Positions 1 through 64,000 of a stretch of 64,000 nt of DNA are shown here, piece after piece; within the stretch, counting starts at the first letter, position 1, and each line of letters starts with the position of its first letter. The position numbers and the translations under genes are program-made. The notes beneath the pieces were generated by a model, which was given only the letters and a program-made list of their open reading frames with translations, was not told the origin of the DNA and ran no database searches. Origin of the DNA: Halapricum salinum. GTDB lineage: Archaea; Halobacteriota; Halobacteria; Halobacteriales; Haloarculaceae. The stretch is from positions 1,728,887-1,792,886 of the forward strand of contig NZ_CP031310.1 of NCBI RefSeq assembly GCF_004799665.1, written 5' to 3'.

Positions 1-565
1 TCCGGTACTCGATGGAATCAGCGAGCTCTTCGCGATACTCCGCGAGCGCGTCGGGATCGCGCATCTTGGCCTCCTCGGGCCAGTCCAGCCAGGAGACGCC
101 GTCGTAGTGATCCCGCAGGGCGCGGTAGAGGGCGTACTCGTCGAGCCACTCCCCTGACTCTTCGACGAACGTCTCGAAGTTCGACTGTTCGTCGTCGCTG
201 GCGTCGGCTTTGAAGGTCTCGAAGGCCTCGGTCAGACGGGCTTCCTTGTACTCACGAACCGGGCCGTACTCGACGTGGCCGTCGTCGAAGTCCGGTCGGT
301 CCAGTTCGTCGAGCCAGCCGCGTTCGACCAGCCTGTCCAGGTCGACGAACAGCGGGTTGCCCGCGAACGCCGAGTAGGACTGATAGGGGGAGTTGTCGTG
401 GATCGGGATCGTCGGACCGAGGGGGCAGAACTGCCACAGCGATTGCCCGGACTCGGCCAGGAAGTCTACGAACGTCTCAGCCGGTTCGCCGAGCGTCCCG
501 ATACCGTCGGGCCCCGGCAGCGAGGCTACGTGCAAGAAGAGGCCGCTCTGTCTGTCGAAATCCAT
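1..565 (-). CDS. malQ: 4-alpha-glucanotransferase (MalQ), N-terminal part, cut by window edge
   Basis: The reverse strand from the ATG at 565 stays open to base 1, giving about 188 residues of a longer protein. The start reads MDFDRQSGLFLHVASLPGP, followed by GIGTLG, FVDFLAESGQ and a PLGPT...SPYQSYSAFAGNPLFVDL block, which is the N-terminal signature of GH77 amylomaltase. The enzyme transfers alpha-1,4-glucan segments between maltodextrins in the cytoplasm and would act with the glucan phosphorylase and GH13/GH15 proteins found 38-47 kb away in this window. It is divergent from the TrmB-type regulator, so the roughly 220 bp between them should hold both promoters. The catalytic residues lie beyond the window. 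Confidence 0.9.
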   Translation of the reverse strand, partial: MDFDRQSGLFLHVASLPGPDGIGTLGEPAETFVDFLAESGQSLWQFCPLGPTIPIHDNSPYQSYSAFAGNPLFVDLDRLVERGWLDELDRPDFDDGHVEYGPVREYKEARLTEAFETFKADASDDEQSNFETFVEESGEWLDEYALYRALRDHYDGVSWLDWPEEAKMRDPDALAEYREELADSIEYR

Positions 566-650
566 CCGTATCTCTCTGCTTGCGGCGGCGCGGACTTGAA
601 AGTAGCAGATTCGACTTCGACAGCGATTGGTTTGCCTGAGCCGCTACCAC

Positions 651-690
651 CACCCAAAGGGTGAAGAACAATTACAAACGTTATATGTAG
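651..690. promoter_or_regulatory. malQ-trmB divergent control region: palindrome plus TATA box
   Basis: A 13-bp perfect palindrome, CACCCAAAGGGTG, occupies 651-663. About 18 bp further on is a TATA-like CGTTATATG (679-687) pointing toward the regulator. The placement fits an operator next to the trmB promoter, possibly autoregulatory, but the binding protein is inference. The published Halobacterium TrmB motif (TACT-N7/8-GAGTA) was not found here. Confidence 0.4.
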
Positions 691-788
691 CGCGAGAGCG
701 AGAGTCTACCTAATGAGATCGTTCGGTTTCGGGGCGGGTGCACGTCGCCGTGTCGACGCCTGCAACGAACGACGAGGGGGACGTGGCG

Positions 789-1850
789 ATGAACAGTGAC
801 GCGCTGGAGACGCAACTGAAGCAGTTCGGCCTCTCCGAGAAGGAGATCAAGACCTACCTGACGATCCTCGAAAACGGGGAAGCCAAAGCGAGTACGATCG
901 CCGACGACACCGGCGTCTCGAAACGCTACGTCTACAGCATCTGTGAGAAACTCGAAGAACGTGGCTTCGTCGAGGTCGACGACCACGTCGTGCCGACGAA
1001 GATCCGCGCGAAACACCCTGAAGACGTGATCGAATTGCTGTCTGGCCGACTCGAAGAGATCGGCCCGGCACTGAAACAGCGCTTCTCCGAGACTTCCTCG
1101 CGGCCCCAGCGCTTCGACGTGATCAAGTCGCGCGTGACAGTCATCAAGCGCTTGCGGGAGTACATCAACAGCGCCGAACAGGAACTGATGGTCGCGGTCC
1201 CGCAGGGGTATCTCCCCGAAGTAGCCGCGGAACTCTCCACTGCTGTCGAGCGAGGCGTGATGGTGCTGCTGCTGGTCAGCGACGTCGACGATCCCGAAGC
1301 CGTTCTCGACGGGGTCGAGAGTCCGGTCGGTAGCGTCGTCCGCGTCTGGAATCAGGGAATGCCGATCCTGCTGGCCGCCGACGAACAGTTAGGCATCGCC
1401 TCGCCGGCGGAGATGGTCACGCGGGCAAACAGCGACGATCGGGCGATCGCGCTCGTTCAGGGCCAGATCGTCCCGATCATCGCCGGCTCGTTCCTCGCGA
1501 ACTACTGGCCGTTCGCCGAGGAGCTGTACATCACCGACCCGGTCGAGCTCCCCCAGAGTTATCGGAGTTTCCGCCACGCCGTCCTGCAGGCGACGCTGCA
1601 CGACCACGCCGAGGCGACGATCCACGCTCGGGCGACCGCCCAGCCAGTGACCGCCGACGGCGAGTTCGAGACCATCCAGGGGACGATCGTCGAGACGCGA
1701 CAGGGGCTTGTCGAGCCGCGGACGAACACGATCCCGATCGAACATACGCTCGTCGTCGAGACCGAGGATCGGACCATCTCGATCGGCGGTCCCGACTCGT
1801 TCCTCGAAGACTACGAGGCCCGGAAGGTAACTCTCGAACACGAGGAGTAA
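789..1850 (+). CDS. trmB: TrmB-family sugar-responsive transcriptional regulator
   Basis: The 353-residue protein starts with a winged-helix domain (about residues 5-75; EKEIKTYLTILENGEAKAST and VSKRYVYSICEKLEERGFVE). A long C-terminal domain of the TrmB sugar-binding type follows. TrmB proteins bind maltose or glucose and control sugar transport and central carbon genes; here the neighbour is malQ, and a maltodextrin locus lies downstream in the window. I chose the ATG at 789 because a purine-rich GAGGGGG lies about 8 nt upstream and because homologous alignment begins there. A GTG at 738 is an in-frame alternative. A short out-of-frame ORF (713-799) beginning near the expected transcription start overlaps this start codon. 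Confidence 0.88.
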   Translation: MNSDALETQLKQFGLSEKEIKTYLTILENGEAKASTIADDTGVSKRYVYSICEKLEERGFVEVDDHVVPTKIRAKHPEDVIELLSGRLEEIGPALKQRFSETSSRPQRFDVIKSRVTVIKRLREYINSAEQELMVAVPQGYLPEVAAELSTAVERGVMVLLLVSDVDDPEAVLDGVESPVGSVVRVWNQGMPILLAADEQLGIASPAEMVTRANSDDRAIALVQGQIVPIIAGSFLANYWPFAEELYITDPVELPQSYRSFRHAVLQATLHDHAEATIHARATAQPVTADGEFETIQGTIVETRQGLVEPRTNTIPIEHTLVVETEDRTISIGGPDSFLEDYEARKVTLEHEE

Positions 1851-1906
1851 CGTCACCCTCGAACGCGATGAGTAAACGCTAAGCCGGCGGCCCTCTCGGT
1901 ACTGGT

Positions 1907-4279
1907 GTGGCCACCTACGTAGACGGCGAGACCGAACTTCCGGTCTCGGAGGTCCTCCCCGAGTTCGCAGACGCTTTCCCCTTCGAGCGGTTCAACCGGA
2001 TGCAGACCGAGACGCTGCCGGCGCTGCTCGACAGCGACGACAACGTCGTCGTCAGCGCGCCGACCGCCAGCGGCAAGACCGCCGTCGCCGAGGTGGCGAT
2101 CTGCAAGACCCTCCAGGAGGACGGGACCGCGCTCTTTCTGGCTCCCCTGCGCGCGCTCACCAACGAGAAAGAACGCGAGTGGGAACGCTTCGAGGAGTTG
2201 GGATATTCGGTGTACGTCGTCACCGGCGAGCGCGACCTCAACCCGCGCCGGGCCGAACGCGCCGACGTCCTCGTGATGACGCCCGAGAAAGCCGACTCTG
2301 CCACTCGAAAGCACGATACGGCTCGCTATTCGTTCGTCACTGACGTCGACTGCTGTGTCATCGACGAGGTCCACCTGCTGGATTCCGATCGCCGCGGTTC
2401 GGTGCTCGAAGTGACGATTTCGCGGCTCCGCCGGCTCTGTGACCCGCGCGTCGTCGCGCTGTCGGCGACGATGCCCAACATCGACGACGTCGCCGAGTGG
2501 CTCGACGCTACCCCGGAGACGACCTTCGAGTTCGGCGAGGAGTATCGACCAGTCCCGCTCAATGCCGACGTCAAGACCTACTCCCACGGCGAGAACGCCT
2601 TCGCCGACAAGTATCGACGCCTGTATCGAGCGATGGATCTGGTCGAACCGCACCTCAACGAGGAGGGACAGGCACTCGTGTTCGTCTCCTCGCGACAGGA
2701 CACCGTCCAGGCCGCAAAGAAGGCACGCGACGAACTTACCGAGCGCGACATCCCGATGGGCGCACGCGGGGACTACGACTTTCACAACGACGCCGCCGAG
2801 TTGAGCAACGACACCCTCCGCCAGTCGGTGCTGGACGGGGTCGCGTTCCACCACGCCGGCCTCTCCCGCGAGGACAAGAACCGCGTCGAGGCCTGGTTCC
2901 GCGAGGGGAAGATCCAACTCCTGTTCTCGACCTCGACGCTGGCCTGGGGTGTCAACCTCCCCGCGCGGTGTGTCGTCATCCGGGACACGAAGTACCACGA
3001 CCCGCTCGAAGGCGAGGTCGACATGAGCCCCCTCGACGTCCTCCAGATGCTCGGACGGGCGGGCCGGCCGGGCTACGACGACACCGGCTACGCCTGGGTG
3101 ATCTGCGACCGCAGTGACGCCGACAAGTATCGGCGCCTGCTTCGGGACGGCAAGGAGATCGAGTCGCGGCTCGCCGAGGATCTGGAATCCCATCTCAACG
3201 CCGAAATCGCGATGGGGACGATCGACGATCTGGACGACGTGCTCTCGTGGCTGGAGACGACCTTCTACCACGTCCGGGCCAAGAGCGCGCCCGAACAGTA
3301 CGCCGACAGTTCCAATCTCCGTGAACACGCTTCCAGCACGCTCCGGGGGCTCGTCGACCGCGGCTTCGTCGAGATGGCCGACGACCTCACAGTTGCGGCC
3401 ACGGGACTCGGACAGCTGGCATCGAAGTTCTACCTCAGACTCGACACTGCACGTTCGTTCGCTGATCTGGCCGACGAGTCCGAGGATCTCAGTGAAGACC
3501 GGATCCTCCGGACGGTCGCGGCAGCCGGCGCGTTCGACAGCGTCTCGGCGCGCCAGGACGAGCGCGACGCCGTCGACGCCGTCCTGGGCGGCCGGGCGGA
3601 ATCGCTCGATCCCGGCCCGCGGAAGGTCTACGCGATCTTGCGCTCGGGAATGAACGGAACGGTTCCAAGCGAGTTACAGAGCGACTCGTGGGTCATCCGA
3701 CAGAACGCCCTGCGACTGCTGGCAGCGCTGCGAGCCTTCCTGGATCGCTTTGCCGACGCCCGCGCCGCGAACCTCGCACGGCGAGTCGAAGCCCGCGTGG
3801 ACCAGGGGGTCAGTGCCGACGCAGTCGGCCTCACGGCGATCGACGGTGTCGGGTCGGGCCGCGCCCAGACGCTCGCCGCGGCCGGGATCACGACGCCCAC
3901 GGACGTCCTCGATTCGGGCGTCGACGGACTCGTCTCCGCGGGGTTGGGATCGGGCGTCGCCGAACGAATCGTCGAGAGCGCTCGTGATCTACCACGGGCC
4001 GTCGTCGAGTGGGGCGACTTCCCCGACGAGATCGCGCAGGGTCAAAACAGCATGCACGAGATCACAGTCAAAAATCTCGCAGGCGGCGCTCGCGGCGGCG
4101 TCCGCGTCACTGTCAACGACGTCGAGATGACTGCGACCGAGTGTTACCTCGGCGAGACGACCCTTCCGGTGGGCGTCTTCGGTGGCGACGCCGAGAAACT
4201 CACTTTCGCCGTCGAGGTCTCCTATCCCGAACTGCCGCTGGAACCGGTCGTCGATACCCGAACGGTCGACGTGATCTGA
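1907..4279 (+). CDS. Hel308/Ski2-like superfamily 2 DNA helicase
   Basis: The 790-residue protein carries the helicase motifs in order: Walker A SAPTASGKT (about residues 50-58), DEVH box (VIDEVHLLD), motif III LSATMP, and motif VI QMLGRAGRPG. The region after residue 600 has two helix-hairpin-helix-like segments (VGLTAIDGVGSGRAQTLAAAG and a GLGSGVAERIVESA stretch), as in Hel308. The last ~90 residues form a separate beta-rich tail. Hel308 enzymes act at stalled replication forks and remove the lagging strand. The start is GTG at 1907, because no ATG precedes the conserved N-terminus. Many haloarchaea encode more than one Hel308-like protein, so I do not assign hel308a or hel308b. Confidence 0.88.
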   Translation: MATYVDGETELPVSEVLPEFADAFPFERFNRMQTETLPALLDSDDNVVVSAPTASGKTAVAEVAICKTLQEDGTALFLAPLRALTNEKEREWERFEELGYSVYVVTGERDLNPRRAERADVLVMTPEKADSATRKHDTARYSFVTDVDCCVIDEVHLLDSDRRGSVLEVTISRLRRLCDPRVVALSATMPNIDDVAEWLDATPETTFEFGEEYRPVPLNADVKTYSHGENAFADKYRRLYRAMDLVEPHLNEEGQALVFVSSRQDTVQAAKKARDELTERDIPMGARGDYDFHNDAAELSNDTLRQSVLDGVAFHHAGLSREDKNRVEAWFREGKIQLLFSTSTLAWGVNLPARCVVIRDTKYHDPLEGEVDMSPLDVLQMLGRAGRPGYDDTGYAWVICDRSDADKYRRLLRDGKEIESRLAEDLESHLNAEIAMGTIDDLDDVLSWLETTFYHVRAKSAPEQYADSSNLREHASSTLRGLVDRGFVEMADDLTVAATGLGQLASKFYLRLDTARSFADLADESEDLSEDRILRTVAAAGAFDSVSARQDERDAVDAVLGGRAESLDPGPRKVYAILRSGMNGTVPSELQSDSWVIRQNALRLLAALRAFLDRFADARAANLARRVEARVDQGVSADAVGLTAIDGVGSGRAQTLAAAGITTPTDVLDSGVDGLVSAGLGSGVAERIVESARDLPRAVVEWGDFPDEIAQGQNSMHEITVKNLAGGARGGVRVTVNDVEMTATECYLGETTLPVGVFGGDAEKLTFAVEVSYPELPLEPVVDTRTVDVI

Positions 4280-4391
4280 GACGTCGATGGCGACTGCTCG
4301 ATACCGGCTCGTCGATCGGCCAGAACACCGCGTTGCAGACACTGTATCCGTATTGTGGCAAACAATAACATGGCAAGTATTGTGAAACGCA

Positions 4392-4428
4392 CTCAGAGGG
4401 GGTTTTAAAATTTATCGCGCCCTCTGAG
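4392..4428. promoter_or_regulatory. 9-bp inverted repeat framing a TATA-like box
   Basis: CTCAGAGGG (4392-4400) and its exact complement CCCTCTGAG (4420-4428) flank the AT-rich GGTTTTAAAATTTATC. An AT-rich TATA-like core inside a perfect inverted repeat looks like a repressor-controlled promoter. The next recognised gene starts 140 bp downstream (4569) and has a closer TATA-like sequence near 4525, so the target is uncertain. The rest of 4280-4568 holds nothing else I recognise. Confidence 0.4.
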
Positions 4429-4568
4429 GGTGTTTCGGGGTATATTACTTTTGCACCCGTAGCTGTGTAAAAAGACGAGCTATCCGAATTGGCTCGCGTA
4501 AAATGGCGCTAACCGTCGACCCGTTATATGGTATCGGGGGTTGTAGAAGGGGGTAGGTGATCCCCGCA

Positions 4569-4814
4569 ATGTCCAGTGCCTCTCCAACTGGGGTCGACCG
4601 GCTTCGTGAGTCGGTCGGCGTCGACGCACAGACCCTCCAGGCGACGGTCGCCGCTCCGGTCCGATTCGTCGGATTCTGGGCGGCAGTCCTCCTCCCGTTC
4701 GCCTATACACCGCTGCTGTTCACCGATCTCCAGGGATCGACGATGACGGCCTTCCTCGCCCTGCTGGCCGTCCACGTCTGCTCGCTGGTGCTCGGTCAGC
4801 AGTACCGGACGTAG
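4569..4814 (+). CDS. small two-helix membrane protein, function unknown
   Basis: The 81-residue protein begins MSSASPTGVDRLRESVGVDA and has two hydrophobic segments, about residues 31-50 (VRFVGFWAAVLLPFAYTPLL) and 57-77. The pattern suggests a membrane hairpin with a short basic tail (QQYRT). The ATG at 4569 follows a GGTGATCCC stretch; a GTG at 4557 is an alternative. It is convergent with the HAD gene, with the first copy of the 82-bp palindromic element between them. I do not recognise a family. Confidence 0.6.
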   Translation: MSSASPTGVDRLRESVGVDAQTLQATVAAPVRFVGFWAAVLLPFAYTPLLFTDLQGSTMTAFLALLAVHVCSLVLGQQYRT

Positions 4815-4837
4815 TACCGTTCCAGAACCAACTTCTT

Positions 4838-4919
4838 ATAGTGATTATTGTAGGTCTGTTCCGGATCGACCGCCCGGCTGCGGGCGGTCGGACCGGTAAA
4901 TCGCTACAATAATCACTAT
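4838..4919 (+). repeat. 82-bp palindromic element, copy 1
   Basis: The outer arms are perfect 15-bp inverted repeats, ATAGTGATTATTGTA and TACAATAATCACTAT. An inner 9-bp stem, GACCGCCCG/CGGGCGGTC, is bordered by CTGTTCCGGATC and GGACCGGTAAATCG. The same architecture and partly the same sequence recur at 13346, 16452 (inverted) and 19886. It sits exactly between two convergent genes and touches the stop codon of the HAD gene, so it may serve as a bidirectional terminator or be a MITE-like mobile palindrome. Confidence 0.85.
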
Positions 4920-5566
4920 TATTCGGCCGCCAGTGTCTCGAACAGCAGCGTCCGTAGCTCCGTCGGCGTCGCAGCGATGCTGTCGACGTCTGCTGGATCG
5001 AGCCCGTCGTGGACGCCAGTGTAGCCGAGACACCGGAGGCGTGCGGCTTTCGCGGCCGCTGCGCCCGTCGGCGAGTCCTCGACGGCCACACAGCGTTCGG
5101 GAGCCACGCCGAGCTCCGCGACGGCGCGCTCGTAGACGTCGGGTTCGGGTTTGCCCCGCGGGACGTCCTCGGCGCTGACGATCGCGTCGAACGCGCCGTC
5201 GAGATCGAACCGATCGAGGACGACGTCGATCCAGGGATGTGGCGAGGAGGTCACGAGTCCGACCGGCGTCCCCTGGGCCTGGAGATCCTCGACCAGATCG
5301 TGAAAGCCGTCCATCAGCGCGGCGCGCTCGCCGTAGAGTTCGCGAGCGGTCGCATCGAACACCTCGACGAACCGGTCGCGATCGACCGCGACCGCGTAGT
5401 GCTCGTCGAGGTAATCGTAGATCTCGCGGTAGTACATCCCCATGACCTCTTCGGGCTGGACGCCCTGGTCTGGGACCACCTCGGGGAAGATCCGCTCGGC
5501 CTCCAGTTCGGGCCAGTAGCGCTCCGAGTCGACGACGACGCCGTCCATGTCGAACAGCACTGCCAT
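4919..5566 (-). CDS. HAD-superfamily phosphatase / beta-phosphoglucomutase-like
   Basis: The 215-residue protein starts MAVLFDMDGVVVDSE, the HAD motif I (DxDG with both aspartates). An all-helical cap follows. VTSSPHPW supplies motif II, KPEPDVYERA motif III and AVEDSPTGAAAA motif IV. This is the layout of beta-phosphoglucomutase and phosphoglycolate-phosphatase type HAD hydrolases. With starch genes elsewhere in the window a sugar phosphate is a plausible substrate, but nothing seen here fixes it. The stop codon abuts the 82-bp palindromic element. The family is certain; the substrate is not. Confidence 0.85.
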   Translation of the reverse strand: MAVLFDMDGVVVDSERYWPELEAERIFPEVVPDQGVQPEEVMGMYYREIYDYLDEHYAVAVDRDRFVEVFDATARELYGERAALMDGFHDLVEDLQAQGTPVGLVTSSPHPWIDVVLDRFDLDGAFDAIVSAEDVPRGKPEPDVYERAVAELGVAPERCVAVEDSPTGAAAAKAARLRCLGYTGVHDGLDPADVDSIAATPTELRTLLFETLAAE

Positions 5567-5646
5567 TGTCGATCGTAGCGCGAGCGCAGCAAAGTCGCTG
5601 ACGGTCCGGCGAGGGTTTATATTCGAAGTCGGCCCCAGGCCGTGGC

Positions 5647-6399
5647 ATGACGGAGACGATCGCGGTCAGAGCAGGCGAGTGTACGAGTACCTTCGACGGG
5701 AACCGGGTCCGGGCCCACGAACAGCGCGGCCGGATGGTCGTGCTCGTCAAGCCCGACAACACCGTGCTGGTCCACGACGCAGACGGCTATCAACCTGTGG
5801 CGTGGCTCACCCGCGCCGAATCGGTCACTATCGACGGCGACCGGATCGAGGCCCGCGACGGCGACCAGCACCTCCGCGTGGAGGTCCACGACGAGTTCGC
5901 GAGCGGGCGCTACCCCGCGAGCGCGGCCGGCAAGCCGGTCGGCGAGTGCCCGTCCTGTGCGGCCGCCCTCGTGCGGACCAGCGCCGGCGTGACCTGCACG
6001 AACTGCGGCACTCGCTACGGCCTGCCGGGCGACGCCACAGTTCTGGACGAGCAGTGTGACTGTGGCCTCCCGAAGATGCGTGTCGAGCGCGGGAGCGAGT
6101 TCCGGGTCTGTCTCGACCGTGATTGCGAGTCGATGGACGCCGCAGTCAAGCGCGCGTTCGACAGGGAGTGGGACTGTCCGAACTGCGACGGTGACCTCCG
6201 TATTCTCCGTCGGGGTGGCCTGCTCGCGGGCTGTGAGCACTATCCCGACTGCGATACTGGGTTCGCGCTTCCGGCCGGAACGCTGGCGGGGACCTGTTCG
6301 TGTGGGCTGCCGCTGTTCGAGACCGCAGGTGGCACGCGCTGTCTCGACGCGACCTGCGAGTGGCCGCGGGTCGAGGAGACGGCAGCGCCCGGACCGTAG
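5647..6399 (+). CDS. NucS N-terminal-like domain fused to topoisomerase-type zinc ribbons
   Basis: The 250-residue protein opens with a ~95-residue beta-rich part (GRMVVLVKPDNTVLVHDADG, then PVAWLTRAESV) resembling the N-terminal half of the endonuclease NucS/DUF91. After it come four CxC/CxxC clusters (CPSCAAALV...CTNCGTRYG; CDCGLPKM; CPNCDGDL...CEHYPDCDTGF; CSCGLPLF...CLDATCEW), like the C4 zinc fingers at the C-terminus of topoisomerase I. The RecB-like catalytic domain of NucS is absent, so DNA binding without cleavage is likely (inference). A TATA-like GTTTATATTC lies about 27 bp before the ATG, implying a leaderless mRNA. The endA gene follows after 31 bp. Confidence 0.75.
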   Translation: MTETIAVRAGECTSTFDGNRVRAHEQRGRMVVLVKPDNTVLVHDADGYQPVAWLTRAESVTIDGDRIEARDGDQHLRVEVHDEFASGRYPASAAGKPVGECPSCAAALVRTSAGVTCTNCGTRYGLPGDATVLDEQCDCGLPKMRVERGSEFRVCLDRDCESMDAAVKRAFDREWDCPNCDGDLRILRRGGLLAGCEHYPDCDTGFALPAGTLAGTCSCGLPLFETAGGTRCLDATCEWPRVEETAAPGP

Positions 6400-6430
6400 C
6401 CCCTTTGCTGGCCCGGGTCCGTGCATCGGT

Positions 6431-7459
6431 ATGAAGCTGACACTGGCGGGTGGGGTCGTTCGCGGGGGTCGCCAGGCCCGCGAGCGTTTCTACGACGCGC
6501 GCGGGTACGGTCGAGTTGTCTCTGGCGATCTCGAACTCGCGCCGGTCGAGGCTGCACACATCCTCTCCCGGGGTGACGTCGAGACGATTCGTGACGCCGA
6601 CTCGGGTGAGCGCCTGGACTTTCGCGGCCTGCTCACGTCCGACGCCGTCTCGGAGATCGATGTCCTCGTCTACAAGGACCTCCGAGATCGCGGGTTCTAC
6701 CTCTCGCCCGCCCGCGAGGGATGGGTCGCCGATCCCGCAGGTGCGGACTTTCTCGTCTATCCCCGCGGGAACGGCCCCTGGGACGACGAGATCGCCTACC
6801 GAGTCCGCGCGATCAGCGAGCGCGAGGACGTCCCGGCGCGAGAACTCGGCGACACAGTCCTCGCAGTCGTCGACGAGGAGTCCTCGATCACCTATCTCGA
6901 AAGCGACCGTCCCGAGATCGAGGGGTCGACAGCGTTCGACCTGCCCGAGGGCGTCGCGGCCGACCTTCTCGGGGATCGCGTGCTCGTCTGGGAGCCGCCA
7001 GCAGAGTTGTACGAGCAGGCGTTCTACGGCCAGCCGCTGGACGAAGAGAGTGGGACGCCACTTCAGGTGTCGCTGGTCGAGGCAGCCGCGCTGGCCCGCC
7101 GTGGCATTCTCGACGTCGACGGTGGCGAACAGGCCGTCATCGAGCGCGGCCGCGAAGTAGAGGGGGATCGGTTCGACCGTCGACTCGCCGTCTATCGTGC
7201 GCTTCGCGACCGGAACGTGGTGCCCAAGACCGGGTTCAAATTTGGTGCGGACTTCCGGACCTACGCCGACGTCGAAGACGTCGAGAACCTGGGCCACTCG
7301 GAGTTGCTCGTGCGCGTGTTACCCGCAGATCACACGTTCTCGCCGCGTGATCTGGCACTCGACGTCCGACTCGCCCACGGCGTCCGCAAGCGGATGGTCT
7401 TCGCGCTGGTCGCCGAGGGCGACATCGAGTGGCTCTCGGTCTCGCGGTTGACGCCGTGA
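6431..7459 (+). CDS. endA: tRNA-splicing endonuclease (tRNA-intron lyase)
   Basis: The 342-residue length matches the haloarchaeal two-repeat EndA, a fusion of an inactive and an active half. The C-terminal half carries the catalytic triad: Tyr in FGADFRTY (about residue 278), His in GHSELLV (about 288) and Lys in VRKRMVF (about 319). The enzyme cuts bulge-helix-bulge structures to remove introns from pre-tRNAs, including tRNA-Trp in halophiles, and can act on rRNA precursors. The ATG at 6431 lies 31 bp after the zinc-ribbon gene, suggesting co-transcription. trpS lies about 4 kb downstream on the same strand. Confidence 0.93.
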   Translation: MKLTLAGGVVRGGRQARERFYDARGYGRVVSGDLELAPVEAAHILSRGDVETIRDADSGERLDFRGLLTSDAVSEIDVLVYKDLRDRGFYLSPAREGWVADPAGADFLVYPRGNGPWDDEIAYRVRAISEREDVPARELGDTVLAVVDEESSITYLESDRPEIEGSTAFDLPEGVAADLLGDRVLVWEPPAELYEQAFYGQPLDEESGTPLQVSLVEAAALARRGILDVDGGEQAVIERGREVEGDRFDRRLAVYRALRDRNVVPKTGFKFGADFRTYADVEDVENLGHSELLVRVLPADHTFSPRDLALDVRLAHGVRKRMVFALVAEGDIEWLSVSRLTP

Positions 7460-7532
7460 CGCTGGCGCGCGAGCGACGATCGTCGGTAACTCACCAACTT
7501 TTATGACAGATACGCCGCAATAATAACGTGTC

Positions 7533-7679
7533 ATGAGTCTCAGGGACAGACCACTCGAAACGTCTCGTTTCGGTACGTCGATCGTCTCGGCACTGGTTCG
7601 TGCGGCCGGGCTGATACGATCGCACGTCGAGGCCTGGCCGGAGCGATATATCCAGATGCGGACCGACGCCGGACAGTAG
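7533..7679 (+). CDS. 48-residue small protein, function unknown
   Basis: ATG at 7533 opens MSLRDRPLETSRFGTSIVSA and ends with TAG at 7677-7679 (48 residues, ending TDAGQ). A TATA-like ACTTTTATGA at about 7496-7505 lies 30 bp upstream, the standard spacing for a leaderless haloarchaeal mRNA. The composition is amphipathic and basic with one Trp, unlike a random antisense frame. It ends 6 bp before the convergent uspA stop. No family recognised; detection rests on promoter spacing and an intact frame. Confidence 0.5.
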   Translation: MSLRDRPLETSRFGTSIVSALVRAAGLIRSHVEAWPERYIQMRTDAGQ

Positions 7680-7685
7680 CCGTCT

Positions 7686-8123
7686 TCAGTTTTCGTCGAT
7701 ACGAACCGTCACGACCGGGACCGGCGATTGCCGGACTACCCGTTCTGCGATCGAGCCGATGAGGTAGTGGTCGATTCCGGTCCGGCCGTGGGTCCCCATC
7801 ACGATGAGGTCGATACCGGCGTCGTCGGCGTAGTCGAGGATCTCGGTGTGCGGGACGCCCGATTCCACGTGGCGCTCGATCGTGACGTCGTCGGGAAGCG
7901 CCGCGGCGGCGTCCTCGACGGCTCGCTCGGCCTGCTCGCGCTGGGCGTCTTCCCAGGCGTCCGATCCCAGCCCCATCGTCGGGCCTTCGAATCGATTGCG
8001 CGTGTCGACGACCGAGAGCACGTGGACCGTCGCGTCGTACTGCTCGGCGAGTGAGCCAGCGTGCTCGGCAATCGTCGACACGCCGTCGCTGCCGTCTGTG
8101 GGCAAGAGGATATGTTTGTACAT
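7686..8123 (-). CDS. universal stress protein (UspA family)
   Basis: The 145-residue single-domain protein begins MYKHILLPTDGSDGVSTIAE. It ends with the ATP-binding pattern GTHGRTGIDHYLIGSIAERVVRQSPVPVVTV, the G-2x-G-9x-G(S/T) motif of nucleotide-binding UspA proteins. The start is the ATG at 8123, because the longer open frame upstream overlaps the permease gene. It lies 26 bp downstream of that TauE/SafE gene on the same strand, so the two probably form an operon. A second UspA is at 32023-32445. Confidence 0.9.
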   Translation of the reverse strand: MYKHILLPTDGSDGVSTIAEHAGSLAEQYDATVHVLSVVDTRNRFEGPTMGLGSDAWEDAQREQAERAVEDAAAALPDDVTIERHVESGVPHTEILDYADDAGIDLIVMGTHGRTGIDHYLIGSIAERVVRQSPVPVVTVRIDEN

Positions 8124-8149
8124 GTGAGAGGCTTGTGGGGCCAGCCCTT

Positions 8150-9250
8150 TCAGATCCCGGCTCCGCTGGCCATCAGGAACAGTGCCGTCGAGATGAGCCC
8201 GAAGAGCACGGCGACGCCTTTCTGGATCGTGCCGGTGTCGAGCGCGTTCGAGACGTAGGGAGCGATCTGGCCGCCGGTGACCGTCGCGGGGACGGTGAAC
8301 ACGACCATGTTCCAGGGCGTCGAGGCGATGCTCAGCGAGTGGACGCCGCCGACGCCGAACGCACCGAGGATCGTCCCGCCGAAGACGTGCACCAGCGACG
8401 CCAGGATGGCCGTCGTCGCGACGATGATGTGGTTGGTTCCGATCGCGACTCGCGTGGGAACGCCGGTGCGGAGCTGGGAGATGATCCCGAGTTCGCCGCT
8501 GCCGAAGCCGGCCAGCCCCTGGAAGGTGCCGCCGACGCTGTAGTTGGCGAAGCGTTCGAGATAGCCCGACCACGAGTAGCGGTAGGTGTCCCCGCCGCGG
8601 TCGACGCGGGTGACTTCGCCGTCGTCGGTCGCATCGACGCCAGCAGGCCCCAGCTTCCCGTCGTCGTCGGGGAGCTCAGCCGAAGTTCCGCCGTCAGTGG
8701 AGACTGCGTCTGTGTCCTCCTCGGGCTCGCCGTGGCCGATGTCGGCTTTGAGCATCAGGTAGCCGGCGGCCAGCAGCGCCGCGCCGAGCGCCGCGTGGAA
8801 CAGCGGTTCGGGGATGAAAAACGACAGGATCGCGCCGGCGATGACGAACGGGACGCTCCCGGCGACGATCGTCAGGGCGAGTCGGCGATCGACCAGTCCG
8901 TACTGGATGAACGCGATCGACGAGCTCGACAGCCCGAATGACTCGCTGATCAGCCCGACTTTGACCAGGGTCTCGGGTTCGAGCGGATGCGCGAGCAGGG
9001 GGAAGATGAAGATCAGGAACGGCACGAACAGGGCCGAGCCGCTGATCCCGACCGTGTTGACGATGGTCGCCCCCAGCAGAAAGAAGGGGAACAGCCACCA
9101 GTACTCGAGCCAGTAGTCCAGTCCGCCGCTCCCGCCGGTCGGTGCGGCGAGGAGGACCAGCGCGACGAACAGCGCCGGGGCCGCGAAGACGAACACGTGC
9201 TGATACTTCAGAAACGACTTCTGGAGACGTTGGGATCGGGTCGCGCTCAT
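8150..9250 (-). CDS. TauE/SafE-family sulfite/organoanion exporter-like permease
   Basis: The 366-residue protein starts MSATRSQRLQKSFLKYQHVF and has about eight hydrophobic segments in two blocks. These are separated by a ~60-residue acidic loop (EPEEDTDAVSTDGGTSAELPDDDGKL). NTVGISGSALFVPFLIF and the later GLAGFGSGELGIISQL are the paired signature loops of TauE/SafE (DUF81) transporters. Family members move sulfite, sulfoacetate or other anions out of the cell; the substrate here is unknown. A GTG 45 bp upstream (9295) is an alternative start. Co-transcription with the downstream uspA is likely. Confidence 0.85.
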   Translation of the reverse strand: MSATRSQRLQKSFLKYQHVFVFAAPALFVALVLLAAPTGGSGGLDYWLEYWWLFPFFLLGATIVNTVGISGSALFVPFLIFIFPLLAHPLEPETLVKVGLISESFGLSSSSIAFIQYGLVDRRLALTIVAGSVPFVIAGAILSFFIPEPLFHAALGAALLAAGYLMLKADIGHGEPEEDTDAVSTDGGTSAELPDDDGKLGPAGVDATDDGEVTRVDRGGDTYRYSWSGYLERFANYSVGGTFQGLAGFGSGELGIISQLRTGVPTRVAIGTNHIIVATTAILASLVHVFGGTILGAFGVGGVHSLSIASTPWNMVVFTVPATVTGGQIAPYVSNALDTGTIQKGVAVLFGLISTALFLMASGAGI

Positions 9251-9573
9251 CGGTATCAGTGTGTCAGGAGCGTCGTCGGCTGTCGGTGAGGGCACCCACT
9301 GCGGGGAGACGAGTCACTGCCAGCGGCCGAGAAACGACGGGCCGACATTCAAGTGAACCCTCCCAGTGCGTGGTGGAAGTCCGAGAACTCGTCGTGGCGC
9401 TGCGTGACGTGTCGAATCATGGATTGACCGGCGGATAATGAATCGCTACGTAAAAAATCTGTGAACTCCGTCGAATCACGGGCTGAAATCACACGATGCG
9501 CCGGAATCAAACGATCTTTCACAAAATATACTGTCTCGTGAGGGCTGTCCTCTTCGGGGGGATAGACCGTGGG
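9251..9573. other. 323-bp intergenic region between permease and hydrolase genes
   Basis: No convincing ORF or RNA gene was seen. The region should contain the permease promoter; on the reverse strand an AT-rich stretch around 9430-9460 (TACGTAAAAAATC) is the only candidate. Another AT-rich patch, TTCACAAAATATACTG, lies near 9520-9535. Confidence 0.4.
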
Positions 9574-10761
9574 TCACACTGACTGGAGCGTCTCCAGAAT
9601 CTGTGGCCAGGACTGCTCGGCGGCGTGGGCCGTCCCGCGAGGCGTTCCACCACTGCCCTCGAATCCAGTCAGCGGCGCGTAGGGCGTCGAGATGAGATGC
9701 CCCGCATCCTCGAAGACCAGATGCTCGAAGTCGTGGTCGAATTCCGACCGTGCGAGTCGATCGACGGCGATGGCACAGAGTTCCGTGGCGGGCCAGACCC
9801 GATCGTCGCGACCGGAGGCCAGCAAGATCGGGCCGTCCGTCCGTTCGACTTCGATCGCGGCCGTCTCGACCGGCTCGTCGTCCAATCCACTCGCGACCGT
9901 CTCCCGCGGGATCGGCTTGCCTTCCAGGTGGGGAACAGGGTCGCCGTCTGCGACCCAGCCCGGCTCGCCGCTGGGGGAGTCCCAGGCGACGCCGCTGGCC
10001 GCCAGCGCGACGACCCCGCCGACCCAGGCGAAGCGCGATCCCAGCAGGAGCGCGAGTTCGCCGCCGCGGGACCCGCCCATCACGCCGAGCGAATCCGACT
10101 GGACGGCGTCGAGGCTCCGGAACCACGCGCCCGCGCGGTCAAAATACGATAGTGGGACGGACCGGTGTTCGTCCGGAATTGCGTCGTGCGCACCGACGTA
10201 CCGGACCGCGAAGACGGCAAAGCCGTGCGTCGCCAGCGACTGGGCCGTTCGCGTGGGCAGGCGGCCGCCGGACCCATGGAGCAGGAGCACGCCCGGGTGC
10301 GGTCCGTCACCGCCAGGCAGGAAGAGCCGGCCGGCGAGGTCGTCGGTGTCGACCGTCCGAGTCGTCACTTCGGGATCGTAGCACTGCCGGGTGATCGTGC
10401 GCTCGACTCGGTCGTTCCGGGTCCCGGCAGTCAGATCGACCGCGACGGTCGGCTCGCAGTCGAGGGTCGCGCCGCGAACGTCGGCGTCCGTCGCCATCGA
10501 CCAGAGCCAGCCCATCGGTTCGGTTCCCTCGTAGGAACCGCTCTCTGGGGCGTCCGCAGACAGGTCCACGACACCTTCACTGTCGGCGAGAAACGTCGCA
10601 TAGGAGGACCACGCGACGCCGTCGTGATCGACGAGCATCGCCTCGAACCGCACCTCGGCTCCGGGTTCGACACCGGTGATCCGGACGGTGATTGCCTCGT
10701 CGTTCGGACTGCGCGAGGGAGCTTCGATCGTCAACGCGCTGGAGTGAGAGTCGTCGCTCAC
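9574..10761 (-). CDS. acyl-CoA thioesterase/BAAT-type alpha/beta hydrolase
   Basis: The 395-residue protein has an N-terminal beta domain (about residues 1-125), as in acyl-CoA thioester hydrolases/bile-acid-CoA:amino acid N-acyltransferases. An alpha/beta hydrolase follows: oxyanion region VLLLHGSGG, nucleophile elbow GVMGGSRGGELAL with Ser in GGSRGG, a DDRVWP acid loop and His in DAGHLIS. The triad is complete. Haloarchaeal members are usually annotated as thioesterase or dienelactone hydrolase-like; the real substrate is unknown. Start is GTG at 10761, only 6 bp after the Nudix gene's stop, so the two are almost certainly co-transcribed. Confidence 0.82.
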   Translation of the reverse strand: MSDDSHSSALTIEAPSRSPNDEAITVRITGVEPGAEVRFEAMLVDHDGVAWSSYATFLADSEGVVDLSADAPESGSYEGTEPMGWLWSMATDADVRGATLDCEPTVAVDLTAGTRNDRVERTITRQCYDPEVTTRTVDTDDLAGRLFLPGGDGPHPGVLLLHGSGGRLPTRTAQSLATHGFAVFAVRYVGAHDAIPDEHRSVPLSYFDRAGAWFRSLDAVQSDSLGVMGGSRGGELALLLGSRFAWVGGVVALAASGVAWDSPSGEPGWVADGDPVPHLEGKPIPRETVASGLDDEPVETAAIEVERTDGPILLASGRDDRVWPATELCAIAVDRLARSEFDHDFEHLVFEDAGHLISTPYAPLTGFEGSGGTPRGTAHAAEQSWPQILETLQSV

Positions 10762-10767
10762 GACGAA

Positions 10768-11313
10768 TCACCGGAGCACGCGCTGGACGTCTTCGAGCGC
10801 GTCGCCCTGTGCGGGGTGAGCCGCGGAGACGTCGAACGGGAGCGTCTCGAACCAGCCGACCTCGAACGGCGAGTCCTCGGGGACTCTCGGGTCCGCCTCG
10901 CCCTGGGCCGACGCCTCGAAGACGACGTGGACGGTCTCGGTGTGTGGCGTCTCGGATCGCTCGGTCGTGTGCTCGATCTCGCGCACGCGGGCGGGTCTGT
11001 CGAGGGAGACCTCGACCCCGGTCTCGTCTGCGACCGCGTGCCGCCCAGCAGCGCGCCACGACTCGCCTGCGTCGACGGTGGCGTTTGGCAGGAGTGCGAT
11101 AGATCGCTCGTGATCGACCAGCAGCAGCGCCTCGCCGCGTTCGTTCGTGACGCCGACGATCACTCGGCCGGCAGCGTCGGCCTCACAGTGGTCGGCGTCC
11201 TCGTGGACGTACGTCCGCTGGTCGGTCTCGACGCCCGCACGGTCGGCAACTGCCTGTGGATCGAACTCGCTCTCTGCACTCGTGGTCGACGGAATGGATT
11301 CTGAATCTGTCAT
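10768..11313 (-). CDS. Nudix-fold protein with degenerate Nudix box
   Basis: The 181-residue protein has the Nudix frame LLPNATVDAGESWRAAGRHAVADETGVEV. The canonical box needs GG after LP, and REUxEExGU. Here GG is replaced by NA and the RE pair by HA; only the distal acidic pair (DE) and GV remain. Metal-dependent pyrophosphohydrolysis is therefore doubtful, and a binding role is possible. The first ~60 residues are an acidic extension followed by a domain with several His and Asp (VHEDADHCEADAAG). It is followed after 6 bp by the BAAT-type hydrolase. Confidence 0.7.
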   Translation of the reverse strand: MTDSESIPSTTSAESEFDPQAVADRAGVETDQRTYVHEDADHCEADAAGRVIVGVTNERGEALLLVDHERSIALLPNATVDAGESWRAAGRHAVADETGVEVSLDRPARVREIEHTTERSETPHTETVHVVFEASAQGEADPRVPEDSPFEVGWFETLPFDVSAAHPAQGDALEDVQRVLR

Positions 11314-11419
11314 GTGGGTGTAGCAGGGGCTGTTCGGCGAACGGTCCAGCAGGGCTCGAACGGCCGAGAGATCGCACTGCTCTCGGTATCAGTATACAGA
11401 TGCGACTCACGGAAAAGAA

Positions 11420-11460
11420 TTACTATTTCGATTAACTTTACTCTTCACTTACTATTTCGA
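11420..11460. promoter_or_regulatory. direct repeat TTACTATTTCGA, twice, 29-bp period
   Basis: The 12-mer TTACTATTTCGA occurs at 11420-11431 and 11449-11460 in an AT-rich island, 107 bp upstream of the Nudix gene start and about 100 bp upstream of the trpS leader. Helical-phase repeats of this kind can be operator half-sites. The promoter served is not clear. Confidence 0.3.
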
Positions 11461-11554
11461 ACGCCTCGTATTTAGATCTTTTCCCGCTCATCGATCGAAC
11501 TGCGTCTCGCCCGGACCCGGAAGGCATAAGGGTTCCATCGTGTATTCTGCGCAC

Positions 11555-11635
11555 ATGGCGTCCACTTCCACGGACTGCTGGCGCTGGCGACGGTCGGAAG
11601 TGGACAGTCTCGCGGCCGTCGTCCGGCGGGCCTAA
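11555..11635 (+). CDS. candidate trpS leader peptide with two Trp codons
   Basis: ATG at 11555 opens a 26-residue ORF beginning MASTSTDCWRWRR and ending VVRRA before TAA at 11633-11635, 80 bp upstream of trpS. Two Trp (codons 11579-11581 and 11585-11587) sit in the loop between the arms of a perfect 10-bp inverted repeat. A TATA-like GGCATAAGGG is centred about 27 bp before the ATG, so the mRNA is probably leaderless and translation would begin at its first bases. Trp-rich leader ORFs before Trp genes are the hallmark of attenuation in bacteria. I know of no described case in haloarchaea, so the function is inference. Confidence 0.65.
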   Translation: MASTSTDCWRWRRSEVDSLAAVVRRA

Positions 11636-11654
11636 CCCGCCGGCGAGGCCGACG
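11560..11654 (+). promoter_or_regulatory. candidate trpS attenuator: two strong stem-loops over the leader ORF
   Basis: Stem 1 pairs GTCCACTTCC (11560-11569) with GGAAGTGGAC (11596-11605) and encloses both Trp codons. Stem 2 pairs CCGGCGGG (11623-11630) with CCCGCCGG (11636-11643), the leader TAA being in the 5-nt loop. It extends through TCG/CGA and CGGCC/GGCCG (to 11613 and 11651) with single-base bulges. A ribosome stalled at Trp would melt stem 1; one finishing the ORF would melt stem 2. No U-run follows stem 2, so classic intrinsic termination is not evident. Confidence 0.55.
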
Positions 11655-11715
11655 ATGCTCCCTCCGCTTTCTCGGCCCGCTCGTTTGAAGACCACACGAC
11701 ACCACAGCAGACACA

Positions 11716-13326
11716 ATGACAGACACCACCGACGACGACCCACCGGACGAACCGACCGACGACCGGACAAGAGACACGCGGCTCCGCGCTGACGGTGCCG
11801 GCGCAGCGGGGGCCGACGACGTCGCGCTCGATCCGTGGGGCTCGGCCACCGTCGAGGACTACCGCAAGCTCTTCGAGCAGTTCGGCATCGAGTCCTTCGA
11901 CGAAATCTTGCCCGAGGTGCCGAACCCCCACTACCTGATGCGCCGCGGCGTCATCTTCGGGCATCGGGACTACCGCCCGGTCGCCGAGGCGATGCGCGAG
12001 GGCGAAGACTTCGCCGTCCTCTCGGGGTTCATGCCGACGGGCGACCCCCACATCGGCCACAAGATGGTCTTCGACGAGATCGTCTGGCACCAGCAGCAGG
12101 GCGGGGACGCCTACGGGCTGATCGCCGACCTGGAAGCCCACGCCGCCCGCGAACTCTCCTGGGAGACGATCGACGAACACGCCCGCAGCTACATCCTCTC
12201 GCTGCTCGCGCTCGGATTCGATCCCGAGGAGGGCGAACTCTACCGCCAGTCGGACAACCGCGAGGTCCAGGATCTGGGCTTCGAACTGGGCGCGAAAGCC
12301 AACTTCTCCGAGTTGCAGGCGATCTACGACTTCGACGGCGAGACAGACGTCAGCCACATGCAGAGCGTGGTTACACAGATGGCCGACATCCTCTATCCCC
12401 AACTCGAGGAACCCAAACCCACGGTGATTCCGGTCGGTCCCGACCAGGACCCGCACATGCGGCTGGCGCGGGATCTGGCCGCGCGGATGCGCTACTTCAA
12501 GGTGACCGAGGCGTTCGCGAGTTTCGAGGTCGATCCCGATCAGCGTTCGATCATCGCCGAGGCCTACGAGACCCTCAGCCAGCGCCATCCCGACGAGACC
12601 GTCCGCTGTGAGGACGCCGCGCGCTACCTCGAAAACGAGCGCGATCCGGACGCGACCGACCTCAACGCCACCCGGACGGACTCGGCCATCATGATGCTCA
12701 AAGAAGCCGGCAAGGAGCCACTGCGACCCCGAACCCGGTTCCTCGATCGCAACGCCACCGACGAGGCCTTCGAGGCGCTGATCGAGGCTATCGACGGCGA
12801 GAAACGCGTCTACGAGGCCCACATCGACGCCTTCGACCTCGATCGGGAGGCGGCCGAAGAACTCGCCCGCGAGGTCGAGATCGACCACGGCGGCTACGGC
12901 TTTCTCGCTCCCTCCTCGATCTATCACCGGTTCATGACCGGCTTGACTGGGGGCAAGATGTCCTCGTCGATCCCCGCGAGTCACATCTCACTGCTGGACG
13001 ACCCCGAAGAGGGCTACGACAAGGTCAAGGCCGCGACGACGGGGGGCCGCGAGACCGCCGAGGAACAGCGCGAACTCGGCGGCCGGGCCGACGAGTGTCC
13101 GGTCTACGAACTCTACGCCTACCTGTTGTCGGGCGACGACGACGAGTTCGCGACCGAGGTCTACGAGGAGTGTGTCGGCGGCGAGCGTCTCTGCGGTGGG
13201 TGCAAGGAGCAGGCCGCGGAGTTGATGGAGGAGTTCCTCGAAGAACACCAGGAGAAACGCGCGGAGTGGGAGGAGAAGCTGGACGAACTGGATATCGACT
13301 TCGACAGCGACCGCAAGCGGGCGTGA
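11716..13326 (+). CDS. trpS: tryptophanyl-tRNA synthetase
   Basis: The 536-residue class I synthetase charges tRNA-Trp. The HIGH-type motif is GDPHIGHKM (about residue 112) and the KMSKS loop is GGKMSSSIPASH (about residue 414). Between them are the archaeal/eukaryotic TrpRS blocks such as VIPVGPDQDPHMRLARDLA. The first ~35 residues are an acidic, disordered haloarchaeal extension. ATG at 11716 follows a 400-bp intergenic region that contains a Trp-codon leader ORF and hairpins, suggesting regulation by tRNA-Trp charging. The 82-bp palindromic element copy 2 begins 19 bp after the stop and may terminate the transcript. Confidence 0.95.
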   Translation: MTDTTDDDPPDEPTDDRTRDTRLRADGAGAAGADDVALDPWGSATVEDYRKLFEQFGIESFDEILPEVPNPHYLMRRGVIFGHRDYRPVAEAMREGEDFAVLSGFMPTGDPHIGHKMVFDEIVWHQQQGGDAYGLIADLEAHAARELSWETIDEHARSYILSLLALGFDPEEGELYRQSDNREVQDLGFELGAKANFSELQAIYDFDGETDVSHMQSVVTQMADILYPQLEEPKPTVIPVGPDQDPHMRLARDLAARMRYFKVTEAFASFEVDPDQRSIIAEAYETLSQRHPDETVRCEDAARYLENERDPDATDLNATRTDSAIMMLKEAGKEPLRPRTRFLDRNATDEAFEALIEAIDGEKRVYEAHIDAFDLDREAAEELAREVEIDHGGYGFLAPSSIYHRFMTGLTGGKMSSSIPASHISLLDDPEEGYDKVKAATTGGRETAEEQRELGGRADECPVYELYAYLLSGDDDEFATEVYEECVGGERLCGGCKEQAAELMEEFLEEHQEKRAEWEEKLDELDIDFDSDRKRA

Positions 13327-13345
13327 ATAGGCTTTCAACCCGCTC

Positions 13346-13427
13346 ATAGTGACCGTTGTAAGTCTGTTCCGGATCGACCGCACGCCTTCGTGCGGTCGTA
13401 CCGGTAAATCGTTACAACGGTCACTAT
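13346..13427 (+). repeat. 82-bp palindromic element, copy 2
   Basis: Perfect 15-bp outer arms ATAGTGACCGTTGTA / TACAACGGTCACTAT enclose the inner stem GACCGCACG/CGTGCGGTC. The linkers are the same as in copy 1 (CTGTTCCGGATC and ACCGGTAAATCG). The arms differ from copy 1 by compensated changes, so the hairpin rather than the primary sequence is preserved. It lies between the convergent ends of trpS and the 71-residue membrane protein gene. Confidence 0.85.
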
Positions 13428-13500
13428 CAGACGTCGCTATCGACCGAGACCACGGACATGTCGAAGGCACAACGAATCGTCCCGTCCGGCAGCACGACCG

Positions 13501-13716
13501 TCAGTGCAGCCCCTCTCGGAAACCTTCGTAGAGGAGATACAGGATGCCACTCCCACACAGCAGGGCAGTGACGATTCCAACCAGGCCCACGAGGACGTTG
13601 CCGTCTGTTAGTTGTTCCGTCATCCCGACGCCGAAGAAGCCCAGCGTAGCCAGTAACAGCCCATATATCAGTCGCTCCAGAGAAGAGGCCAGACGGTCTG
13701 ATGGTGATTCAGTCAT
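13501..13716 (-). CDS. small two-helix membrane protein, function unknown
   Basis: The 71-residue protein starts MTESPSDRLASSLERLIYGL and has two hydrophobic helices (about residues 17-33 and 40-61) ending YEGFREGLH. The ATG at 13716 is preceded on the reverse strand by TCTATAAATA (about 13749-13758), a good haloarchaeal TATA box. It is probably monocistronic. No family recognised. Confidence 0.6.
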   Translation of the reverse strand: MTESPSDRLASSLERLIYGLLLATLGFFGVGMTEQLTDGNVLVGLVGIVTALLCGSGILYLLYEGFREGLH

Positions 13717-13874
13717 ATGTTGCTCTTTGAATATCTTCTGAATTTACGGTTATTTATAGATTGGGAATCCGTCCATCCACCGCAAAGAGCGTCGGGGGTG
13801 GACAGTATAACTCGACGAGTCGGACGGCACCTTCGACAGCGATCGCGAGCGAACCTGCGTCTTCGAAAGGACGA

Positions 13875-14315
13875 CTACACTTCGAGTGCGCCCGCGAGCA
13901 CTTCTACCACGACTTCGGCCGCGAGTTCCCCACCGTCTTCGACGGCGATCTCCATCGCCTCGCTCCCGCTGTCGACTACCACCGTCGCGGCGTCACCGCC
14001 CGTCTCGGCCGCCACGGCCAGTGTCTCGCCGCCGGTTTCGATAATCGCGTCAGCGTCGGCGGCGTCGACACCGACGCTGTCGGGCAGAACTGTTGCGTCG
14101 ACGTCGAGTGCGCCCGTCTCGGGGAGTGAGACGTCTTCGAGTGCCGCTTCGATCCTGTCGGTGTTCGGTCGTGCGTCCGCGAAGAGGTCGCCGATCCCGC
14201 TGGCGAGGTCAGCGTACGCTGTGGGATCGAGAACGGTGTAGTCGGGGACTGTCGCCACGTCGAGGAGGGTCTCGGCGACGCGGTCGCGGCGTCGTTTCTT
14301 TCGATCGTCTGTCAT
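13875..14315 (-). CDS. acidic protein of unknown function
   Basis: The 146-residue protein starts MTDDRKKRRRDRVAETLLDV. A basic N-terminus precedes a mid-part with DYTVLDPTAYADLASGIGDL and a strongly acidic, Ala/Val-rich C-terminal half with short repeats (GGETLAVAAETGGDAATVVV). It has no Cys and no membrane segment. The start was taken at the internal ATG (14315) because nine residues of a longer frame overlap the rhomboid gene's end region. It lies 38 bp downstream of the rhomboid gene on the same strand, so co-transcription is likely. No family recognised. Confidence 0.5.
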   Translation of the reverse strand: MTDDRKKRRRDRVAETLLDVATVPDYTVLDPTAYADLASGIGDLFADARPNTDRIEAALEDVSLPETGALDVDATVLPDSVGVDAADADAIIETGGETLAVAAETGGDAATVVVDSGSEAMEIAVEDGGELAAEVVVEVLAGALEV

Positions 14316-14353
14316 GGGCGAGTCGTCAAGATCAGCTGACAAATACGTTGCGA

Positions 14354-16186
14354 TCAGTACGTCTCCTCGACTGCGACAGTGACGCTCGTGCCGTCGGATT
14401 CGACGACGACCTGGGTGGTCCCGTCGTCGTCGATGGCTCGGATCGTCAGCGGGTCGACCGTCGCCGTGTCACCAGCGTCCGGAATCGCACTCGTCCCGAC
14501 GACGTCACCGTCACGGGTGACGCGCAGTTCGAACTCCTCCTGCGTGGGGACGACCGTCACGCGGTGGTCGTCGATGTGCACGTCGGCCCGGACGGGGTCG
14601 CTCGTGAACGAGCGGGTGCGCTCGCCGTCGTGTATCAGATCGACGGCGTAGGCACTGGCGTTGCCCGTGACTTCCCACCCTGTGCGCTCGGCGCGGACGG
14701 TCTCGCGCCAGCCCAGGCCGCCGACCTGGACCTCTCCCTCGCCGTCGAAGGCGATGCTGTCCTTGCGCTCGCCGATCGTCCACATACTCCGGGAATCGCT
14801 GGCGACCAGTAGCCCGTCGTAGGTCTGGTTGAGACTCGACGTGTTGAGATCGAGCATCAGCAACTCCTGGCCGCCGGTGACGTTCTCGGCGTAGGTGACG
14901 ACGTAGTCTCCCACTTCGATCTCGTTGGTCTCGGTGATCGAGTCGGTGTCGACGGCGACCGGCCCGTAGAGGATCCCGGGTAACAGCAGGAGGATCGCGA
15001 CCGTCCCGAGTCCGAGAAACGCGGTTCTGCGGCGGGTCGCCCACCGACTGTCCTCACCACGAAGGGCAGTCGGCAGCGCCGGCAGCGCCAGTGCGACGAC
15101 CGCGAGCACGAGTAGCGCGGCGAACGGAGCGAACCCGCTGAGTTCGGGCACTGCGCCCGAGAGCGCGGCCAGGAACCACAGCGTCGTGAGGGCGAACGGG
15201 ATCGCCAATAGTGCGACCGCGAGGATCGCGATCGAGCGCGAGATCGAGCGATCGCTGCCCGTGGCGGCGATCGTCACCAGCCCCGTCAGCAGGACGACGA
15301 AGATCACGCCCGCGCCGCGATAGAGGTAGAAGACGTCCTGCCCACCGGGCCAGACCAGCAGCCACAGCGACAGCGCCAGCCCGAACGCCAGCGTCGCGAA
15401 GAAGACCTCGAGGGGCGCGAGGTCCTTCTGGCGCGACCAGAGCAGTCCGACGGCGAGCAGGACACCGACGACGAATCCCAGCATGTGTGCCTGGAAGGCG
15501 ATCCCGGCCCACGACGGCGGTGCGGGCGGTCCCACGGAGATCGTTCCTCGAACGACTGGGTCGGCCAGCGCCTGATACAGCGTCGAGAGCGCGCTGGATG
15601 CGACGACCGCCGCGATGGCCGCTCGCGGTTTCGTCACGATAGCGAAGCCCGCGATCCCGAAGACTGCGCCCGAAAAGCCCAGGCCGGGACCGAGCGAGAA
15701 GATGCCTGTCAGGAGCGCGACGGCGAACATCGCGCCCGTGACGAGCGCGATTCGGGCGCCCGGCCGGGAGAAGCGACTCTCCTCGGGAGCCAGCAGCGAG
15801 TCCTGAATGGTGTGGCCCCGGCGCTGTGGGTAGTGGCCCCAGGCGTACTCGGCGACGACCCCGAACGCCAGCGTCCCGGTCATGTTGCCGAGCAGGTGGG
15901 CGGGCGAGCCGTGGGCGAACCCGGAGGTCAGCACGCCGACGGGGTAGAACCACGACCACGAGACGAACGGCAGCGTCAGGGGCTCGTTCCAGCTGGTCAG
16001 GCCGTGCTGGGCCAGCAAGTAGAACGCAGTCACGAGCGCGACCGCCACCAGCGTCCCCCAGGGGACGCCGTAGACGAACCGGTCGTCGGTGAGCGCGCGC
16101 CAGCGTTCACTGCCGCCGTTGGTCCAGACGAGCCAGCCGACACCTGCCAGGAGGGCAGCGAGGACCACCGCTGTGAGTGCGACCAT
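14354..16186 (-). CDS. rhomboid-family intramembrane serine protease with large C-terminal extension
   Basis: The 610-residue protein has a rhomboid core in residues 35-260. SGFAHGSPAHLLGNMTGTLAFG supplies the N-terminal His/Asn loop. GLGFSGAVFGIAGF carries the nucleophile Ser (about residue 169) and QAHMLGFVVGV the catalytic His (about 233), so the dyad is intact. Four to five further hydrophobic helices follow (about 255-420). Last comes a ~190-residue hydrophilic domain (from about 430) that looks beta-rich and extracytoplasmic, ending VAVEETY. Rhomboids cleave transmembrane substrates in the membrane; the tail may be a sensor or substrate-recruiting domain (inference). Confidence 0.85.
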   Translation of the reverse strand: MVALTAVVLAALLAGVGWLVWTNGGSERWRALTDDRFVYGVPWGTLVAVALVTAFYLLAQHGLTSWNEPLTLPFVSWSWFYPVGVLTSGFAHGSPAHLLGNMTGTLAFGVVAEYAWGHYPQRRGHTIQDSLLAPEESRFSRPGARIALVTGAMFAVALLTGIFSLGPGLGFSGAVFGIAGFAIVTKPRAAIAAVVASSALSTLYQALADPVVRGTISVGPPAPPSWAGIAFQAHMLGFVVGVLLAVGLLWSRQKDLAPLEVFFATLAFGLALSLWLLVWPGGQDVFYLYRGAGVIFVVLLTGLVTIAATGSDRSISRSIAILAVALLAIPFALTTLWFLAALSGAVPELSGFAPFAALLVLAVVALALPALPTALRGEDSRWATRRRTAFLGLGTVAILLLLPGILYGPVAVDTDSITETNEIEVGDYVVTYAENVTGGQELLMLDLNTSSLNQTYDGLLVASDSRSMWTIGERKDSIAFDGEGEVQVGGLGWRETVRAERTGWEVTGNASAYAVDLIHDGERTRSFTSDPVRADVHIDDHRVTVVPTQEEFELRVTRDGDVVGTSAIPDAGDTATVDPLTIRAIDDDGTTQVVVESDGTSVTVAVEETY

Positions 16187-16274
16187 TACGTTCTAGCGAC
16201 GCCAGAGCGCCCATCAATCATTCGGTCCCGGCGACTCCACAATGCTTATTGAGACGGTGTGGCAAGGCAGGGGT

Positions 16275-16364
16275 ATGCCAGCCGAACCCCACTGCAGGCG
16301 TCTCGTTGGCCAGCCGACCGACAGCGCAGGGTTCGGTTTCTTTTTCGGGGCCTGCGGGCGGTGA
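16275..16364 (+). CDS. candidate pheST leader peptide with Phe-run
   Basis: ATG at 16275 opens a 29-residue ORF that starts MPAEPHCRR and ends GFGFFFGACGR before TGA at 16362-16364. Four Phe codons occupy 16332-16334 and 16338-16346. It lies 213 bp upstream of pheS on the same strand. A TATA-like GCTTATTGA (16244-16252) is centred about 27 bp before the ATG, the leaderless spacing. The layout parallels the Phe-rich pheM leader that attenuates pheST in Escherichia coli, and the neighbouring trpS has a matching Trp-codon ORF. Expression and function are inference; the ORF, Phe run and promoter spacing are seen directly. Confidence 0.7.
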   Translation: MPAEPHCRRLVGQPTDSAGFGFFFGACGR

Positions 16365-16421
16365 ACTCGGGGCTCGGCGCTGACGCGCCGCCCCGACGAA
16401 ACCGTCCCGTCGTCGGCCCCG
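16282..16421 (+). promoter_or_regulatory. candidate pheST attenuator: competing stems and U-tract at the Phe codons
   Basis: CCGAACCC (16282-16289) pairs perfectly with GGGTTCGG (16329-16336) and is followed at once by TTTCTTTTTC (16337-16346), which is both the Phe run and an archaeal-type U-tract. A second stem, CGCAGG/CCTGCG (16325-16330/16351-16356), overlaps and excludes the first. A third stem-loop (TCGGGG...CCCCGA, 16367-16396, with inner GGCGC/GCGCC) starts 2 bp after the leader stop. A further pairing CGGGGCC/GGCCCCG (16346-16352/16415-16421) is possible. The mutually exclusive design is attenuator-like; the mechanism is inferred. Confidence 0.55.
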
Positions 16422-16451
16422 TGTTCGCGTCCAGTGGCGTGAGCACGAGTG

Positions 16452-16531
16452 ATCGTGACCGCTGTACCGATGGACCGGGACGACCGCACAGACGTACGGT
16501 CGATCCAGCACAGGCGGACGGCAGTCACTAT
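16452..16531 (-). repeat. palindromic element, copy 4, diverged and inverted
   Basis: Read on the minus strand this is ATAGTGACTGCCGTC, then a CTGTGCTGGATCGACCG stretch and CGGTCGTCCCGGT, ending TACAGCGGTCACGAT. It aligns along its full length with copies 1 and 2, but only 11 of 15 outer-arm positions still pair. It is 80 bp long and sits between the pheS leader ORF and pheS, the one copy located upstream of a gene. Confidence 0.65.
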
Positions 16532-16577
16532 GAGAACCGTTAACTGACGAACCCGCGGTATATCCACCAACGAACCG

Positions 16578-18080
16578 ATGCAACTCCCAGAAACGCAGGT
16601 CGCGGTCCTCGAAGCCGCGAGTGCTGAGGATCCACGCACAGTCGAATCGCTCGCCGACGAGATCGGCGAAAAACCCGAGACGGTCACCCGGGCCGCCTTC
16701 GAACTCGAAGACGAGGGGCTGGTCGAGGTGCTCGAGACGACCGACGAGCACGTCTCGCTGACCGACGAGGCTCGGACCTATCTCGACGACGGGCTCCCTG
16801 AAGTTCGCCTCTACCGGGCGGCCGTCGAGGCCGGTGCGGACGACGCGCCCGTCCAGATGGGGCAGGTCATCGGCGCGTCGGGTCTCGAAGGCGGCGCAGT
16901 CGACATCGCGCTGTCGAACTTCGCCCGGAAGGGCTACGGCGAGATCGCCAGCGGCGAGATCACCGCGAGTCCGGCGGCCGGTCCCGACGACGACCCGGAG
17001 GCCGCGGCGCTTGCAGCACTCGACGCTGGCGAGAGTGCCGACGGGAGCGTCCTCGACCAGCTCGAACGCCGGGAGCTGATCGAGCGCTCCGAGAGTACGG
17101 TCAGGTCTGTCCAGCTGACCGACGAGGGCGTGACCGCACTGATGGAGGGCGTCGAAGCCGCCCAGGAGGTCGGCCAGCTCACATCGGAGATGCTCACCAG
17201 CGGGGCGTGGCGCGACGCCGAGTTCAGCGAGTACAACGTCGCGGCCGACGCCGAGACCATCGACGGCGGGAAAGACCACCCGCTGCGGGCGATGGCAGAA
17301 CGCGTCAAAGACGTGCTGGTCGGGATGGGCTTCGAGGAGATGGAAGGCCCCCACGCCGACGCGGAGTTCTGGATCAACGACTGTCTGTTCATGCCCCAGG
17401 ACCACCCCGCGCGCACGCACTGGGACCAGTTCGCGCTGGAGGTCCCGCCGATGCGCGACCTGCCCGACGACGTCCGCGAGCGCGTCGAGACCGCCCATCG
17501 TGAGGGTGTCGGCGCGGACGGCGAGGGGTATCACTCCCCCTGGGGCGAGGAGATGGCCCGCCAGATCGACCTCCGGGGCCACACCACGTCGCTGTCGGCC
17601 CGCCACCTCGCGGGCGTCGCGAAAGGCGATCTGGAGCCGCCCCAGCGGTTCTTCTCGATCGAGAAGGCCTACCGCAACGACGAGATCGATTCGACGCACC
17701 TGCTGGAGTTCTTCCAGATCGAGGGCTGGGTCATGGCCGAGGATCTCTCGGTTCGGGATCTGATGGGCACCTTTACCGAGTTTTACGAGCAGTTCGGGAT
17801 CACCGACCTGCGATTCAAGCCCACCTATAATCCCTACACTGAACCCTCGTTCGAGCTGTTCGGCGAGCACCCCGTCACGGGCGAAGTGGTCGAGATCGGT
17901 AACTCGGGGATCTTCCGGCCGGAGATGCTCGAACCCCTCGACGTGGACTGTGACGTGATGGCCTGGGGTCTGGCCCTCGAACGGTTGATGATGCTCGTCA
18001 CTGGTGCGGAAGACATCCGGGACGTCCACGGGACGCTCGTGGATCTGGAGTACCTGCGCGAAGAGGAGGTGCGTTACTGA
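16578..18080 (+). CDS. pheS: phenylalanyl-tRNA synthetase alpha subunit
   Basis: The 500-residue class II synthetase alpha chain starts MQLPETQVAVLEAASAEDPR, with two N-terminal winged-helix-like domains typical of archaeal/eukaryotic PheS. The catalytic core includes GFEEMEGPHADAEFWIND (motif 1 area), HTTSLSARHLA, the FFSIEKAYRNDEIDSTHLLEFFQIEGW motif 2 region and GIFRPEMLEP...AWGLALERLMML (motif 3). With PheT it forms the alpha2beta2 enzyme. Its stop codon TGA overlaps the pheT ATG by one base (TGATG), indicating translational coupling. Upstream lies a Phe-rich leader ORF with competing hairpins. Confidence 0.96.
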   Translation: MQLPETQVAVLEAASAEDPRTVESLADEIGEKPETVTRAAFELEDEGLVEVLETTDEHVSLTDEARTYLDDGLPEVRLYRAAVEAGADDAPVQMGQVIGASGLEGGAVDIALSNFARKGYGEIASGEITASPAAGPDDDPEAAALAALDAGESADGSVLDQLERRELIERSESTVRSVQLTDEGVTALMEGVEAAQEVGQLTSEMLTSGAWRDAEFSEYNVAADAETIDGGKDHPLRAMAERVKDVLVGMGFEEMEGPHADAEFWINDCLFMPQDHPARTHWDQFALEVPPMRDLPDDVRERVETAHREGVGADGEGYHSPWGEEMARQIDLRGHTTSLSARHLAGVAKGDLEPPQRFFSIEKAYRNDEIDSTHLLEFFQIEGWVMAEDLSVRDLMGTFTEFYEQFGITDLRFKPTYNPYTEPSFELFGEHPVTGEVVEIGNSGIFRPEMLEPLDVDCDVMAWGLALERLMMLVTGAEDIRDVHGTLVDLEYLREEEVRY

Positions 18081-19807
18081 TGCCGACTGTCGATATCGCT
18101 ACCGACGAACTGCGAGAACTGACCGGCTACACGGACACGACCGACGAGGAGTTCAAGACCGAACTGTTCGACCTCGGCCTCGAGTTCGAAGGCGAGACCG
18201 AGGACGGCGAGTTGCAGTTCGAGTTCGAGCCCGACCGATTGGATCGGCTCTCCGTCGAGGGCGTCGCGCGGTCGCTGCGGTACGACCGCGGGGACAGCCG
18301 GGGCGTCCACGTCCCGGACACGAACAGTGCCGACTGGACGATCGAAGTCGAAGACGTGCCCGAAGAACGGCCCTACGTCACGGGCGCGATCGTTCGCGGG
18401 CTGGACCTCTCGGAGTCGGCGTTCGACTCGCTGATCCAGCTCCAGGAGAAGCTCCATGCGACGATGGGGCGCAAGCGCGCGAAGGGCGCGATCGGCGTTC
18501 ACGATCTGACGATGTTGAAAGGTGAGGCTGCGGTGGATGGCAAAGGGAAGTCCATTCGCTACACGGGCGTCGACCCCGAGGAGGCGACGTTCGTGCCGCT
18601 GGAGAGTGACGCCGAGATGACGCCCGCCGAGGTCATCGCCGAGCACCATATCGGCCAGGAGTACGCCCATCTCGTCGAAGACATGGATCGCGTGCCGGCG
18701 ATCTACGACTCGATCGGGCTGTTCTCGTTCCCGCCAGTCATCAACGGCAAGCGCACGGAGGTCACGACGAACTCCCGGGACCTCTTCATCGAGATGACCG
18801 GCACCGACCAGTGGACGATCGACCACATGCTCAACATCGTCTGCTACGCGCTCGCTGCTCGCGGCGGAACCATCGAGGACGTCAACGTCGAGTACGAAAC
18901 CGCCCCCGAGGAGTACCCCGCCGACCTCGTGCGGCCGGACTTCTCGACGAAGACCAAGACGGTGGTCCACGACCGTATCGAGACGGCGCTCGGGATCGAG
19001 CTTTCGGAGGAGGAGGTGCTCGACCTCCTCGAACGCTCCGGGCTGGAAGGTGTCTCTACCGACGTCGACGGCGAAGCCGGCTACGAGGTGACGATCCCGC
19101 CCTACCGCGTGGACGTCCTCCATCCCGTCGATGTGATCGACGACGTGGGTCGGGCCTACGGCTTCAACGATCTCGAACCGCGGTATCCCGACGTGGGGAC
19201 GATCGGCGGGCGACACGAGCGCTCGCGGCTGGCGCGTGCGGTCCGGCAGTCGCTCGTCGGGCTCGGGTTCCAGGATCTGTTGAACTTCCACATGACCGAC
19301 GCGGCCCAGGTCGGCGACCGAATGAATCTCGGGGATTCAGAGAGTGTGCTGGGTTCCCAGGAGCCCGTTCGGATCACGAATCCCTACAGCGAGGACTACA
19401 CCATCGCGAGGTCGTGGCTGCTGCCCTCGATCATGCAGGTGCTGGAGAACAACACCCATCGGAGCTACCCGCAGGATCTCTCGGAGGTCGGCTGGGTCGC
19501 TCATCGCGACGACGAGCAGAACACGCGGGTCGCAGAAGCGAGGCACGTCGCTGGTGTGCTCGCGCGTCACGGCGTCTCCTACGAAGACGGGAAGGCGAGG
19601 CTGCAGGCGCTGGTCGACGATTACGACGCCGAGCTGGAGACGCCGCCGACCGAGCACCCCTCCTTTATTTCGGGTCGGGTGGCCGAGGTCGTGATCGACG
19701 GTGACAGCGTGGGTGTGCTCGGTGAGATTCACCCCGAAGTGCTGGTGGAGCACGATCTTGAGTTGCCCGTGGTCGCGTTCGAATTCGATCTCGACGCGCT
19801 TCGCTGA
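18080..19807 (+). CDS. pheT: phenylalanyl-tRNA synthetase beta subunit
   Basis: The 575-residue protein starts MPTVDIATDELRELTGYTDT and matches the archaeal/eukaryotic-length beta chain. It has the B3/B4 domain (RPYVTGAIVRGLDLSESAFDS...KLHATMGRKRAKGAIGVHDL), the B5 domain (VDVLHPVDVIDDVGRAYGFND) and a catalytic-like core (PVRITNPYSEDYTIARSWLLPSIMQVLENN). The beta subunit carries editing (B3/B4) and tRNA-binding functions. It is translationally coupled to pheS. Palindromic element copy 3 lies 79 bp downstream, followed by the accessory island. Confidence 0.96.
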   Translation: MPTVDIATDELRELTGYTDTTDEEFKTELFDLGLEFEGETEDGELQFEFEPDRLDRLSVEGVARSLRYDRGDSRGVHVPDTNSADWTIEVEDVPEERPYVTGAIVRGLDLSESAFDSLIQLQEKLHATMGRKRAKGAIGVHDLTMLKGEAAVDGKGKSIRYTGVDPEEATFVPLESDAEMTPAEVIAEHHIGQEYAHLVEDMDRVPAIYDSIGLFSFPPVINGKRTEVTTNSRDLFIEMTGTDQWTIDHMLNIVCYALAARGGTIEDVNVEYETAPEEYPADLVRPDFSTKTKTVVHDRIETALGIELSEEEVLDLLERSGLEGVSTDVDGEAGYEVTIPPYRVDVLHPVDVIDDVGRAYGFNDLEPRYPDVGTIGGRHERSRLARAVRQSLVGLGFQDLLNFHMTDAAQVGDRMNLGDSESVLGSQEPVRITNPYSEDYTIARSWLLPSIMQVLENNTHRSYPQDLSEVGWVAHRDDEQNTRVAEARHVAGVLARHGVSYEDGKARLQALVDDYDAELETPPTEHPSFISGRVAEVVIDGDSVGVLGEIHPEVLVEHDLELPVVAFEFDLDALR

Positions 19808-19885
19808 TCTCGTCGCAGTACTTCTTTCGGACCGCGTCTCTGCTGCTGAGATCTCTGCCTTCGGAACGCCTTCGACTCGCTAGCT

Positions 19886-19967
19886 ATAGTAGCCATTGAA
19901 AGTCAATGCACACACGATCGCACGACAACAGTGCGATCGGTGTGTAAATCGTTTCAATTGTTACTAT
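19886..19967 (+). repeat. 82-bp palindromic element, copy 3
   Basis: Outer arms ATAGTAGCCATTGAA and TTCAATTGTTACTAT match at 13 of 15 positions and can be extended outward by CT/AG. The inner stem CGATCGCAC / GTGCGATCG and the GTAAATCG linker correspond to copies 1 and 2, and the length is identical (82 bp). The flanks (CTAGCT before, AGAAAC after) resemble the uninterrupted CTGGCTAGGAAAC found at 57829, suggesting insertion into a member of the second repeat family. Confidence 0.75.
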
Positions 19968-20001
19968 AGAAACCGGAGACAGCACCGTCAGCAACGACTC
20001 A

Positions 20002-20290
20002 GGAAAGCCCTCGACTCGCTCGGGGTCGCTGTGCAGGATATCTTCGTTCGTTTCACTCACTCCACGGGTCGCTTCGCTCCCCGTTCCGTATCGAGGGCTC
20101 CCTCCGGTCGCCCTCGCATCCCTCAGATAGAGCCTGCACAGCAACGCTCCTCACTTCGTTCGGCCCGAGGCGAGTCTCGCCCTTTCAATCCACCAGGAGA
20201 GCACCGCACCCGTACAGCGGGCCTACCCTCCCCCGGGTCGTGGCACGGAGGCCACTCCCGGCCACCGCGAGGCTGTCAGGAAGCGTGTCG
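20002..20290. repeat. dispersed repeat module A, shared with 57.9-58.2 kb
   Basis: 20002-20062 matches 57977-58037 at 60 of 61 positions (GGAAAGCCCTCG...TTTCACTCACTC). Blocks beginning CAGATAGAGCCTGCACAGC (20125), CCCGAGGCGAGTCTCGCCC and TTTCAATCCACCAGGA also recur in the same order around 58037-58110, and a CCCGGCCACCGCG...GTCAGGAAGCGTGTCGC block follows. GCTGTGCAGG and CCTGCACAGC form an inverted repeat inside the module. It is non-coding as far as I can judge, and marks the left edge of the accessory island. Confidence 0.75.
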
Positions 20291-20417
20291 CGGCGTCAGC
20301 CGCGACCGAGGTGAGTGCTTTGGTGGGTTTGGATATTGTCTTAGCAGTCATCTGAATAGATTCGTGAAGATCTACAGTACCGAAGCTGGGTCAGTGCCAG
20401 ATTCTGTTTGTCAAGAA

Positions 20418-21092
20418 TCACGGGGAATACGAACGAGAGACGAATACGAGGGTAATTTCGTCGATCGCTGTCTGTGTCAATATCTCCTCTCGAACCGTCT
20501 CGTCGTCGAAATCACTCGGGTTATTCGTCGCTAATTCAGTTGTTCCATCCACGTTGAGGGCCAAGTCGTGAGCATCAACTGCGATCCAGTAGTCCTCCTC
20601 ATCTTTCTCGAATAACGAGCGAAGATCGTCTTTCAACTCAGGATAACTCTCGAAGCGAATCCACCCAAGTATCTTCGGTTGGAGTTCCTCGTTCCGCTCT
20701 TCGGCCAACTGTTCGATATCTCGTGCAATCTGCCTGAGCTTCTTACAGACGGGATACACGTCTTCTCCTGATTTATCCGTAAAATAATCTATCAGGTATC
20801 GCCATGCTGGATTCTCTCTCCGATCGACGTGATTCTGAATCTCCGTCACATCCTCCGCAGTCAATGTCCCAGTGAATTCCTGTTTCACCCATCGAATGAA
20901 TGTCGAGATAGCCCTCCTGTGTTTTCTTATGATATGGTCCTTCGCGTTCTGGAATATGTCTTCGACCTGTTTTGTGGCGTAGAATTCCGTATCAGTGGAC
21001 TCGATGTACTCTCTACATCGGATGTGATGAGTGTCTGTATAAAAACAATATCCGAGAATGATCCCCTTGTCCAGAAATGCGTTATCCGCCAT
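20418..21092 (-). CDS. PIN-like nuclease domain protein, possible toxin
   Basis: The 224-residue protein starts MADNAFLDKGIILGYCFYTD. It shows a PIN-type acidic pattern: Asp8 in FLDKGI, Glu44 in KQVEDIF, a WIAVDAHDLAL block (about residue 175) and LATNNPSDF, the usual late PIN motif. An inserted helical segment (about 50-150) makes it longer than VapC toxins. PIN domains cut RNA, as in VapC-type toxins. Its ATG lies 1 bp after the stop of the upstream 309-residue gene, so the pair is translationally coupled, as is typical of toxin-antitoxin units. The codon choice and GC are lower than in the surrounding genes, suggesting transfer. Confidence 0.6.
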   Translation of the reverse strand: MADNAFLDKGIILGYCFYTDTHHIRCREYIESTDTEFYATKQVEDIFQNAKDHIIRKHRRAISTFIRWVKQEFTGTLTAEDVTEIQNHVDRRENPAWRYLIDYFTDKSGEDVYPVCKKLRQIARDIEQLAEERNEELQPKILGWIRFESYPELKDDLRSLFEKDEEDYWIAVDAHDLALNVDGTTELATNNPSDFDDETVREEILTQTAIDEITLVFVSRSYSP

Positions 21093-21093
21093 G

Positions 21094-22023
21094 TTAGAAC
21101 TCTTCGAGTTCGTTAGAGATTGTTTCGTTATACGAGTCAGATACCTCTTGCAGTTCTCCAGACAGTGACCGTCCCGACAGAGCGGATTCTCGACGTCGCT
21201 CGATTTTCGTCTCCAGATCGTTCAGAACCTTCTGTTTCTCTTTTTTCCACTCTGTAAGGCGATCCTCCGAGATATGTTCCCGGTCTTTGAACCGCAAGAC
21301 GGCCTTGGCCATCGCTTCGATGAACGTCTCAGTGAAATCTAGCAATTCACGGGCGCTAGCGCCCTCTTCGTTCAGTAGGCGAATCGTATCGTCCCAGTCT
21401 ACATACAGGTCGTAGATCTCCGCGAACGCCTCTTCGTCGAACGAAATCAGCATCTCGTCCAGCAGTTCTTCTATCCTCGACTTCGCCGCGGGATCAGTAA
21501 AGTGTTCGATCGTCTTCTGATCCCGATCGAGAGCGATCGAAGCGAGATACCATCTGAAGTTGCCATAGGCAGTCACGAACTCGTGGGGCGGGAAATTCTC
21601 GTACTGATACTGCTCTAACTCCTGATAATCCTTGTCGCCGTGCTCCGCAACCACTTCGATTGCTACCTGAAAGATATCGTCTTTCAGATCTTCGTCCAGA
21701 TGGTCGAAATCGCTCTCACTGACCTGCTCTGCAGGGTAGTACGCGTATCCTCGTCGGTGATTCGAGGTGGGTGTGAACGTCACCCGATCGTTGATTTCGG
21801 ATTCCGCGAGTGTTTTCCCATATTTGTACCAGTACTGTGGGAGTCCGATGTCGCGGTCGTACTCCTGAGATAGTTTTCGGTCTGCCAGGACACACAGCTT
21901 GTGGAACTTCGTCCGACCAGTTTCACCGCCAGTGTTCTCTCGCAGCTCCCAGAGAATCCGATAGACGAGATATTCCGGTGGGCCGAGATTCGCATCCGAC
22001 TCGTCCGCGCCACTCTCAGCCAT
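21094..22023 (-). CDS. unknown protein coupled to PIN gene, possible antitoxin or regulator
   Basis: The 309-residue protein starts MAESGADESDANLGPPEYLV. The N-terminal part (LVYRILWELREN...GRTKFHKLCVLADRKL, then LPQYWYKYGKTL) looks like a helix-turn-helix/SocA-like fold in which a small protein senses a partner. This resemblance is by eye only. The C-terminal half is helical and charged (KEKQKVLNDLETKIERRRES), probably coiled coil. The ATG at 22023 was chosen because the 36 residues before it in the longer frame run into a repeat-rich upstream region. The TAA is 1 bp before the PIN gene's ATG. Lower GC than neighbours. Confidence 0.5.
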   Translation of the reverse strand: MAESGADESDANLGPPEYLVYRILWELRENTGGETGRTKFHKLCVLADRKLSQEYDRDIGLPQYWYKYGKTLAESEINDRVTFTPTSNHRRGYAYYPAEQVSESDFDHLDEDLKDDIFQVAIEVVAEHGDKDYQELEQYQYENFPPHEFVTAYGNFRWYLASIALDRDQKTIEHFTDPAAKSRIEELLDEMLISFDEEAFAEIYDLYVDWDDTIRLLNEEGASARELLDFTETFIEAMAKAVLRFKDREHISEDRLTEWKKEKQKVLNDLETKIERRRESALSGRSLSGELQEVSDSYNETISNELEEF

Positions 22024-22074
22024 CCTGTGGAGAGATTTGTGGCCGGGAGCAATGAAACTAACGTACCCACTTTT

Positions 22075-22371
22075 TGCTGCGTCGGGTCTCGCACACGAGC
22101 CTGTCGGCTCGTGGCGGACCACTCCTTGCAAAAACTTGGGGAAAAAGGCCGCTCGCGCTCGGTAGAGCGCTCGCGGTGAAACGCCTCACTTCGCTCGGCG
22201 TATGCTTGTGGAAAGGCCTGCCTTCCGCCACCACTTTTTCCTCCTTCGGGTTTCCTCGCTCACTGCGTTCGCTGCGGGAACCACTCAGTCGCAAAAACGT
22301 GGGGAAAAACTACCTCCGAGTCGCGGCTTCGCCGCGCTCGGAGTGAAACGGCTCCCTCCGGTCGCCGTACG
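22075..22371. repeat. repeat-rich spacer before the restriction-modification gene 3' end
   Basis: Two diverged copies of a module CCACTC..GCAAAAAC.TGGGGAAAAA occur at about 22120-22147 and 22277-22305. They are separated by short palindromes such as GCCGCTCGCGCTCGGTAGAGCGCTCGCGG and CGGCTTCGCCG. It contains no credible ORF. Such strings look like accumulated haloarchaeal intergenic repeats and separate the PIN pair from the restriction-modification gene. Confidence 0.55.
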
Positions 22372-25300
22372 CTAGTCCCCGACCGCCTCCTCCACAATCG
22401 CGATCTCCTCCTCTGTCAGCCCATACAGCTCGTACACAATTTCGTCGATCAGGTCGTCCGTCCGCTCGATCTTGGCCTCCAGGTCCTCGGCCCGCCGTTT
22501 CGTCTCGACGTAGCTCTCCAGGCCGGCCTCGACATCACGCACCCGCGGCAGCGTCAATTTCCGCAGGCGATCCACCAGCGAATTGGTCTTCGTGGCCGTC
22601 TCCCGGAAGTCCGCGAACCCACCGGCCTCGTCGACGGCCACGGGCACGAACGCCGCGATGAGGTCCGCCTCCGTCTCGGTCAGGTCGGTGATCCTGAGTG
22701 CCGGCAGGGGCTCGGTCTCGGTGTAGCCCCACTGGTCGGTCTCGTGGGCGTCTTCATCCTCGGGTTTGTACCGCGCCGTCAGTCGAATCTCGACGGTGGT
22801 GTCGGACTCGCGTTCGACCGTCGCCTTGCCCACCCGGAGGTTCGGCCGCTCCGCGGCGGTCTGCTGGAGGATCGAATCCGCGGAGTCTCTGGGGGGCTGG
22901 GTCAGGCCGATGTCTGCGAGGGTCTGGCCCGCCTCGTAATTGCCGAGGTGGTCGAGGAGGGAGAGGTTGAGCACCTTCTTCTTTTCAGACTGATCTATAC
23001 GATTGCGAGCAAGTTCGGAGAGTATTTCGTGGAGTTCTTTTTTTGAATGCTCTGAAATGCTGCCTTTGTCGTTAAAAAGAGCATGTGTATCAAAATCTCT
23101 CTCACTGGCTGAGGAACCACGATTTAATTCGGGGATTGGCATATTTTCTAAATCGACAACAGAAAGTTTTGGGAAGTTATCACTCACTACGCTATTCGCG
23201 ATCTTCGGGAATATCCATGACATGAGGGAGGAATTAAGAACTGCTAGAAGGAACAGCGGATCATAATCTTCTGTTGATAGTATGTTCAATATCGTGTTGT
23301 AGTTACAGTAAGTGTCTTCCGTGTATGTAGCATGGATTTTATATCGACCGCTCCCAGGTATCTGCCGCACTAGAAGCCGAGGTCCCTCTAAATATCGAAT
23401 ATCACGACAATCATGCAGGTGCTCCCCATATTTTATCCAGCTATCTCCATCAAACTCTATGTCATATCTAGATACATCATTTCCTGCAATTTCAGGCATG
23501 TAATCGTCTGATTCTTTTGTATTTGAATGGAATACTCTATTGTCTATCTGCTCCTGAGAATGTTTTGAGGAATTGTAGGCTTGTACACCGATCGCAAGAT
23601 CGGCTATTTCACTCAGTTTTATAGAGACTGACCGAATTTTCTCCAGCAATTCTTGTGTCTCAGCAGTCTGTTCAACTTCGATGCGAGCGGAATCCATGCT
23701 CATTATTCCAGTCTGATCAATAGACACGTATTGTTCCGCATGACTGGAAGTGATGTCCTCTAAGCGTTTTACATTGATTTGGCCCGGCTCCGCCCCCGTT
23801 GTTGCTATAAGCATGATAGAGTCAACGGTTGCTGAGGAGAACACATCTTTATCAAGCCGCACTATTTCTTCGACCCTTGAATTATCTAATAAATGGTGGC
23901 GTAGCTTTTTCCTATTTTCAATTGTGAGCCATGGCTCAGGAAGAATATAACCCAATTTTCCACAGTTGGCATTGAGAGAGATTGCTCGCTCAATGAATCC
24001 ATGGAATAGGTCGACGAAATATTCTGTCACGTCATATTCTGTCCTCAAGTAGTTTTCAATCTCTCCACCGACTTCGACATACGGCGGATTCCCGACGACA
24101 GCATCGAACCCGGCACTGTCCATCTTCTCGCCCTCCGAATCGAAGAACACCTCGGGGAACTCCAGTTCCCAGTGGAAGAACGATTCCTCCCCACCCATCG
24201 CCTGCGCAGTCGTGAACCAATCGCGCTCACGAATCTCGGCCCAGTCGCCGCTATCCTCGATGGCGTCGGCCATCTTTTCATACGATCCCTCGGGCACGTC
24301 TAGGCCGAAGCGTTCGGCGGTGTGGACGTTGGCCAACTCGAACAGCCGCCCGTAGAGGGGATCGTCCCGGATCTCGTCGTACAGTTCCTCCATGGACTTG
24401 ATGTCGGCCAGTTCCTCGTTGTCGATGGCCAGCAACTCCTGCATCAGGTCCATGACGTGCTCCAGGGTGCGCTGGCGCACCCGCGCGAACGCCTGGGTGA
24501 GGGTCAACTGCCCGCCGTTTTCCTCGGTGTCGTCCGCCAGCACCTCCGTGATGTCGCTCCCGACCAGCGAGTTCCCGGTCTTGAGGTGATGATCGAAGAA
24601 AGCCAGGGGCTTGTCCGCCGCCAGCGTCTCCAGCCACATCGACAGTTTCGCCAGTTCGACGGCCATGCCGTTGAGGTCGACGCCGTAGATACACTCCTTG
24701 GCGATGGTCCGGCGGATCTCCGACTCGGGGAAGTCGAACTGCTCCTGCTCGCGCACGACCTCCATCACGCGCTCGGTCAGGTACGCCGTCGCCTTGGTCA
24801 GGAAGTGGCCGCTGCCCATCGCCGGATCGAGGATTCGGAGGTCCTGCACCCCGTCGTAGAGGTCCCGGAAGTACGCGACGTCGCTGCGTTCGAGCCCCCG
24901 CTCGCGAAGGTCGGCCTCGATGTCGTCGACCAGCGGCCCGACCGTCTCCTCAACGATGTACGTCACCACGTAGTCGGGGGTGTAGTACGCCCCCGTGGCC
25001 TTGCGCTCGCCCTCGTCGTTGACGACGTACAGGCCGCCCTCGGGCACCGTCTCGACCGCGTCGGCGACCGAGACCTCGGTGGCGGGCTGCCAGACCTGCG
25101 CGCCGTCCTCGGCGACGGCGGCGTACTGCTCGGGCGCGATCCGGAACTCGTGTTCGAGCAGGCCCTCGTAGACCGACCCCAGATGTCGCGTGTCGAGGTC
25201 GGCGTAGTCGGCCAGCACGTCCTGGCCCTCGTCGTTCTCGACCGTCGAGAGCTTGTAGATCACTTCCGCGAGGTGCCGATCACTAACCTCGTGATCGGTC

Positions 25301-26445
25301 AGGAACGCGTGCTCGTCCTGATCGAACAGCCCACCGTTGTACGGCGGAATCCCCAGCGACTCCTCGCCGTTGTCGATCAGGTCGAACAGATCGGCCAACC
25401 GACCCCAGATCCGGGTCGAATACTCGCTGTATGCCTCGTCGAAGGTCTCGCCGGCCTGGCGCTTCTCGAAGACCTCCGTCCGGACTGCGTTCAGGCTGAA
25501 GTTCGCCTCGTACTCGTCTTCGGCGTCGGGGTCGTCCGGGTGGATCAGCCCGCGCGACTCGGCGTAGAGGACGAACATCAGTCGATACAGCATGACCAGC
25601 GACTGCTCTTTCAGTTCGTCCAGCGCGGCCTCGTCGTCGGGGTCGATGTCCAGGTCGTCGTGTTCGACGAATCCACGACCCAGAACACGCAGCGCAGTGA
25701 AGACGTTGTCCTGCAGGTCCTCGCCCAGTTCCTCGGCGGCGGTTTCGCTCTCGGACCAGACAGTGTCCAGAAACGTCGTCCCGGCCGTCTCCTGAAACGC
25801 GGCCGACCGGAAGAACGAGAAGAAGTACTTGAACTCCTCGACGTCGCCCGAGGACAGGACGTTCGGGAGGTCGATCTCGTAGAAGATCTGGGTCTCGTAG
25901 TCTTTCGTGCTGTAGAGTCGCCACTTGCGGCCGTTGGTCAGGATTCCCCAGGCCAGATCGTCGGGCGTCCGTTCGAGGTAGTATTTGATCTGGTGGGAGG
26001 CGTCACGGTAGTTTCGCTGATCGCTGAACTCCGCGTCGAAATCTGCGTCCCACTGCTTGGCTTCGAGGATCGCGTTCGCACGAGCGAACGCCGCGCGCCT
26101 GTCACCGCCTTTCTTGCGTTTCATCGCTTCCCGGCGGTCGTCGGCGTCTTCGAAGAGTAGTCCGTCGACGAACCCGCCACCGTCCGGCAGCGTCGTCTCC
26201 GAGATCTTCTCGAAGCCGAGCGCCTCGACCACCGGATCGATCCACGCGTCGATGAGTTCGTCTTCCTCGTAGGAGTCGACCAGCGACTGCTCGTCCAGAT
26301 ACAGGCTCCGAAGCGAGTCGAACGCCGACTCCGCATCGCCGTCACAGTCCCAGCCGTCGAGATCCTGCACCCGCTCGCGGAGATAGTAGTCAGCGAAGAG
26401 TCCAGCGTTCGTATAGGGGCTGCCACCCAGCGTCGTCTGACTCAT
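22372..26445 (-). CDS. type IIG-like restriction-modification enzyme (Eco57I-type methylase fused to nuclease)
   Basis: The protein is about 1,357 residues from MSQTTLGG (an ATG 18 bp upstream is possible). The N-terminus has a PD-(D/E)xK nuclease pattern: PDGGGFVDGLLF, then AILEAKQW (Asp about 94, ExK about 128-130). The methylase core has SAM motif I DPAMGSGHFL (about 540) and catalytic NPPY (VVGNPPYVEV, about 785). A specificity region follows, with helical segments to the C-terminus. It would bind, methylate and cut DNA in one chain. The segment after NPPY (24060-22980) is clearly AT-richer than both ends, suggesting specificity-domain exchange. It starts 48 bp after the sugar-binding gene, same strand. 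Confidence 0.85.
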   Translation of the reverse strand: MSQTTLGGSPYTNAGLFADYYLRERVQDLDGWDCDGDAESAFDSLRSLYLDEQSLVDSYEEDELIDAWIDPVVEALGFEKISETTLPDGGGFVDGLLFEDADDRREAMKRKKGGDRRAAFARANAILEAKQWDADFDAEFSDQRNYRDASHQIKYYLERTPDDLAWGILTNGRKWRLYSTKDYETQIFYEIDLPNVLSSGDVEEFKYFFSFFRSAAFQETAGTTFLDTVWSESETAAEELGEDLQDNVFTALRVLGRGFVEHDDLDIDPDDEAALDELKEQSLVMLYRLMFVLYAESRGLIHPDDPDAEDEYEANFSLNAVRTEVFEKRQAGETFDEAYSEYSTRIWGRLADLFDLIDNGEESLGIPPYNGGLFDQDEHAFLTDHEVSDRHLAEVIYKLSTVENDEGQDVLADYADLDTRHLGSVYEGLLEHEFRIAPEQYAAVAEDGAQVWQPATEVSVADAVETVPEGGLYVVNDEGERKATGAYYTPDYVVTYIVEETVGPLVDDIEADLRERGLERSDVAYFRDLYDGVQDLRILDPAMGSGHFLTKATAYLTERVMEVVREQEQFDFPESEIRRTIAKECIYGVDLNGMAVELAKLSMWLETLAADKPLAFFDHHLKTGNSLVGSDITEVLADDTEENGGQLTLTQAFARVRQRTLEHVMDLMQELLAIDNEELADIKSMEELYDEIRDDPLYGRLFELANVHTAERFGLDVPEGSYEKMADAIEDSGDWAEIRERDWFTTAQAMGGEESFFHWELEFPEVFFDSEGEKMDSAGFDAVVGNPPYVEVGGEIENYLRTEYDVTEYFVDLFHGFIERAISLNANCGKLGYILPEPWLTIENRKKLRHHLLDNSRVEEIVRLDKDVFSSATVDSIMLIATTGAEPGQINVKRLEDITSSHAEQYVSIDQTGIMSMDSARIEVEQTAETQELLEKIRSVSIKLSEIADLAIGVQAYNSSKHSQEQIDNRVFHSNTKESDDYMPEIAGNDVSRYDIEFDGDSWIKYGEHLHDCRDIRYLEGPRLLVRQIPGSGRYKIHATYTEDTYCNYNTILNILSTEDYDPLFLLAVLNSSLMSWIFPKIANSVVSDNFPKLSVVDLENMPIPELNRGSSASERDFDTHALFNDKGSISEHSKKELHEILSELARNRIDQSEKKKVLNLSLLDHLGNYEAGQTLADIGLTQPPRDSADSILQQTAAERPNLRVGKATVERESDTTVEIRLTARYKPEDEDAHETDQWGYTETEPLPALRITDLTETEADLIAAFVPVAVDEAGGFADFRETATKTNSLVDRLRKLTLPRVRDVEAGLESYVETKRRAEDLEAKIERTDDLIDEIVYELYGLTEEEIAIVEEAVGD

Positions 26446-26493
26446 GCGTTGCCCGTACCCCATCCCGGAGCGGACATCAAACTTCGGGACGAC

Positions 26494-27924
26494 CTACACC
26501 CAGGAGTTGCGAATCTCTTCGGCGGCGTTTGCCATCAGCGGAGCGGGGTCGTTGCCGCTGTTGAACGCGTCTAACACGCCCTGTTCGAACGGAACCCAGA
26601 CAGCGCTCATCTTGGGGTTCTGGGGCATCGGATAGCTGGTCTCGAACTGCGCGGCGAAGCCGCGCGTCGTCTCGGGCAACTGTTCGCGGCCGAGGCCGGT
26701 CTTCACCGGGATCATACTGGTGTTCGTGGCCAGGCCGCGGAGGCGCTCGACGTTGGTGCAGTACCACTCGGCGAACCCGCGGGCCGCCTGGGTCCCCGCA
26801 GTGTAGTCGTTCATTTTGCGGGCGAAATAGAGCAGCTGGACGCCCGAGTAGGGCCGGGCGACGCCGCCGTCAGGGGTCGGGATCGGCGTCACGCCGACGT
26901 CCAGCCCGGCCGCTTCGAGACCGGAGATCGCCCAGGGGCCGTTGACGAGGAACGGCGAGTTGCCGCCCTCGAAGATGGATCGCTGCACTTGCTCGGACGG
27001 GTCCTCGGGCATGTAGGGTTTGAGATCCTCCAGAATGAGGTTGAGACCGCGAATCAGCGCATCCGAGGTGATACCGAGTTCGTCGGCGTCGCCGTCGTAG
27101 ATCGCCTCGCCGAAGGTCTGGGCGGCCCAGCTGACGAAGTAGGCGCTGACTGGGTGTGCGAGGCCGTACTCCCCGTTGTAGGGGTCGTGGTACTCTTCCA
27201 TGATCGAGATCCAGTCGGCGAAGCTCTCCGGTGGCTCGACGCCCATCTCCTCGAGGATCGCTTTGTTGTAGAGCAGCGCCGGGCACTCCGCGGCGATCGG
27301 GACGCCGATCGTGTGCCCCTCGTACCTGCAGGCGTCCCAGGCCACGTCGGCGAATGCACACTCGCCGACGCGGAGGTTCCCCTCCTGATCCGAGAGGAAC
27401 TCGCTCCGGACGAACTCGCCAGCGATGTCGTGATTCCACTGGAAGAGGTGTGGACCCTCGCCGGCCGGAATGCTGGTCCGGAGCTGGTTGAGGAAATAAC
27501 TGTCACCCGCTCGTTCGAGGCTCATCGTCGGGTGGTCGTCGCCCTGATTGAACAGTAGCCGGGTCCCCTCGAGGAGTCGTGTCCCGCTCTCCTGGCGGTC
27601 GTGAAAGAGTGTGAACGCACCCTCGCTGCTGGTCGGTTCGAGTGGGTAGTCGTGCCCGCAGTCGTCGATCGGTTCGACTGTCTCTATCGTTGTCTCCGTC
27701 TCGGGTGGCGTCTCCGTCTCGGGTGGCGTCTCCGTCTCGAGTTCGATGGGCGTCTCCGTCTGCTTTGGCCTGAACGGCTCGGCCCTGTCGGTCGTCTGCG
27801 TCCCGTCCGAGAACAGCCCGTCGAGGTCGCCATCCGAGGAGTCCTCGCCACACCCCGCGAGGAGCCCAGCGATCGTCAGGCCACCCGCCTGCAACACCCG
27901 CCGCCGCGTCTTCTCGTCAGTCAT
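26494..27924 (-). CDS. sugar ABC transporter substrate-binding lipoprotein, paralog 1
   Basis: The 476-residue protein starts MTDEKTRRRVLQAGGLTIAG with a twin-arginine signal (RRR) and lipobox LLAGC, so it is probably Tat-exported and lipid-anchored. A Thr/Glu-rich linker (TPPETETPPETET) precedes the family 1 binding-protein body: FTLFHDRQESGTRLLEGTR, TVPEG-like IPAGEGPHLFQW, GVPIAAECPALLYNKAILEEMGVEPPESFADW and NGPWAISGLEAAGLDVG. It is clearly related to the proteins at 27965 and 48933; the latter is linked to permease genes. It likely binds maltodextrins outside the cell. No permease gene is adjacent here. Confidence 0.87.
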   Translation of the reverse strand: MTDEKTRRRVLQAGGLTIAGLLAGCGEDSSDGDLDGLFSDGTQTTDRAEPFRPKQTETPIELETETPPETETPPETETTIETVEPIDDCGHDYPLEPTSSEGAFTLFHDRQESGTRLLEGTRLLFNQGDDHPTMSLERAGDSYFLNQLRTSIPAGEGPHLFQWNHDIAGEFVRSEFLSDQEGNLRVGECAFADVAWDACRYEGHTIGVPIAAECPALLYNKAILEEMGVEPPESFADWISIMEEYHDPYNGEYGLAHPVSAYFVSWAAQTFGEAIYDGDADELGITSDALIRGLNLILEDLKPYMPEDPSEQVQRSIFEGGNSPFLVNGPWAISGLEAAGLDVGVTPIPTPDGGVARPYSGVQLLYFARKMNDYTAGTQAARGFAEWYCTNVERLRGLATNTSMIPVKTGLGREQLPETTRGFAAQFETSYPMPQNPKMSAVWVPFEQGVLDAFNSGNDPAPLMANAAEEIRNSWV

Positions 27925-27964
27925 TCGACTGATACTGTTCGATAGTTACCAAAAAGGTTTGGGA

Positions 27965-29290
27965 TCACTGCCATCGGTCGGTCTGGCGAATCTCCGTGGC
28001 TGCTGCCTCCAGTAGCGGGCCGACGTCCGCACCCGTCTCGAAGGCTTCGCGGACGGCGGTTTCGAACGGGGCCCAGACGTCGTTCATCTTGGGGTTCTGT
28101 GGAACCGGATCGCTCGTCTCGAACTGCCGGGCGAACCCCCTCGCCGTCGTCGAGAGTTGATCGCGTTCTGTGAATCCGTTCTTGACGGGGACGAACGACG
28201 TGGTGGTGACCAGTTCGCGGATCCGATCGTCGCTGGTGGTGTACCACTCTGCGAATTGCCGGGCGGCCGCCGCGGTGCTGTCGGTGGTCATCCTGTCCGC
28301 GAAGAACAGCACCTGTACGCTCGAGTACGGGCGGGCTGTTGCACCCGGCGGCGTCGGGATCGGTTGCACGCCGTACTCGAACTCGGCCGCCTCCAGGTCA
28401 GCCTCCACCCAGGGGCCGTTGATGAGGAACGGTGCGGTGGCGTTCTCGAAGACGGCGACCTGCGCTTCCTCTGTATATGGAGAGGCGTCGGTGTGGGTGC
28501 TGGGAATGTAGGGTCTGAGGTCGTCGAGGAGGATGTCGAGTCCCCGACTCACTGCATCGGACGTGATCCCGAGTTCGTCTGCCTCGCCGTCGTAGATCTC
28601 GCCGCCGTAGGCGTGGGCGGCCCAGCTGGCGAAGTAGGCGTTGAGTGGCTGTGCCAGCCCGTACTGACCCTGCTGGGGATCGTGGAACTCCTCCATGATC
28701 GAGAGCCACTCCGCGAACGTCTCCGGGGGTTCGACGCCGAGCTCGTCGAGGATGTCCCGGTTGTAGAGTAGCGCCGGACACTCCCCGGCGAACGGCAGGC
28801 CGACAGTCACGGGGTCGTCCATCTCCGGGCCCTGATAGTCGACGACGTCCCAGGCGGGGTCGCTGTACACGCACTCCTCGACACGAAGGTTCTCGCCCTG
28901 CTCCGAGAGGAACCCGTCTTCGACGAACCTGCCGGCGATGGTGTGTCGGTGTGTGAACAGGTGCGGTCCGTCACCCTCCGGAATGACGGTTCGGAGATGT
29001 TCGACGGGCGAGTACGGTGACCGCTCGATCCGAACTGTCGACTCGTAGCGTTCCTGGAACACTTCTTTGGTCTCTTCGAGGAGGTGAGCTCCCTCTTGCT
29101 GACGCCCGTGCACCAGCGTGAAACTCCCGCCCGAGACGGTCGGCTCGACGACGCTCGTCTCACAGTCCGGCACTCGGTCGACCGTCGTCGTCGGGTTCGA
29201 CGTCGGTGCCTCACACCCCGCAAATACGCCAGCGATCCCTGCTGCACCCACAGCTTTCAGAACCTGCCGTCTGTGAGGCCTCTCGACCAT
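27965..29290 (-). CDS. sugar ABC transporter substrate-binding lipoprotein, paralog 2
   Basis: The 441-residue protein starts MVERPHRRQVLKAVGAAGIA with Tat arginines (RR) and lipobox VFAGC. The body matches paralog 1 throughout (FTLVHGRQQEGAHLLEET, GLPFAGECPALLYNRDILDELG, PPETFAEWLSIMEEFHDP, NGPWVEADLEAAEFEYG) but the two are clearly diverged. It lies 40 bp upstream of paralog 1, same strand, so a tandem duplication transcribed together is likely. TATA-like CATTTATATTG on the reverse strand lies about 33 bp before the ATG. Confidence 0.87.
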   Translation of the reverse strand: MVERPHRRQVLKAVGAAGIAGVFAGCEAPTSNPTTTVDRVPDCETSVVEPTVSGGSFTLVHGRQQEGAHLLEETKEVFQERYESTVRIERSPYSPVEHLRTVIPEGDGPHLFTHRHTIAGRFVEDGFLSEQGENLRVEECVYSDPAWDVVDYQGPEMDDPVTVGLPFAGECPALLYNRDILDELGVEPPETFAEWLSIMEEFHDPQQGQYGLAQPLNAYFASWAAHAYGGEIYDGEADELGITSDAVSRGLDILLDDLRPYIPSTHTDASPYTEEAQVAVFENATAPFLINGPWVEADLEAAEFEYGVQPIPTPPGATARPYSSVQVLFFADRMTTDSTAAAARQFAEWYTTSDDRIRELVTTTSFVPVKNGFTERDQLSTTARGFARQFETSDPVPQNPKMNDVWAPFETAVREAFETGADVGPLLEAAATEIRQTDRWQ

Positions 29291-29434
29291 CTATTTCCAT
29301 CTTCACTGTCGATACAATATAAATGCTTTCCGTGATAGAAAGTGGCTTCACACTCCCGTCGTCGCTTTTTTCGGTTGAATTCGAAGTCGTGTCTATACAT
29401 CAATTATTTCTGCCGAGGCGAAATAACAGCGTCT

Positions 29435-30091
29435 ATGAGTATTATCGCGGAGTTCAGCGTGACGTCGCCAGAGCTCACGCTGGTCGAGGCGACGACGTCG
29501 GCCCCGGCGGTGACACTGGAGTTGACCGAGCAGGCCGCGACCGATCCGGAACGCCCCGTGCTCTACTTCTGGGCCAACGGTGACGATCTCGATACGTTCG
29601 AGACGGCACTCGAGGAGGACTGGACTGTCACCGGCGTCGAGCGCTATACCGATCTCGATGACAGACGGCTTTACCGCGCGCAGTTGAGCGACGAGGTCGA
29701 GGTCGTGAGCTATCCCGTGTGGGTCGAAGCCGGCGGCGTCCAGCTCAGCGCGACGTGCCAGAACGGCGTCTGGCGCAACCGCTTTCGCTTTCCCGATCGG
29801 GAATCCTTTCACGAAGTCCGCGAGTGGAGCGTCGAGAACGGTCTCGATTTCACGCTTCACAGCCTCTACACCGAAACCGACAACGGGCACGGGCCCGGGG
29901 AGACCAGCCTGAGCCCCGAACAGCGCGAGACGCTCGTGGCCGCCTACGAGATCGGCCTGTACGACATCCCCCAGCAGTCGACGGCGGCCGACCTCGCCGG
30001 GGAACTGGGAATCTCACAGCAGGCGGTCTCCGAACGCCTCCACCGGGCGTACACGACGCTCGTCGAGGAGCACGTGCTCGAGGACGAATAA
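29435..30091 (+). CDS. bacterio-opsin activator-type HTH regulator
   Basis: The 218-residue protein starts MSIIAEFSVTSPELTLVEA. The N-terminal ~150 residues are the sensor-like domain common to haloarchaeal Bat/HTH_10 proteins. The C-terminus has LSPEQRETLVAAYEIGLYDIPQ...TAADLAGELGISQQAVSERLHRAY, the HTH_10 DNA-binding domain. Haloarchaea carry many paralogs with mostly unknown targets. The ATG at 29435 was chosen over the longer frame because a TATA-like CATCAATTATTTC lies about 30 bp upstream. It is divergent from the sugar-binding genes (a possible target, inference) and 36 bp before aspS. Confidence 0.85.
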   Translation: MSIIAEFSVTSPELTLVEATTSAPAVTLELTEQAATDPERPVLYFWANGDDLDTFETALEEDWTVTGVERYTDLDDRRLYRAQLSDEVEVVSYPVWVEAGGVQLSATCQNGVWRNRFRFPDRESFHEVREWSVENGLDFTLHSLYTETDNGHGPGETSLSPEQRETLVAAYEIGLYDIPQQSTAADLAGELGISQQAVSERLHRAYTTLVEEHVLEDE

Positions 30092-30127
30092 ACGGAGTTT
30101 AAGTCCGGCCCACCAGTAGGCCCGGGC

Positions 30128-31432
30128 ATGGACGAGCGAACCTACACGGCCGAGGCCGAGCCCGGCGACGACGTCACCGTCAAGGGCTGGGTCCACGAGA
30201 TCCGCGATCTCGGCGGCATCGCCTTCATCATCGTACGCGACACCAGCGGCAAGATCCAGGTCAAATTCGAGAAAGACGAGATGGACGACGACCTCGTCGA
30301 CACCGGACTCGGCGTCCATCGCGAGAGCGTCGTCGGCGTCACCGGCCGCGTCGAGGAAGAGGGCCGCGCACCCACGGGCGTCGAGATCGTCCCCGAGTCC
30401 GTCGAGGTCATCGCCGAGGCCGACCCCGAACTCCCGCTCGATCCCTCGGGGAAAGTCGACGCCGAGCTCCCGACGCGACTGGACAACCGGACGCTCGACC
30501 TCCGCAAGCCCGACGTCAAGGCGATCTTCGAGATCCGCGCGGAGGTCCTCCGCAGCGTCCGTGAGGCCTTCCGCGAGGTGGGCTGTACGGAGATCAACAC
30601 CCCGAAGATCGTCGCCACCGGCACCGAGGGCGGGACCGAACTGTTCCCGATCACCTACTTCGGTCGCGAGGCGTTCATGAACCAGAGTCCGCAGCTGTTC
30701 AAGCAGCTGATGGTCGGCTCCGGCCTGGAGCGGGTCTTCGAGATCGGCCCGATCTTCCGCGCCGAGGAACACAACACCCCTCGCCATCTGAACGAGGCGA
30801 CCTCCATCGACTTCGAGTCGGCCTTCTTCGACCACACCCAGGCGATGGACGTCTGCGAACACGTCGTCAAGGCCGCCTACGAGGGCGTCGCCGAGAACTG
30901 CCAGGCCCAGCTGGAGGCGCTGGATCTCGAAGACGAATTCGAGGTTCCGGACGGTGAGTTCCCGCGGCTGTCCTACGAGGAGGCCATCGAGAAGGTCAAC
31001 GCCACGGGCGAACTCGACGAACCGCTCGTGTTCGGTGACGACCTCTCGACGGAAGCCGAGCACGCCCTTGGCCAGGCAGTCGGCGAGCACTACTTCATCA
31101 CCGACTGGCCCAGCGAGATCAAACCCTTCTACATCAAGGATCACGACGACCAGCCCGAACTGTCGACGGGCTTCGACATGATGCACCCCTCGATGGAACT
31201 CGTCTCGGGCGGCCAGCGTGAACACCGCTACGACAACCTCGTCGAGGGCTTCGAACAGCAGGGGCTGGACCCCGAGGCGTTCGAGTACTACACCAAGATG
31301 TTCCGCTACGGCATGCCGCCCCACGCCGGCTGGGGCCTCGGTGGCGAGCGTCTCGTCATGACGATGCTCGGGCTCGACAACATCCGAGAAGCGGTGCTGT
31401 TCCCGAGGGACCGGCAACGGCTGAGCCCGTAG
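30128..31432 (+). CDS. aspS: aspartyl-tRNA synthetase (archaeal, probably non-discriminating)
   Basis: The 434-residue archaeal-length class IIb enzyme has an OB-fold anticodon domain ([23 protein letters not shown]). Core motifs are [23 protein letters not shown], the [22 protein letters not shown]-type motif 2 region ([15 protein letters not shown]) and motif 3 [15 protein letters not shown]. It charges tRNA-Asp, and in halophiles usually tRNA-Asn as well, followed by amidation. TATA-like GAGTTTAAG lies about 27 bp before the ATG, so the mRNA is leaderless and there is no leader ORF here. The last codons ([10 protein letters not shown], stop) are repeated downstream with synonymous changes. 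Confidence 0.96.
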
Positions 31433-31546
31433 GGCGAAGCCGTCCCTGACGCTCGGGAACCCGGAAGTCGCAGCCCGCGGAACGGAGTGAGCAGGACCGT
31501 CTTCCTATGTTCCCGCGAGATCGCCAACGTTTGAGCCCGTAGGGCG
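31398..31546 (+). repeat. aspS 3' end and its synonymously diverged duplicate
   Basis: 31398-31436 holds the native end of aspS (TGTTCCCG, then codons to LSP-TAG-GGCGA). 31508-31546 repeats it, again encoding [10 protein letters not shown]-stop, followed by the same TAGGGCGA. Five of the ten codons differ, every time at synonymous positions (AGG/CGA, GAC/GAT, CGG/CGC, CGG/CGT, CTG/TTG). The copies are 110 bp apart. This resembles the scar of an element integrating at the gene's 3' end. The stretch 31547-31740 holds no recognised gene. Confidence 0.8.
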
Positions 31547-31742
31547 AGAACGCTGGGAGCCGACGAGACGAACGAAGTGAGGGGCTCTCGGTGTGAACGG
31601 TGGAACCGTACACAAGCGAGTCTCTCAGGACGGCGACTGCTGTCGACGTAGACGAGGACGACCAATAGGGGTCCTCGAACAAGCGAGCGGAAAGGGCGAT
31701 CTGTGTGCGGACGACGGTGTCGACGCTTCTCCTAGCCTCCTA

Positions 31743-31763
31743 ATCATACCAATTGATTATGAT
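31743..31763 (+). promoter_or_regulatory. dodecin promoter with palindromic operator-like sequence
   Basis: ATCATA (31743-31748) and TATGAT (31758-31763) form an inverted repeat centred on CAATTG. The right arm merges into a TATA-like TTATGATATA centred about 26 bp before the dodecin ATG. The spacing implies a leaderless transcript and an operator overlapping the core promoter. Confidence 0.45.
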
Positions 31764-31785
31764 ATAGAACCAACGTTAGGATGGT

Positions 31786-31995
31786 ATGGTCTTCAAGAAA
31801 GTCACACTCATCGGGCGGAGCAGCGAGAGCTTCGAAGATGCCGTCGACGATGCCGTCGGTCGAGCCGAACAGACACTCCAGAACATCAAGTGGGCGACAG
31901 TGACGAATCAGGCCGTCGAACTCGCGGCGGCCGAGCGCGAGTACCAGGCCGAGGTCGAAGTCGCGTTCGAACTAGAAGACGGTATCGGAGAATAA
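31786..31995 (+). CDS. dodecin, flavin-binding dodecamer protein
   Basis: The 69-residue protein [20 protein letters not shown]... has the length and pattern of dodecin: a beta-alpha-beta-beta fold with [15 protein letters not shown], where the conserved Trp stacks on the flavin, and a closing beta strand [11 protein letters not shown]. Halobacterium dodecin stores riboflavin/lumichrome in a hollow dodecamer. It is expressed from its own promoter and is convergent with the UspA gene 27 bp downstream. Confidence 0.93.
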
Positions 31996-32022
31996 GCCAT
32001 TCTGGCGCTGTTTTTTATCTAC

Positions 32023-32445
32023 TCACACGGGAATGACGGGCACGTCAGCCGAGCCGAGCACTCGGTCGGTGACCGACCCGACGTGCGGTGGTTCGACCCC
32101 AGTCGCGCCCCGCTTGCCCATGACGATCAGGTCGATGTCGTTGTCTTCGGCGTAGTGCAGAATCTCTCTGTGTGGGGTGCCTCGAAGCACTGTCATCGTC
32201 GCTTCGATCCCCTGCTCGGTCGCGTCCTCGATGATCTCCTCGGCGACGTCTTCGGCCTGGTCGGCAATCTTGTCCATGAACAACTCGTAACTGCTGAGTG
32301 CTGGAGTGGTCCCGTAGGTCGTCTCGTCGACCACGAACAGGACGTGTAGTCGTGCGCCGTGCTCCGCGGCGAGTGTGAGCCCGTGTTCGACACCCCGTTC
32401 GGCGTGCTCGCTGCCGTCGGTCGGAACCAGAATGTTCTGGTACAT
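32023..32445 (-). CDS. universal stress protein (UspA family)
   Basis: The 140-residue protein starts MYQNILVPTDGSEHAERGVE and ends with the nucleotide-binding loop MGKRGATGVEPPHVGSVTDRVLGSADVPVIPV. The central GTPHREILHYAEDNDIDLIVMG strand-turn is typical. The start is the ATG at 32445; the 37 extra residues of the longer frame are not UspA-like. It is a paralog of the protein at 7686-8123 (same MYxxIL(V/L)PTDGS start). Probably monocistronic. Confidence 0.9.
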   Translation of the reverse strand: MYQNILVPTDGSEHAERGVEHGLTLAAEHGARLHVLFVVDETTYGTTPALSSYELFMDKIADQAEDVAEEIIEDATEQGIEATMTVLRGTPHREILHYAEDNDIDLIVMGKRGATGVEPPHVGSVTDRVLGSADVPVIPV

Positions 32446-32559
32446 GTGCTTGCCTACGATCCACAGTCTCATTAGTGTGGTTACATTTCGTACCACGTAA
32501 CAACACGGTGTGATTGGTGGGTCGATACCGTTTTTCGCTCGGCACCCCTCTGACAATTC

Positions 32560-33351
32560 ATGCGTACCCTCCGGGACGTGATGGACTGGCTCGCCAGCGC
32601 GGAGATGCCAGTCTACGCGACCCTCTACGACGAACTCGCGCCACTGTACGCCTTCGAGCGCGAGCGGATGCGCAACTATCCGGCCATCGCCGAGTTCGTC
32701 GTCCGCGAAGTTCCCGAGGACGCACGGACTGTGGCCGTGGGGGCCTGCGGCCCGGGACTGGTCCTCGAAGCGCTGGCCGAGCGGTTCGAGACGACCGTGG
32801 GATTCGACCTGAGCCCGCGGATGCTCGCGCTCGCTCGCGAACGGACCGACGCGCCGGTCGTGGCCGCGGACCTCCGAACTACCACCGCGCCTGAGGCCTT
32901 CGACGTATTCACGATCTTAGGCGGGTCGATCGCTCACCTGCCCGTGACCGACGCGGGCGACACAGTTCCGGCAGTACTCGAAAGCGCCTACGAGGGTCTC
33001 CGGCCGGGCGGGACCCTGCTACTCGATTTCATGGAGCGAGGCGCGCTGGAGAGCGGCCACGTCGCGAGCCATACCTTCGACTCCGACCGATTTCGGGTCG
33101 AGCGGACGGTCGTCACGACTGGCGAACCCGAGGGTCAGACTGGGCTGGGCGCGACCGGTCGGTACAGCTTCGCCTACGAGATCACCGACAGCGAACGCGA
33201 AGAGACGGCCCGGGTCGGGACGACCACGCCAGTCCGGGAGTTCAGCTCCGGTGCATTGCTCGGGGCGGTGTTGAACGCCGGCTTCAGTGAGGCGCGACTC
33301 GTGACGCCGCCGACTCACGGCGCGGGGATCGTGGCGCGAAAGCACGAGTGA
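32560..33351 (+). CDS. class I SAM-dependent methyltransferase
   Basis: The 263-residue protein has SAM motif I in ARTVAVGACGPGLVLEAL (about residues 55-70), acidic motif II VGFDLSPRMLALARERT, and motif post-I/III DVFTILGGSIAHLPV and LRPGGTLLLDFMERG. The N-terminal stretch VMDWLASAEMPVYATLYDELAPLY fits the ubiquinone/glycine N-methyltransferase-like group (Methyltransf_25). The substrate is not indicated. ATG at 32560 is the first in frame. Followed by a histidine kinase gene after 84 bp. Confidence 0.82.
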   Translation: MRTLRDVMDWLASAEMPVYATLYDELAPLYAFERERMRNYPAIAEFVVREVPEDARTVAVGACGPGLVLEALAERFETTVGFDLSPRMLALARERTDAPVVAADLRTTTAPEAFDVFTILGGSIAHLPVTDAGDTVPAVLESAYEGLRPGGTLLLDFMERGALESGHVASHTFDSDRFRVERTVVTTGEPEGQTGLGATGRYSFAYEITDSEREETARVGTTTPVREFSSGALLGAVLNAGFSEARLVTPPTHGAGIVARKHE

Positions 33352-33435
33352 CAGCGGCGGGACACAGGCCGACCAACGTCGCGAATGCTGTCACGACCGG
33401 GCCGGTTTTGCTGTTAGAGGCCTATCGGTAGACCG

Positions 33436-34464
33436 ATGCCCGTAGACCGGACCGACCGGCCGGAGTTCGGGGGGTACGTCCAGAAGGTGCCCGACGCGAT
33501 CGTCACGGCCGACGCCGAGACCAGAGACATCGTCGACGTGAGCCCGTCGGCAACCGACTTTTTCGGCTACTCGACCGATCAACTGCAGTCGATGGACGTG
33601 CTCGATCTCCACCCGGCCGACCAGCGAGAGCGGTACGAACAACTGTTCGAGACGCATCTGGCGAACCAGCCGGCCATCATCTCCAGATTCGAGGACGGCT
33701 CGTCCGTCGTCGTGGCCACGGCCGACGGCCAGCACCGACCCGTCGAGATCAACGCGTGGCTCGTCGACGAGGGGTCCGAGACCAGGTTCCGGGGCGTGTT
33801 CCGGGATATCACCGATCGCCTGGAGAAAGAGAACAGTCTGCAGCGACAGAACGAGCGTCTCGACGAGTTCGCAAGCGTCATCTCACACGATCTGCGTAAC
33901 CCCTTGAGCGTCGCCGAGGGGCGAGCTACCCTGGCCGCCGACGAATGCGAGAGCGAACATATAGATCACATCCTCTCGGCACTGGAACGGATGGAGGCGA
34001 TCGTCGACGACACCCTGACGCTGGCTCGAAACGGCGAGACTGTCGGGCAGACAGAGTCGGTCTCGATCACGGACGTGGTCGGGCAGTGCTGGGGGATGGT
34101 CGAGACCGCGGACGCGACCCTGGTGATCGAAGACGAGTTGGAGTTCGAGGCGGACGCTCACCGACTCCAGCAGATCTTCGAGAATTTGCTCAGGAACGCG
34201 ATCGAACACAACGACGACGACGTGACGATCCGGGTGGGTCGAGCGGGCGAGGGGTCGATCTACTTCGAAGACGACGGCGAGGGGATCCCGGCCGACCAGC
34301 GCGCCACCATCTTCGAGCCGGGATACACCTCCAGCACTGACGGGACCGGATTCGGCCTGACGATCGTCAATCGACTCGCAGAGGCCCACGGCTGGACTGT
34401 CACGGTGAGCGAAAGCGACGAGGGCGGAGCGCGCTTCGAGTTCGCCGGCGTCGAGATCGACTGA
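33436..34464 (+). CDS. PAS-domain sensor histidine kinase
   Basis: The 342-residue protein has a PAS domain (about residues 12-125, DAIVTADAETRDIVDVSPSATDFFGYS) and the PAC-like end FRGVFRDITDR. The dimerisation/phosphoacceptor helix is EFASVISHDLRNPLS with His151. The HATPase domain has NLLRNAIEHN (N box), YFEDDGEGIP (G1) and GTGFGLTIVNRL (G2). No membrane segment is present, so it is a cytoplasmic sensor. No response regulator is adjacent, so the partner is unknown. Typical of the many orphan haloarchaeal kinases. Confidence 0.92.
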   Translation: MPVDRTDRPEFGGYVQKVPDAIVTADAETRDIVDVSPSATDFFGYSTDQLQSMDVLDLHPADQRERYEQLFETHLANQPAIISRFEDGSSVVVATADGQHRPVEINAWLVDEGSETRFRGVFRDITDRLEKENSLQRQNERLDEFASVISHDLRNPLSVAEGRATLAADECESEHIDHILSALERMEAIVDDTLTLARNGETVGQTESVSITDVVGQCWGMVETADATLVIEDELEFEADAHRLQQIFENLLRNAIEHNDDDVTIRVGRAGEGSIYFEDDGEGIPADQRATIFEPGYTSSTDGTGFGLTIVNRLAEAHGWTVTVSESDEGGARFEFAGVEID

Positions 34465-34485
34465 TCGACTCGACGAGACGTGGGG

Positions 34486-35634
34486 CTACTCGTCAGATAG
34501 TTGCCCGGCGGTCTCGGCAACCAGTTTTCTGGCTTCGACGATGGCGTCGCTCTCCCGGAGGACGTCGATCGCGCCGTCGACCGGCCCGATGGGGTGGCGG
34601 TGGAGACCGACGACGATCACGTGGTCCTCACCGTCGCCGCGGACGACGTGCAGGCCGACGCCCCAGCCTTCGGCGTCGCCGCCGAGGACGCCGACGTAAC
34701 TCTCGATGTCGGCTTCGTTCCCGAGCAGGGTCGCGGTCGAGGGTCCATTCTGGGGTGAGACGCGCTCGGGGCCAACCTCGACCGTGAACGCAGTCCCCTC
34801 GCCGAAACCGGCCTCCTTGAGCAGGTTCTGGACGGCGTCGCGCCGGAGCAGGTCGTCGGTGTCGACGTACGAGAGCGGATTTGCCGAGTTACCCGAGACC
34901 TTGGCGTTCGGCGTCGAGAGGACCGCGACGCCGAAGGAGACACCGCCCATCGGGGCCGGCCGCGGGAGCGCACTCCGGAAGTCGACGTCCGCGGGTTGTT
35001 CGGGAGCGTCGGCGGGCCAGTTGCTGGTGACGTTGTCGCCCGGCATCACCACGAGCACGTCGGCGGGTTCGAACGTCTCGCCGTCCTCGACCGGCCGGGC
35101 CGAGAACACCGATGGCTCGGCACCGAAGATCTCCTCGAAGCGGCGCGGCCCCGTCGGGACGACGACTGATCTGGCCCGTTCGATCTTCTCGACGGCGAGT
35201 TCGAGTTCTTCGACGTTAACGTCGCTCCCGCGGGCGAGCCAGTCACGGCCGGCCGTGGCGGCCCCGCCGTCGCCCGTGAGCGGGGTCCAGCTCTGAGCGG
35301 GCAGGACGTCACGGAGGTCGAGAACGTAGGCGTCGCCCAGCGGGACGGTTCCGGCGACGTCGATGGCGTCTCCGGGGACGAGGACCATCGAGTCGTCGAG
35401 GCCCTCTCGCATCGCGATCTTGATCTCCACTTTACCGTCGGCGGCACCGGGTGTGACGAGACTGACGTTCCGGGCGTCGACGGTCGGCGCACCGTCGAGC
35501 ATCCCCAGTGGAATCTCGGACACTCCGAGGTCAGCGGCGTCGAAGACGACTGCGCCGTGGCTCACGAGGCCGCCGTTGCTGCGCTCGACGAACCGCCCCA
35601 TCGCCGTGCGGAGCGGCCCCATCCGGTCGACCAT
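34486..35634 (-). CDS. DUF6517-like protein, main part of a two-ORF lipoprotein unit
   Basis: The 382-residue protein starts MVDRMGPLRTAMGRFVERSN and has no signal peptide of its own. Blocks SFGVAVLSTPNAKVSGNSANPLSYV, NGPSTATLLGNE and VGLHVVRGDGEDHVIVVGLHRHP resemble the haloarchaeal DUF6517 lipoprotein family (from memory, not a search). Its ATG overlaps the stop codon of the upstream 97-residue Tat-lipoprotein ORF (TGATG). The two are coupled, and together would equal one ordinary family member with signal, lipobox and body. Either it is a natural two-subunit arrangement or a split gene. Function unknown. Confidence 0.55.
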   Translation of the reverse strand: MVDRMGPLRTAMGRFVERSNGGLVSHGAVVFDAADLGVSEIPLGMLDGAPTVDARNVSLVTPGAADGKVEIKIAMREGLDDSMVLVPGDAIDVAGTVPLGDAYVLDLRDVLPAQSWTPLTGDGGAATAGRDWLARGSDVNVEELELAVEKIERARSVVVPTGPRRFEEIFGAEPSVFSARPVEDGETFEPADVLVVMPGDNVTSNWPADAPEQPADVDFRSALPRPAPMGGVSFGVAVLSTPNAKVSGNSANPLSYVDTDDLLRRDAVQNLLKEAGFGEGTAFTVEVGPERVSPQNGPSTATLLGNEADIESYVGVLGGDAEGWGVGLHVVRGDGEDHVIVVGLHRHPIGPVDGAIDVLRESDAIVEARKLVAETAGQLSDE

Positions 35635-35927
35635 CACAGCCCCCCGAGCGCCGCCGCTCGCGAGTAGACCGCCGTGTGGCTGGTGACGCTGACCGAGACG
35701 TTACCGTCCGCGGCGCTCTCGCTGAACGAGAGCGTGTCCTGAGATACCTCTCTCAACTGCAACCGTTCCTGGGCGTCGGTCGAGAGACCGACCGGGGAGG
35801 CCTCGAACGACTGGTTCGTAATCCCCTCACAGCCCGCGAGCGCTGCCACTGTCCCCACGCTGAGTGCGGCGAGAAACGAACGGCGGCGTACGAACGGGTC
35901 CCCCTGCCCATTGCTATTCCTTCCCAT
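35634..35927 (-). CDS. short Tat lipoprotein, N-terminal half of split DUF6517-like unit
   Basis: The 97-residue protein starts MGRNSNGQGDPFVRRRSFLA with a twin-arginine signal and lipobox ALAGC. About 65 residues follow (ASPVGLSTDAQERLQL, SVSVTSHTAVYSRAAALGGL), corresponding to the N-terminal strand region of DUF6517-type proteins. The frame ends exactly where the next ORF begins (stop TGA shares bases with the ATG). If translation does not re-initiate productively, the downstream protein would be cytoplasmic. A frameshift or split is suspected. Confidence 0.6.
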   Translation of the reverse strand: MGRNSNGQGDPFVRRRSFLAALSVGTVAALAGCEGITNQSFEASPVGLSTDAQERLQLREVSQDTLSFSESAADGNVSVSVTSHTAVYSRAAALGGL

Positions 35928-36020
35928 GGTTCGAAAATATACGACGTGAGCTGATTTATCATTTTGGGTATATTCGAACCCGCCGTTCGACGGGCCGAGA
36001 CGATTCGACCCACACGATAC

Positions 36021-36782
36021 TCACTCCGATAGCGTCGCACTCACTTGCTTTCCGCTGAGGACTTCCGGCACGATGACTTCGTCGGCACCGACTCTGCGCG
36101 CCAGCGCCTCGTCCATCTGGTCGCCTGCGCGGACGACTACCGAAACTGTCGGCGCGAGCTGGGTCGCCGTCACCGTAATCTGGGTGTTGACGTTCGTGTC
36201 GTCGACCGCTCCGACCACCGTCGCCGCTCGTTCGACGCCCGCTTCGCCGAGTATCGACTGCTCGCGAGCGTCGCCCTCGATCGCGAGGTGGCCGTCTTCG
36301 ATCGCCTGTTCGTACTGTGCCTGCTGACACTCGACGACTACGACTGACTGCTCTTCGGCTTCAAGGCCCGCGGCCACGGTCTTTCCGAAGGTGCCGTAGC
36401 CACAGACGACCACGTGGTCGTCGAGATCGTCGACTTGCTGTTGGAGTTGCATATGCGTGAGTTCCTCGCTTATCTGTCCACCGAACGCTGCCGATACCGC
36501 CGTTTCGCCGGCCCACAACCCTGCCAGGATCAGACCGACGAGGATCACGATCGCGTAGGCTTTGACCAGCCGGGCGGGACCACCGTGGTGCTGGAAGTAC
36601 AGTTCGATGCTCGTCGGATCGAGCAACCAGAACGACGCGTTCACAGGGCCGATACCAGCCAGGACGACGAAGCCGACGACGCCCGCGACCGCGATCACAC
36701 CGAAAGTCACAACCGGCCGCAACAGCCGCCGGACTAGCGGGCGCTCGGCGGCCGCACCGAGGACTCTACTCGCCTTGACCAT
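36021..36782 (-). CDS. two-helix membrane protein with RCK/TrkA-N NAD-binding domain
   Basis: The 253-residue protein has two hydrophobic helices (about residues 23-45 and 73-95). A TrkA-N/RCK domain follows: HVVVCGYGTFGKTVAAGL (Rossmann GxGxxG, about 123-140), VVVVECQQAQYEQA with the acidic ribose-binding end, and IEGDAREQSILGEAGVERA. This is the architecture of a two-TM potassium channel, but the segment between the helices (NASFWLLDPTSIELYFQHHGG) has no TVGYGD-type selectivity filter. It may therefore be a regulatory partner or an altered channel. The C-terminal TrkA-C domain is also absent. Confidence 0.75.
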   Translation of the reverse strand: MVKASRVLGAAAERPLVRRLLRPVVTFGVIAVAGVVGFVVLAGIGPVNASFWLLDPTSIELYFQHHGGPARLVKAYAIVILVGLILAGLWAGETAVSAAFGGQISEELTHMQLQQQVDDLDDHVVVCGYGTFGKTVAAGLEAEEQSVVVVECQQAQYEQAIEDGHLAIEGDAREQSILGEAGVERAATVVGAVDDTNVNTQITVTATQLAPTVSVVVRAGDQMDEALARRVGADEVIVPEVLSGKQVSATLSE

Positions 36783-37018
36783 CGAACCCTATGGTTCCGA
36801 CGACAGTTGACTGACCAGTCACGACGATTTCGACCGTCTCTGTCGCTGTCCAGTCTGTCCCGCCATTCGATATAGTGGTTTCTGATACGGTCACGGTTGG
36901 CCATATTTCTGGACGCTTGGCCATGATTTGACTATAATTGCATTAATACCGCGGCAGGTAATAGGTATTACTACGACATGATAAATAAGTAGGATATCGC
37001 AGAGAGACTCCGTCCCAG
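36783..37018. other. AT-rich intergenic region left of the insertion
   Basis: It contains an inverted repeat TAATACC (36944-36950)/GGTATTA (36964-36970), two copies of TTGGCCAT 28 bp apart (36888 and 36916), and TATA-like TGATAAATAAG near 36980. No ORF of note. The promoter of the RCK gene should lie here. Confidence 0.4.
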
Positions 37019-37073
37019 TTACGCGGCAGGGAGGATGACGGCGTCCTCGACGGTGACGCCGCCCTCGGCGGCG
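37019..37073 (-). repeat. left copy of duplicated amylase 3' end (attachment-site-like)
   Basis: This 55-bp stretch matches 38299-38353, the true 3' end of the GH13 gene, at 52 positions, including 42 identical consecutive bases. On the minus strand it reads AAEGGVTVEDAVILPAA followed by TAA. All three differences are synonymous (CTC/CTG, CCT/CCG, GCC/GCA). The two copies are exactly 1,280 bp apart and bracket a low-GC segment, the arrangement expected when an element integrates at a gene's 3' end. Confidence 0.8.
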
Positions 37074-37208
37074 TCTGTCGCCCTAGGCGACGCGCAACTG
37101 TCGAGTGGGAGCCAGCGAGACGAACGGAGTGAGTCTCTCCCTGTTCCCTAGGGGCAGGCAGCGTTTGTCGGCTTCTGTCATTCCTAAGGGCCAGCGAGAC
37201 GCACTTAA

Positions 37209-37241
37209 CAAAAAATCAGATACGGCCGCAAGAAATCTGAT
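37209..37241 (-). terminator. intrinsic terminator of the 144-residue lipoprotein gene
   Basis: Directly after the stop codon, on the minus strand, ATCAGAT (37241-37235) pairs with ATCTGAT (37221-37215), followed by a T6 run (complement of AAAAAA at 37210-37215) and TTAAG. Stem plus U-tract immediately after the stop fits a strong terminator. Confidence 0.65.
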
Positions 37242-37676
37242 CTAACACAGGGATTCGTCTGCCCCTGTTGTGGCCGTGTAGATGTCGTAGTCTCCACCCT
37301 CAGAGATGTGTAGTTTTGCTATGTGACACGTCTTCGAGTGTGGCTCGTCGAACACGAAACTCAGCCACTCTCGGTCGTCGAAACGTCCACGGAACGTGTA
37401 CTGCTCGACAGAAGCGGGCCAGTCACGTTCGACTACGATGGTGCTGGTGGTGTCTCTATCAGCAGCACTACCGACTGAGTATCTCTCGTTGTAGACGAGA
37501 TCCCCATCCGCATATAGTTCAATTTCTGCATCGTGTGGGGCGTCGTCGAAGTTGGAAATCTCTATCTTTCCCAGTGTTACCTTCGACGAACTTGTGTCAG
37601 CTTCATCTCCTGAGTCTGTGAGACAACCACTACTGACTATTACGATTCCTGCGCCAAGGAGTTCTCGTCGATACAT
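37242..37676 (-). CDS. secreted lipoprotein of unknown function, inside the insertion
   Basis: The 144-residue protein starts MYRRELLGAGIVIVSSGCLT. It has a short hydrophobic signal with arginines and a lipobox-like SSGC at Cys18. A Ser/Asp-rich linker follows, then a beta-rich domain (IEISNFDDAPHDAEIELYAD, STIVVERDWPASVEQYTFRGRF). This beta-sandwich pattern is common in small haloarchaeal lipoproteins near insertion hot spots. GC is lower than in flanking genes. It lies between the two copies of the amylase 3' end and ends in its own terminator. Confidence 0.6.
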   Translation of the reverse strand: MYRRELLGAGIVIVSSGCLTDSGDEADTSSSKVTLGKIEISNFDDAPHDAEIELYADGDLVYNERYSVGSAADRDTTSTIVVERDWPASVEQYTFRGRFDDREWLSFVFDEPHSKTCHIAKLHISEGGDYDIYTATTGADESLC

Positions 37677-37688
37677 AGAGAATGCTCT

Positions 37689-38030
37689 TTATTCAGAGGT
37701 AACCGTTATTGGTGGATTATGAAGGATGTATATGGGCTCTCTGGCTTGTCTTAATTCATTAATTCTTGACTCTGTTAGACCCAATGATCCTCCTCTCTGT
37801 TCGATATCCTTAGGTTTAACTTTTTCCACTTTTAGCCTTCTTCTTTCTTGGTCTGTCATCTCTTCCGGATGCAATTCGGCTAGGGTTTCTGGGTGACGTA
37901 TGTCGGATTCTGAAGTGGACCAGTCGGAAGATGTAGTTGACAATGAATATGGTCCTATATCACTTCCCCCACCCCAGAAATCCATCCGCCAAGCAATTTC
38001 GGTTTTGCCGTACCCTGACTCAGCATCCAC
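37689..38030 (-). CDS. hypothetical protein inside the insertion, start uncertain
   Basis: A frame of 113 codons from a GTG at 38030 (MDAESGYGKTEIAWRMDFWG...) has a C-terminal half rich in charged residues (MTDQERRRLKVEKVKPKDIE). It ends PIYILHNPPITVTSE 12 bp before the lipoprotein gene's ATG. An in-frame ATG at 37985 would give 98 residues. The frame is open upstream of the GTG back to a TAG at about 38101, without a better start, so it may be a 5'-truncated gene. No family recognised. Confidence 0.4.
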   Translation of the reverse strand: MDAESGYGKTEIAWRMDFWGGGSDIGPYSLSTTSSDWSTSESDIRHPETLAELHPEEMTDQERRRLKVEKVKPKDIEQRGGSLGLTESRINELRQAREPIYILHNPPITVTSE

Positions 38031-38067
38031 GTATGCTGATGCTGTTGCCGGTCTGCTTAGTGTTCGA

Positions 38068-38298
38068 ATGATGAATTCAAGCCTGATCGCCGCTGGACTC
38101 TACGCCGGGCTCCTCAGCGGTCTCGTACTCGTACACCCGTTCATTCTGGGGATCGGAGACGGCGGATCGCAGGTGGTGCTGTTCAGCCTGATGAGTACCG
38201 TTGCGATCGTGTGCGCCGCCACCGTGTTCAGGACATCGCTCGTCAGGTGGGTGGCTGAAACGGAAGGGCGACCGCTCGATAGTGGAAAACGTGCGGAC
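38068..38298 (+). pseudogene. small membrane-protein gene that loses its 3' end at the insertion border
   Basis: From ATG at 38068 (or 38071) the plus strand encodes MMNSSLIAAGLYAGLLSGLV and a second hydrophobic helix (QVVLFSLMSTVAIVCAATVF), a credible two-helix membrane protein. The frame has no stop of its own. It runs straight into the antisense of the amylase gene at 38299. The simplest reading is a gene truncated by the rearrangement that created the duplicated amylase end. Confidence 0.4.
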
Positions 38299-38353
38299 TT
38301 ACGCTGCCGGCAGGATGACGGCGTCCTCGACGGTGACGCCGCCCTCGGCGGCG
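38299..38353 (-). repeat. right copy of duplicated amylase 3' end (native gene end)
   Basis: These are the final codons and stop of the GH13 gene. The sequence is repeated 1,280 bp to the left (37019-37073) with three synonymous differences. See the left copy for the comparison. Confidence 0.8.
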
Positions 38354-40215
38354 ACGTTCTCGCCGGTGATCTGGTCGACGGCGTCGACTTCCTCGTCACC
38401 GAGGCCGACGACCTCGGTACCTTCCGAGAAGTTCAGCACGACGACGTAGCGGCCGTCCTCGCCGTCGCGGGCGAAGGCCGTCACGCTGTCGGTGTCGCTC
38501 TCGTAGTCGATGGATTCGAAGTCTGCCTGGACGTGGAGCGCGTCGATCTCTTCCCAGGTCTGGGTCAGGTCACGGTGGAAGTCCTGCAGGTCCTCGTTGG
38601 CGTACTCCCAGTGGATGTGCCCGCGGCGCTGGCGCTCGCCGATCTCCTGGCCGGCGTAGACCATCGGGATACCCGGAACCGTGAAGGCGGCCGTCGCGGC
38701 CGCGCGGACGGCGTGTTCGCCACACTGCTCGATGTAGCGGTCCTCGTCGTGGTTCTCGATGTAGGTCAGGAAGCCGGCGTGGTCGGGGAAGCCGACGTGA
38801 TAGCGGTTGTCGATGGAGTCGAAGATCTGGTCGGCGGGCTCGTTGCCCTGGCCGATCTGGAGCAGATCGAAGTACAGCCCGGCGTCGAAGTGGACGTCGA
38901 AACAGAGGTTGTGGAAGTCCGCGACGTACGGGATCGTCTCGTCCATCAGGAGGAACTCGCTGTCTTTCTCCTTGGTCAGGTCGTGGATCTCCTGCCAGAA
39001 CGGTCGCGGGACGGCCCACGCCATGTCACAGCGGAAGCCGTCGACCTCGTCGGCCCACTTCTCGACGGCGTCGAGCAGGTAGCGGCGAACCTCGAGGTTG
39101 TCGTAGTTGAAGTTCGCGATGTACGGCCAGTCGAAGTACGTGTCCGGAACCGAGTTCTCCTCGTCCTGCCAGTCGTACCAGTCGACGTACTTCGGATCGC
39201 CCTGTTCGGCCTTCTTGAAGAACTCGTGTTCGCGCGCGGAGTGGTTGAGCACGAGGTCGAACAGGACCTTCATGTCCCTGTCGTGGGCTTCCTCGACGAG
39301 GCGGTGGAAGTGCTCTTCGCCGCCCAGATCGTCTGCAATCGAGTAGAAGTCCGTGATGTTGTAGCCGTGATCGAAGTCGTCGTTCTGCAGGACGGGGGTG
39401 AACCACAGCGTGTTCAGCCCGAGGTCCTGGATGTAGTCCAGTTCCTCGACGATGGCTTCGAGGATCGACTGGCCCTCTTCGGGCTCGACGAACCCGCGGA
39501 CGTACAGTTCGTAACAGGACATGCCGTCGGTCCACTCCGGCGGCTCGTTCAGCCGGTCGACGCCGCCGTCGGCGTGGATCGAGACGGTGTCCGGGACGCT
39601 GTACTGGTTGCCGATCGCGACACCGTGGATTCGGACCGGCTCCTCGACGGCCGACAGCGGTGCGCGGAACTCGTAGCCCTCGATCTCGTACTCCGCGAGG
39701 TCGTCGCGGTCGTCGACGAAGAACTCGACGTCCAGCTCTTCGTCGGGTGCCTTGGGCGCGGTCTTTGGGTGGGCCGTGATGACGACCTCGTCGCCGACGC
39801 GCTCGCCCGTGAGGGTGATCCGGGGGCGACCCTGCTCGCCGACCTTTCGACCGAGACCGGAACCGGCACCGCTGCCGGAACCGCTGCGACCGCCGATTCC
39901 CGAGCCGGAGACGCCCGAGATACCGCTGTAGCCGCTGTAGCCGCTGCGACCGGGCTGGTGGGTGACCGACTTGTCGCTGGGGTAGACCCGGACGGTCAAC
40001 TCGTGGGTGCCGTCCGGCGCGTCGAGACGGACGGTGTAGGTGCCGGGCTCGTCCGGCGTGATGTATGCGATGGGGTCCTCACCGAACGCGACGTCGCTTT
40101 CCTCTGGCGCGTCCGCGACTGACCAGTCGTAGGTTCCTTCGGGATCCGGATCCCTCGGTGCTAGTTCGTGCGTCTCTCCGACCGCCATGAACCGAGTCGG
40201 GCCTGGATGGTGCAT
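38299..40215 (-). CDS. GH13 alpha-amylase/cyclomaltodextrinase-type enzyme with N-terminal beta domain
   Basis: The 638-residue protein starts MHHPGPTRFMAVGETHELAP. An N-terminal Ig/PKD-like beta domain (to about 95) is followed by a Gly/Ser linker (GRSGYSGYSGISGVSGSGIG) and a second beta domain. The TIM-barrel has the four GH13 regions: VLFDLVLNH (I), GFRCDMA with the nucleophile Asp (about 398), LMDETIP with the acid Glu (about 424) and IENHDEDR (IV). No signal peptide is present, so it is cytoplasmic, suited to imported maltodextrins. The ATG at 40215 is preferred over an upstream TTG. It is divergent from glgP. Its 3' end is duplicated at 37019. Confidence 0.9.
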   Translation of the reverse strand: MHHPGPTRFMAVGETHELAPRDPDPEGTYDWSVADAPEESDVAFGEDPIAYITPDEPGTYTVRLDAPDGTHELTVRVYPSDKSVTHQPGRSGYSGYSGISGVSGSGIGGRSGSGSGAGSGLGRKVGEQGRPRITLTGERVGDEVVITAHPKTAPKAPDEELDVEFFVDDRDDLAEYEIEGYEFRAPLSAVEEPVRIHGVAIGNQYSVPDTVSIHADGGVDRLNEPPEWTDGMSCYELYVRGFVEPEEGQSILEAIVEELDYIQDLGLNTLWFTPVLQNDDFDHGYNITDFYSIADDLGGEEHFHRLVEEAHDRDMKVLFDLVLNHSAREHEFFKKAEQGDPKYVDWYDWQDEENSVPDTYFDWPYIANFNYDNLEVRRYLLDAVEKWADEVDGFRCDMAWAVPRPFWQEIHDLTKEKDSEFLLMDETIPYVADFHNLCFDVHFDAGLYFDLLQIGQGNEPADQIFDSIDNRYHVGFPDHAGFLTYIENHDEDRYIEQCGEHAVRAAATAAFTVPGIPMVYAGQEIGERQRRGHIHWEYANEDLQDFHRDLTQTWEEIDALHVQADFESIDYESDTDSVTAFARDGEDGRYVVVLNFSEGTEVVGLGDEEVDAVDQITGENVAAEGGVTVEDAVILPAA

Positions 40216-40462
40216 GTGTACGTGAGAAAGCGACCGCACCTTCAATCAATCTTCCGACATCGTTTCCCCTTTCGCACGCTACTCTCCCGAAAAAACGATA
40301 TAGATAGCGTCTGGCGCCCGGATAACTGCCCAGAAAACGCCTGTGATAGTTCGCTCCATTATATTCATACGACACAATACATACCCGAAAATTGTCTGTT
40401 TTCCGACGTTCCCGAGGGATTCGATATAGTGACTTTCAGCCTTTCTCAAGGACATATTAGCT

Positions 40463-40490
40463 TTGTTGAAATAAAACAACAACAGTTTTA
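40463..40490 (+). promoter_or_regulatory. glgP promoter with inverted repeat TTGTTG-N8-CAACAA
   Basis: TTGTTG (40463-40468) and CAACAA (40477-40482) are exact complements with an 8-bp AT-only spacer. The TATA-like AGTTTTAGG (40483-40491) follows at once and is about 37 bp before the chosen ATG. The position suggests a regulator site at the BRE/TATA of the glucan phosphorylase promoter. The rest of 40216-40526 holds the amylase promoter on the other strand and no ORF. Confidence 0.45.
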
Positions 40491-40526
40491 GGCAGTGGTC
40501 TGCATAGCTACCAGAAGGTGGAGCAT

Positions 40527-42224
40527 ATGGTGTCGGCTGACAACCTCGACGGACAGATCGCGTACTACACGATGGAAATCGGGATCGAGAACGACGTCAA
40601 GACCTACAGTGGCGGACTCGGGGTCCTGGCGGGCGACACGATTCGATCCTTCGCGGACATGGGCCTCCCGGCGGTCTGTGTCTCGCAGGTCAACGAGAAC
40701 GGCTACTGCAAGCAGATCCTCGAAGAGGACGGCACGCAGGTCAGCGAGGAAGACCCCTGGCCGGTCGAGGAGTACTGTGAGGAACTGGACGTCGAAGTGA
40801 CGGTCCCGATCTACGGGCGCGACGTCACCGTCACGGCCTGGCAGTACGACGTCGTCTCCGAGAAGAGCGGCGAGACGGTCCCGATCATCTACCTCGACAC
40901 GAACGTCGAGAGCAACGACCCGGACGCCCAGGAGTACACCAAGCGCCTGTACAGTCCCGGTTACGGCGAGGACCACCAGCTGGCCCAGGAGATCATCCTC
41001 GGGATCGGCGGGACTCGCATTCTGGACGAACTCGGCTACGAGGTCGACGTCTACCACATGAACGAGGGCCACGCCGCCCTCCTGACGCTGGAACTCCTGA
41101 AGCGCAACGACATGGACCCCGAGGCGGTCCGCGAGCAGTGTGTCTTCACGACGCATACGCCTGTGGAAGCTGGCCACGACCAGTTCGACTGGGACCTCGT
41201 CAACGAAGTTCTCGGCGAGTTCGTTCCCCAGGAGACGCTCAAGGAGTACAGTCGTGAGCAGGACCTGCACATGACCTACCTGGCGCTGAACCTCTCGCGG
41301 TACGCCAACTCGGTGGCGAAGAAACACCAGGAGGTCTCCCGGAACATGTTCCCGGGCTACGACATCGACGCGATCACCAACGGTGTCCACGTGCCCTTCT
41401 GGGTCGGCGAGGACTTCATCGACGTCTACGACGAGTACACCGAGGGCTGGCAGGAGAACCCCTACAAGCTCAAACACGCCTCGGTCATCCCGGACGACGA
41501 CATCTGGGAGGCCCACCAGTCCCAGAAAGAGGATCTCATCGAGTACGTCAACGAGCACGAAGGCGCAGACATGGACCCGGACGTCCTCACGATCGGGTTC
41601 GCCCGGCGTGCGACCGCGTACAAACGCGCCGACCTGCTGTTCTACAATCACGAGCGGCTGCGCCACATCGCCGAGACCGTCGGCGAGTTCCAGATCATCT
41701 TCGCGGGGAAGGCCTTCCCCGGCGACGAGGACGGCGCGGGCAACATCCGCGAGATCTTCCACAACGCCTGGGAGCTCAACGACGCCGTCAACGTCGAGTA
41801 TATCGAGGACTACGACATGGACGTCGGTGGCCTCCTCACGCAGGGCGTCGACGTCTGGCTCAACAACCCGCGACGGCCGCTGGAAGCCTGTGGCACCTCC
41901 GGCATGAAAGCTGCCTACAACGGCATTCCGCAGTTCGGCACGCTCGACGGCTGGTGGGTCGAGGGTCACATCGAGAACGAGACCGGCTGGAAGATCGGTC
42001 CGGAACCCGAAGAGAGCAAGCCCGACGAGACGCCGGCCGAAGAAGAAGACCGCACGGACGCGATGGACCTCTACGACCAGCTCGAGAACACCATCGTCCC
42101 GATGTACTACAACGACCGCGAGAAGTGGATCGACATCATGCGCAACACGATGGCGTTCAACGGGCCGTACTACCACACCCGGCGCATGTCTCGGGAGTAC
42201 CTCGAAGACGCCTACACCCAGTAG
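40527..42224 (+). CDS. glgP: alpha-glucan (glycogen/maltodextrin) phosphorylase
   Basis: The 565-residue protein belongs to the short archaeal/Thermotoga-type family (GT35). It starts MVSADNLDGQIAYYTMEIGI with the TYSGGLGVLAGDTIRS glycine loop and YHMNEGHAALLTLELL. TTHTPVEAGHDQF follows, and the PLP site GTSGMKAAYNG, whose Lys (about 458) holds the cofactor. It releases glucose-1-phosphate from linear glucans with phosphate. ATG at 40527 follows an AGGTGGAG element; a GTG at 40518 is possible. It lies in a run of starch genes with GH13 upstream (divergent) and two GH15 proteins downstream. Confidence 0.9.
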   Translation: MVSADNLDGQIAYYTMEIGIENDVKTYSGGLGVLAGDTIRSFADMGLPAVCVSQVNENGYCKQILEEDGTQVSEEDPWPVEEYCEELDVEVTVPIYGRDVTVTAWQYDVVSEKSGETVPIIYLDTNVESNDPDAQEYTKRLYSPGYGEDHQLAQEIILGIGGTRILDELGYEVDVYHMNEGHAALLTLELLKRNDMDPEAVREQCVFTTHTPVEAGHDQFDWDLVNEVLGEFVPQETLKEYSREQDLHMTYLALNLSRYANSVAKKHQEVSRNMFPGYDIDAITNGVHVPFWVGEDFIDVYDEYTEGWQENPYKLKHASVIPDDDIWEAHQSQKEDLIEYVNEHEGADMDPDVLTIGFARRATAYKRADLLFYNHERLRHIAETVGEFQIIFAGKAFPGDEDGAGNIREIFHNAWELNDAVNVEYIEDYDMDVGGLLTQGVDVWLNNPRRPLEACGTSGMKAAYNGIPQFGTLDGWWVEGHIENETGWKIGPEPEESKPDETPAEEEDRTDAMDLYDQLENTIVPMYYNDREKWIDIMRNTMAFNGPYYHTRRMSREYLEDAYTQ

Positions 42225-42379
42225 ATCGCGACGCCGTTTTTCGCGAGCTACCGTTCGGGACAGACAGTCTACATTTTGGCGATTGACGTCTTCTGTGGCC
42301 TGTTAATACTGGAATCTAATTATAGATATTAAAAATAGAGGCCAAACCTTGTTATTGCGGTATTGGTCTTAGCACGGGT

Positions 42380-45343
42380 ATGAGCGAGGACAGCAGCCAG
42401 CAACTACCACCGAGTGCGGTCGTCAGCGGTGGAGAGGATACTTTCTGGACGCACGGGGACAAACACGGGTTTGCGACGCTGAACGGACACGACCAGACGC
42501 CGATCTGGTTCACGCTGACCGAGGGTGCGATGACAGAGGTCCGCTACCCGCGGATCGACATGATGAACAACCGGACCGTGGAGTTCGTGATCGCCGATCC
42601 AGACGACGGCTACGCTGTTCGGACCTACCACCAGTATCAGGATCAGGAACCGCGGGTGAACCGCGAGACCGAACAGCTCAACGAGGACGCGCTGTTGTAT
42701 CGCCAGCGACTCTCCCCGACAGACGACGGTCGCGACTGGGAACTGACAGTCGAATATGCGATCCACCCCGACTACGACGCTGTCCTGCTCGACGTCGATT
42801 TCGAGGCCGACGCTGCGTACGATCTCTACGTGATGAGTGAACTGATGCTCTCCAATTGCGGTCGCCACGACATCGCCAACCGCCGCCCGCGCGAGGACGG
42901 GACGGTCGCGCTGACTGGCTATCACACCGGCGATACCTGGGACGACCACGTCGTCGTCGAGCGAACCGAGGTCGAGGTCGGCGACGAGCCGATCGGGACG
43001 GGCGACGTCACCAGTGAGGGTCGCGGCGACGAGGCCGACTCGCCCGAACGGACGCCCGCCGAGGAGGAAGACGACGAGCCGATCGGCAGCGGCGACGTCA
43101 CGTCTGTGGGCGTCGTCGACCAGACTGAATCTGGCGAGGACGAAGAGCCGACGACCACCTACGAGGAAGACCCCTATCACATCGCGGCCGCGCTGACCAG
43201 TCGCGAGGGCTTCTCGTGGGGCTCGGTCGACATCAGCGGCGGGAGGGTCTATCGCTCGTTGCTCGAAGACGGTGATCCCGAGCACACGTACGAACGCGCG
43301 ACGGACAAGGTCGTCATCTTCGGTAGACTTGGCGAGAAGACCGAGTCGCTTTCCGACACGGTCGCGCTCGGCTTCGCCGAAGGCGAGGGCGACGAGACCG
43401 CGGGCGAGGAACCGACCGCGGCGACGGCCGACGAACCCGGCGAGTCGACCGCGACGACGACGCCCGAGTCGACCGACGATGACGCCGACTCCGAGACATC
43501 CGGCGAGGCCGACCCCGGCGAGTACGCCGACCCGGGCGAGGACCCGGGCGAGTTCGACGCCCTCGCGGCTGCGGAGTCCGCGCTCGAAGACGACTTCGAA
43601 ACGGTGCAGGCCCGCTTCGCCCGGACCTGGGAATCCTACGTCGAGACGCTCGATATTCCCGAATCTGTCGCCGACGAGGACGACCTCCGCGCACAGTACA
43701 AGACGGCCGTAATGACGGTCAAAGCTGCAGATTCCAAGGCCTATCCCGGTGCCGGGATCGCCTCTCCCTCTGTCCCGTGGGGCGACAAAGTCCAGGCCGA
43801 CGAGCCCGCCGACTACGGCTACAGCTACGTCTGGGCGCGGGACCTCTACGGCTCCTTTACCGCGTTCGAGGCCATGGGCGATGTCGACGCAGCCATCGAC
43901 GCCACCGAATACATCTACGAGTACCAGCAGCGCGAGACCGGGTTCCTCCCACAGAACACGTTCATCGACGGGCGGACCCGCTGGGGTGGCGAGCAGATGG
44001 ACGAGATCGCATTCCCCGCGGTGATGGCCTACCAGCTGAAAGAGCGCCACGGTTACGGCGTCGAGGAGGCCAGCTACGACTACGAGAACATCGCCAAATC
44101 CGCCGAGTACGTCGCCGCCAACGGCCCGCGAACCCAGCAGGAACGCTGGGAAGAGGAGGGCGGCTACTCGCCATCGACGACCGCGGCGGAGATCTCCGGG
44201 CTCGTCGCCGCAGCGGATATGGCGGTCGAAGCCGGTGAGCGCGCGGATGCGATTGCCTTCCTGGGAATCGCCGACTACTGGCAGGAAAACGTCGAGACGT
44301 GGATGGCGACCGAGACGGGCGCTGGCGGTCACGAGAACACGCCCTACTACTTCCGGATCAGTGACGACGCCAGGCCTGACGAGCACACGATGCGCACGCA
44401 CAACAACGCCGGCGGCACCTTCGACGAGCGGGAGGTCATCGACGGCGGCTTCCTCGAACTCGTTCGACTGGGCGTCAAGCCCCACGACGACCCCGTCGTC
44501 CAGAACTCGCTGGTCGAGTACGACGACACCATCATGGTCGAGACGCCCAACGGCCCGGGCTGGTATCGTTACTCCGGGGACGGCTACGGTGAGAAAGACG
44601 GTAGCGAGTGGTTCCGCGCCGGCGTCCCGTGGGCGACTGACATGCGTGGGCAGGGCCGGCTCTGGCCCATCTTCACGGGCGAGCGCGGCGAGTACGAACT
44701 CCTTCGAGGAGAGGACCAGGACTTCGACCCGAATCACCTCCTGGAGACGCTCGCCCGCTTTGCGACCGGGAGCCGAGCGATGCCTGAACAGGTGTGGGAT
44801 CACGCGGACGACAACGCCTACGGCTGGGAGTTCGGCGAAGGCACCAGCGCCGCGACGCCGCTGTGCTGGACGAACGCCCAGTACATCCGGCTGGCCCACA
44901 GCATCGACGCCGGCGAACCGGTCGAGATGCCTCAGGTCGTCCGGGATCGCTACGTCGACGGGGTCGTTTCCGAGCGACCGTCGCTCACTGCCGAGATCCC
45001 CGACACTGCACGCGGCGGGTCGCTCACTGTCACGGGCAACACCGACGCCGACGAGGTAGTCGTCAAGACTCGCACCGAGACCGTCCACGAGCCGGTCTCC
45101 GAGAGTACGTTCGAGATCGACGTCACCGTCCAGGGCGAGGACAGAGTGATCGTCGCGGCGGCGACCGACGACCCTGCTTTCGAGGCCGGGATCGCCGTCG
45201 AGTACGTGACCGTCACCTATCAGCGTCGACCGGCAACGGCCACCGACGAGACCGGGGCCGACGCGAGTGCGGGTGACGACGCAGTCCCGACTGCGACCGA
45301 CGCCGAATCGGTCGACGAAGACGAGGAAGGCGTCTCTTCCTGA
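42380..45343 (+). CDS. GH15 glucoamylase with acidic, repeat-bearing insertions
   Basis: The 987-residue protein has the GH15 N-terminal beta-sandwich (EGAMTEVRYPRIDMMNNRTVEF) and (alpha/alpha)6 domain (YGYSYVWARDLYGSFTAFEAMGD, QERWEEEGGYSPST with the putative acid Glu, and GWEFGEGTSAATPLCWTNAQY with the putative base). A C-terminal beta domain follows (SLTVTGNTDADEVVVKTRTE). Two low-complexity acidic inserts occur at about residues 200-257 and 334-400; the first contains the near-duplicate DEPIGTGDVTS / DEPIGSGDVTS. No signal peptide, so probably intracellular release of glucose from maltodextrins. It lies 155 bp after glgP with its own AT-rich promoter region. Confidence 0.88.
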   Translation: MSEDSSQQLPPSAVVSGGEDTFWTHGDKHGFATLNGHDQTPIWFTLTEGAMTEVRYPRIDMMNNRTVEFVIADPDDGYAVRTYHQYQDQEPRVNRETEQLNEDALLYRQRLSPTDDGRDWELTVEYAIHPDYDAVLLDVDFEADAAYDLYVMSELMLSNCGRHDIANRRPREDGTVALTGYHTGDTWDDHVVVERTEVEVGDEPIGTGDVTSEGRGDEADSPERTPAEEEDDEPIGSGDVTSVGVVDQTESGEDEEPTTTYEEDPYHIAAALTSREGFSWGSVDISGGRVYRSLLEDGDPEHTYERATDKVVIFGRLGEKTESLSDTVALGFAEGEGDETAGEEPTAATADEPGESTATTTPESTDDDADSETSGEADPGEYADPGEDPGEFDALAAAESALEDDFETVQARFARTWESYVETLDIPESVADEDDLRAQYKTAVMTVKAADSKAYPGAGIASPSVPWGDKVQADEPADYGYSYVWARDLYGSFTAFEAMGDVDAAIDATEYIYEYQQRETGFLPQNTFIDGRTRWGGEQMDEIAFPAVMAYQLKERHGYGVEEASYDYENIAKSAEYVAANGPRTQQERWEEEGGYSPSTTAAEISGLVAAADMAVEAGERADAIAFLGIADYWQENVETWMATETGAGGHENTPYYFRISDDARPDEHTMRTHNNAGGTFDEREVIDGGFLELVRLGVKPHDDPVVQNSLVEYDDTIMVETPNGPGWYRYSGDGYGEKDGSEWFRAGVPWATDMRGQGRLWPIFTGERGEYELLRGEDQDFDPNHLLETLARFATGSRAMPEQVWDHADDNAYGWEFGEGTSAATPLCWTNAQYIRLAHSIDAGEPVEMPQVVRDRYVDGVVSERPSLTAEIPDTARGGSLTVTGNTDADEVVVKTRTETVHEPVSESTFEIDVTVQGEDRVIVAAATDDPAFEAGIAVEYVTVTYQRRPATATDETGADASAGDDAVPTATDAESVDEDEEGVSS

Positions 45344-45400
45344 CCGGCGCCGTTTCCACGGATCGTAGTTGACTAATACGCCTCCACTGGAATCCAAACT

Positions 45401-47443
45401 ATGACACTCCGTAGCGCACTCGACGATTACAAGCGAACTCGTAACGATGCCCGCGTCTTCCCGGGTGAACGCCGCTCGACGACCGGGACGTTCTCGGGAC
45501 TGGACGAGCGACTGGTCTACGTCGACCGGGACGGCTGGCACCGCGACTACTCCTACCCGCTCTCGGGACTCGGCGGGGTCAACCGCTCCCGGTTCGGTGT
45601 CGAGTCCCTCGACGGGACGATGTGGGTCGAGGACTTCGAGACGCTCTCACAGGACTACGTCGGTGATACCGCACTCGTCAAGACCGTCCACGACGCCGGC
45701 GATTTCACCGTCACCCAGCACGATCTCACGCTCGGTGCGGTGCATCTCACCCGCCTCGAACTGGTCGGAGAGTTCACTACCGAGCCGACCTTGCACGCCT
45801 TCTTCGATCTCACGCCCGAACAGCAGGAGAGTCGCCTCGGTAAACTCGAACACGAGGACACCATCGAGATCCACCACGACCGTCAGCACAACCTCGTCAC
45901 TGCTTCGACCGGTCTCGACGACGTCTTCGGTCAGCTTCCCGAACAGTTCGGTGAACTCGTCTCGGCGACCGACACCGTCTCCTACCCCCGCTCACAGAGC
46001 GGCGGCAGCAAGTACGAGGACGCACTCCTCAACGGTACGGTCGTCCTCGAAATCCCCTTCGACGTCGAGGACACCGGCACCGAAACCGTCGCGACGACGA
46101 CAGTGGCGTCGCTGCTGTTCGATACCGACGACACCGCCCGCCAGGCGGGGCTGGACGCAGTCGCCGAGGCCGCCGTGGCCCACGACACTGTCGCGGCCCT
46201 TCGGGAGGCCGCCACCGACCAGGTCGACGTGACCGTTCCGGACGACACCCCCCGGCGCGACCTCGCTGTCGAGGATCTCCGCGTCCTCTCGCTGCTGGCC
46301 GCCGACACCGGCGCACACATCGCCGGGCCGGATCCCGACCCGTTCTACGTCTACACCGGCGGCTACGGCTACACGTGGTTCCGCGACGACTCGGAGATCG
46401 CTCGCTACCTCCTGGAGGCCGACGAACGCCTCGGGATCGGCCTCGACGACTGGCTCGACCGGAGCGCCGCGTTCTACATGGACACCCAGCTCGACGACGG
46501 CTCCTGGCCCCACCGCGTGTGGGCCCACAACGGTAACATCGCCCCTGGCTGGGCGCACGCCCGACTGGAAGCCGGCGACGACGTCGACTATCAGGCCGAC
46601 CAGACCGGAAGTGTTGCCTCCTTTTTGGCCGCCTATCTCCGACTGGGCGAGCCCGCGGCGCCGAACGACATCGAAGCGACGCTGGAACTGGCTCTCGACG
46701 GGCTGGACTCGACACTCGAAGACGACGGCCTGCCGATCGAGTGTCAGAACGCCTGGGAGAACATGACCGGACGGTTCGTCCACACCGCCGCGACCTTCCT
46801 CCAGGGATACGCTTCGGTCGCTCGTGCCCCTGTCGAGGACCGTCTTCGCGAACGCGCGCGCGAAGGTGCACGAGCAGTCTACGAGGGGCTCGACGACCTC
46901 TGGGACGACGACGAGGGGATCTACGCACTCCGGATCGACCCCGACGGCGACCTCGACTCGCGGCTCGACTCCGGATCGCTCGCGCTGGCGGAGGCCCACC
47001 GCGAGTACGACGCCATCGCCGAGGTCGGCGAGGAACGCCTCGACCGGCTGGCCACTCACTACGAGACCACGCTGGAGGAGCTGTGGCGCGAGACCGACGA
47101 CATCGCGGGGCTGTACCGCTTCGAGGGCGATCCGTGGCGACGACGCGTTCAGGACGACGAGAAGATCTGGACGGTCTCGACGGCCTGGGGAGCCAACGCC
47201 GCCACACAGCTGGGATCGCTGCTGGCCGCGTCCGACGACGATCGCGCCGAGACGTTCTACGAGGAGGCCCGGACGCTGTTCGCCGAGGTCGACGCGGACG
47301 GCTCGCTGGTCATGGACAACGGCTACCTCCCCGAGCAACTGTTCGACGACGGGACACCCGACTGTGCGACTCCACTCGGCTGGCCCCACGCGATCCGCCT
47401 CGCGACTATCGCGCAGCTTGACGCCGACGGCGAACTCGACTGA
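45401..47443 (+). CDS. GH15-family protein (glucoamylase/glucodextranase-like)
   Basis: The 680-residue protein starts MTLRSALDDYKRTRNDARVF. The N-terminal beta domain resembles a trehalase/GH15 type (VESLDGTMWVEDFETLSQDY). The helical barrel contains YVYTGGYGYTWFRDDSEIARYLLEAD, WAHNGNIAPGWAHARLEAGDDVDYQADQTG, IECQNAWENMTGRFVHTAATFLQGY (putative acid Glu in WE) and LPEQLFDDGTPDCATPLGWPHA. It is a distinct subfamily from the preceding gene. The substrate could be maltodextrin or an isomaltose-type glucan. TATA-like GACTAATACG lies about 30 bp upstream of ATG 45401. Convergent with the ABC ATPase gene. Confidence 0.82.
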   Translation: MTLRSALDDYKRTRNDARVFPGERRSTTGTFSGLDERLVYVDRDGWHRDYSYPLSGLGGVNRSRFGVESLDGTMWVEDFETLSQDYVGDTALVKTVHDAGDFTVTQHDLTLGAVHLTRLELVGEFTTEPTLHAFFDLTPEQQESRLGKLEHEDTIEIHHDRQHNLVTASTGLDDVFGQLPEQFGELVSATDTVSYPRSQSGGSKYEDALLNGTVVLEIPFDVEDTGTETVATTTVASLLFDTDDTARQAGLDAVAEAAVAHDTVAALREAATDQVDVTVPDDTPRRDLAVEDLRVLSLLAADTGAHIAGPDPDPFYVYTGGYGYTWFRDDSEIARYLLEADERLGIGLDDWLDRSAAFYMDTQLDDGSWPHRVWAHNGNIAPGWAHARLEAGDDVDYQADQTGSVASFLAAYLRLGEPAAPNDIEATLELALDGLDSTLEDDGLPIECQNAWENMTGRFVHTAATFLQGYASVARAPVEDRLRERAREGARAVYEGLDDLWDDDEGIYALRIDPDGDLDSRLDSGSLALAEAHREYDAIAEVGEERLDRLATHYETTLEELWRETDDIAGLYRFEGDPWRRRVQDDEKIWTVSTAWGANAATQLGSLLAASDDDRAETFYEEARTLFAEVDADGSLVMDNGYLPEQLFDDGTPDCATPLGWPHAIRLATIAQLDADGELD

Positions 47444-47523
47444 AAGCGATCTTTTCTACGAGGGATCTTTTCGTCGGGACGGCGCAGCCGCTACCCGGTG
47501 GATAAACGAGAGAAGGTACGTGT

Positions 47524-48735
47524 TCAGTCGTCGCCTTCGGCGGCGGGGCTCTCGGCACCCTTCTGTGTGACGCCGGCGGTTCGTCCCTGATCGTACAGGA
47601 CCGACTCGCCGGTCTGGGGATCGAAGAGGTGGATGTCGTCGTCGGAGAACTCGATCTTGACGCGGTCACCGATCTCGGGTTCGAACTCCGTGTCGACGCG
47701 CGCGATGAAGTCCGACTCCTCTTCGTCGGTGGTGATCCCTTCGTCGAGTTCACCGCTGAGATCGAGGTAGACGTAGTTGTCGCTGCCGATCGGTTCGACG
47801 ACATCGACAAGTGCCTCGACTGCGTCGGGGTCGTTCTCGTCGGCCGGGAACACGTCTTCCGGTCGGATCCCCATGATGTACTCGCCGCCACTTTTGAGCA
47901 CGCCGAACTTGTCGACGACGTCGGGCGAGATCCGGTAGCGGAGGTTCGAGTCGGTCCCTGAGAGGATCATCCCGCTGTCGGTCTGCTCGACGACGACGTC
48001 GAGGAAGTTCATGCTCGGCGATCCGATGAACCCACCGACGAACTCGTTGGCGGGATTATCGTAGACCTCCTTCGGTGCGCCGACCTGCTGTTTGATGCCG
48101 TCCCGGAGGATGAGGATGCGATCGCCCATGGTCATCGCCTCCTCCTGGTCGTGCGTGACGTAAATCGAGGTGACGCCGAGTTCGTTCTGGAGTCGCTGGA
48201 CCTCCGTCCGCATCAGCGTCCGGAGCTTGGCGTCCAGATTCGAGAGCGGCTCGTCGAACAGAAACACTTCGGGATCGCGGACGATCGCACGCCCGAGCGC
48301 CACGCGCTGTTTCTGCCCGCCGGAGAGCTCGTCCGGCTTGTCGTCGAGCAGACCCTCGATCCCCATCATCTCGGCGGCCCAGTGGACCTTCTCACGACGT
48401 TCTTCCTTGGAGAGATCGGTGCTCATGCGGAGCCCGAACTCCATGTTCTCCATGACTGTCTTGTGGGGGTACAGCGCGTAGTTCTGGAACACCATCGCGA
48501 TGTCACGGTTCTTCGCGTGCATGTCCGTGACGTCACGACTACCGATGACGACCGACCCGCTGGTCGGTCGCTCCAGCCCGGCGACCATGCGAAGGGTCGT
48601 CGTCTTCCCACACCCGGACGGACCGACGACGGTGACGAACTCGCCGTCGTTGATCTCGACGTTCAGGTCATCGACAGCGACGATGGTACCTCTGTCGTAC
48701 TCCTTTCGGAGATCGCGGAGTTCGACGCTTGCCAT
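47524..48735 (-). CDS. MalK/UgpC-type sugar ABC transporter ATPase
   Basis: The 403-residue protein has Walker A GPSGCGKTTT (about residues 39-48), Q-loop VFQNYALYPHKTV, signature LSGGQKQRVALGRAI, Walker B VFLFDEPLSNLDAKLR and H-loop VTHDQEEAM. The C-terminal OB/TOBE region (about 240-380; IMGIRPEDV, DDIHLFDPQTGESV) is as in MalK-type subunits. It energises uptake with the permeases at 50651-52806. It is divergent from the binding-protein gene 48933, with both promoters in the 197 bp between. TATA-like AATTATATCG on the reverse strand lies about 25 bp before the ATG. Confidence 0.92.
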   Translation of the reverse strand: MASVELRDLRKEYDRGTIVAVDDLNVEINDGEFVTVVGPSGCGKTTTLRMVAGLERPTSGSVVIGSRDVTDMHAKNRDIAMVFQNYALYPHKTVMENMEFGLRMSTDLSKEERREKVHWAAEMMGIEGLLDDKPDELSGGQKQRVALGRAIVRDPEVFLFDEPLSNLDAKLRTLMRTEVQRLQNELGVTSIYVTHDQEEAMTMGDRILILRDGIKQQVGAPKEVYDNPANEFVGGFIGSPSMNFLDVVVEQTDSGMILSGTDSNLRYRISPDVVDKFGVLKSGGEYIMGIRPEDVFPADENDPDAVEALVDVVEPIGSDNYVYLDLSGELDEGITTDEEESDFIARVDTEFEPEIGDRVKIEFSDDDIHLFDPQTGESVLYDQGRTAGVTQKGAESPAAEGDD

Positions 48736-48875
48736 TGGCTAGACCCAGTATAGTCTACGATATAATTCTTGCCCTAGCGTCTCCCGAGGCGTCCCCACTC
48801 CTTTCGACGCACGTACGACACATTCCCGAACGCATCTCTCGACCAGTCGTTCGTTGGCACAGCCGGTCTCACATG

Positions 48876-48916
48876 GTCGAATATTCGTAATACATAAATA
48901 GGCGAAGTTATAATTC
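48876..48916. promoter_or_regulatory. divergent promoter region with palindrome CGAATATTCG
   Basis: A perfect 10-bp palindrome CGAATATTCG (48877-48886) lies between the ATPase and binding-protein genes, followed by TATA-like CATAAATAGG (48892-48901) and AGTTATAATTC (48905-48915) leading to the ATG at 48933. The palindrome is a candidate site for the sugar regulator. The published TrmB consensus is not present. Confidence 0.4.
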
Positions 48917-48932
48917 ATCGTCTGTTCACACC

Positions 48933-50240
48933 ATGTCATACGACCGTCGAACACTACTGAAAGCTATGGCCGGCACGTCCGCGGCCGGTATGCTCGCGGG
49001 GTGCGGGGGAGACGCTACTTCGACCGATACGACCGTTCAGACCGAAACCACGATTCCGTGGCAGGTCGAAGGCTGTGATACGGGCCTCGTCGAGCCGGAG
49101 TCTTCCAGCGGGCAGTTCACGCTCCTGCACGGCCGCCAGGAGGGTGGGACCCGACTCCTCCAGGGGACTCGGACGCTGTACAACCAGAACGACAACTACC
49201 CGTCGATGAACCTCCAGCGCGGGCCGAATGATGGGTATCTCAACCAGCTTCGGACCAGCATTCCGGCCGGCGAGGGGCCGCACATCTTCCAGTGGGCGCA
49301 CGACATCGGCGGCGAGTTCGTCCAGAGCGAGTTCCTCTCCGACCAGAGCGGTAACCTCCGCGCCGAAGAGTGTATGTTCACCGAGGCGGCGTGGCAGGCG
49401 ACCGAGTACGACGGACAGCGGATCGGGCTGCCGTTCGCCGCCGAGTGTCCGGCCCTGATCTACAACCAGGACGTCCTCGACGAGATCGGTGCGGAGCCGC
49501 CAGAGAGCTTCGACGACTGGATCTCGATCATGGACGAGTACCACGATCCCGAGAACGGGAAATACGGTCTCTCACACCCGCTCAACGCGTACTTCTCCAG
49601 CTGGGCGACCCAGGCCTACGGCGCGGACATCTACAACGGGCAGGAAGACGAGCTCGGCATCACCTCCGACGAGGCCATCCAGGGACTCAACATCATCCTG
49701 GAGGACCTCAAACCCTACATGCCGTCTGACCCGTCCGAGCAGGCACAGGGCGCCGTCTTCGAGGACGGCAACTCACCGTTCTACGTCAACGGTCCGTGGG
49801 CCATCGCCGGCCTCCTCGATCAGGGTCTGAACATCGGGACGACTCGCATCCCTGCGCCCGGTGAGGCCGAGTCGCGTCCGTACTCCGGGATCCAGATGTA
49901 CTTCTACTCGAAGAAGATGAACAACGGCGGCGACGGCGCCCGTGCTGCCCGAGAGTTCACCGAGTGGTACTGTACCAACATCGAGCGGATCCTCAACCTG
50001 ATCAACAACTCCAGTTACATTCCGGCCATCGCCGGCCTCGACCGAGACCTCCTGCCCGCGACGGTTCGTGGGTACGCCGAGCAGTTCGAGACTGGCTACC
50101 TGATGCCCCAGAACCCCAACATGAACGCCGTCTGGACGCCCTACGAGACGAACATGCTCGACGCGTTCAACAGCGGCAACGACCCCGGCCCGCTGATGGA
50201 AAACGCTGCGGAAGAGATCCGCAACTCCTGGAACAGCTAA
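48933..50240 (+). CDS. sugar ABC transporter substrate-binding lipoprotein, permease-linked
   Basis: The 435-residue protein starts MSYDRRTLLKAMAGTSAAGM with a Tat signal (DRRTLLK) and lipobox MLAGC. The body is closely similar to the two paralogs at 26494 and 27965 (FTLLHGRQEGGTRLLQGTR, IPAGEGPHIFQWAHDIGGEF, LPFAAECPALIYNQDVLDEIG, FYVNGPWAIAGLLDQGLNIG). It is followed after 410 bp by malF/malG-type permease genes and divergent from the ATPase gene, so this is the primary binding protein of the system. Maltodextrin is the likely ligand from the starch-gene context. Confidence 0.92.
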   Translation: MSYDRRTLLKAMAGTSAAGMLAGCGGDATSTDTTVQTETTIPWQVEGCDTGLVEPESSSGQFTLLHGRQEGGTRLLQGTRTLYNQNDNYPSMNLQRGPNDGYLNQLRTSIPAGEGPHIFQWAHDIGGEFVQSEFLSDQSGNLRAEECMFTEAAWQATEYDGQRIGLPFAAECPALIYNQDVLDEIGAEPPESFDDWISIMDEYHDPENGKYGLSHPLNAYFSSWATQAYGADIYNGQEDELGITSDEAIQGLNIILEDLKPYMPSDPSEQAQGAVFEDGNSPFYVNGPWAIAGLLDQGLNIGTTRIPAPGEAESRPYSGIQMYFYSKKMNNGGDGARAAREFTEWYCTNIERILNLINNSSYIPAIAGLDRDLLPATVRGYAEQFETGYLMPQNPNMNAVWTPYETNMLDAFNSGNDPGPLMENAAEEIRNSWNS

Positions 50241-50650
50241 CGACTGTCTCGGTCTCTCTTTCGCCGGCCGTTCGTGTCGATGACAGGTTTGGAATGCTCC
50301 GCTTCGCTGTATTCGAGCGATATCTCGCCTTCGTCGGCTCGCTGTCGCTCCGCGCGGTCGCAACGAACGCGCCCGTCCACAATCTTATAACATAATTTAT
50401 ACTATCTCCACTCATAATCCATCGAGATTCGATCGAGCGCTCCGCTGACAGGCGCGGCCCGTCAGGAGGGGTGGCGTGGGGAGGAGCCACGCCAAATCCG
50501 ATAGAAACGTACCGTTACCCGTCGAAACCGACGATTGATCGGAGACAGATGCGCTGGTGGTTGGTTCTTTAATTTCGGCCGGGATTCCCGGTGTTGGAGC
50601 TAGCGCAAAAGCCTTAACTACCTCCTCTCTGTTGGCTTAATCATACATAC
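50241..50650. other. 410-bp intergenic region before the permease genes
   Basis: It contains a GC-rich stem GGCGTGG/CCACGCC (50471-50477/50485-50491) embedded in GGGGTGGCGTGGGGAGG. An AT-rich ACATAATTTATACTATC (50391-50407) and TATA-like AGCCTTAACTAC about 35 bp before the malF-type ATG are also present. The first may attenuate read-through from the binding-protein gene so that the permeases are expressed at a lower level (inference). No ORF or known RNA recognised. Confidence 0.45.
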
Positions 50651-51715
50651 ATGAGTACTGTGTCCGACGTTGCACAGCGGTTCAAAGAGTCAGATTTAGC
50701 ATCTGTTCTCGAGGAGAACAGTTCAGCGGCCCTGGTGTTACCCGGATTGCTCCTGTGGTCGATGTTCATGCTGTTGCCGATGATGTACATCTTCGTCCTT
50801 TCGCTCACCAACGCCCGGCCGGCCAACATTTTCGTTGGGAACAACCGGCTGCTCGGGCTGGTGCCACTGGGGGAAGCCGATATCATCGGGCTCGAGAATT
50901 ACATCGAACTACTGTTCAGCATCGACGCTGCAAACAGTATCCAGAACGGCGCGTACGGGGCGGTGTTCGACCTCTTTCTCAGTGATCCTATCGCGGTGTT
51001 CAACTACCCGTTCTGGAACTCCTTCCTGGTGACGTGGGCGTTCGTCATCGTCAGCGTGACCGGGAAAGTCCTGCTCGGGATCGCCATCGCGATGATCATG
51101 ACCGGCAACCGCGTTCGTGGGAAGCGCTACCTTCGTGGGATCATCATCATGCCGATGGGGGTTCCGGTCATCTTCTCGATTCTCATCTGGCGGTTCGTCT
51201 TCAGTAACGCGCGGTTCGGATTGATGAACCAGTTCCTGATCGGGATCGGTGCCGTCGACGAGGCGGTGCCCTGGCTGACCGATCGCTGGCTCGCGTTCTC
51301 CGGATACGTCGTCACCGAGATGTGGCTCGCGTATCCGTTCATGGTGTTGATCACCGTGAGTGCACTCCAGAACGTCAACGGTGACTTGCTGGACGCCGCA
51401 GAGGTCGACGGCGCAGGGTTCTTCTCGCGGATGCGTCACGTCATCCTGCCCTCGATCAAACGTCCCGTGATGTTCGGGACGATTCTCACGTCCGCGGCAT
51501 CGTTCCAGCAGTTCCTGATCCCGTGGGTGTTCAACAGCGGCGGTCCGTCTCGTGAGAACGAACTGCTGCTCGTCTACGCCTACCGAGAGGCGTTCGCGTT
51601 CAGTGCCTACGGTAAGGGCGCAGCGATCAGTCTGACTGCCCTGTTCTTCATCGGGATGTTCATGTGGGTCGCAGTCAAACGTGGCAACCTCGCCGAGGAG
51701 GCTGGTGAATCATGA
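50651..51715 (+). CDS. sugar ABC transporter permease, MalF type
   Basis: The 354-residue membrane protein starts MSTVSDVAQRFKESDLASVL, with a first helix at ALVLPGLLLWSMFMLLPMMYIFVLS. About six helices in all include TWAFVIVSVTGKVLLGIAIAMIM. The EAA loop NGDLLDAAEVDGAGFFSRMRHVILPSIK contacts the ATPase. It overlaps the next permease gene by four bases (ATGA), so the two subunits are translationally coupled as expected for a heterodimer. Substrate inferred from neighbours: maltodextrin. Confidence 0.92.
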   Translation: MSTVSDVAQRFKESDLASVLEENSSAALVLPGLLLWSMFMLLPMMYIFVLSLTNARPANIFVGNNRLLGLVPLGEADIIGLENYIELLFSIDAANSIQNGAYGAVFDLFLSDPIAVFNYPFWNSFLVTWAFVIVSVTGKVLLGIAIAMIMTGNRVRGKRYLRGIIIMPMGVPVIFSILIWRFVFSNARFGLMNQFLIGIGAVDEAVPWLTDRWLAFSGYVVTEMWLAYPFMVLITVSALQNVNGDLLDAAEVDGAGFFSRMRHVILPSIKRPVMFGTILTSAASFQQFLIPWVFNSGGPSRENELLLVYAYREAFAFSAYGKGAAISLTALFFIGMFMWVAVKRGNLAEEAGES

Positions 51716-52806
51716 GTCTCGCAACAGGTATCGTTCGAAGCGTCTACGAGGATCTCCGTGGTATCGTCCTCGCACCGTATACTCTCGCCAAGGAGTTCAG
51801 GTACACCTATCATGGGCTTCAGGAAGGAAAGATTCCGCCCAAGTACGTCGCCTGGACGTGGCTCTCGACGATCGGTGCAGTCGCGGTCGCGGCGCTGTTG
51901 ATGTTCCCCATCTACTGGGTGTTCACGACCGCGATTTCGGGATCGGGTGGTTCGCTGTACTCGACCGGCGGATTCGAGCTGATCCCGCCGAACCCGACGA
52001 TCAAGAACTTCGTGTGGGTGATCGGACCGATCACCACGCCGGAGAACATCGTGATCAACGCGCCGCTGCTCGGCGAGTTGTTCAGGATTCCGGTGCCGAT
52101 GGAACCGACGTACATCCTGGATCCGGCACAGTTCGGCGTGCCGCGAAGTGCGCGGTCTAACTTCCTGGCATACGCCGAGAACAGCGCGTACGTGTCCTTC
52201 TGGACCGTCGTCATCGCGATGTCCGTCATCATCCCGGGGGCATACGGGATGTCCCGACGTGACTTCATCGGCCGCAAGAAACTGCTGTACCTGTACATTC
52301 TGCTGACGCAGGTCGGTGGCGGGCTCGGGATCGCGATCCTGATCGCGCTGTACACGATCTTCCAGAACATAGGCTGGCTGAACGAACTCCTGCCGCTCGG
52401 GATTTACTACGGTGCGGGCGCCGTGCCGTTCAACACCTGGCTGTTGAAGACCTACATGGACGGGATTCCGATCTCCTACGAGGAAGCGGCGATCGTCGAC
52501 GGGGCGCCGTCCTGGCGGATCGTCTACGAGGTCATCATCCCGCTGTCGAAAGCCGGGTTGGCGACGGTGTTCGTGTTCGTCTTCCTGGCCGGCTGGACGG
52601 ACTTCGTCATCGCTCAGCTGATGCTCGAAGACACGAACTGGACGCTCCCGGTCGGGCTGTATTCGTATTCCGGACGTCCCTCCGAGATGAACTGGGCACA
52701 CTTCTCGGCGTTCGCACTGGCGTTCGCAGTCCCGCTCATGCTAGTGTACTTCTTCGCCCAGCGGTACATCGAGAGCGGGCTGTCCTTCGGCGGCATGGAA
52801 GGCTGA
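51712..52806 (+). CDS. sugar ABC transporter permease, MalG type
   Basis: The 364-residue membrane protein starts MSLATGIVRSVYEDLRGIVL. An N-terminal cytoplasmic part (~45 residues) precedes the first helix LSTIGAVAVAALLMFPIYWVF. The EAA loop is ISYEEAAIVDGAPSWRIVYEVIIPLSK, and the C-terminus FGGMEG is typical of MalG-type subunits. It is longer than Escherichia coli MalG because of an extended external region (about 75-150). It partners with the preceding MalF-type protein, the ATPase at 47524 and the binding protein at 48933. Confidence 0.92.
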   Translation: MSLATGIVRSVYEDLRGIVLAPYTLAKEFRYTYHGLQEGKIPPKYVAWTWLSTIGAVAVAALLMFPIYWVFTTAISGSGGSLYSTGGFELIPPNPTIKNFVWVIGPITTPENIVINAPLLGELFRIPVPMEPTYILDPAQFGVPRSARSNFLAYAENSAYVSFWTVVIAMSVIIPGAYGMSRRDFIGRKKLLYLYILLTQVGGGLGIAILIALYTIFQNIGWLNELLPLGIYYGAGAVPFNTWLLKTYMDGIPISYEEAAIVDGAPSWRIVYEVIIPLSKAGLATVFVFVFLAGWTDFVIAQLMLEDTNWTLPVGLYSYSGRPSEMNWAHFSAFALAFAVPLMLVYFFAQRYIESGLSFGGMEG

Positions 52807-52923
52807 CGGCGCTGCTTTCGATCCGTTGTTCTTCCGTTTTTGTTCTTCCGTTTCGAACGATACCAACTAGTCTCGCAGACGCGCGCGCACGTGACCCTTA
52901 AGGCCCTGGGGGGTGTACCTTGA

Positions 52924-57323
<4,400 letters not shown>

Positions 57324-57346
57324 GAACACCGGTCGTCGGTTTTCGA

Positions 57347-57793
57347 TCAGTCCTGAAAGAGTCGATACGCGCCCATCCCTGCCGCGACCATCTGGGTCTC
57401 GCCGTCGGGCGTTTCGGACTCGACGTAGATCTCGGAGACGCCGACGGAGTTGCCCGCGCGGATCACTTCGGCGTGGGCAGCGAGGTCGCCGGAGGCGCGC
57501 CGGAGGTAGTTGATGTTGAGGTTGATCGTCGCGACGCCGCCGTTGAGCGGGTCGGCAAGCGAGGGTCGGAGTGCGAGCCCGCCGGCGGTGTCGGCCAGGG
57601 TTGCGGCGATCCCGCCGTGGATCGTCGGCGGGTCGGTCGTGTTGGTGAGTTTCTCGTCGTAGGGGATCGCGAGCGTGATGGAGTTCTTGGTGAAGTCCTC
57701 GACGGAGACGCCCAGCCACGAGAGGTAGCCGTGTTCCTCTTCGATGTAGTATTCGACCATCTCTCTGGCCCCGGTCGGGAGTTCGTCGGTCAT
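57347..57793 (-). CDS. PaaI-family hotdog thioesterase
   Basis: The 148-residue protein starts MTDELPTGAREMVEYYIEEE and has the hotdog pattern PTIHGGIAATLADTAGGLAL (HGG plus catalytic Asp) and NLNINYLRRASGDL. It ends with strands VGVSEIYVESETPDGETQMVAAG. Such enzymes hydrolyse acyl- or aryl-CoA thioesters, with phenylacetyl-CoA degradation and menaquinone synthesis as known examples; the substrate is not indicated here. Convergent with gyrA (24 bp apart); a repeat block lies upstream. Confidence 0.87.
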   Translation of the reverse strand: MTDELPTGAREMVEYYIEEEHGYLSWLGVSVEDFTKNSITLAIPYDEKLTNTTDPPTIHGGIAATLADTAGGLALRPSLADPLNGGVATINLNINYLRRASGDLAAHAEVIRAGNSVGVSEIYVESETPDGETQMVAAGMGAYRLFQD

Positions 57794-57825
57794 TGTCGCT
57801 GATGTCGTCCCCGAGGGGTTTGTAG

Positions 57826-58260
57826 CCTCTGGCTAGGAAACAGGGCCTCTACTGCGAACAACGACTCGGGAAAGCCCTCGACTCGCTGGCTATGAAACGA
57901 AGACTGCAACGCCGACAAGCAGGGAAAGCCCTCACCTCGCTGGCTAGGAGACAGAGACAACAGCGTCAATAAGCAGGGAAAGCCCTCGCCTCGCTCGGGG
58001 TCGCTGTGCAGGATATCTTCGTTCGTTTCACTCACTCAGATAGAGCCTGCACAGCGACGCTCCTTCGGCCCGAGGCGAGTCTCGCCCTTTCAATCCACCA
58101 GGACAGCACCGCGACAGCAGGCCTGCCCTTCCCCGGGTCGCGCGGTCGCAGCCAGTCGCTGCGACACTTGCTCCCGGCCACCGCGGGGCAGTCAGGAAGC
58201 GTGTCGCTCGTCGTTCGACGAGCGATCGGGGAGGTGCGGGAGACGTGACCGAAGGGAACG
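57826..58260. repeat. dispersed repeat module B with 54-bp tandem units
   Basis: GGGAAAGCCCTC recurs at 57868, 57922 and 57976, a 54-bp period, each followed by CTCGCTGGCTA-type sequence. The third unit continues into the 61-bp block shared with 20002-20062 (one mismatch), then the GCCTGCACAGC, CCCGAGGCGAGTCTCGCCC and GTCAGGAAGCGTGTCGC blocks in the same order as in module A. Reading frames through it are repetitive (GEGFP-type) and I regard them as non-coding. Confidence 0.75.
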
Positions 58261-58404
58261 CCTCCAGATGTCCGAGTGGGGAGGGACGACCCGTGAGGTG
58301 TGGGGCCACAACAATGCGGTTGCGGTGCCTGGGGTCCTGCGGAGCGAAGCGACGCAGGGCTCGGAAGGCGAGCGAAGCGAGTCTTCCGGTGGATTGAAAG
58401 GGCG
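58083..58404. repeat. 17-bp inverted repeat bounding a 288-bp non-coding segment
   Basis: CGCCCTTTCAATCCACC (58083-58099) and its exact complement GGTGGATTGAAAGGGCG (58388-58404) face each other. The same left arm occurs in module A (20178-20194). Between them are small palindromes (CGAGCG, GGAGCGAAGCGACGC). The segment up to 58575 carries further short repeats (GGTGAGGGCTTTCGAGGAGT and GGTGAGGGTTTTCGAGGAGT). It resembles a terminal inverted repeat pair, but no transposase is present. Confidence 0.6.
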
Positions 58405-58614
58405 AACCACGCTCGCGGCGAAGGAGCGTCGCTCTGTCGGCCCTATTCGAGCGAAGCGAGAATATCCGCAGAGCGGCCGCGAGCGTGGTGAGGGCTTTCG
58501 AGGAGTCGTCTGCAGTGATTGTGATCGTGGTGAGGGTTTTCGAGGAGTGTGTTGCTACGGTAGTACCAGCTCCTAGCGAGCATGGCGAGCGCGTTCCTGC
58601 TACCCCACAAACGC

Positions 58615-59433
58615 CTAGCCATCGAACGACTCGACGGAGACAGAGACAGACTCACCAACGTCGAAGTCCACGTCTTCCCCGACCAGCTTGATCCCGAACG
58701 AACCCCGAGCACAGAACAGCGCCAGCCCGGTGATCGCCTCGCCGTTGGCCAGGACCGTCACACCGTCCCACGCGACCACTCCATCCTCGACAGTTCCAAC
58801 GGACTCGCCAGCCACCTCGGCTCGCTCCCCACCACCGAGCAGCCCGCCGAACGCGTAGTGCGGAAGGCCCCCATCCAGCACTCCGCCGTCACTCTCCAGC
58901 CCGACGAAGTACTCGCCAGGGTCGGGATGAGCAGGCGAATCCAGCCGGGCCCACGTCTCGCCGGTCTCGACCACGGTGCCGGTGCCGTCCCAGGCCAGCG
59001 GCCGCACCTCGGCCCCCACGTCGAGCGGCAGCGATCCCGACGCACGAAATGGATCGGTCCCGTACTCGCGAAAGCCGAGGTGGAGGTGATTCGGGACCCA
59101 CGGCGCGAAAAAGCCGGCCCGGATCAACGATCCCAGATCGTCCCCGGGTTCGACCGTCTCTCCCTCTTCGACCACTGGGTCGACGTGCAGGATCCGTGCG
59201 AGAGACTCGCCAGTGTCGATCACGAGCATGGCGTCTTCCTCGGCGGCGTAGTCCTTTGGGGGAGCGCGGACGCGCTTGATCGCCTTGACGGTGCCAGCCA
59301 CGGGCGAGGGTGCTCGCTCCGACTCGGGATAGAGGTCGACCGCCCGGCCGTCGTCGTGTTCGGCGTAAGGTGAATTGAACAGGGTGAACCGACGGTACTG
59401 GGCCAGCATCGACTCCGGGAGCGTCACCGCCAT
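58615..59433 (-). CDS. M23/lysostaphin-fold-like protein, probably not secreted
   Basis: The 272-residue protein starts MAVTLPESMLAQYRRFTLFN. SPYAEHDDGRAVDLYPESERAPSPVAGTVKAI resembles the start of the M23 fold (ligand Asp33, with His26 nearby instead of the classic HxxxD). NHLHLGFREYG supplies the HxH pair (His116, His118), and VVEEGETVEPGDDLGSL is the barrel-sandwich loop. The C-terminal ~120 residues form another beta domain. Peptidoglycan is absent in haloarchaea and no signal peptide is visible, so a different substrate or loss of catalysis is likely. Family by eye; function unknown. Confidence 0.55.
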   Translation of the reverse strand: MAVTLPESMLAQYRRFTLFNSPYAEHDDGRAVDLYPESERAPSPVAGTVKAIKRVRAPPKDYAAEEDAMLVIDTGESLARILHVDPVVEEGETVEPGDDLGSLIRAGFFAPWVPNHLHLGFREYGTDPFRASGSLPLDVGAEVRPLAWDGTGTVVETGETWARLDSPAHPDPGEYFVGLESDGGVLDGGLPHYAFGGLLGGGERAEVAGESVGTVEDGVVAWDGVTVLANGEAITGLALFCARGSFGIKLVGEDVDFDVGESVSVSVESFDG

Positions 59434-59572
59434 CACTGCCCGTTCGTGCCGGATCGTCTTTCCCGTTCCGACCCACCTCCATCGACCCCCCGGGGGTTCG
59501 GGGGCTGTTGGAGGTCGACGAAAAACCTAAGCAATCGTATACTGGGCTATCTGGCCTGAACTGGCCATGGTT

Positions 59573-59698
59573 TCAGACTGACCCTCGTGAGGTTGTAGCC
59601 GAGAAGGCACGGATCAAACGGGTGTCAGAGGCCCGGGTGGGATCGCACGAGTCAGTGGCACGTCCCACCGAGAAGAGATAGACGTCGCGCGGGGTCAT
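59573..59698 (-). CDS. candidate 41-residue leaderless small protein
   Basis: On the minus strand GTATATAAAG (59735-59726) is one of the best TATA boxes in the window. The ATG at 59698 follows at leaderless distance and opens MTPRDVYLFSVGRATDSCDP, ending TTSRGSV and TGA. Alternatively the same promoter drives a short RNA across 59530-59700. It lies between the M23-like gene and the flavoprotein gene; I see nothing else in 59434-59791. Confidence 0.35.
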   Translation of the reverse strand: MTPRDVYLFSVGRATDSCDPTRASDTRLIRAFSATTSRGSV

Positions 59699-59791
59699 GA
59701 CTCTCGGGGCTAGTCTGTCCACGTCTTTATATACTCCGTTGGAACGACCTCCGTGAGATCGAAACGATAGCACGCGCTCGGGGATGGCCGA

Positions 59792-61216
59792 CTACAACTG
59801 ACCGCGGAGCACCTTCGCGGCGGTCAGTACGGGGTCCCACACAGGAGCAAAGGGCGGCGCGTAGGCCAGATCCGCCCGTTCGAGATCCGCGACGGTGGCG
59901 TCTTCTTCGAGTGCCATCGCGAGGATGTCGATCCGGATGGCCGCCCGGTCGGTCCCGACGATCGTCCCGCCGAGCAACCGCCCCGAGTCGCGATCGGCCA
60001 CAAGCGTCACGGTCGTCTCCGCCGCTCCGGGATAGTAGCCCGAGCGCGACCGGCTGGTGATCGTCTCGGTGACGGGATCGAAGCCGGCCTCGCGTGCTCG
60101 CTTTTCGTCGACGATTCCGGTCCGGCCACACTCCTGGTCGAACGCTTTCAACACTGCCGTCCCGGCGATATCACCGACGGGCTCGGAATCGCCGGCGACG
60201 CTCTGGCCGATCGCCCGACCAGCCCTGTTCGCGGTCAGCCCGAGCGGCACCCAGTCGGGCTCGCCGGTGACAGCGTGGCGCATCTCCGCGACGTCGCCCG
60301 CCGCGCAGACGCCCGCGACGCTCGTCCGGCCGTAGTCGTCGACGGCGATTGCACCTGACTCTCCGAGCTCGATCGGCGTGCCCTCGACGATCCCAGTGTT
60401 CGGTCGAATCCCGATTCCCACGAGGGCACAATCTAGATCGAGCGCGTCGCCGCTTTTGCAGACCAGCCGGTCGACCTGCTCGCTCCCTGCCAGTCGCTCG
60501 ACTTCCTCGCCGAGATGGAGCGTCACGCCCTGCTCGCGGAGTTCCGATTCGACGACGTCGGCGACGCTCTCGCCAAACGGCGGCACGAGGTGGCCGCCGC
60601 GCTGGAAGAGGTGGACGTCTAGATCCTGTGCGACGAAGGCCTCGGCCATCTCGACGCCGACGTAGCCGCCGCCGACGATGGCCACGGTCTCCGGGGGATC
60701 CATCCGGCCATAGCGCTCGACGAGGTCGCGATCGACGAAGTCCTCGCCGCCCATGTCCGCGAGCGCGTCCTCGTCAGGATCGAGCAGGTGTGCTCGGACG
60801 GCCGCTGCCGAATCGAGACCGTGCATCGTGTGGACGCCGTCGAGGTCGTGGCCCTCGATCGGGCTGGTGACGGCGTGGGCGCCGGTCGCGATCAGGAGGT
60901 CGCCGTAGGGCTGTTCGAACCTGCCGTCTGGTCCGTCGACAGCGATGGTCTCGGCCTCGGTGTCGACTTCGAGGACCTCGTGGCCGCGCCGGAGGTCGAT
61001 TCCGCGTTCGTCGATCTCCTCGGGCGACAGCGACAGCAACTCATCGAGGGTGTCGACCTCGCCCTTGACGAAGTAGGGCATCCCGCAGTGGGCATACGAG
61101 ACCCACTGCCCTTTCTCGAAGACGATCACCTCGCGGTCAGGGTCCTCGCGTTTGCACTTGCTCGCGGCGCTCAGGCCGGCCGCGTCACCACCGACGACGA
61201 CGAACGGATCTCGCAT
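59792..61216 (-). CDS. FAD/NAD-dependent CoA-disulfide reductase-type oxidoreductase
   Basis: The 474-residue protein starts MRDPFVVVGGDAAGLSAASK (FAD Rossmann motif), with WVSYAHCGMPYFVKGE containing the single redox Cys44 typical of CoA-disulfide reductase/NADH oxidase. VAIVGGGYVGVEMAEAF is the NAD(P)H Rossmann motif, and VAGVCAAGDVAEMRHAV the second FAD motif. The C-terminal dimerisation domain ends VLRGQL. Such enzymes reduce CoA disulfide, persulfide or oxygen. It lies 66 bp downstream of dhaM on the same strand and may be co-transcribed, but no functional link to dihydroxyacetone is obvious. Confidence 0.87.
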   Translation of the reverse strand: MRDPFVVVGGDAAGLSAASKCKREDPDREVIVFEKGQWVSYAHCGMPYFVKGEVDTLDELLSLSPEEIDERGIDLRRGHEVLEVDTEAETIAVDGPDGRFEQPYGDLLIATGAHAVTSPIEGHDLDGVHTMHGLDSAAAVRAHLLDPDEDALADMGGEDFVDRDLVERYGRMDPPETVAIVGGGYVGVEMAEAFVAQDLDVHLFQRGGHLVPPFGESVADVVESELREQGVTLHLGEEVERLAGSEQVDRLVCKSGDALDLDCALVGIGIRPNTGIVEGTPIELGESGAIAVDDYGRTSVAGVCAAGDVAEMRHAVTGEPDWVPLGLTANRAGRAIGQSVAGDSEPVGDIAGTAVLKAFDQECGRTGIVDEKRAREAGFDPVTETITSRSRSGYYPGAAETTVTLVADRDSGRLLGGTIVGTDRAAIRIDILAMALEEDATVADLERADLAYAPPFAPVWDPVLTAAKVLRGQL

Positions 61217-61282
61217 GACTGCGGATTCGACGGCCGCCCACCTAATCCTGTGGTGAGGGTTGGGTAACCGACCTCGATCGGG

Positions 61283-61675
61283 CTACACCTTCGAGATGTC
61301 CCGTGCCTCTTCGGCGGACTCCTTGACGGACTCGACCGTGGCTTTCGGACTCGTGGTGCTCGCCGCGGCGTTGAGCGCACCCTCCAGGATCGGGGCGTCA
61401 GCGACGACCACGTCGGCGTCGCTTTCGAGCATCTCGATGGCGGTCTCGGCGTTCATCACTGCGCTCCCCAGATCGGCGAGGAGCACGACGCCGTCGACCC
61501 GTTCGAGCAGGTCCGCGAGCGCGGCCCGGATCTCGTCGATCGAACTGCCGATCCCGCCGTCAGGATCGCCGCCGACGGCCGCGATGGTCTCGGCATCGCC
61601 GCCCATCTCCATGGCGATCTCGCGGATCCCCTCGGCGGCTTTCGAACTGTGGGAGACGATCAGAAGTCCGATCAT
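61283..61675 (-). CDS. dhaM: dihydroxyacetone kinase phosphotransfer subunit DhaM
   Basis: The 130-residue protein starts MIGLLIVSHSSKAAEGIREI with the phosphorylatable His9 of the mannose-type EIIA domain. The VVLLADLGSAVMNAETAIEML block is typical of DhaM. Only the EIIA domain is present (no HPr or EI fusion as in Escherichia coli DhaM), so phosphate must come from separate PTS proteins; none is encoded in the window. The ATG at 61675 follows the dhaL stop (TGAGATG). A GTG at 61684 is an in-frame alternative. Confidence 0.9.
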   Translation of the reverse strand: MIGLLIVSHSSKAAEGIREIAMEMGGDAETIAAVGGDPDGGIGSSIDEIRAALADLLERVDGVVLLADLGSAVMNAETAIEMLESDADVVVADAPILEGALNAAASTTSPKATVESVKESAEEARDISKV

Positions 61676-61676
61676 C

Positions 61677-62384
61677 TCACTCACCCTCGGCTTCTTCGTC
61701 GGGAATCGTCGGCGAGGTCGCGTCGACCTCGATCTCGCCGTCGAGATACTCCTCTGCCGTCGCGAGGATCTCTTCGAGGATCATGAGCGTGCTCGTCGCA
61801 CCCGGGTCCTGATGACCGACAGACCGCCAGCCAAGATAGGAGGCCCGGCCCTTGCTGGCTCGTAGCGGGACGGTGAACTCGACGCCGCGCTCGGCGGCGT
61901 CGACGGCTTTGGCCAGCGCCTGCAATGGTGGGAGGTCGTCCTGTTCGATCGACTTCTTGTAGGTGTGGACGGCGGGCGTGATCGCGTCGACCATCGTCTT
62001 GTCGCCGACGCGGGCGTCGCCTCGGTCCTGCAACTTTTCGAGGAAGGCCTCGGCGAAGGCGATCGACGTCTCGGTGGTGATCCCTCCATCGAGTTCCTGA
62101 CTGGCGGTCATACACGAGCCACCATAGAGTGGCCCCGCGGCGCCGCCGACCTCCGAGATGAGTGTCATGCCGACGGTCTTGACGATCTCCTGGGGGTCGG
62201 CGCCGTCCATTTCCTCGACTTTTTTCAGGACGGCCTGGAAGCCACGGTTCAGGTTCGCGCCGTGGTCTGCGTCGCCGATCGCCGAGTCCAGATCCGTCAG
62301 GTACTCCTTTTCGTCGGCGATCCGCGCGGTTACGTTCTCGATCGCCGCGAGCAGTGCCTCACGCTGGACCGATTCGTCTGCCAT
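61677..62384 (-). CDS. dhaL: dihydroxyacetone kinase ADP-binding subunit DhaL
   Basis: The 235-residue protein starts MADESVQREALLAAIENVTA. The nucleotide/metal site is LTDLDSAIGDADHGANLNRGF with the conserved Asp cluster, and GGAAGPLYGGSCMTAS and ASKGRASYLGWRSVGHQDPGATST follow. DhaL keeps a bound ADP that is phosphorylated by DhaM and passes phosphate to dihydroxyacetone on DhaK. The start is the ATG at 62384. It lies 60 bp after dhaK and overlaps the dhaM start region. Confidence 0.94.
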   Translation of the reverse strand: MADESVQREALLAAIENVTARIADEKEYLTDLDSAIGDADHGANLNRGFQAVLKKVEEMDGADPQEIVKTVGMTLISEVGGAAGPLYGGSCMTASQELDGGITTETSIAFAEAFLEKLQDRGDARVGDKTMVDAITPAVHTYKKSIEQDDLPPLQALAKAVDAAERGVEFTVPLRASKGRASYLGWRSVGHQDPGATSTLMILEEILATAEEYLDGEIEVDATSPTIPDEEAEGE

Positions 62385-62444
62385 ACGATACCAATCGGCG
62401 AGCAAAAAGTAAACAGTTCCGGCGATTCCGGCCGAGCGAGACGC

Positions 62445-63443
62445 TCAGCGCTTCAGCGCGGGCGTGTCGGCCTCGTACGCGAGCAGCTCTTTGAGTTCGT
62501 CGTCGACGGCACAGACCGTGATCGAGGCGCCCATCATGTCCAGGGAGGTCATGTAGTCGCCGACCATCGCGTCCCAGACTTCCAGTCCGTGGTCGTCCAT
62601 CAGCTTCTGGACCTTCCGGTTGAGGACGAACAGCTCCATCTGTGGCGTCCCGCCCATCCCGTTGACGATCGTCACTACTTCCTGGCCGTCTTCGAGCCCG
62701 AGGTCGTCGAGGACGCTGTTCGTCAGTTCCTCGGCGATGTCGTCGGCCGGCATCATGTCGACGCGCTCGGTACCGGGCTCGCCGTGGATCCCGATCCCGA
62801 GTTCGATCTCGTCCTCGCCGAGGTCAAAGGTGGGTTCGCCCTTCTCGGGGGTGACACAGGACGTGAGTGCGGTGCCCATCGTCCCGACGTTGTCGATAAC
62901 CTTCTCGGCGATTCGCTGGACCTCCTCGAGGTCGTCACCGCGGTGGGCGGCCGCGCCGGCGGCCTTGTGGACGAGGATCGTCCCACAGACCCCGCGCCGG
63001 CCCGAGGTGTACAGCGAGTCCTCGACGGCGACGTCGTCGTTGACGACGACCTGCGCGACCTCGGAGACCCCTTCCATCTCGGCCATCTCCGCGGCCGTCT
63101 CGAAGTTCATCACGTCTCCCTCGTAGTTCTTCACGACGCAGAGGACGCCCTCGCCCGCGTCTGTGGCCTGGATCATCTCACTCAGCTCGTCGGCCGTCGG
63201 CGAGGTGAACACCTCGCCCGCGGCCGCGCCGTCGAGCATCCCCTCGCCGACGTAGCCCGCGTGTGTCGGCTCGTGGCCCGACCCCCCGCCGCTGACGATC
63301 GCGACCTCCCCATCTACCGGCGCGTCGGCCCGTACGATCACGTTCGTCCCGTCGAGCCGGCGTAACTCCTCGGGATAGGCCGCTGTCATCCCATCGAGCA
63401 TCTCGTCGACGACGTCTCCCGGTTCGTTGATCAACTTCTTCAT
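62445..63443 (-). CDS. dhaK: dihydroxyacetone kinase substrate-binding subunit DhaK
   Basis: The 332-residue protein starts MKKLINEPGDVVDEMLDGMT. VAIVSGGGSGHEPTHAGYVGEGMLDGA is the DhaK loop. GIGIHGEPGTERV carries the His that binds dihydroxyacetone covalently as a hemiaminal, and NGMGGTPQMEL follows. With DhaL and DhaM it converts dihydroxyacetone to DHAP using PTS-derived phosphate, a route used by some haloarchaea for Salinibacter- or Dunaliella-derived dihydroxyacetone. First gene of dhaKLM; an inverted repeat sits in its promoter. Confidence 0.95.
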   Translation of the reverse strand: MKKLINEPGDVVDEMLDGMTAAYPEELRRLDGTNVIVRADAPVDGEVAIVSGGGSGHEPTHAGYVGEGMLDGAAAGEVFTSPTADELSEMIQATDAGEGVLCVVKNYEGDVMNFETAAEMAEMEGVSEVAQVVVNDDVAVEDSLYTSGRRGVCGTILVHKAAGAAAHRGDDLEEVQRIAEKVIDNVGTMGTALTSCVTPEKGEPTFDLGEDEIELGIGIHGEPGTERVDMMPADDIAEELTNSVLDDLGLEDGQEVVTIVNGMGGTPQMELFVLNRKVQKLMDDHGLEVWDAMVGDYMTSLDMMGASITVCAVDDELKELLAYEADTPALKR

Positions 63444-63463
63444 GGTTCATTATGATAGTCGTC

Positions 63464-63481
63464 ACGTATCGGCAAATACGT
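63464..63481 (-). promoter_or_regulatory. operator-like inverted repeat ACGTAT-N6-ATACGT before dhaK
   Basis: ACGTAT (63464-63469) and ATACGT (63476-63481) are perfect complements with a 6-bp spacer, centred 29 bp upstream of the dhaK ATG, at the expected TATA position. This suggests a dimeric regulator controlling dhaKLM by occluding the core promoter. No regulator gene for it lies in the window. Confidence 0.55.
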
Positions 63482-63520
63482 TTTTCTTTACTGGCACTCC
63501 GTCCAGCGAAGGAACGCCTG

Positions 63521-63832
63521 TCAGCGGTCTGTTCTCGGGGGGACGTAGAGATTGACAGTTTCCAGAGACGAGCCGTCGTCAGCGCCGATTTCGTGGCGCT
63601 CGCCGGCTTCGATACAGAGGAGATCGCCAGTCTCCAGGCTGTACTCGTCGCCGTCGACGACGGCCCAGCCCGAACCCGAATGGACGAACAGCCACTGATC
63701 GCTGTCTGCGTGGAAATTGTCGGGCCCGCCGGTCGACTGTCCGGGATCGAGGGTCATCTGGGCTGCCTGTGCGTCGTCGGTCTCGCTCACGACTTCGAAG
63801 AAGCGGTCGAACGCCAGGTGTGTGCGTCGCAC
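63521..63832 (-). CDS. small cupin-domain protein
   Basis: The 103-residue single cupin (FHADSDQWLFVHSGSGWAVVDGDEYSLETGDLLCIEAGERHEI) has the two cupin motifs with His and Glu ligands partly replaced (HADSDQ). The only in-frame start is GTG at 63832, but the cupin-like frame continues upstream to about 63880 (VSALDESPVRR) without an ATG or other usual start. The true start may be non-standard or a sequence difference may hide it. It lies 77 bp before dhaK, same strand. Function unknown. Confidence 0.7.
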   Translation of the reverse strand: MRRTHLAFDRFFEVVSETDDAQAAQMTLDPGQSTGGPDNFHADSDQWLFVHSGSGWAVVDGDEYSLETGDLLCIEAGERHEIGADDGSSLETVNLYVPPRTDR

Positions 63833-63941
63833 AGGTGACTCGTCGAGCGCGGAGACAAGATGTGTTCCGACTGGGGCTGCTCAAAGAGCCGTTTGAGGTT
63901 CCGATATCCCTTCTTAAGTGGGGTTTGTACGAGCGGATGCA

Positions 63942-64000
63942 ATGCGAACGAGAGTAGCCCTCCTCGTGGGCGCGGTCCTGCTCGCCGGTCTGGCGATGGC
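63942..64000 (+). CDS. start of a secreted or membrane protein, cut by window edge
   Basis: ATG at 63942 opens MRTRVALLVGAVLLAGLAMA, a classic Sec-type signal or first membrane helix. A TATA-like TTCTTAAGTG lies about 27 bp upstream, so the mRNA is probably leaderless. Only 19 complete codons are in the window, so the product cannot be named. Confidence 0.6.
   Translation, partial: MRTRVALLVGAVLLAGLAM

Follow-up and report, generated by a model that had tools for sequence, protein, structure and literature searches.

Does the 390-nt intergenic region 5′ of pheS-pheT in Halapricum salinum carry a leader through which expression of the phenylalanyl-tRNA synthetase genes could follow the supply of phenylalanine? 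A phenylalanine sensor of this type is known in bacteria and, as far as we could find, is apparently undescribed in archaea; our search of the open-access literature, with subscription journals lying outside it, found no report of archaeal leader-peptide attenuation, of the peptide or of pheST leaders. A first-pass annotation of the 64,000-nt stretch of DNA analysed here (the window, to which all Halapricum coordinates refer) had proposed such a leader on the basis of a Phe-rich reading frame and a set of hairpins. We compared the locus with 80 named haloarchaeal pheS loci and with other members of the genus, about 84 loci in all, and scanned genomes of the class and the phylum with covariance models. 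Judging from these sequence comparisons, we hold with moderate confidence that most haloarchaea share a ribosome-dependent, cis-acting leader of pheST, of the attenuator type, that would sense Phe-tRNA.

Gene organization and promoter elements

In the complete 3.45 Mb Halapricum genome, pheS, encoding the alpha subunit of phenylalanyl-tRNA synthetase, occupies 16578..18080 of the plus strand (homologues of 68-85% identity), and the ORF directly 3′ of it on the same strand (18080..19807) is presumably pheT, encoding the beta subunit, a name that we take from synteny and established knowledge. The upstream neighbour (16186-14354) lies on the opposite, minus strand. Within the intergenic region, a TATA-like box, CTTATTG (16245..16251, plus strand), marks a putative distal promoter, P1, at leaderless spacing from the ATG of the leader ORF at 16275. 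This distance, already pointed out in the first-pass annotation, recurs among the 65 loci that hold the ORF: of the 56 that have a T-run of this kind, 53 have it starting 29 or 30 nt 5′ of the leader ATG, a spacing that implies leaderless leader transcripts. A 40-codon frame from an ATG at 16242 is open as well, and that ATG lies 5′ of the TATA box.

Closer to pheS, the conserved element GAGAACCGTTAACTGACG (16532..16549, plus strand) has similar counterparts in relatives, with the consensus CGGAACCGCTAACTGACC about 36-47 nt 5′ of the pheS ATG, in loci with and without a leader alike. It may be a second promoter, P2, or an operator, and P2 may supply basal pheST expression. Between this element and the hairpin H2 described below lies one copy of an 85-nt imperfect palindromic repeat (16450-16534), with ends like ATAGTGACNGTTGTA/TACAACGGTCACTAT and the centre CGACCGCAC..GTGCGGTCG. 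Another copy is found at 13343-13429 and others at L003, L004 and L005, five copies in the genome in all, and the repeat looks like a MITE-type element.

A leader ORF ending in phenylalanine codons

The 29-codon ORF at 16275..16364 (plus strand, MPAEPHCRRLVGQPTDSAGFGFFFGACGR, stop codon TGA), whose C-terminus GFGFFFGACGR had first drawn notice, is indeed present and has homologues in 65 of the approximately 84 haloarchaeal loci. These ORFs comprise 24-29 codons, two being longer through insertion, lie 85-245 nt 5′ of pheS and follow the pattern M-x-(S/A/P)-E-(P/S)...GFGFFF(A/G)... Of the 65 leaders, 62 have three to five Phe among their last 10 residues, and the last Phe codon is separated from the stop by 3-9 nt in 63. 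As in leaders of the attenuator class, the frame at these 65 loci has its own start and stop and is rich in codons for the cognate amino acid.

A stem kept as RNA

Two arms of the leader ORF pair with each other to form a stem, H1. The 5′ arm (16280..16289, plus strand, core CCGAACCC) spans codons 2-5 and the 3′ arm (16329..16338, plus strand, core GGGTTCGG) comprises the Gly-Phe-Gly codons. The core 16282-16289/16329-16336, which had been recognised as a stem followed by a U-tract, is perfectly paired, the minimum free energy fold lengthens it to 16280-16289/16329-16338, and the region 16275-16420 folds 3.7 sd below its shuffles. Moreover, RNAalifold returned exactly H1 from an alignment (A1) of 63 leaders that had been picked by ORF and Phe content and not by the stem. 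Changes on both sides were found in 9 of 11 pairs, with compensations occurring in different genera, and double-change cells numbered 56 against 24.4 ± 3.2 in shuffled alignments, counts that ignore kinship. Cells of the alignment were paired in 84% of cases and in at most 60% once the 3′ arm was slid.

Some of these compensations reach into the peptide. In Halobellus (L083) and Halogeometricum (L043) the stem is kept as CCGGACCC/GGGTCCGG while GFG becomes GSG; compensation in Halolamina (L084) changes the peptide to GVG; and in two Halorubrum loci H1 is kept as GAACGC/GCGTTC with the peptide AFE (L074) and as GAACAC/GTGTTC with the peptide VFG (L076). By this pattern of substitution H1 is selected as RNA, its pairing being kept at the expense of the peptide. 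The conservation of GFGFFF in most leaders could suggest that the leader encodes a peptide-specific arrest sequence or a functional small hydrophobic protein; yet the replacements just described alter that very peptide, the residues past the Phe run vary freely and the middle of the leader is poorly conserved, and we regard such a function as very improbable.

The second stem of the first-pass annotation, said to overlap and exclude the first, fared differently: it is not conserved across the leaders, and no conserved antiterminator was found in them. A candidate for it, GCAGGC (16294-16299) with GCCTGC (16350-16355), was rejected; it needs a C-terminal extension specific to this Halapricum leader and absent from other Halapricum leaders. 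To see whether H2 pairs over a distance with the H1 loop or the Phe tail, own duplexes were compared with swapped ones; their energies were equal, and the positive control (the H1 arms, crudely cut) was flat as well, which makes the comparison a weak one.

As a separate observation, the loop of H1, at leader codons 8-14 (about 16296-16316), carries a semi-conserved V-x-R-Q-P (GTCGYYCGYCAGYC), parts of which vary little at third codon positions.

Phenylalanine codons as a U-tract

Directly 3′ of H1, the three Phe codons TTC TTT TTC (16338..16346, plus strand) form a U-tract, and codons F23-F24 within it (16341-16346, plus strand) spell T5C, the motif of haloarchaeal terminators and here a candidate terminator. 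In a Haloferax volcanii reporter, a T5C insert gave 95% termination and a hairpin alone 59% (PMC7237163), and a T stretch was considered very hard to fit into a coding region (Berkemer 2020, PMC7237163). A hairpin and a U-tract 5′ of a structural gene are likewise features of the attenuator class, although, unlike in the classical type, both are placed inside the ORF.

That the Phe run doubles as a U-tract, as had been suggested, is borne out by codon usage across the 65 leaders. TTT accounts for 58 of 177 Phe codons in the leader tails (33%) versus 57 of 1187 (4.8%) in pheS of the same loci, and all 56 Phe codons within the H1 arm are TTC. Leaders with only two Phe in the tail mostly read TTTTTT, and where a tail Phe has changed to Val the codon is GTT, so that GTTTTC results. 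Runs of T5 or T6 are present in 39 of the 65 leaders, each of about 80 nt, versus 11 TTTTTC in 97 kb of pheS coding sequence, and 37 of the 39 lie in the Phe codon frame. No T-run longer than two is present in 10 of the 65 (TTCTTCTTC) and only T3 in another 10, so termination in these would need a weaker U-rich tract. The leaders without a T-run retain TTC TTC TTC, which indicates that the Phe codons are also preserved for their own sake. By these counts, the Phe codons are selected twice, as Phe and, at the nucleotide level, as a U-tract.

These counts bear on a different explanation, a terminator gated by translation and blind to amino acids, in which H1 and T5C would terminate by default and an early ribosome following RNA polymerase would prevent H1 from forming. 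The output of pheST would then report general translation-initiation capacity and Phe would be a by-product of an in-frame U-tract. Such a terminator fits the timing of intrinsic termination, T5C is efficient, and the 5′ arm of H1, being codons 2-5, is placed where the initiating ribosome sits. It would leave the U-runs free to sit in any frame, yet nearly all keep that of Phe; three Phe codons are kept where the T-run is lost; and the leader is found only at the cognate synthetase, trpS in turn having a leader with Trp codons (see below). We therefore consider it unlikely.

Another thought is that H1 and the U-tract are a mere terminator of the upstream gene. In many relatives that gene is trpS, which some genomes carry in the same orientation, its end lying about 100-150 nt upstream. 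In Halapricum, however, the upstream gene points the other way; 26 of 64 loci have their longest upstream frame on the minus strand; and the leader has a TATA box, an ATG and a frame of its own that are conserved, which leaves this idea barely credible.

A second hairpin around the leader stop

A third hairpin had been placed 2 bp after the leader stop. The hairpin itself, H2 (16356..16407, plus strand), was recovered by RNAalifold and covariance modelling, pair counts, minimum free energy folding and inverted repeats, and it covaries; its start had to be moved, as the ORF already includes the 5′ strand of the outer helix (16356-16361/16402-16407), and an internal loop (TGAACT, 16362-16367; ACGAAA, 16396-16401) takes in the stop codon (16362-16364). 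An inner helix (16368-16373/16390-16395) and an apical stem (16375-16380/16385-16390) complete it, all on the plus strand. In relatives H2 is found directly 3′ of the stop, while in Halapricum it overlaps the stop. The Halapricum leader extends beyond the usual stop (16353-16364) and ends in the loop of H2. The leader at L094 has lost its stop, and its frame continues through H2.

No other part of the element covaries as strongly as H2. Its cells were paired in 91% of cases and in no more than 51% when slid, and double-change cells numbered 132 versus 43 in shuffles. The 5x5 internal loop reads YGGAN/NGAAA with GAAA invariant in the alignment; as the GAAAC motif had served to choose the aligned sequences, loop counts are biased and the helices unbiased. 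We take the loop to fit the tandem G-A motif 5′YGGA/3′RAAG. A covariance model of H2 (R1) gave a single match in the Halapricum genome, and under strict filters it matched 117 of the 294 class genomes, each of them exactly once. All 30 matches that were fetched lie just 5′ of pheS, some of the species being also in the model-building set, and a Phe leader was detectable at 29 of them, the thirtieth being L094. A search of Rfam 15 gave no match at gathering score in ten homologous loci and chance-level matches only in this region of the Halapricum window. H2 is a conserved and so far unnamed RNA structure specific to pheST.

Some loci that lack an intact leader hold a relic of one: the start codon is lost in Halomicrobium katesii (L018, 3818-3951) and the Phe run in Halorhabdus amylolytica (L008, 3722-3857), both with H2 kept, and a metagenome bin (L013) has a frame change in the leader. 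The retention of H2 beside the damaged leaders of L008 and L018, together with its covariation, the invariant GAAA and its uniqueness to pheST, could suggest that regulation actually resides in H2, as a putative binding site of PheRS or another protein in autogenous control, to which the leader merely adds; the GAAA strand in fact contains the Phe anticodon triplet GAA. Nevertheless, the covariance model of the leader structure finds 232 genomes and that of H2 117, a difference owed in part to the lower sensitivity of the shorter H2 model, and tandem G-A pairs explain the invariant loop without any ligand. We rate this explanation as quite improbable.

Distribution of the leader

The covariance model of the leader structure (R2) matched 232 of 294 genomes of the class and 68 of 78 genera. 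In the Halapricum genome it recognised pheST only (E 2e-16), and among 197 genomes sampled from the phylum it gave no match outside Halapricum's own order. A Phe-rich ORF with a covarying H1 is therefore widespread among haloarchaea, the opposite of the absence from homologous loci that the first-pass annotation had named as speaking against its reading. About 20% of haloarchaeal genomes are without an R2 match, which indicates that the device is dispensable. Second R2 matches in other genomes, considered as further copies of the device, turned out in most cases to be either weak or the antisense reading of the one palindromic site.

A tryptophan-codon leader at trpS

A comparable leader ORF precedes trpS (11716-13326) in the same window. 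It lies at 11555-11635 (plus strand, MASTSTDCWRWRRSEVDSLAAVVRRA) with the TATA-like GCATAAGG upstream, and a perfect stem (GTCCACTTCC/GGAAGTGGAC) holds its Trp codons in the loop, while a second perfect stem, CCGGCGGG-CCTAA-CCCGCCGG, encloses the stop. Counterparts of this leader occur in a Halapricum relative and, within another genus, in three members (MAAPWRWRWRDATGADSLATRSVR and others), with a stem whose sequence has changed and whose pairing is kept (L164, L175, L177 and L180); none was found at the other 25 trpS loci. No further Trp leader with a WRWR pattern was seen among the first 30 of 110 matches in the Halapricum genome. The trpS leader has no U-tract, so its downstream step may differ from that of pheST. 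The Trp codons lend independent support to the cognate-codon reading.

With regard to gene order, several relatives (genomes G021, G091, G120 and others) have trpS close 5′ of the pheST leader and in the same orientation. In Halapricum, 3 kb separate the two, and a minus-strand gene lies in the interval.

Proposed mode of action

The first-pass annotation had read the region as an attenuator of pheST, and of this reading the cognate-codon leader, H1 and the U-tract stand, while the mutually exclusive stems have to be given up. Taking the ORF, its promoter spacing, H1, the selection on the U-tract, H2 and the restriction to pheST as established by sequence comparison, we infer that the leader is translated and that it works as follows. 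Transcription from P1 would set in at the leader AUG or right beside it, giving a leaderless RNA for a ribosome to load on. The Phe codons, as a U-tract, would act as a signal for transcription termination or 3′-end cleavage. With Phe-tRNA plentiful, the ribosome would clear the Phe codons and leave; H1 could then fold, tie up the leader start and present the U-tract, and transcription would end 5′ of pheST. With charged tRNA-Phe scarce, the ribosome would stall on the Phe codons; the U-tract would be covered together with the 3′ arm of H1, the leader start would stay open, and RNA polymerase would go on into pheST. H2, which forms directly 3′ of this, probably makes the read-through RNA more stable or is bound by a factor. 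Since the U-tract is 5′ of the stop codon, terminated RNAs would be non-stop.

The timing of these events deserves attention. If termination were purely intrinsic, the Phe codons would not yet have emerged when RNA polymerase is at T5C, and the stall would come too late. Factor-dependent termination by FttA/aCPSF1 on a U-tract that has already emerged would solve this problem, and post-transcriptional control would fit as well. In Methanococcus, U-tracts are bound by the termination factor aCPSF1, which works together with them (Li 2021, PMC8716108), and the pre-termination complex of Thermococcus FttA calls for U-rich RNA at a distance of 30-36 nt from the 3′ end of the transcript (PMC11616081). 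Applied to the pheST leader, this geometry would place RNA polymerase about 30-36 nt past the U-tract, with the ribosome on the Phe codons between. Mutual exclusion of FttA and the ribosome was proposed by the authors of that study (PMC11616081) and likewise in a review (PMC8116511).

Perhaps, then, the same nucleotides serve as codons and as factor site, a stalled ribosome hiding the U-tract from FttA/aCPSF1. This version, which would be the first ribosome-mediated attenuator in Archaea and of a form unseen in bacteria, is put forward tentatively, as possible at somewhat less than an even chance. It also takes in the near class-wide spread of the leader, its coupling to H2 and the Trp-codon version at trpS of two genera. 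As U-tracts spell Phe, such sharing would suit phenylalanine above all. The pheST leader makes control of archaeal transcription termination by translation directly testable in tractable haloarchaea such as Haloarcula, two loci of which (L067 and L069) carry the leader. It would also test whether ribosome and FttA exclude each other, as has been proposed.

Comparison with known systems

In enterobacteria, pheST is attenuated through the leader peptide PheM, with a terminator 3′ of the leader stop and a competing antiterminator. The haloarchaeal leader resembles it in having a short ORF with a Phe run before pheST, one or more stems and a U-tract, at the same gene and presumably for the same signal. 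It is unlike PheM in that the Phe codons are themselves the U-tract, that no conserved antiterminator is present and that H2 follows the stop, besides an archaeal host with leaderless translation and termination through U-tracts and FttA; sequence homology between the two is not claimed. In its proposed logic it comes close to tnaC of E. coli, where peptide arrest with free Trp controls Rho-dependent termination, as in both a stalled ribosome would shield the site on the nascent RNA at which a termination factor loads. The trigger proposed here is, unlike that of tnaC, uncharged tRNA at a run of codons, and the factor would be FttA/aCPSF1, which is unrelated to Rho.

Among archaeal systems, the published T5C and U-tract terminators (PMC7237163, PMC8716108) share the T5C motif, here made from Phe codons; those terminators are found at intergenic 3′ ends, whereas the one at pheST is inside a coding leader, before the gene. 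As of 2021, promoter recruitment was stated to be the only known target of archaeal transcriptional regulation, and promoter-proximal control of elongation with recruitment of aCPSF1 was described in Saccharolobus (PMC8448881). The pheST leader would share with Saccharolobus the use of early elongation and premature termination as a regulated step; control in Saccharolobus, however, is global, with no tie to a leader ORF or to an amino acid, while at pheST it would be tied to both.
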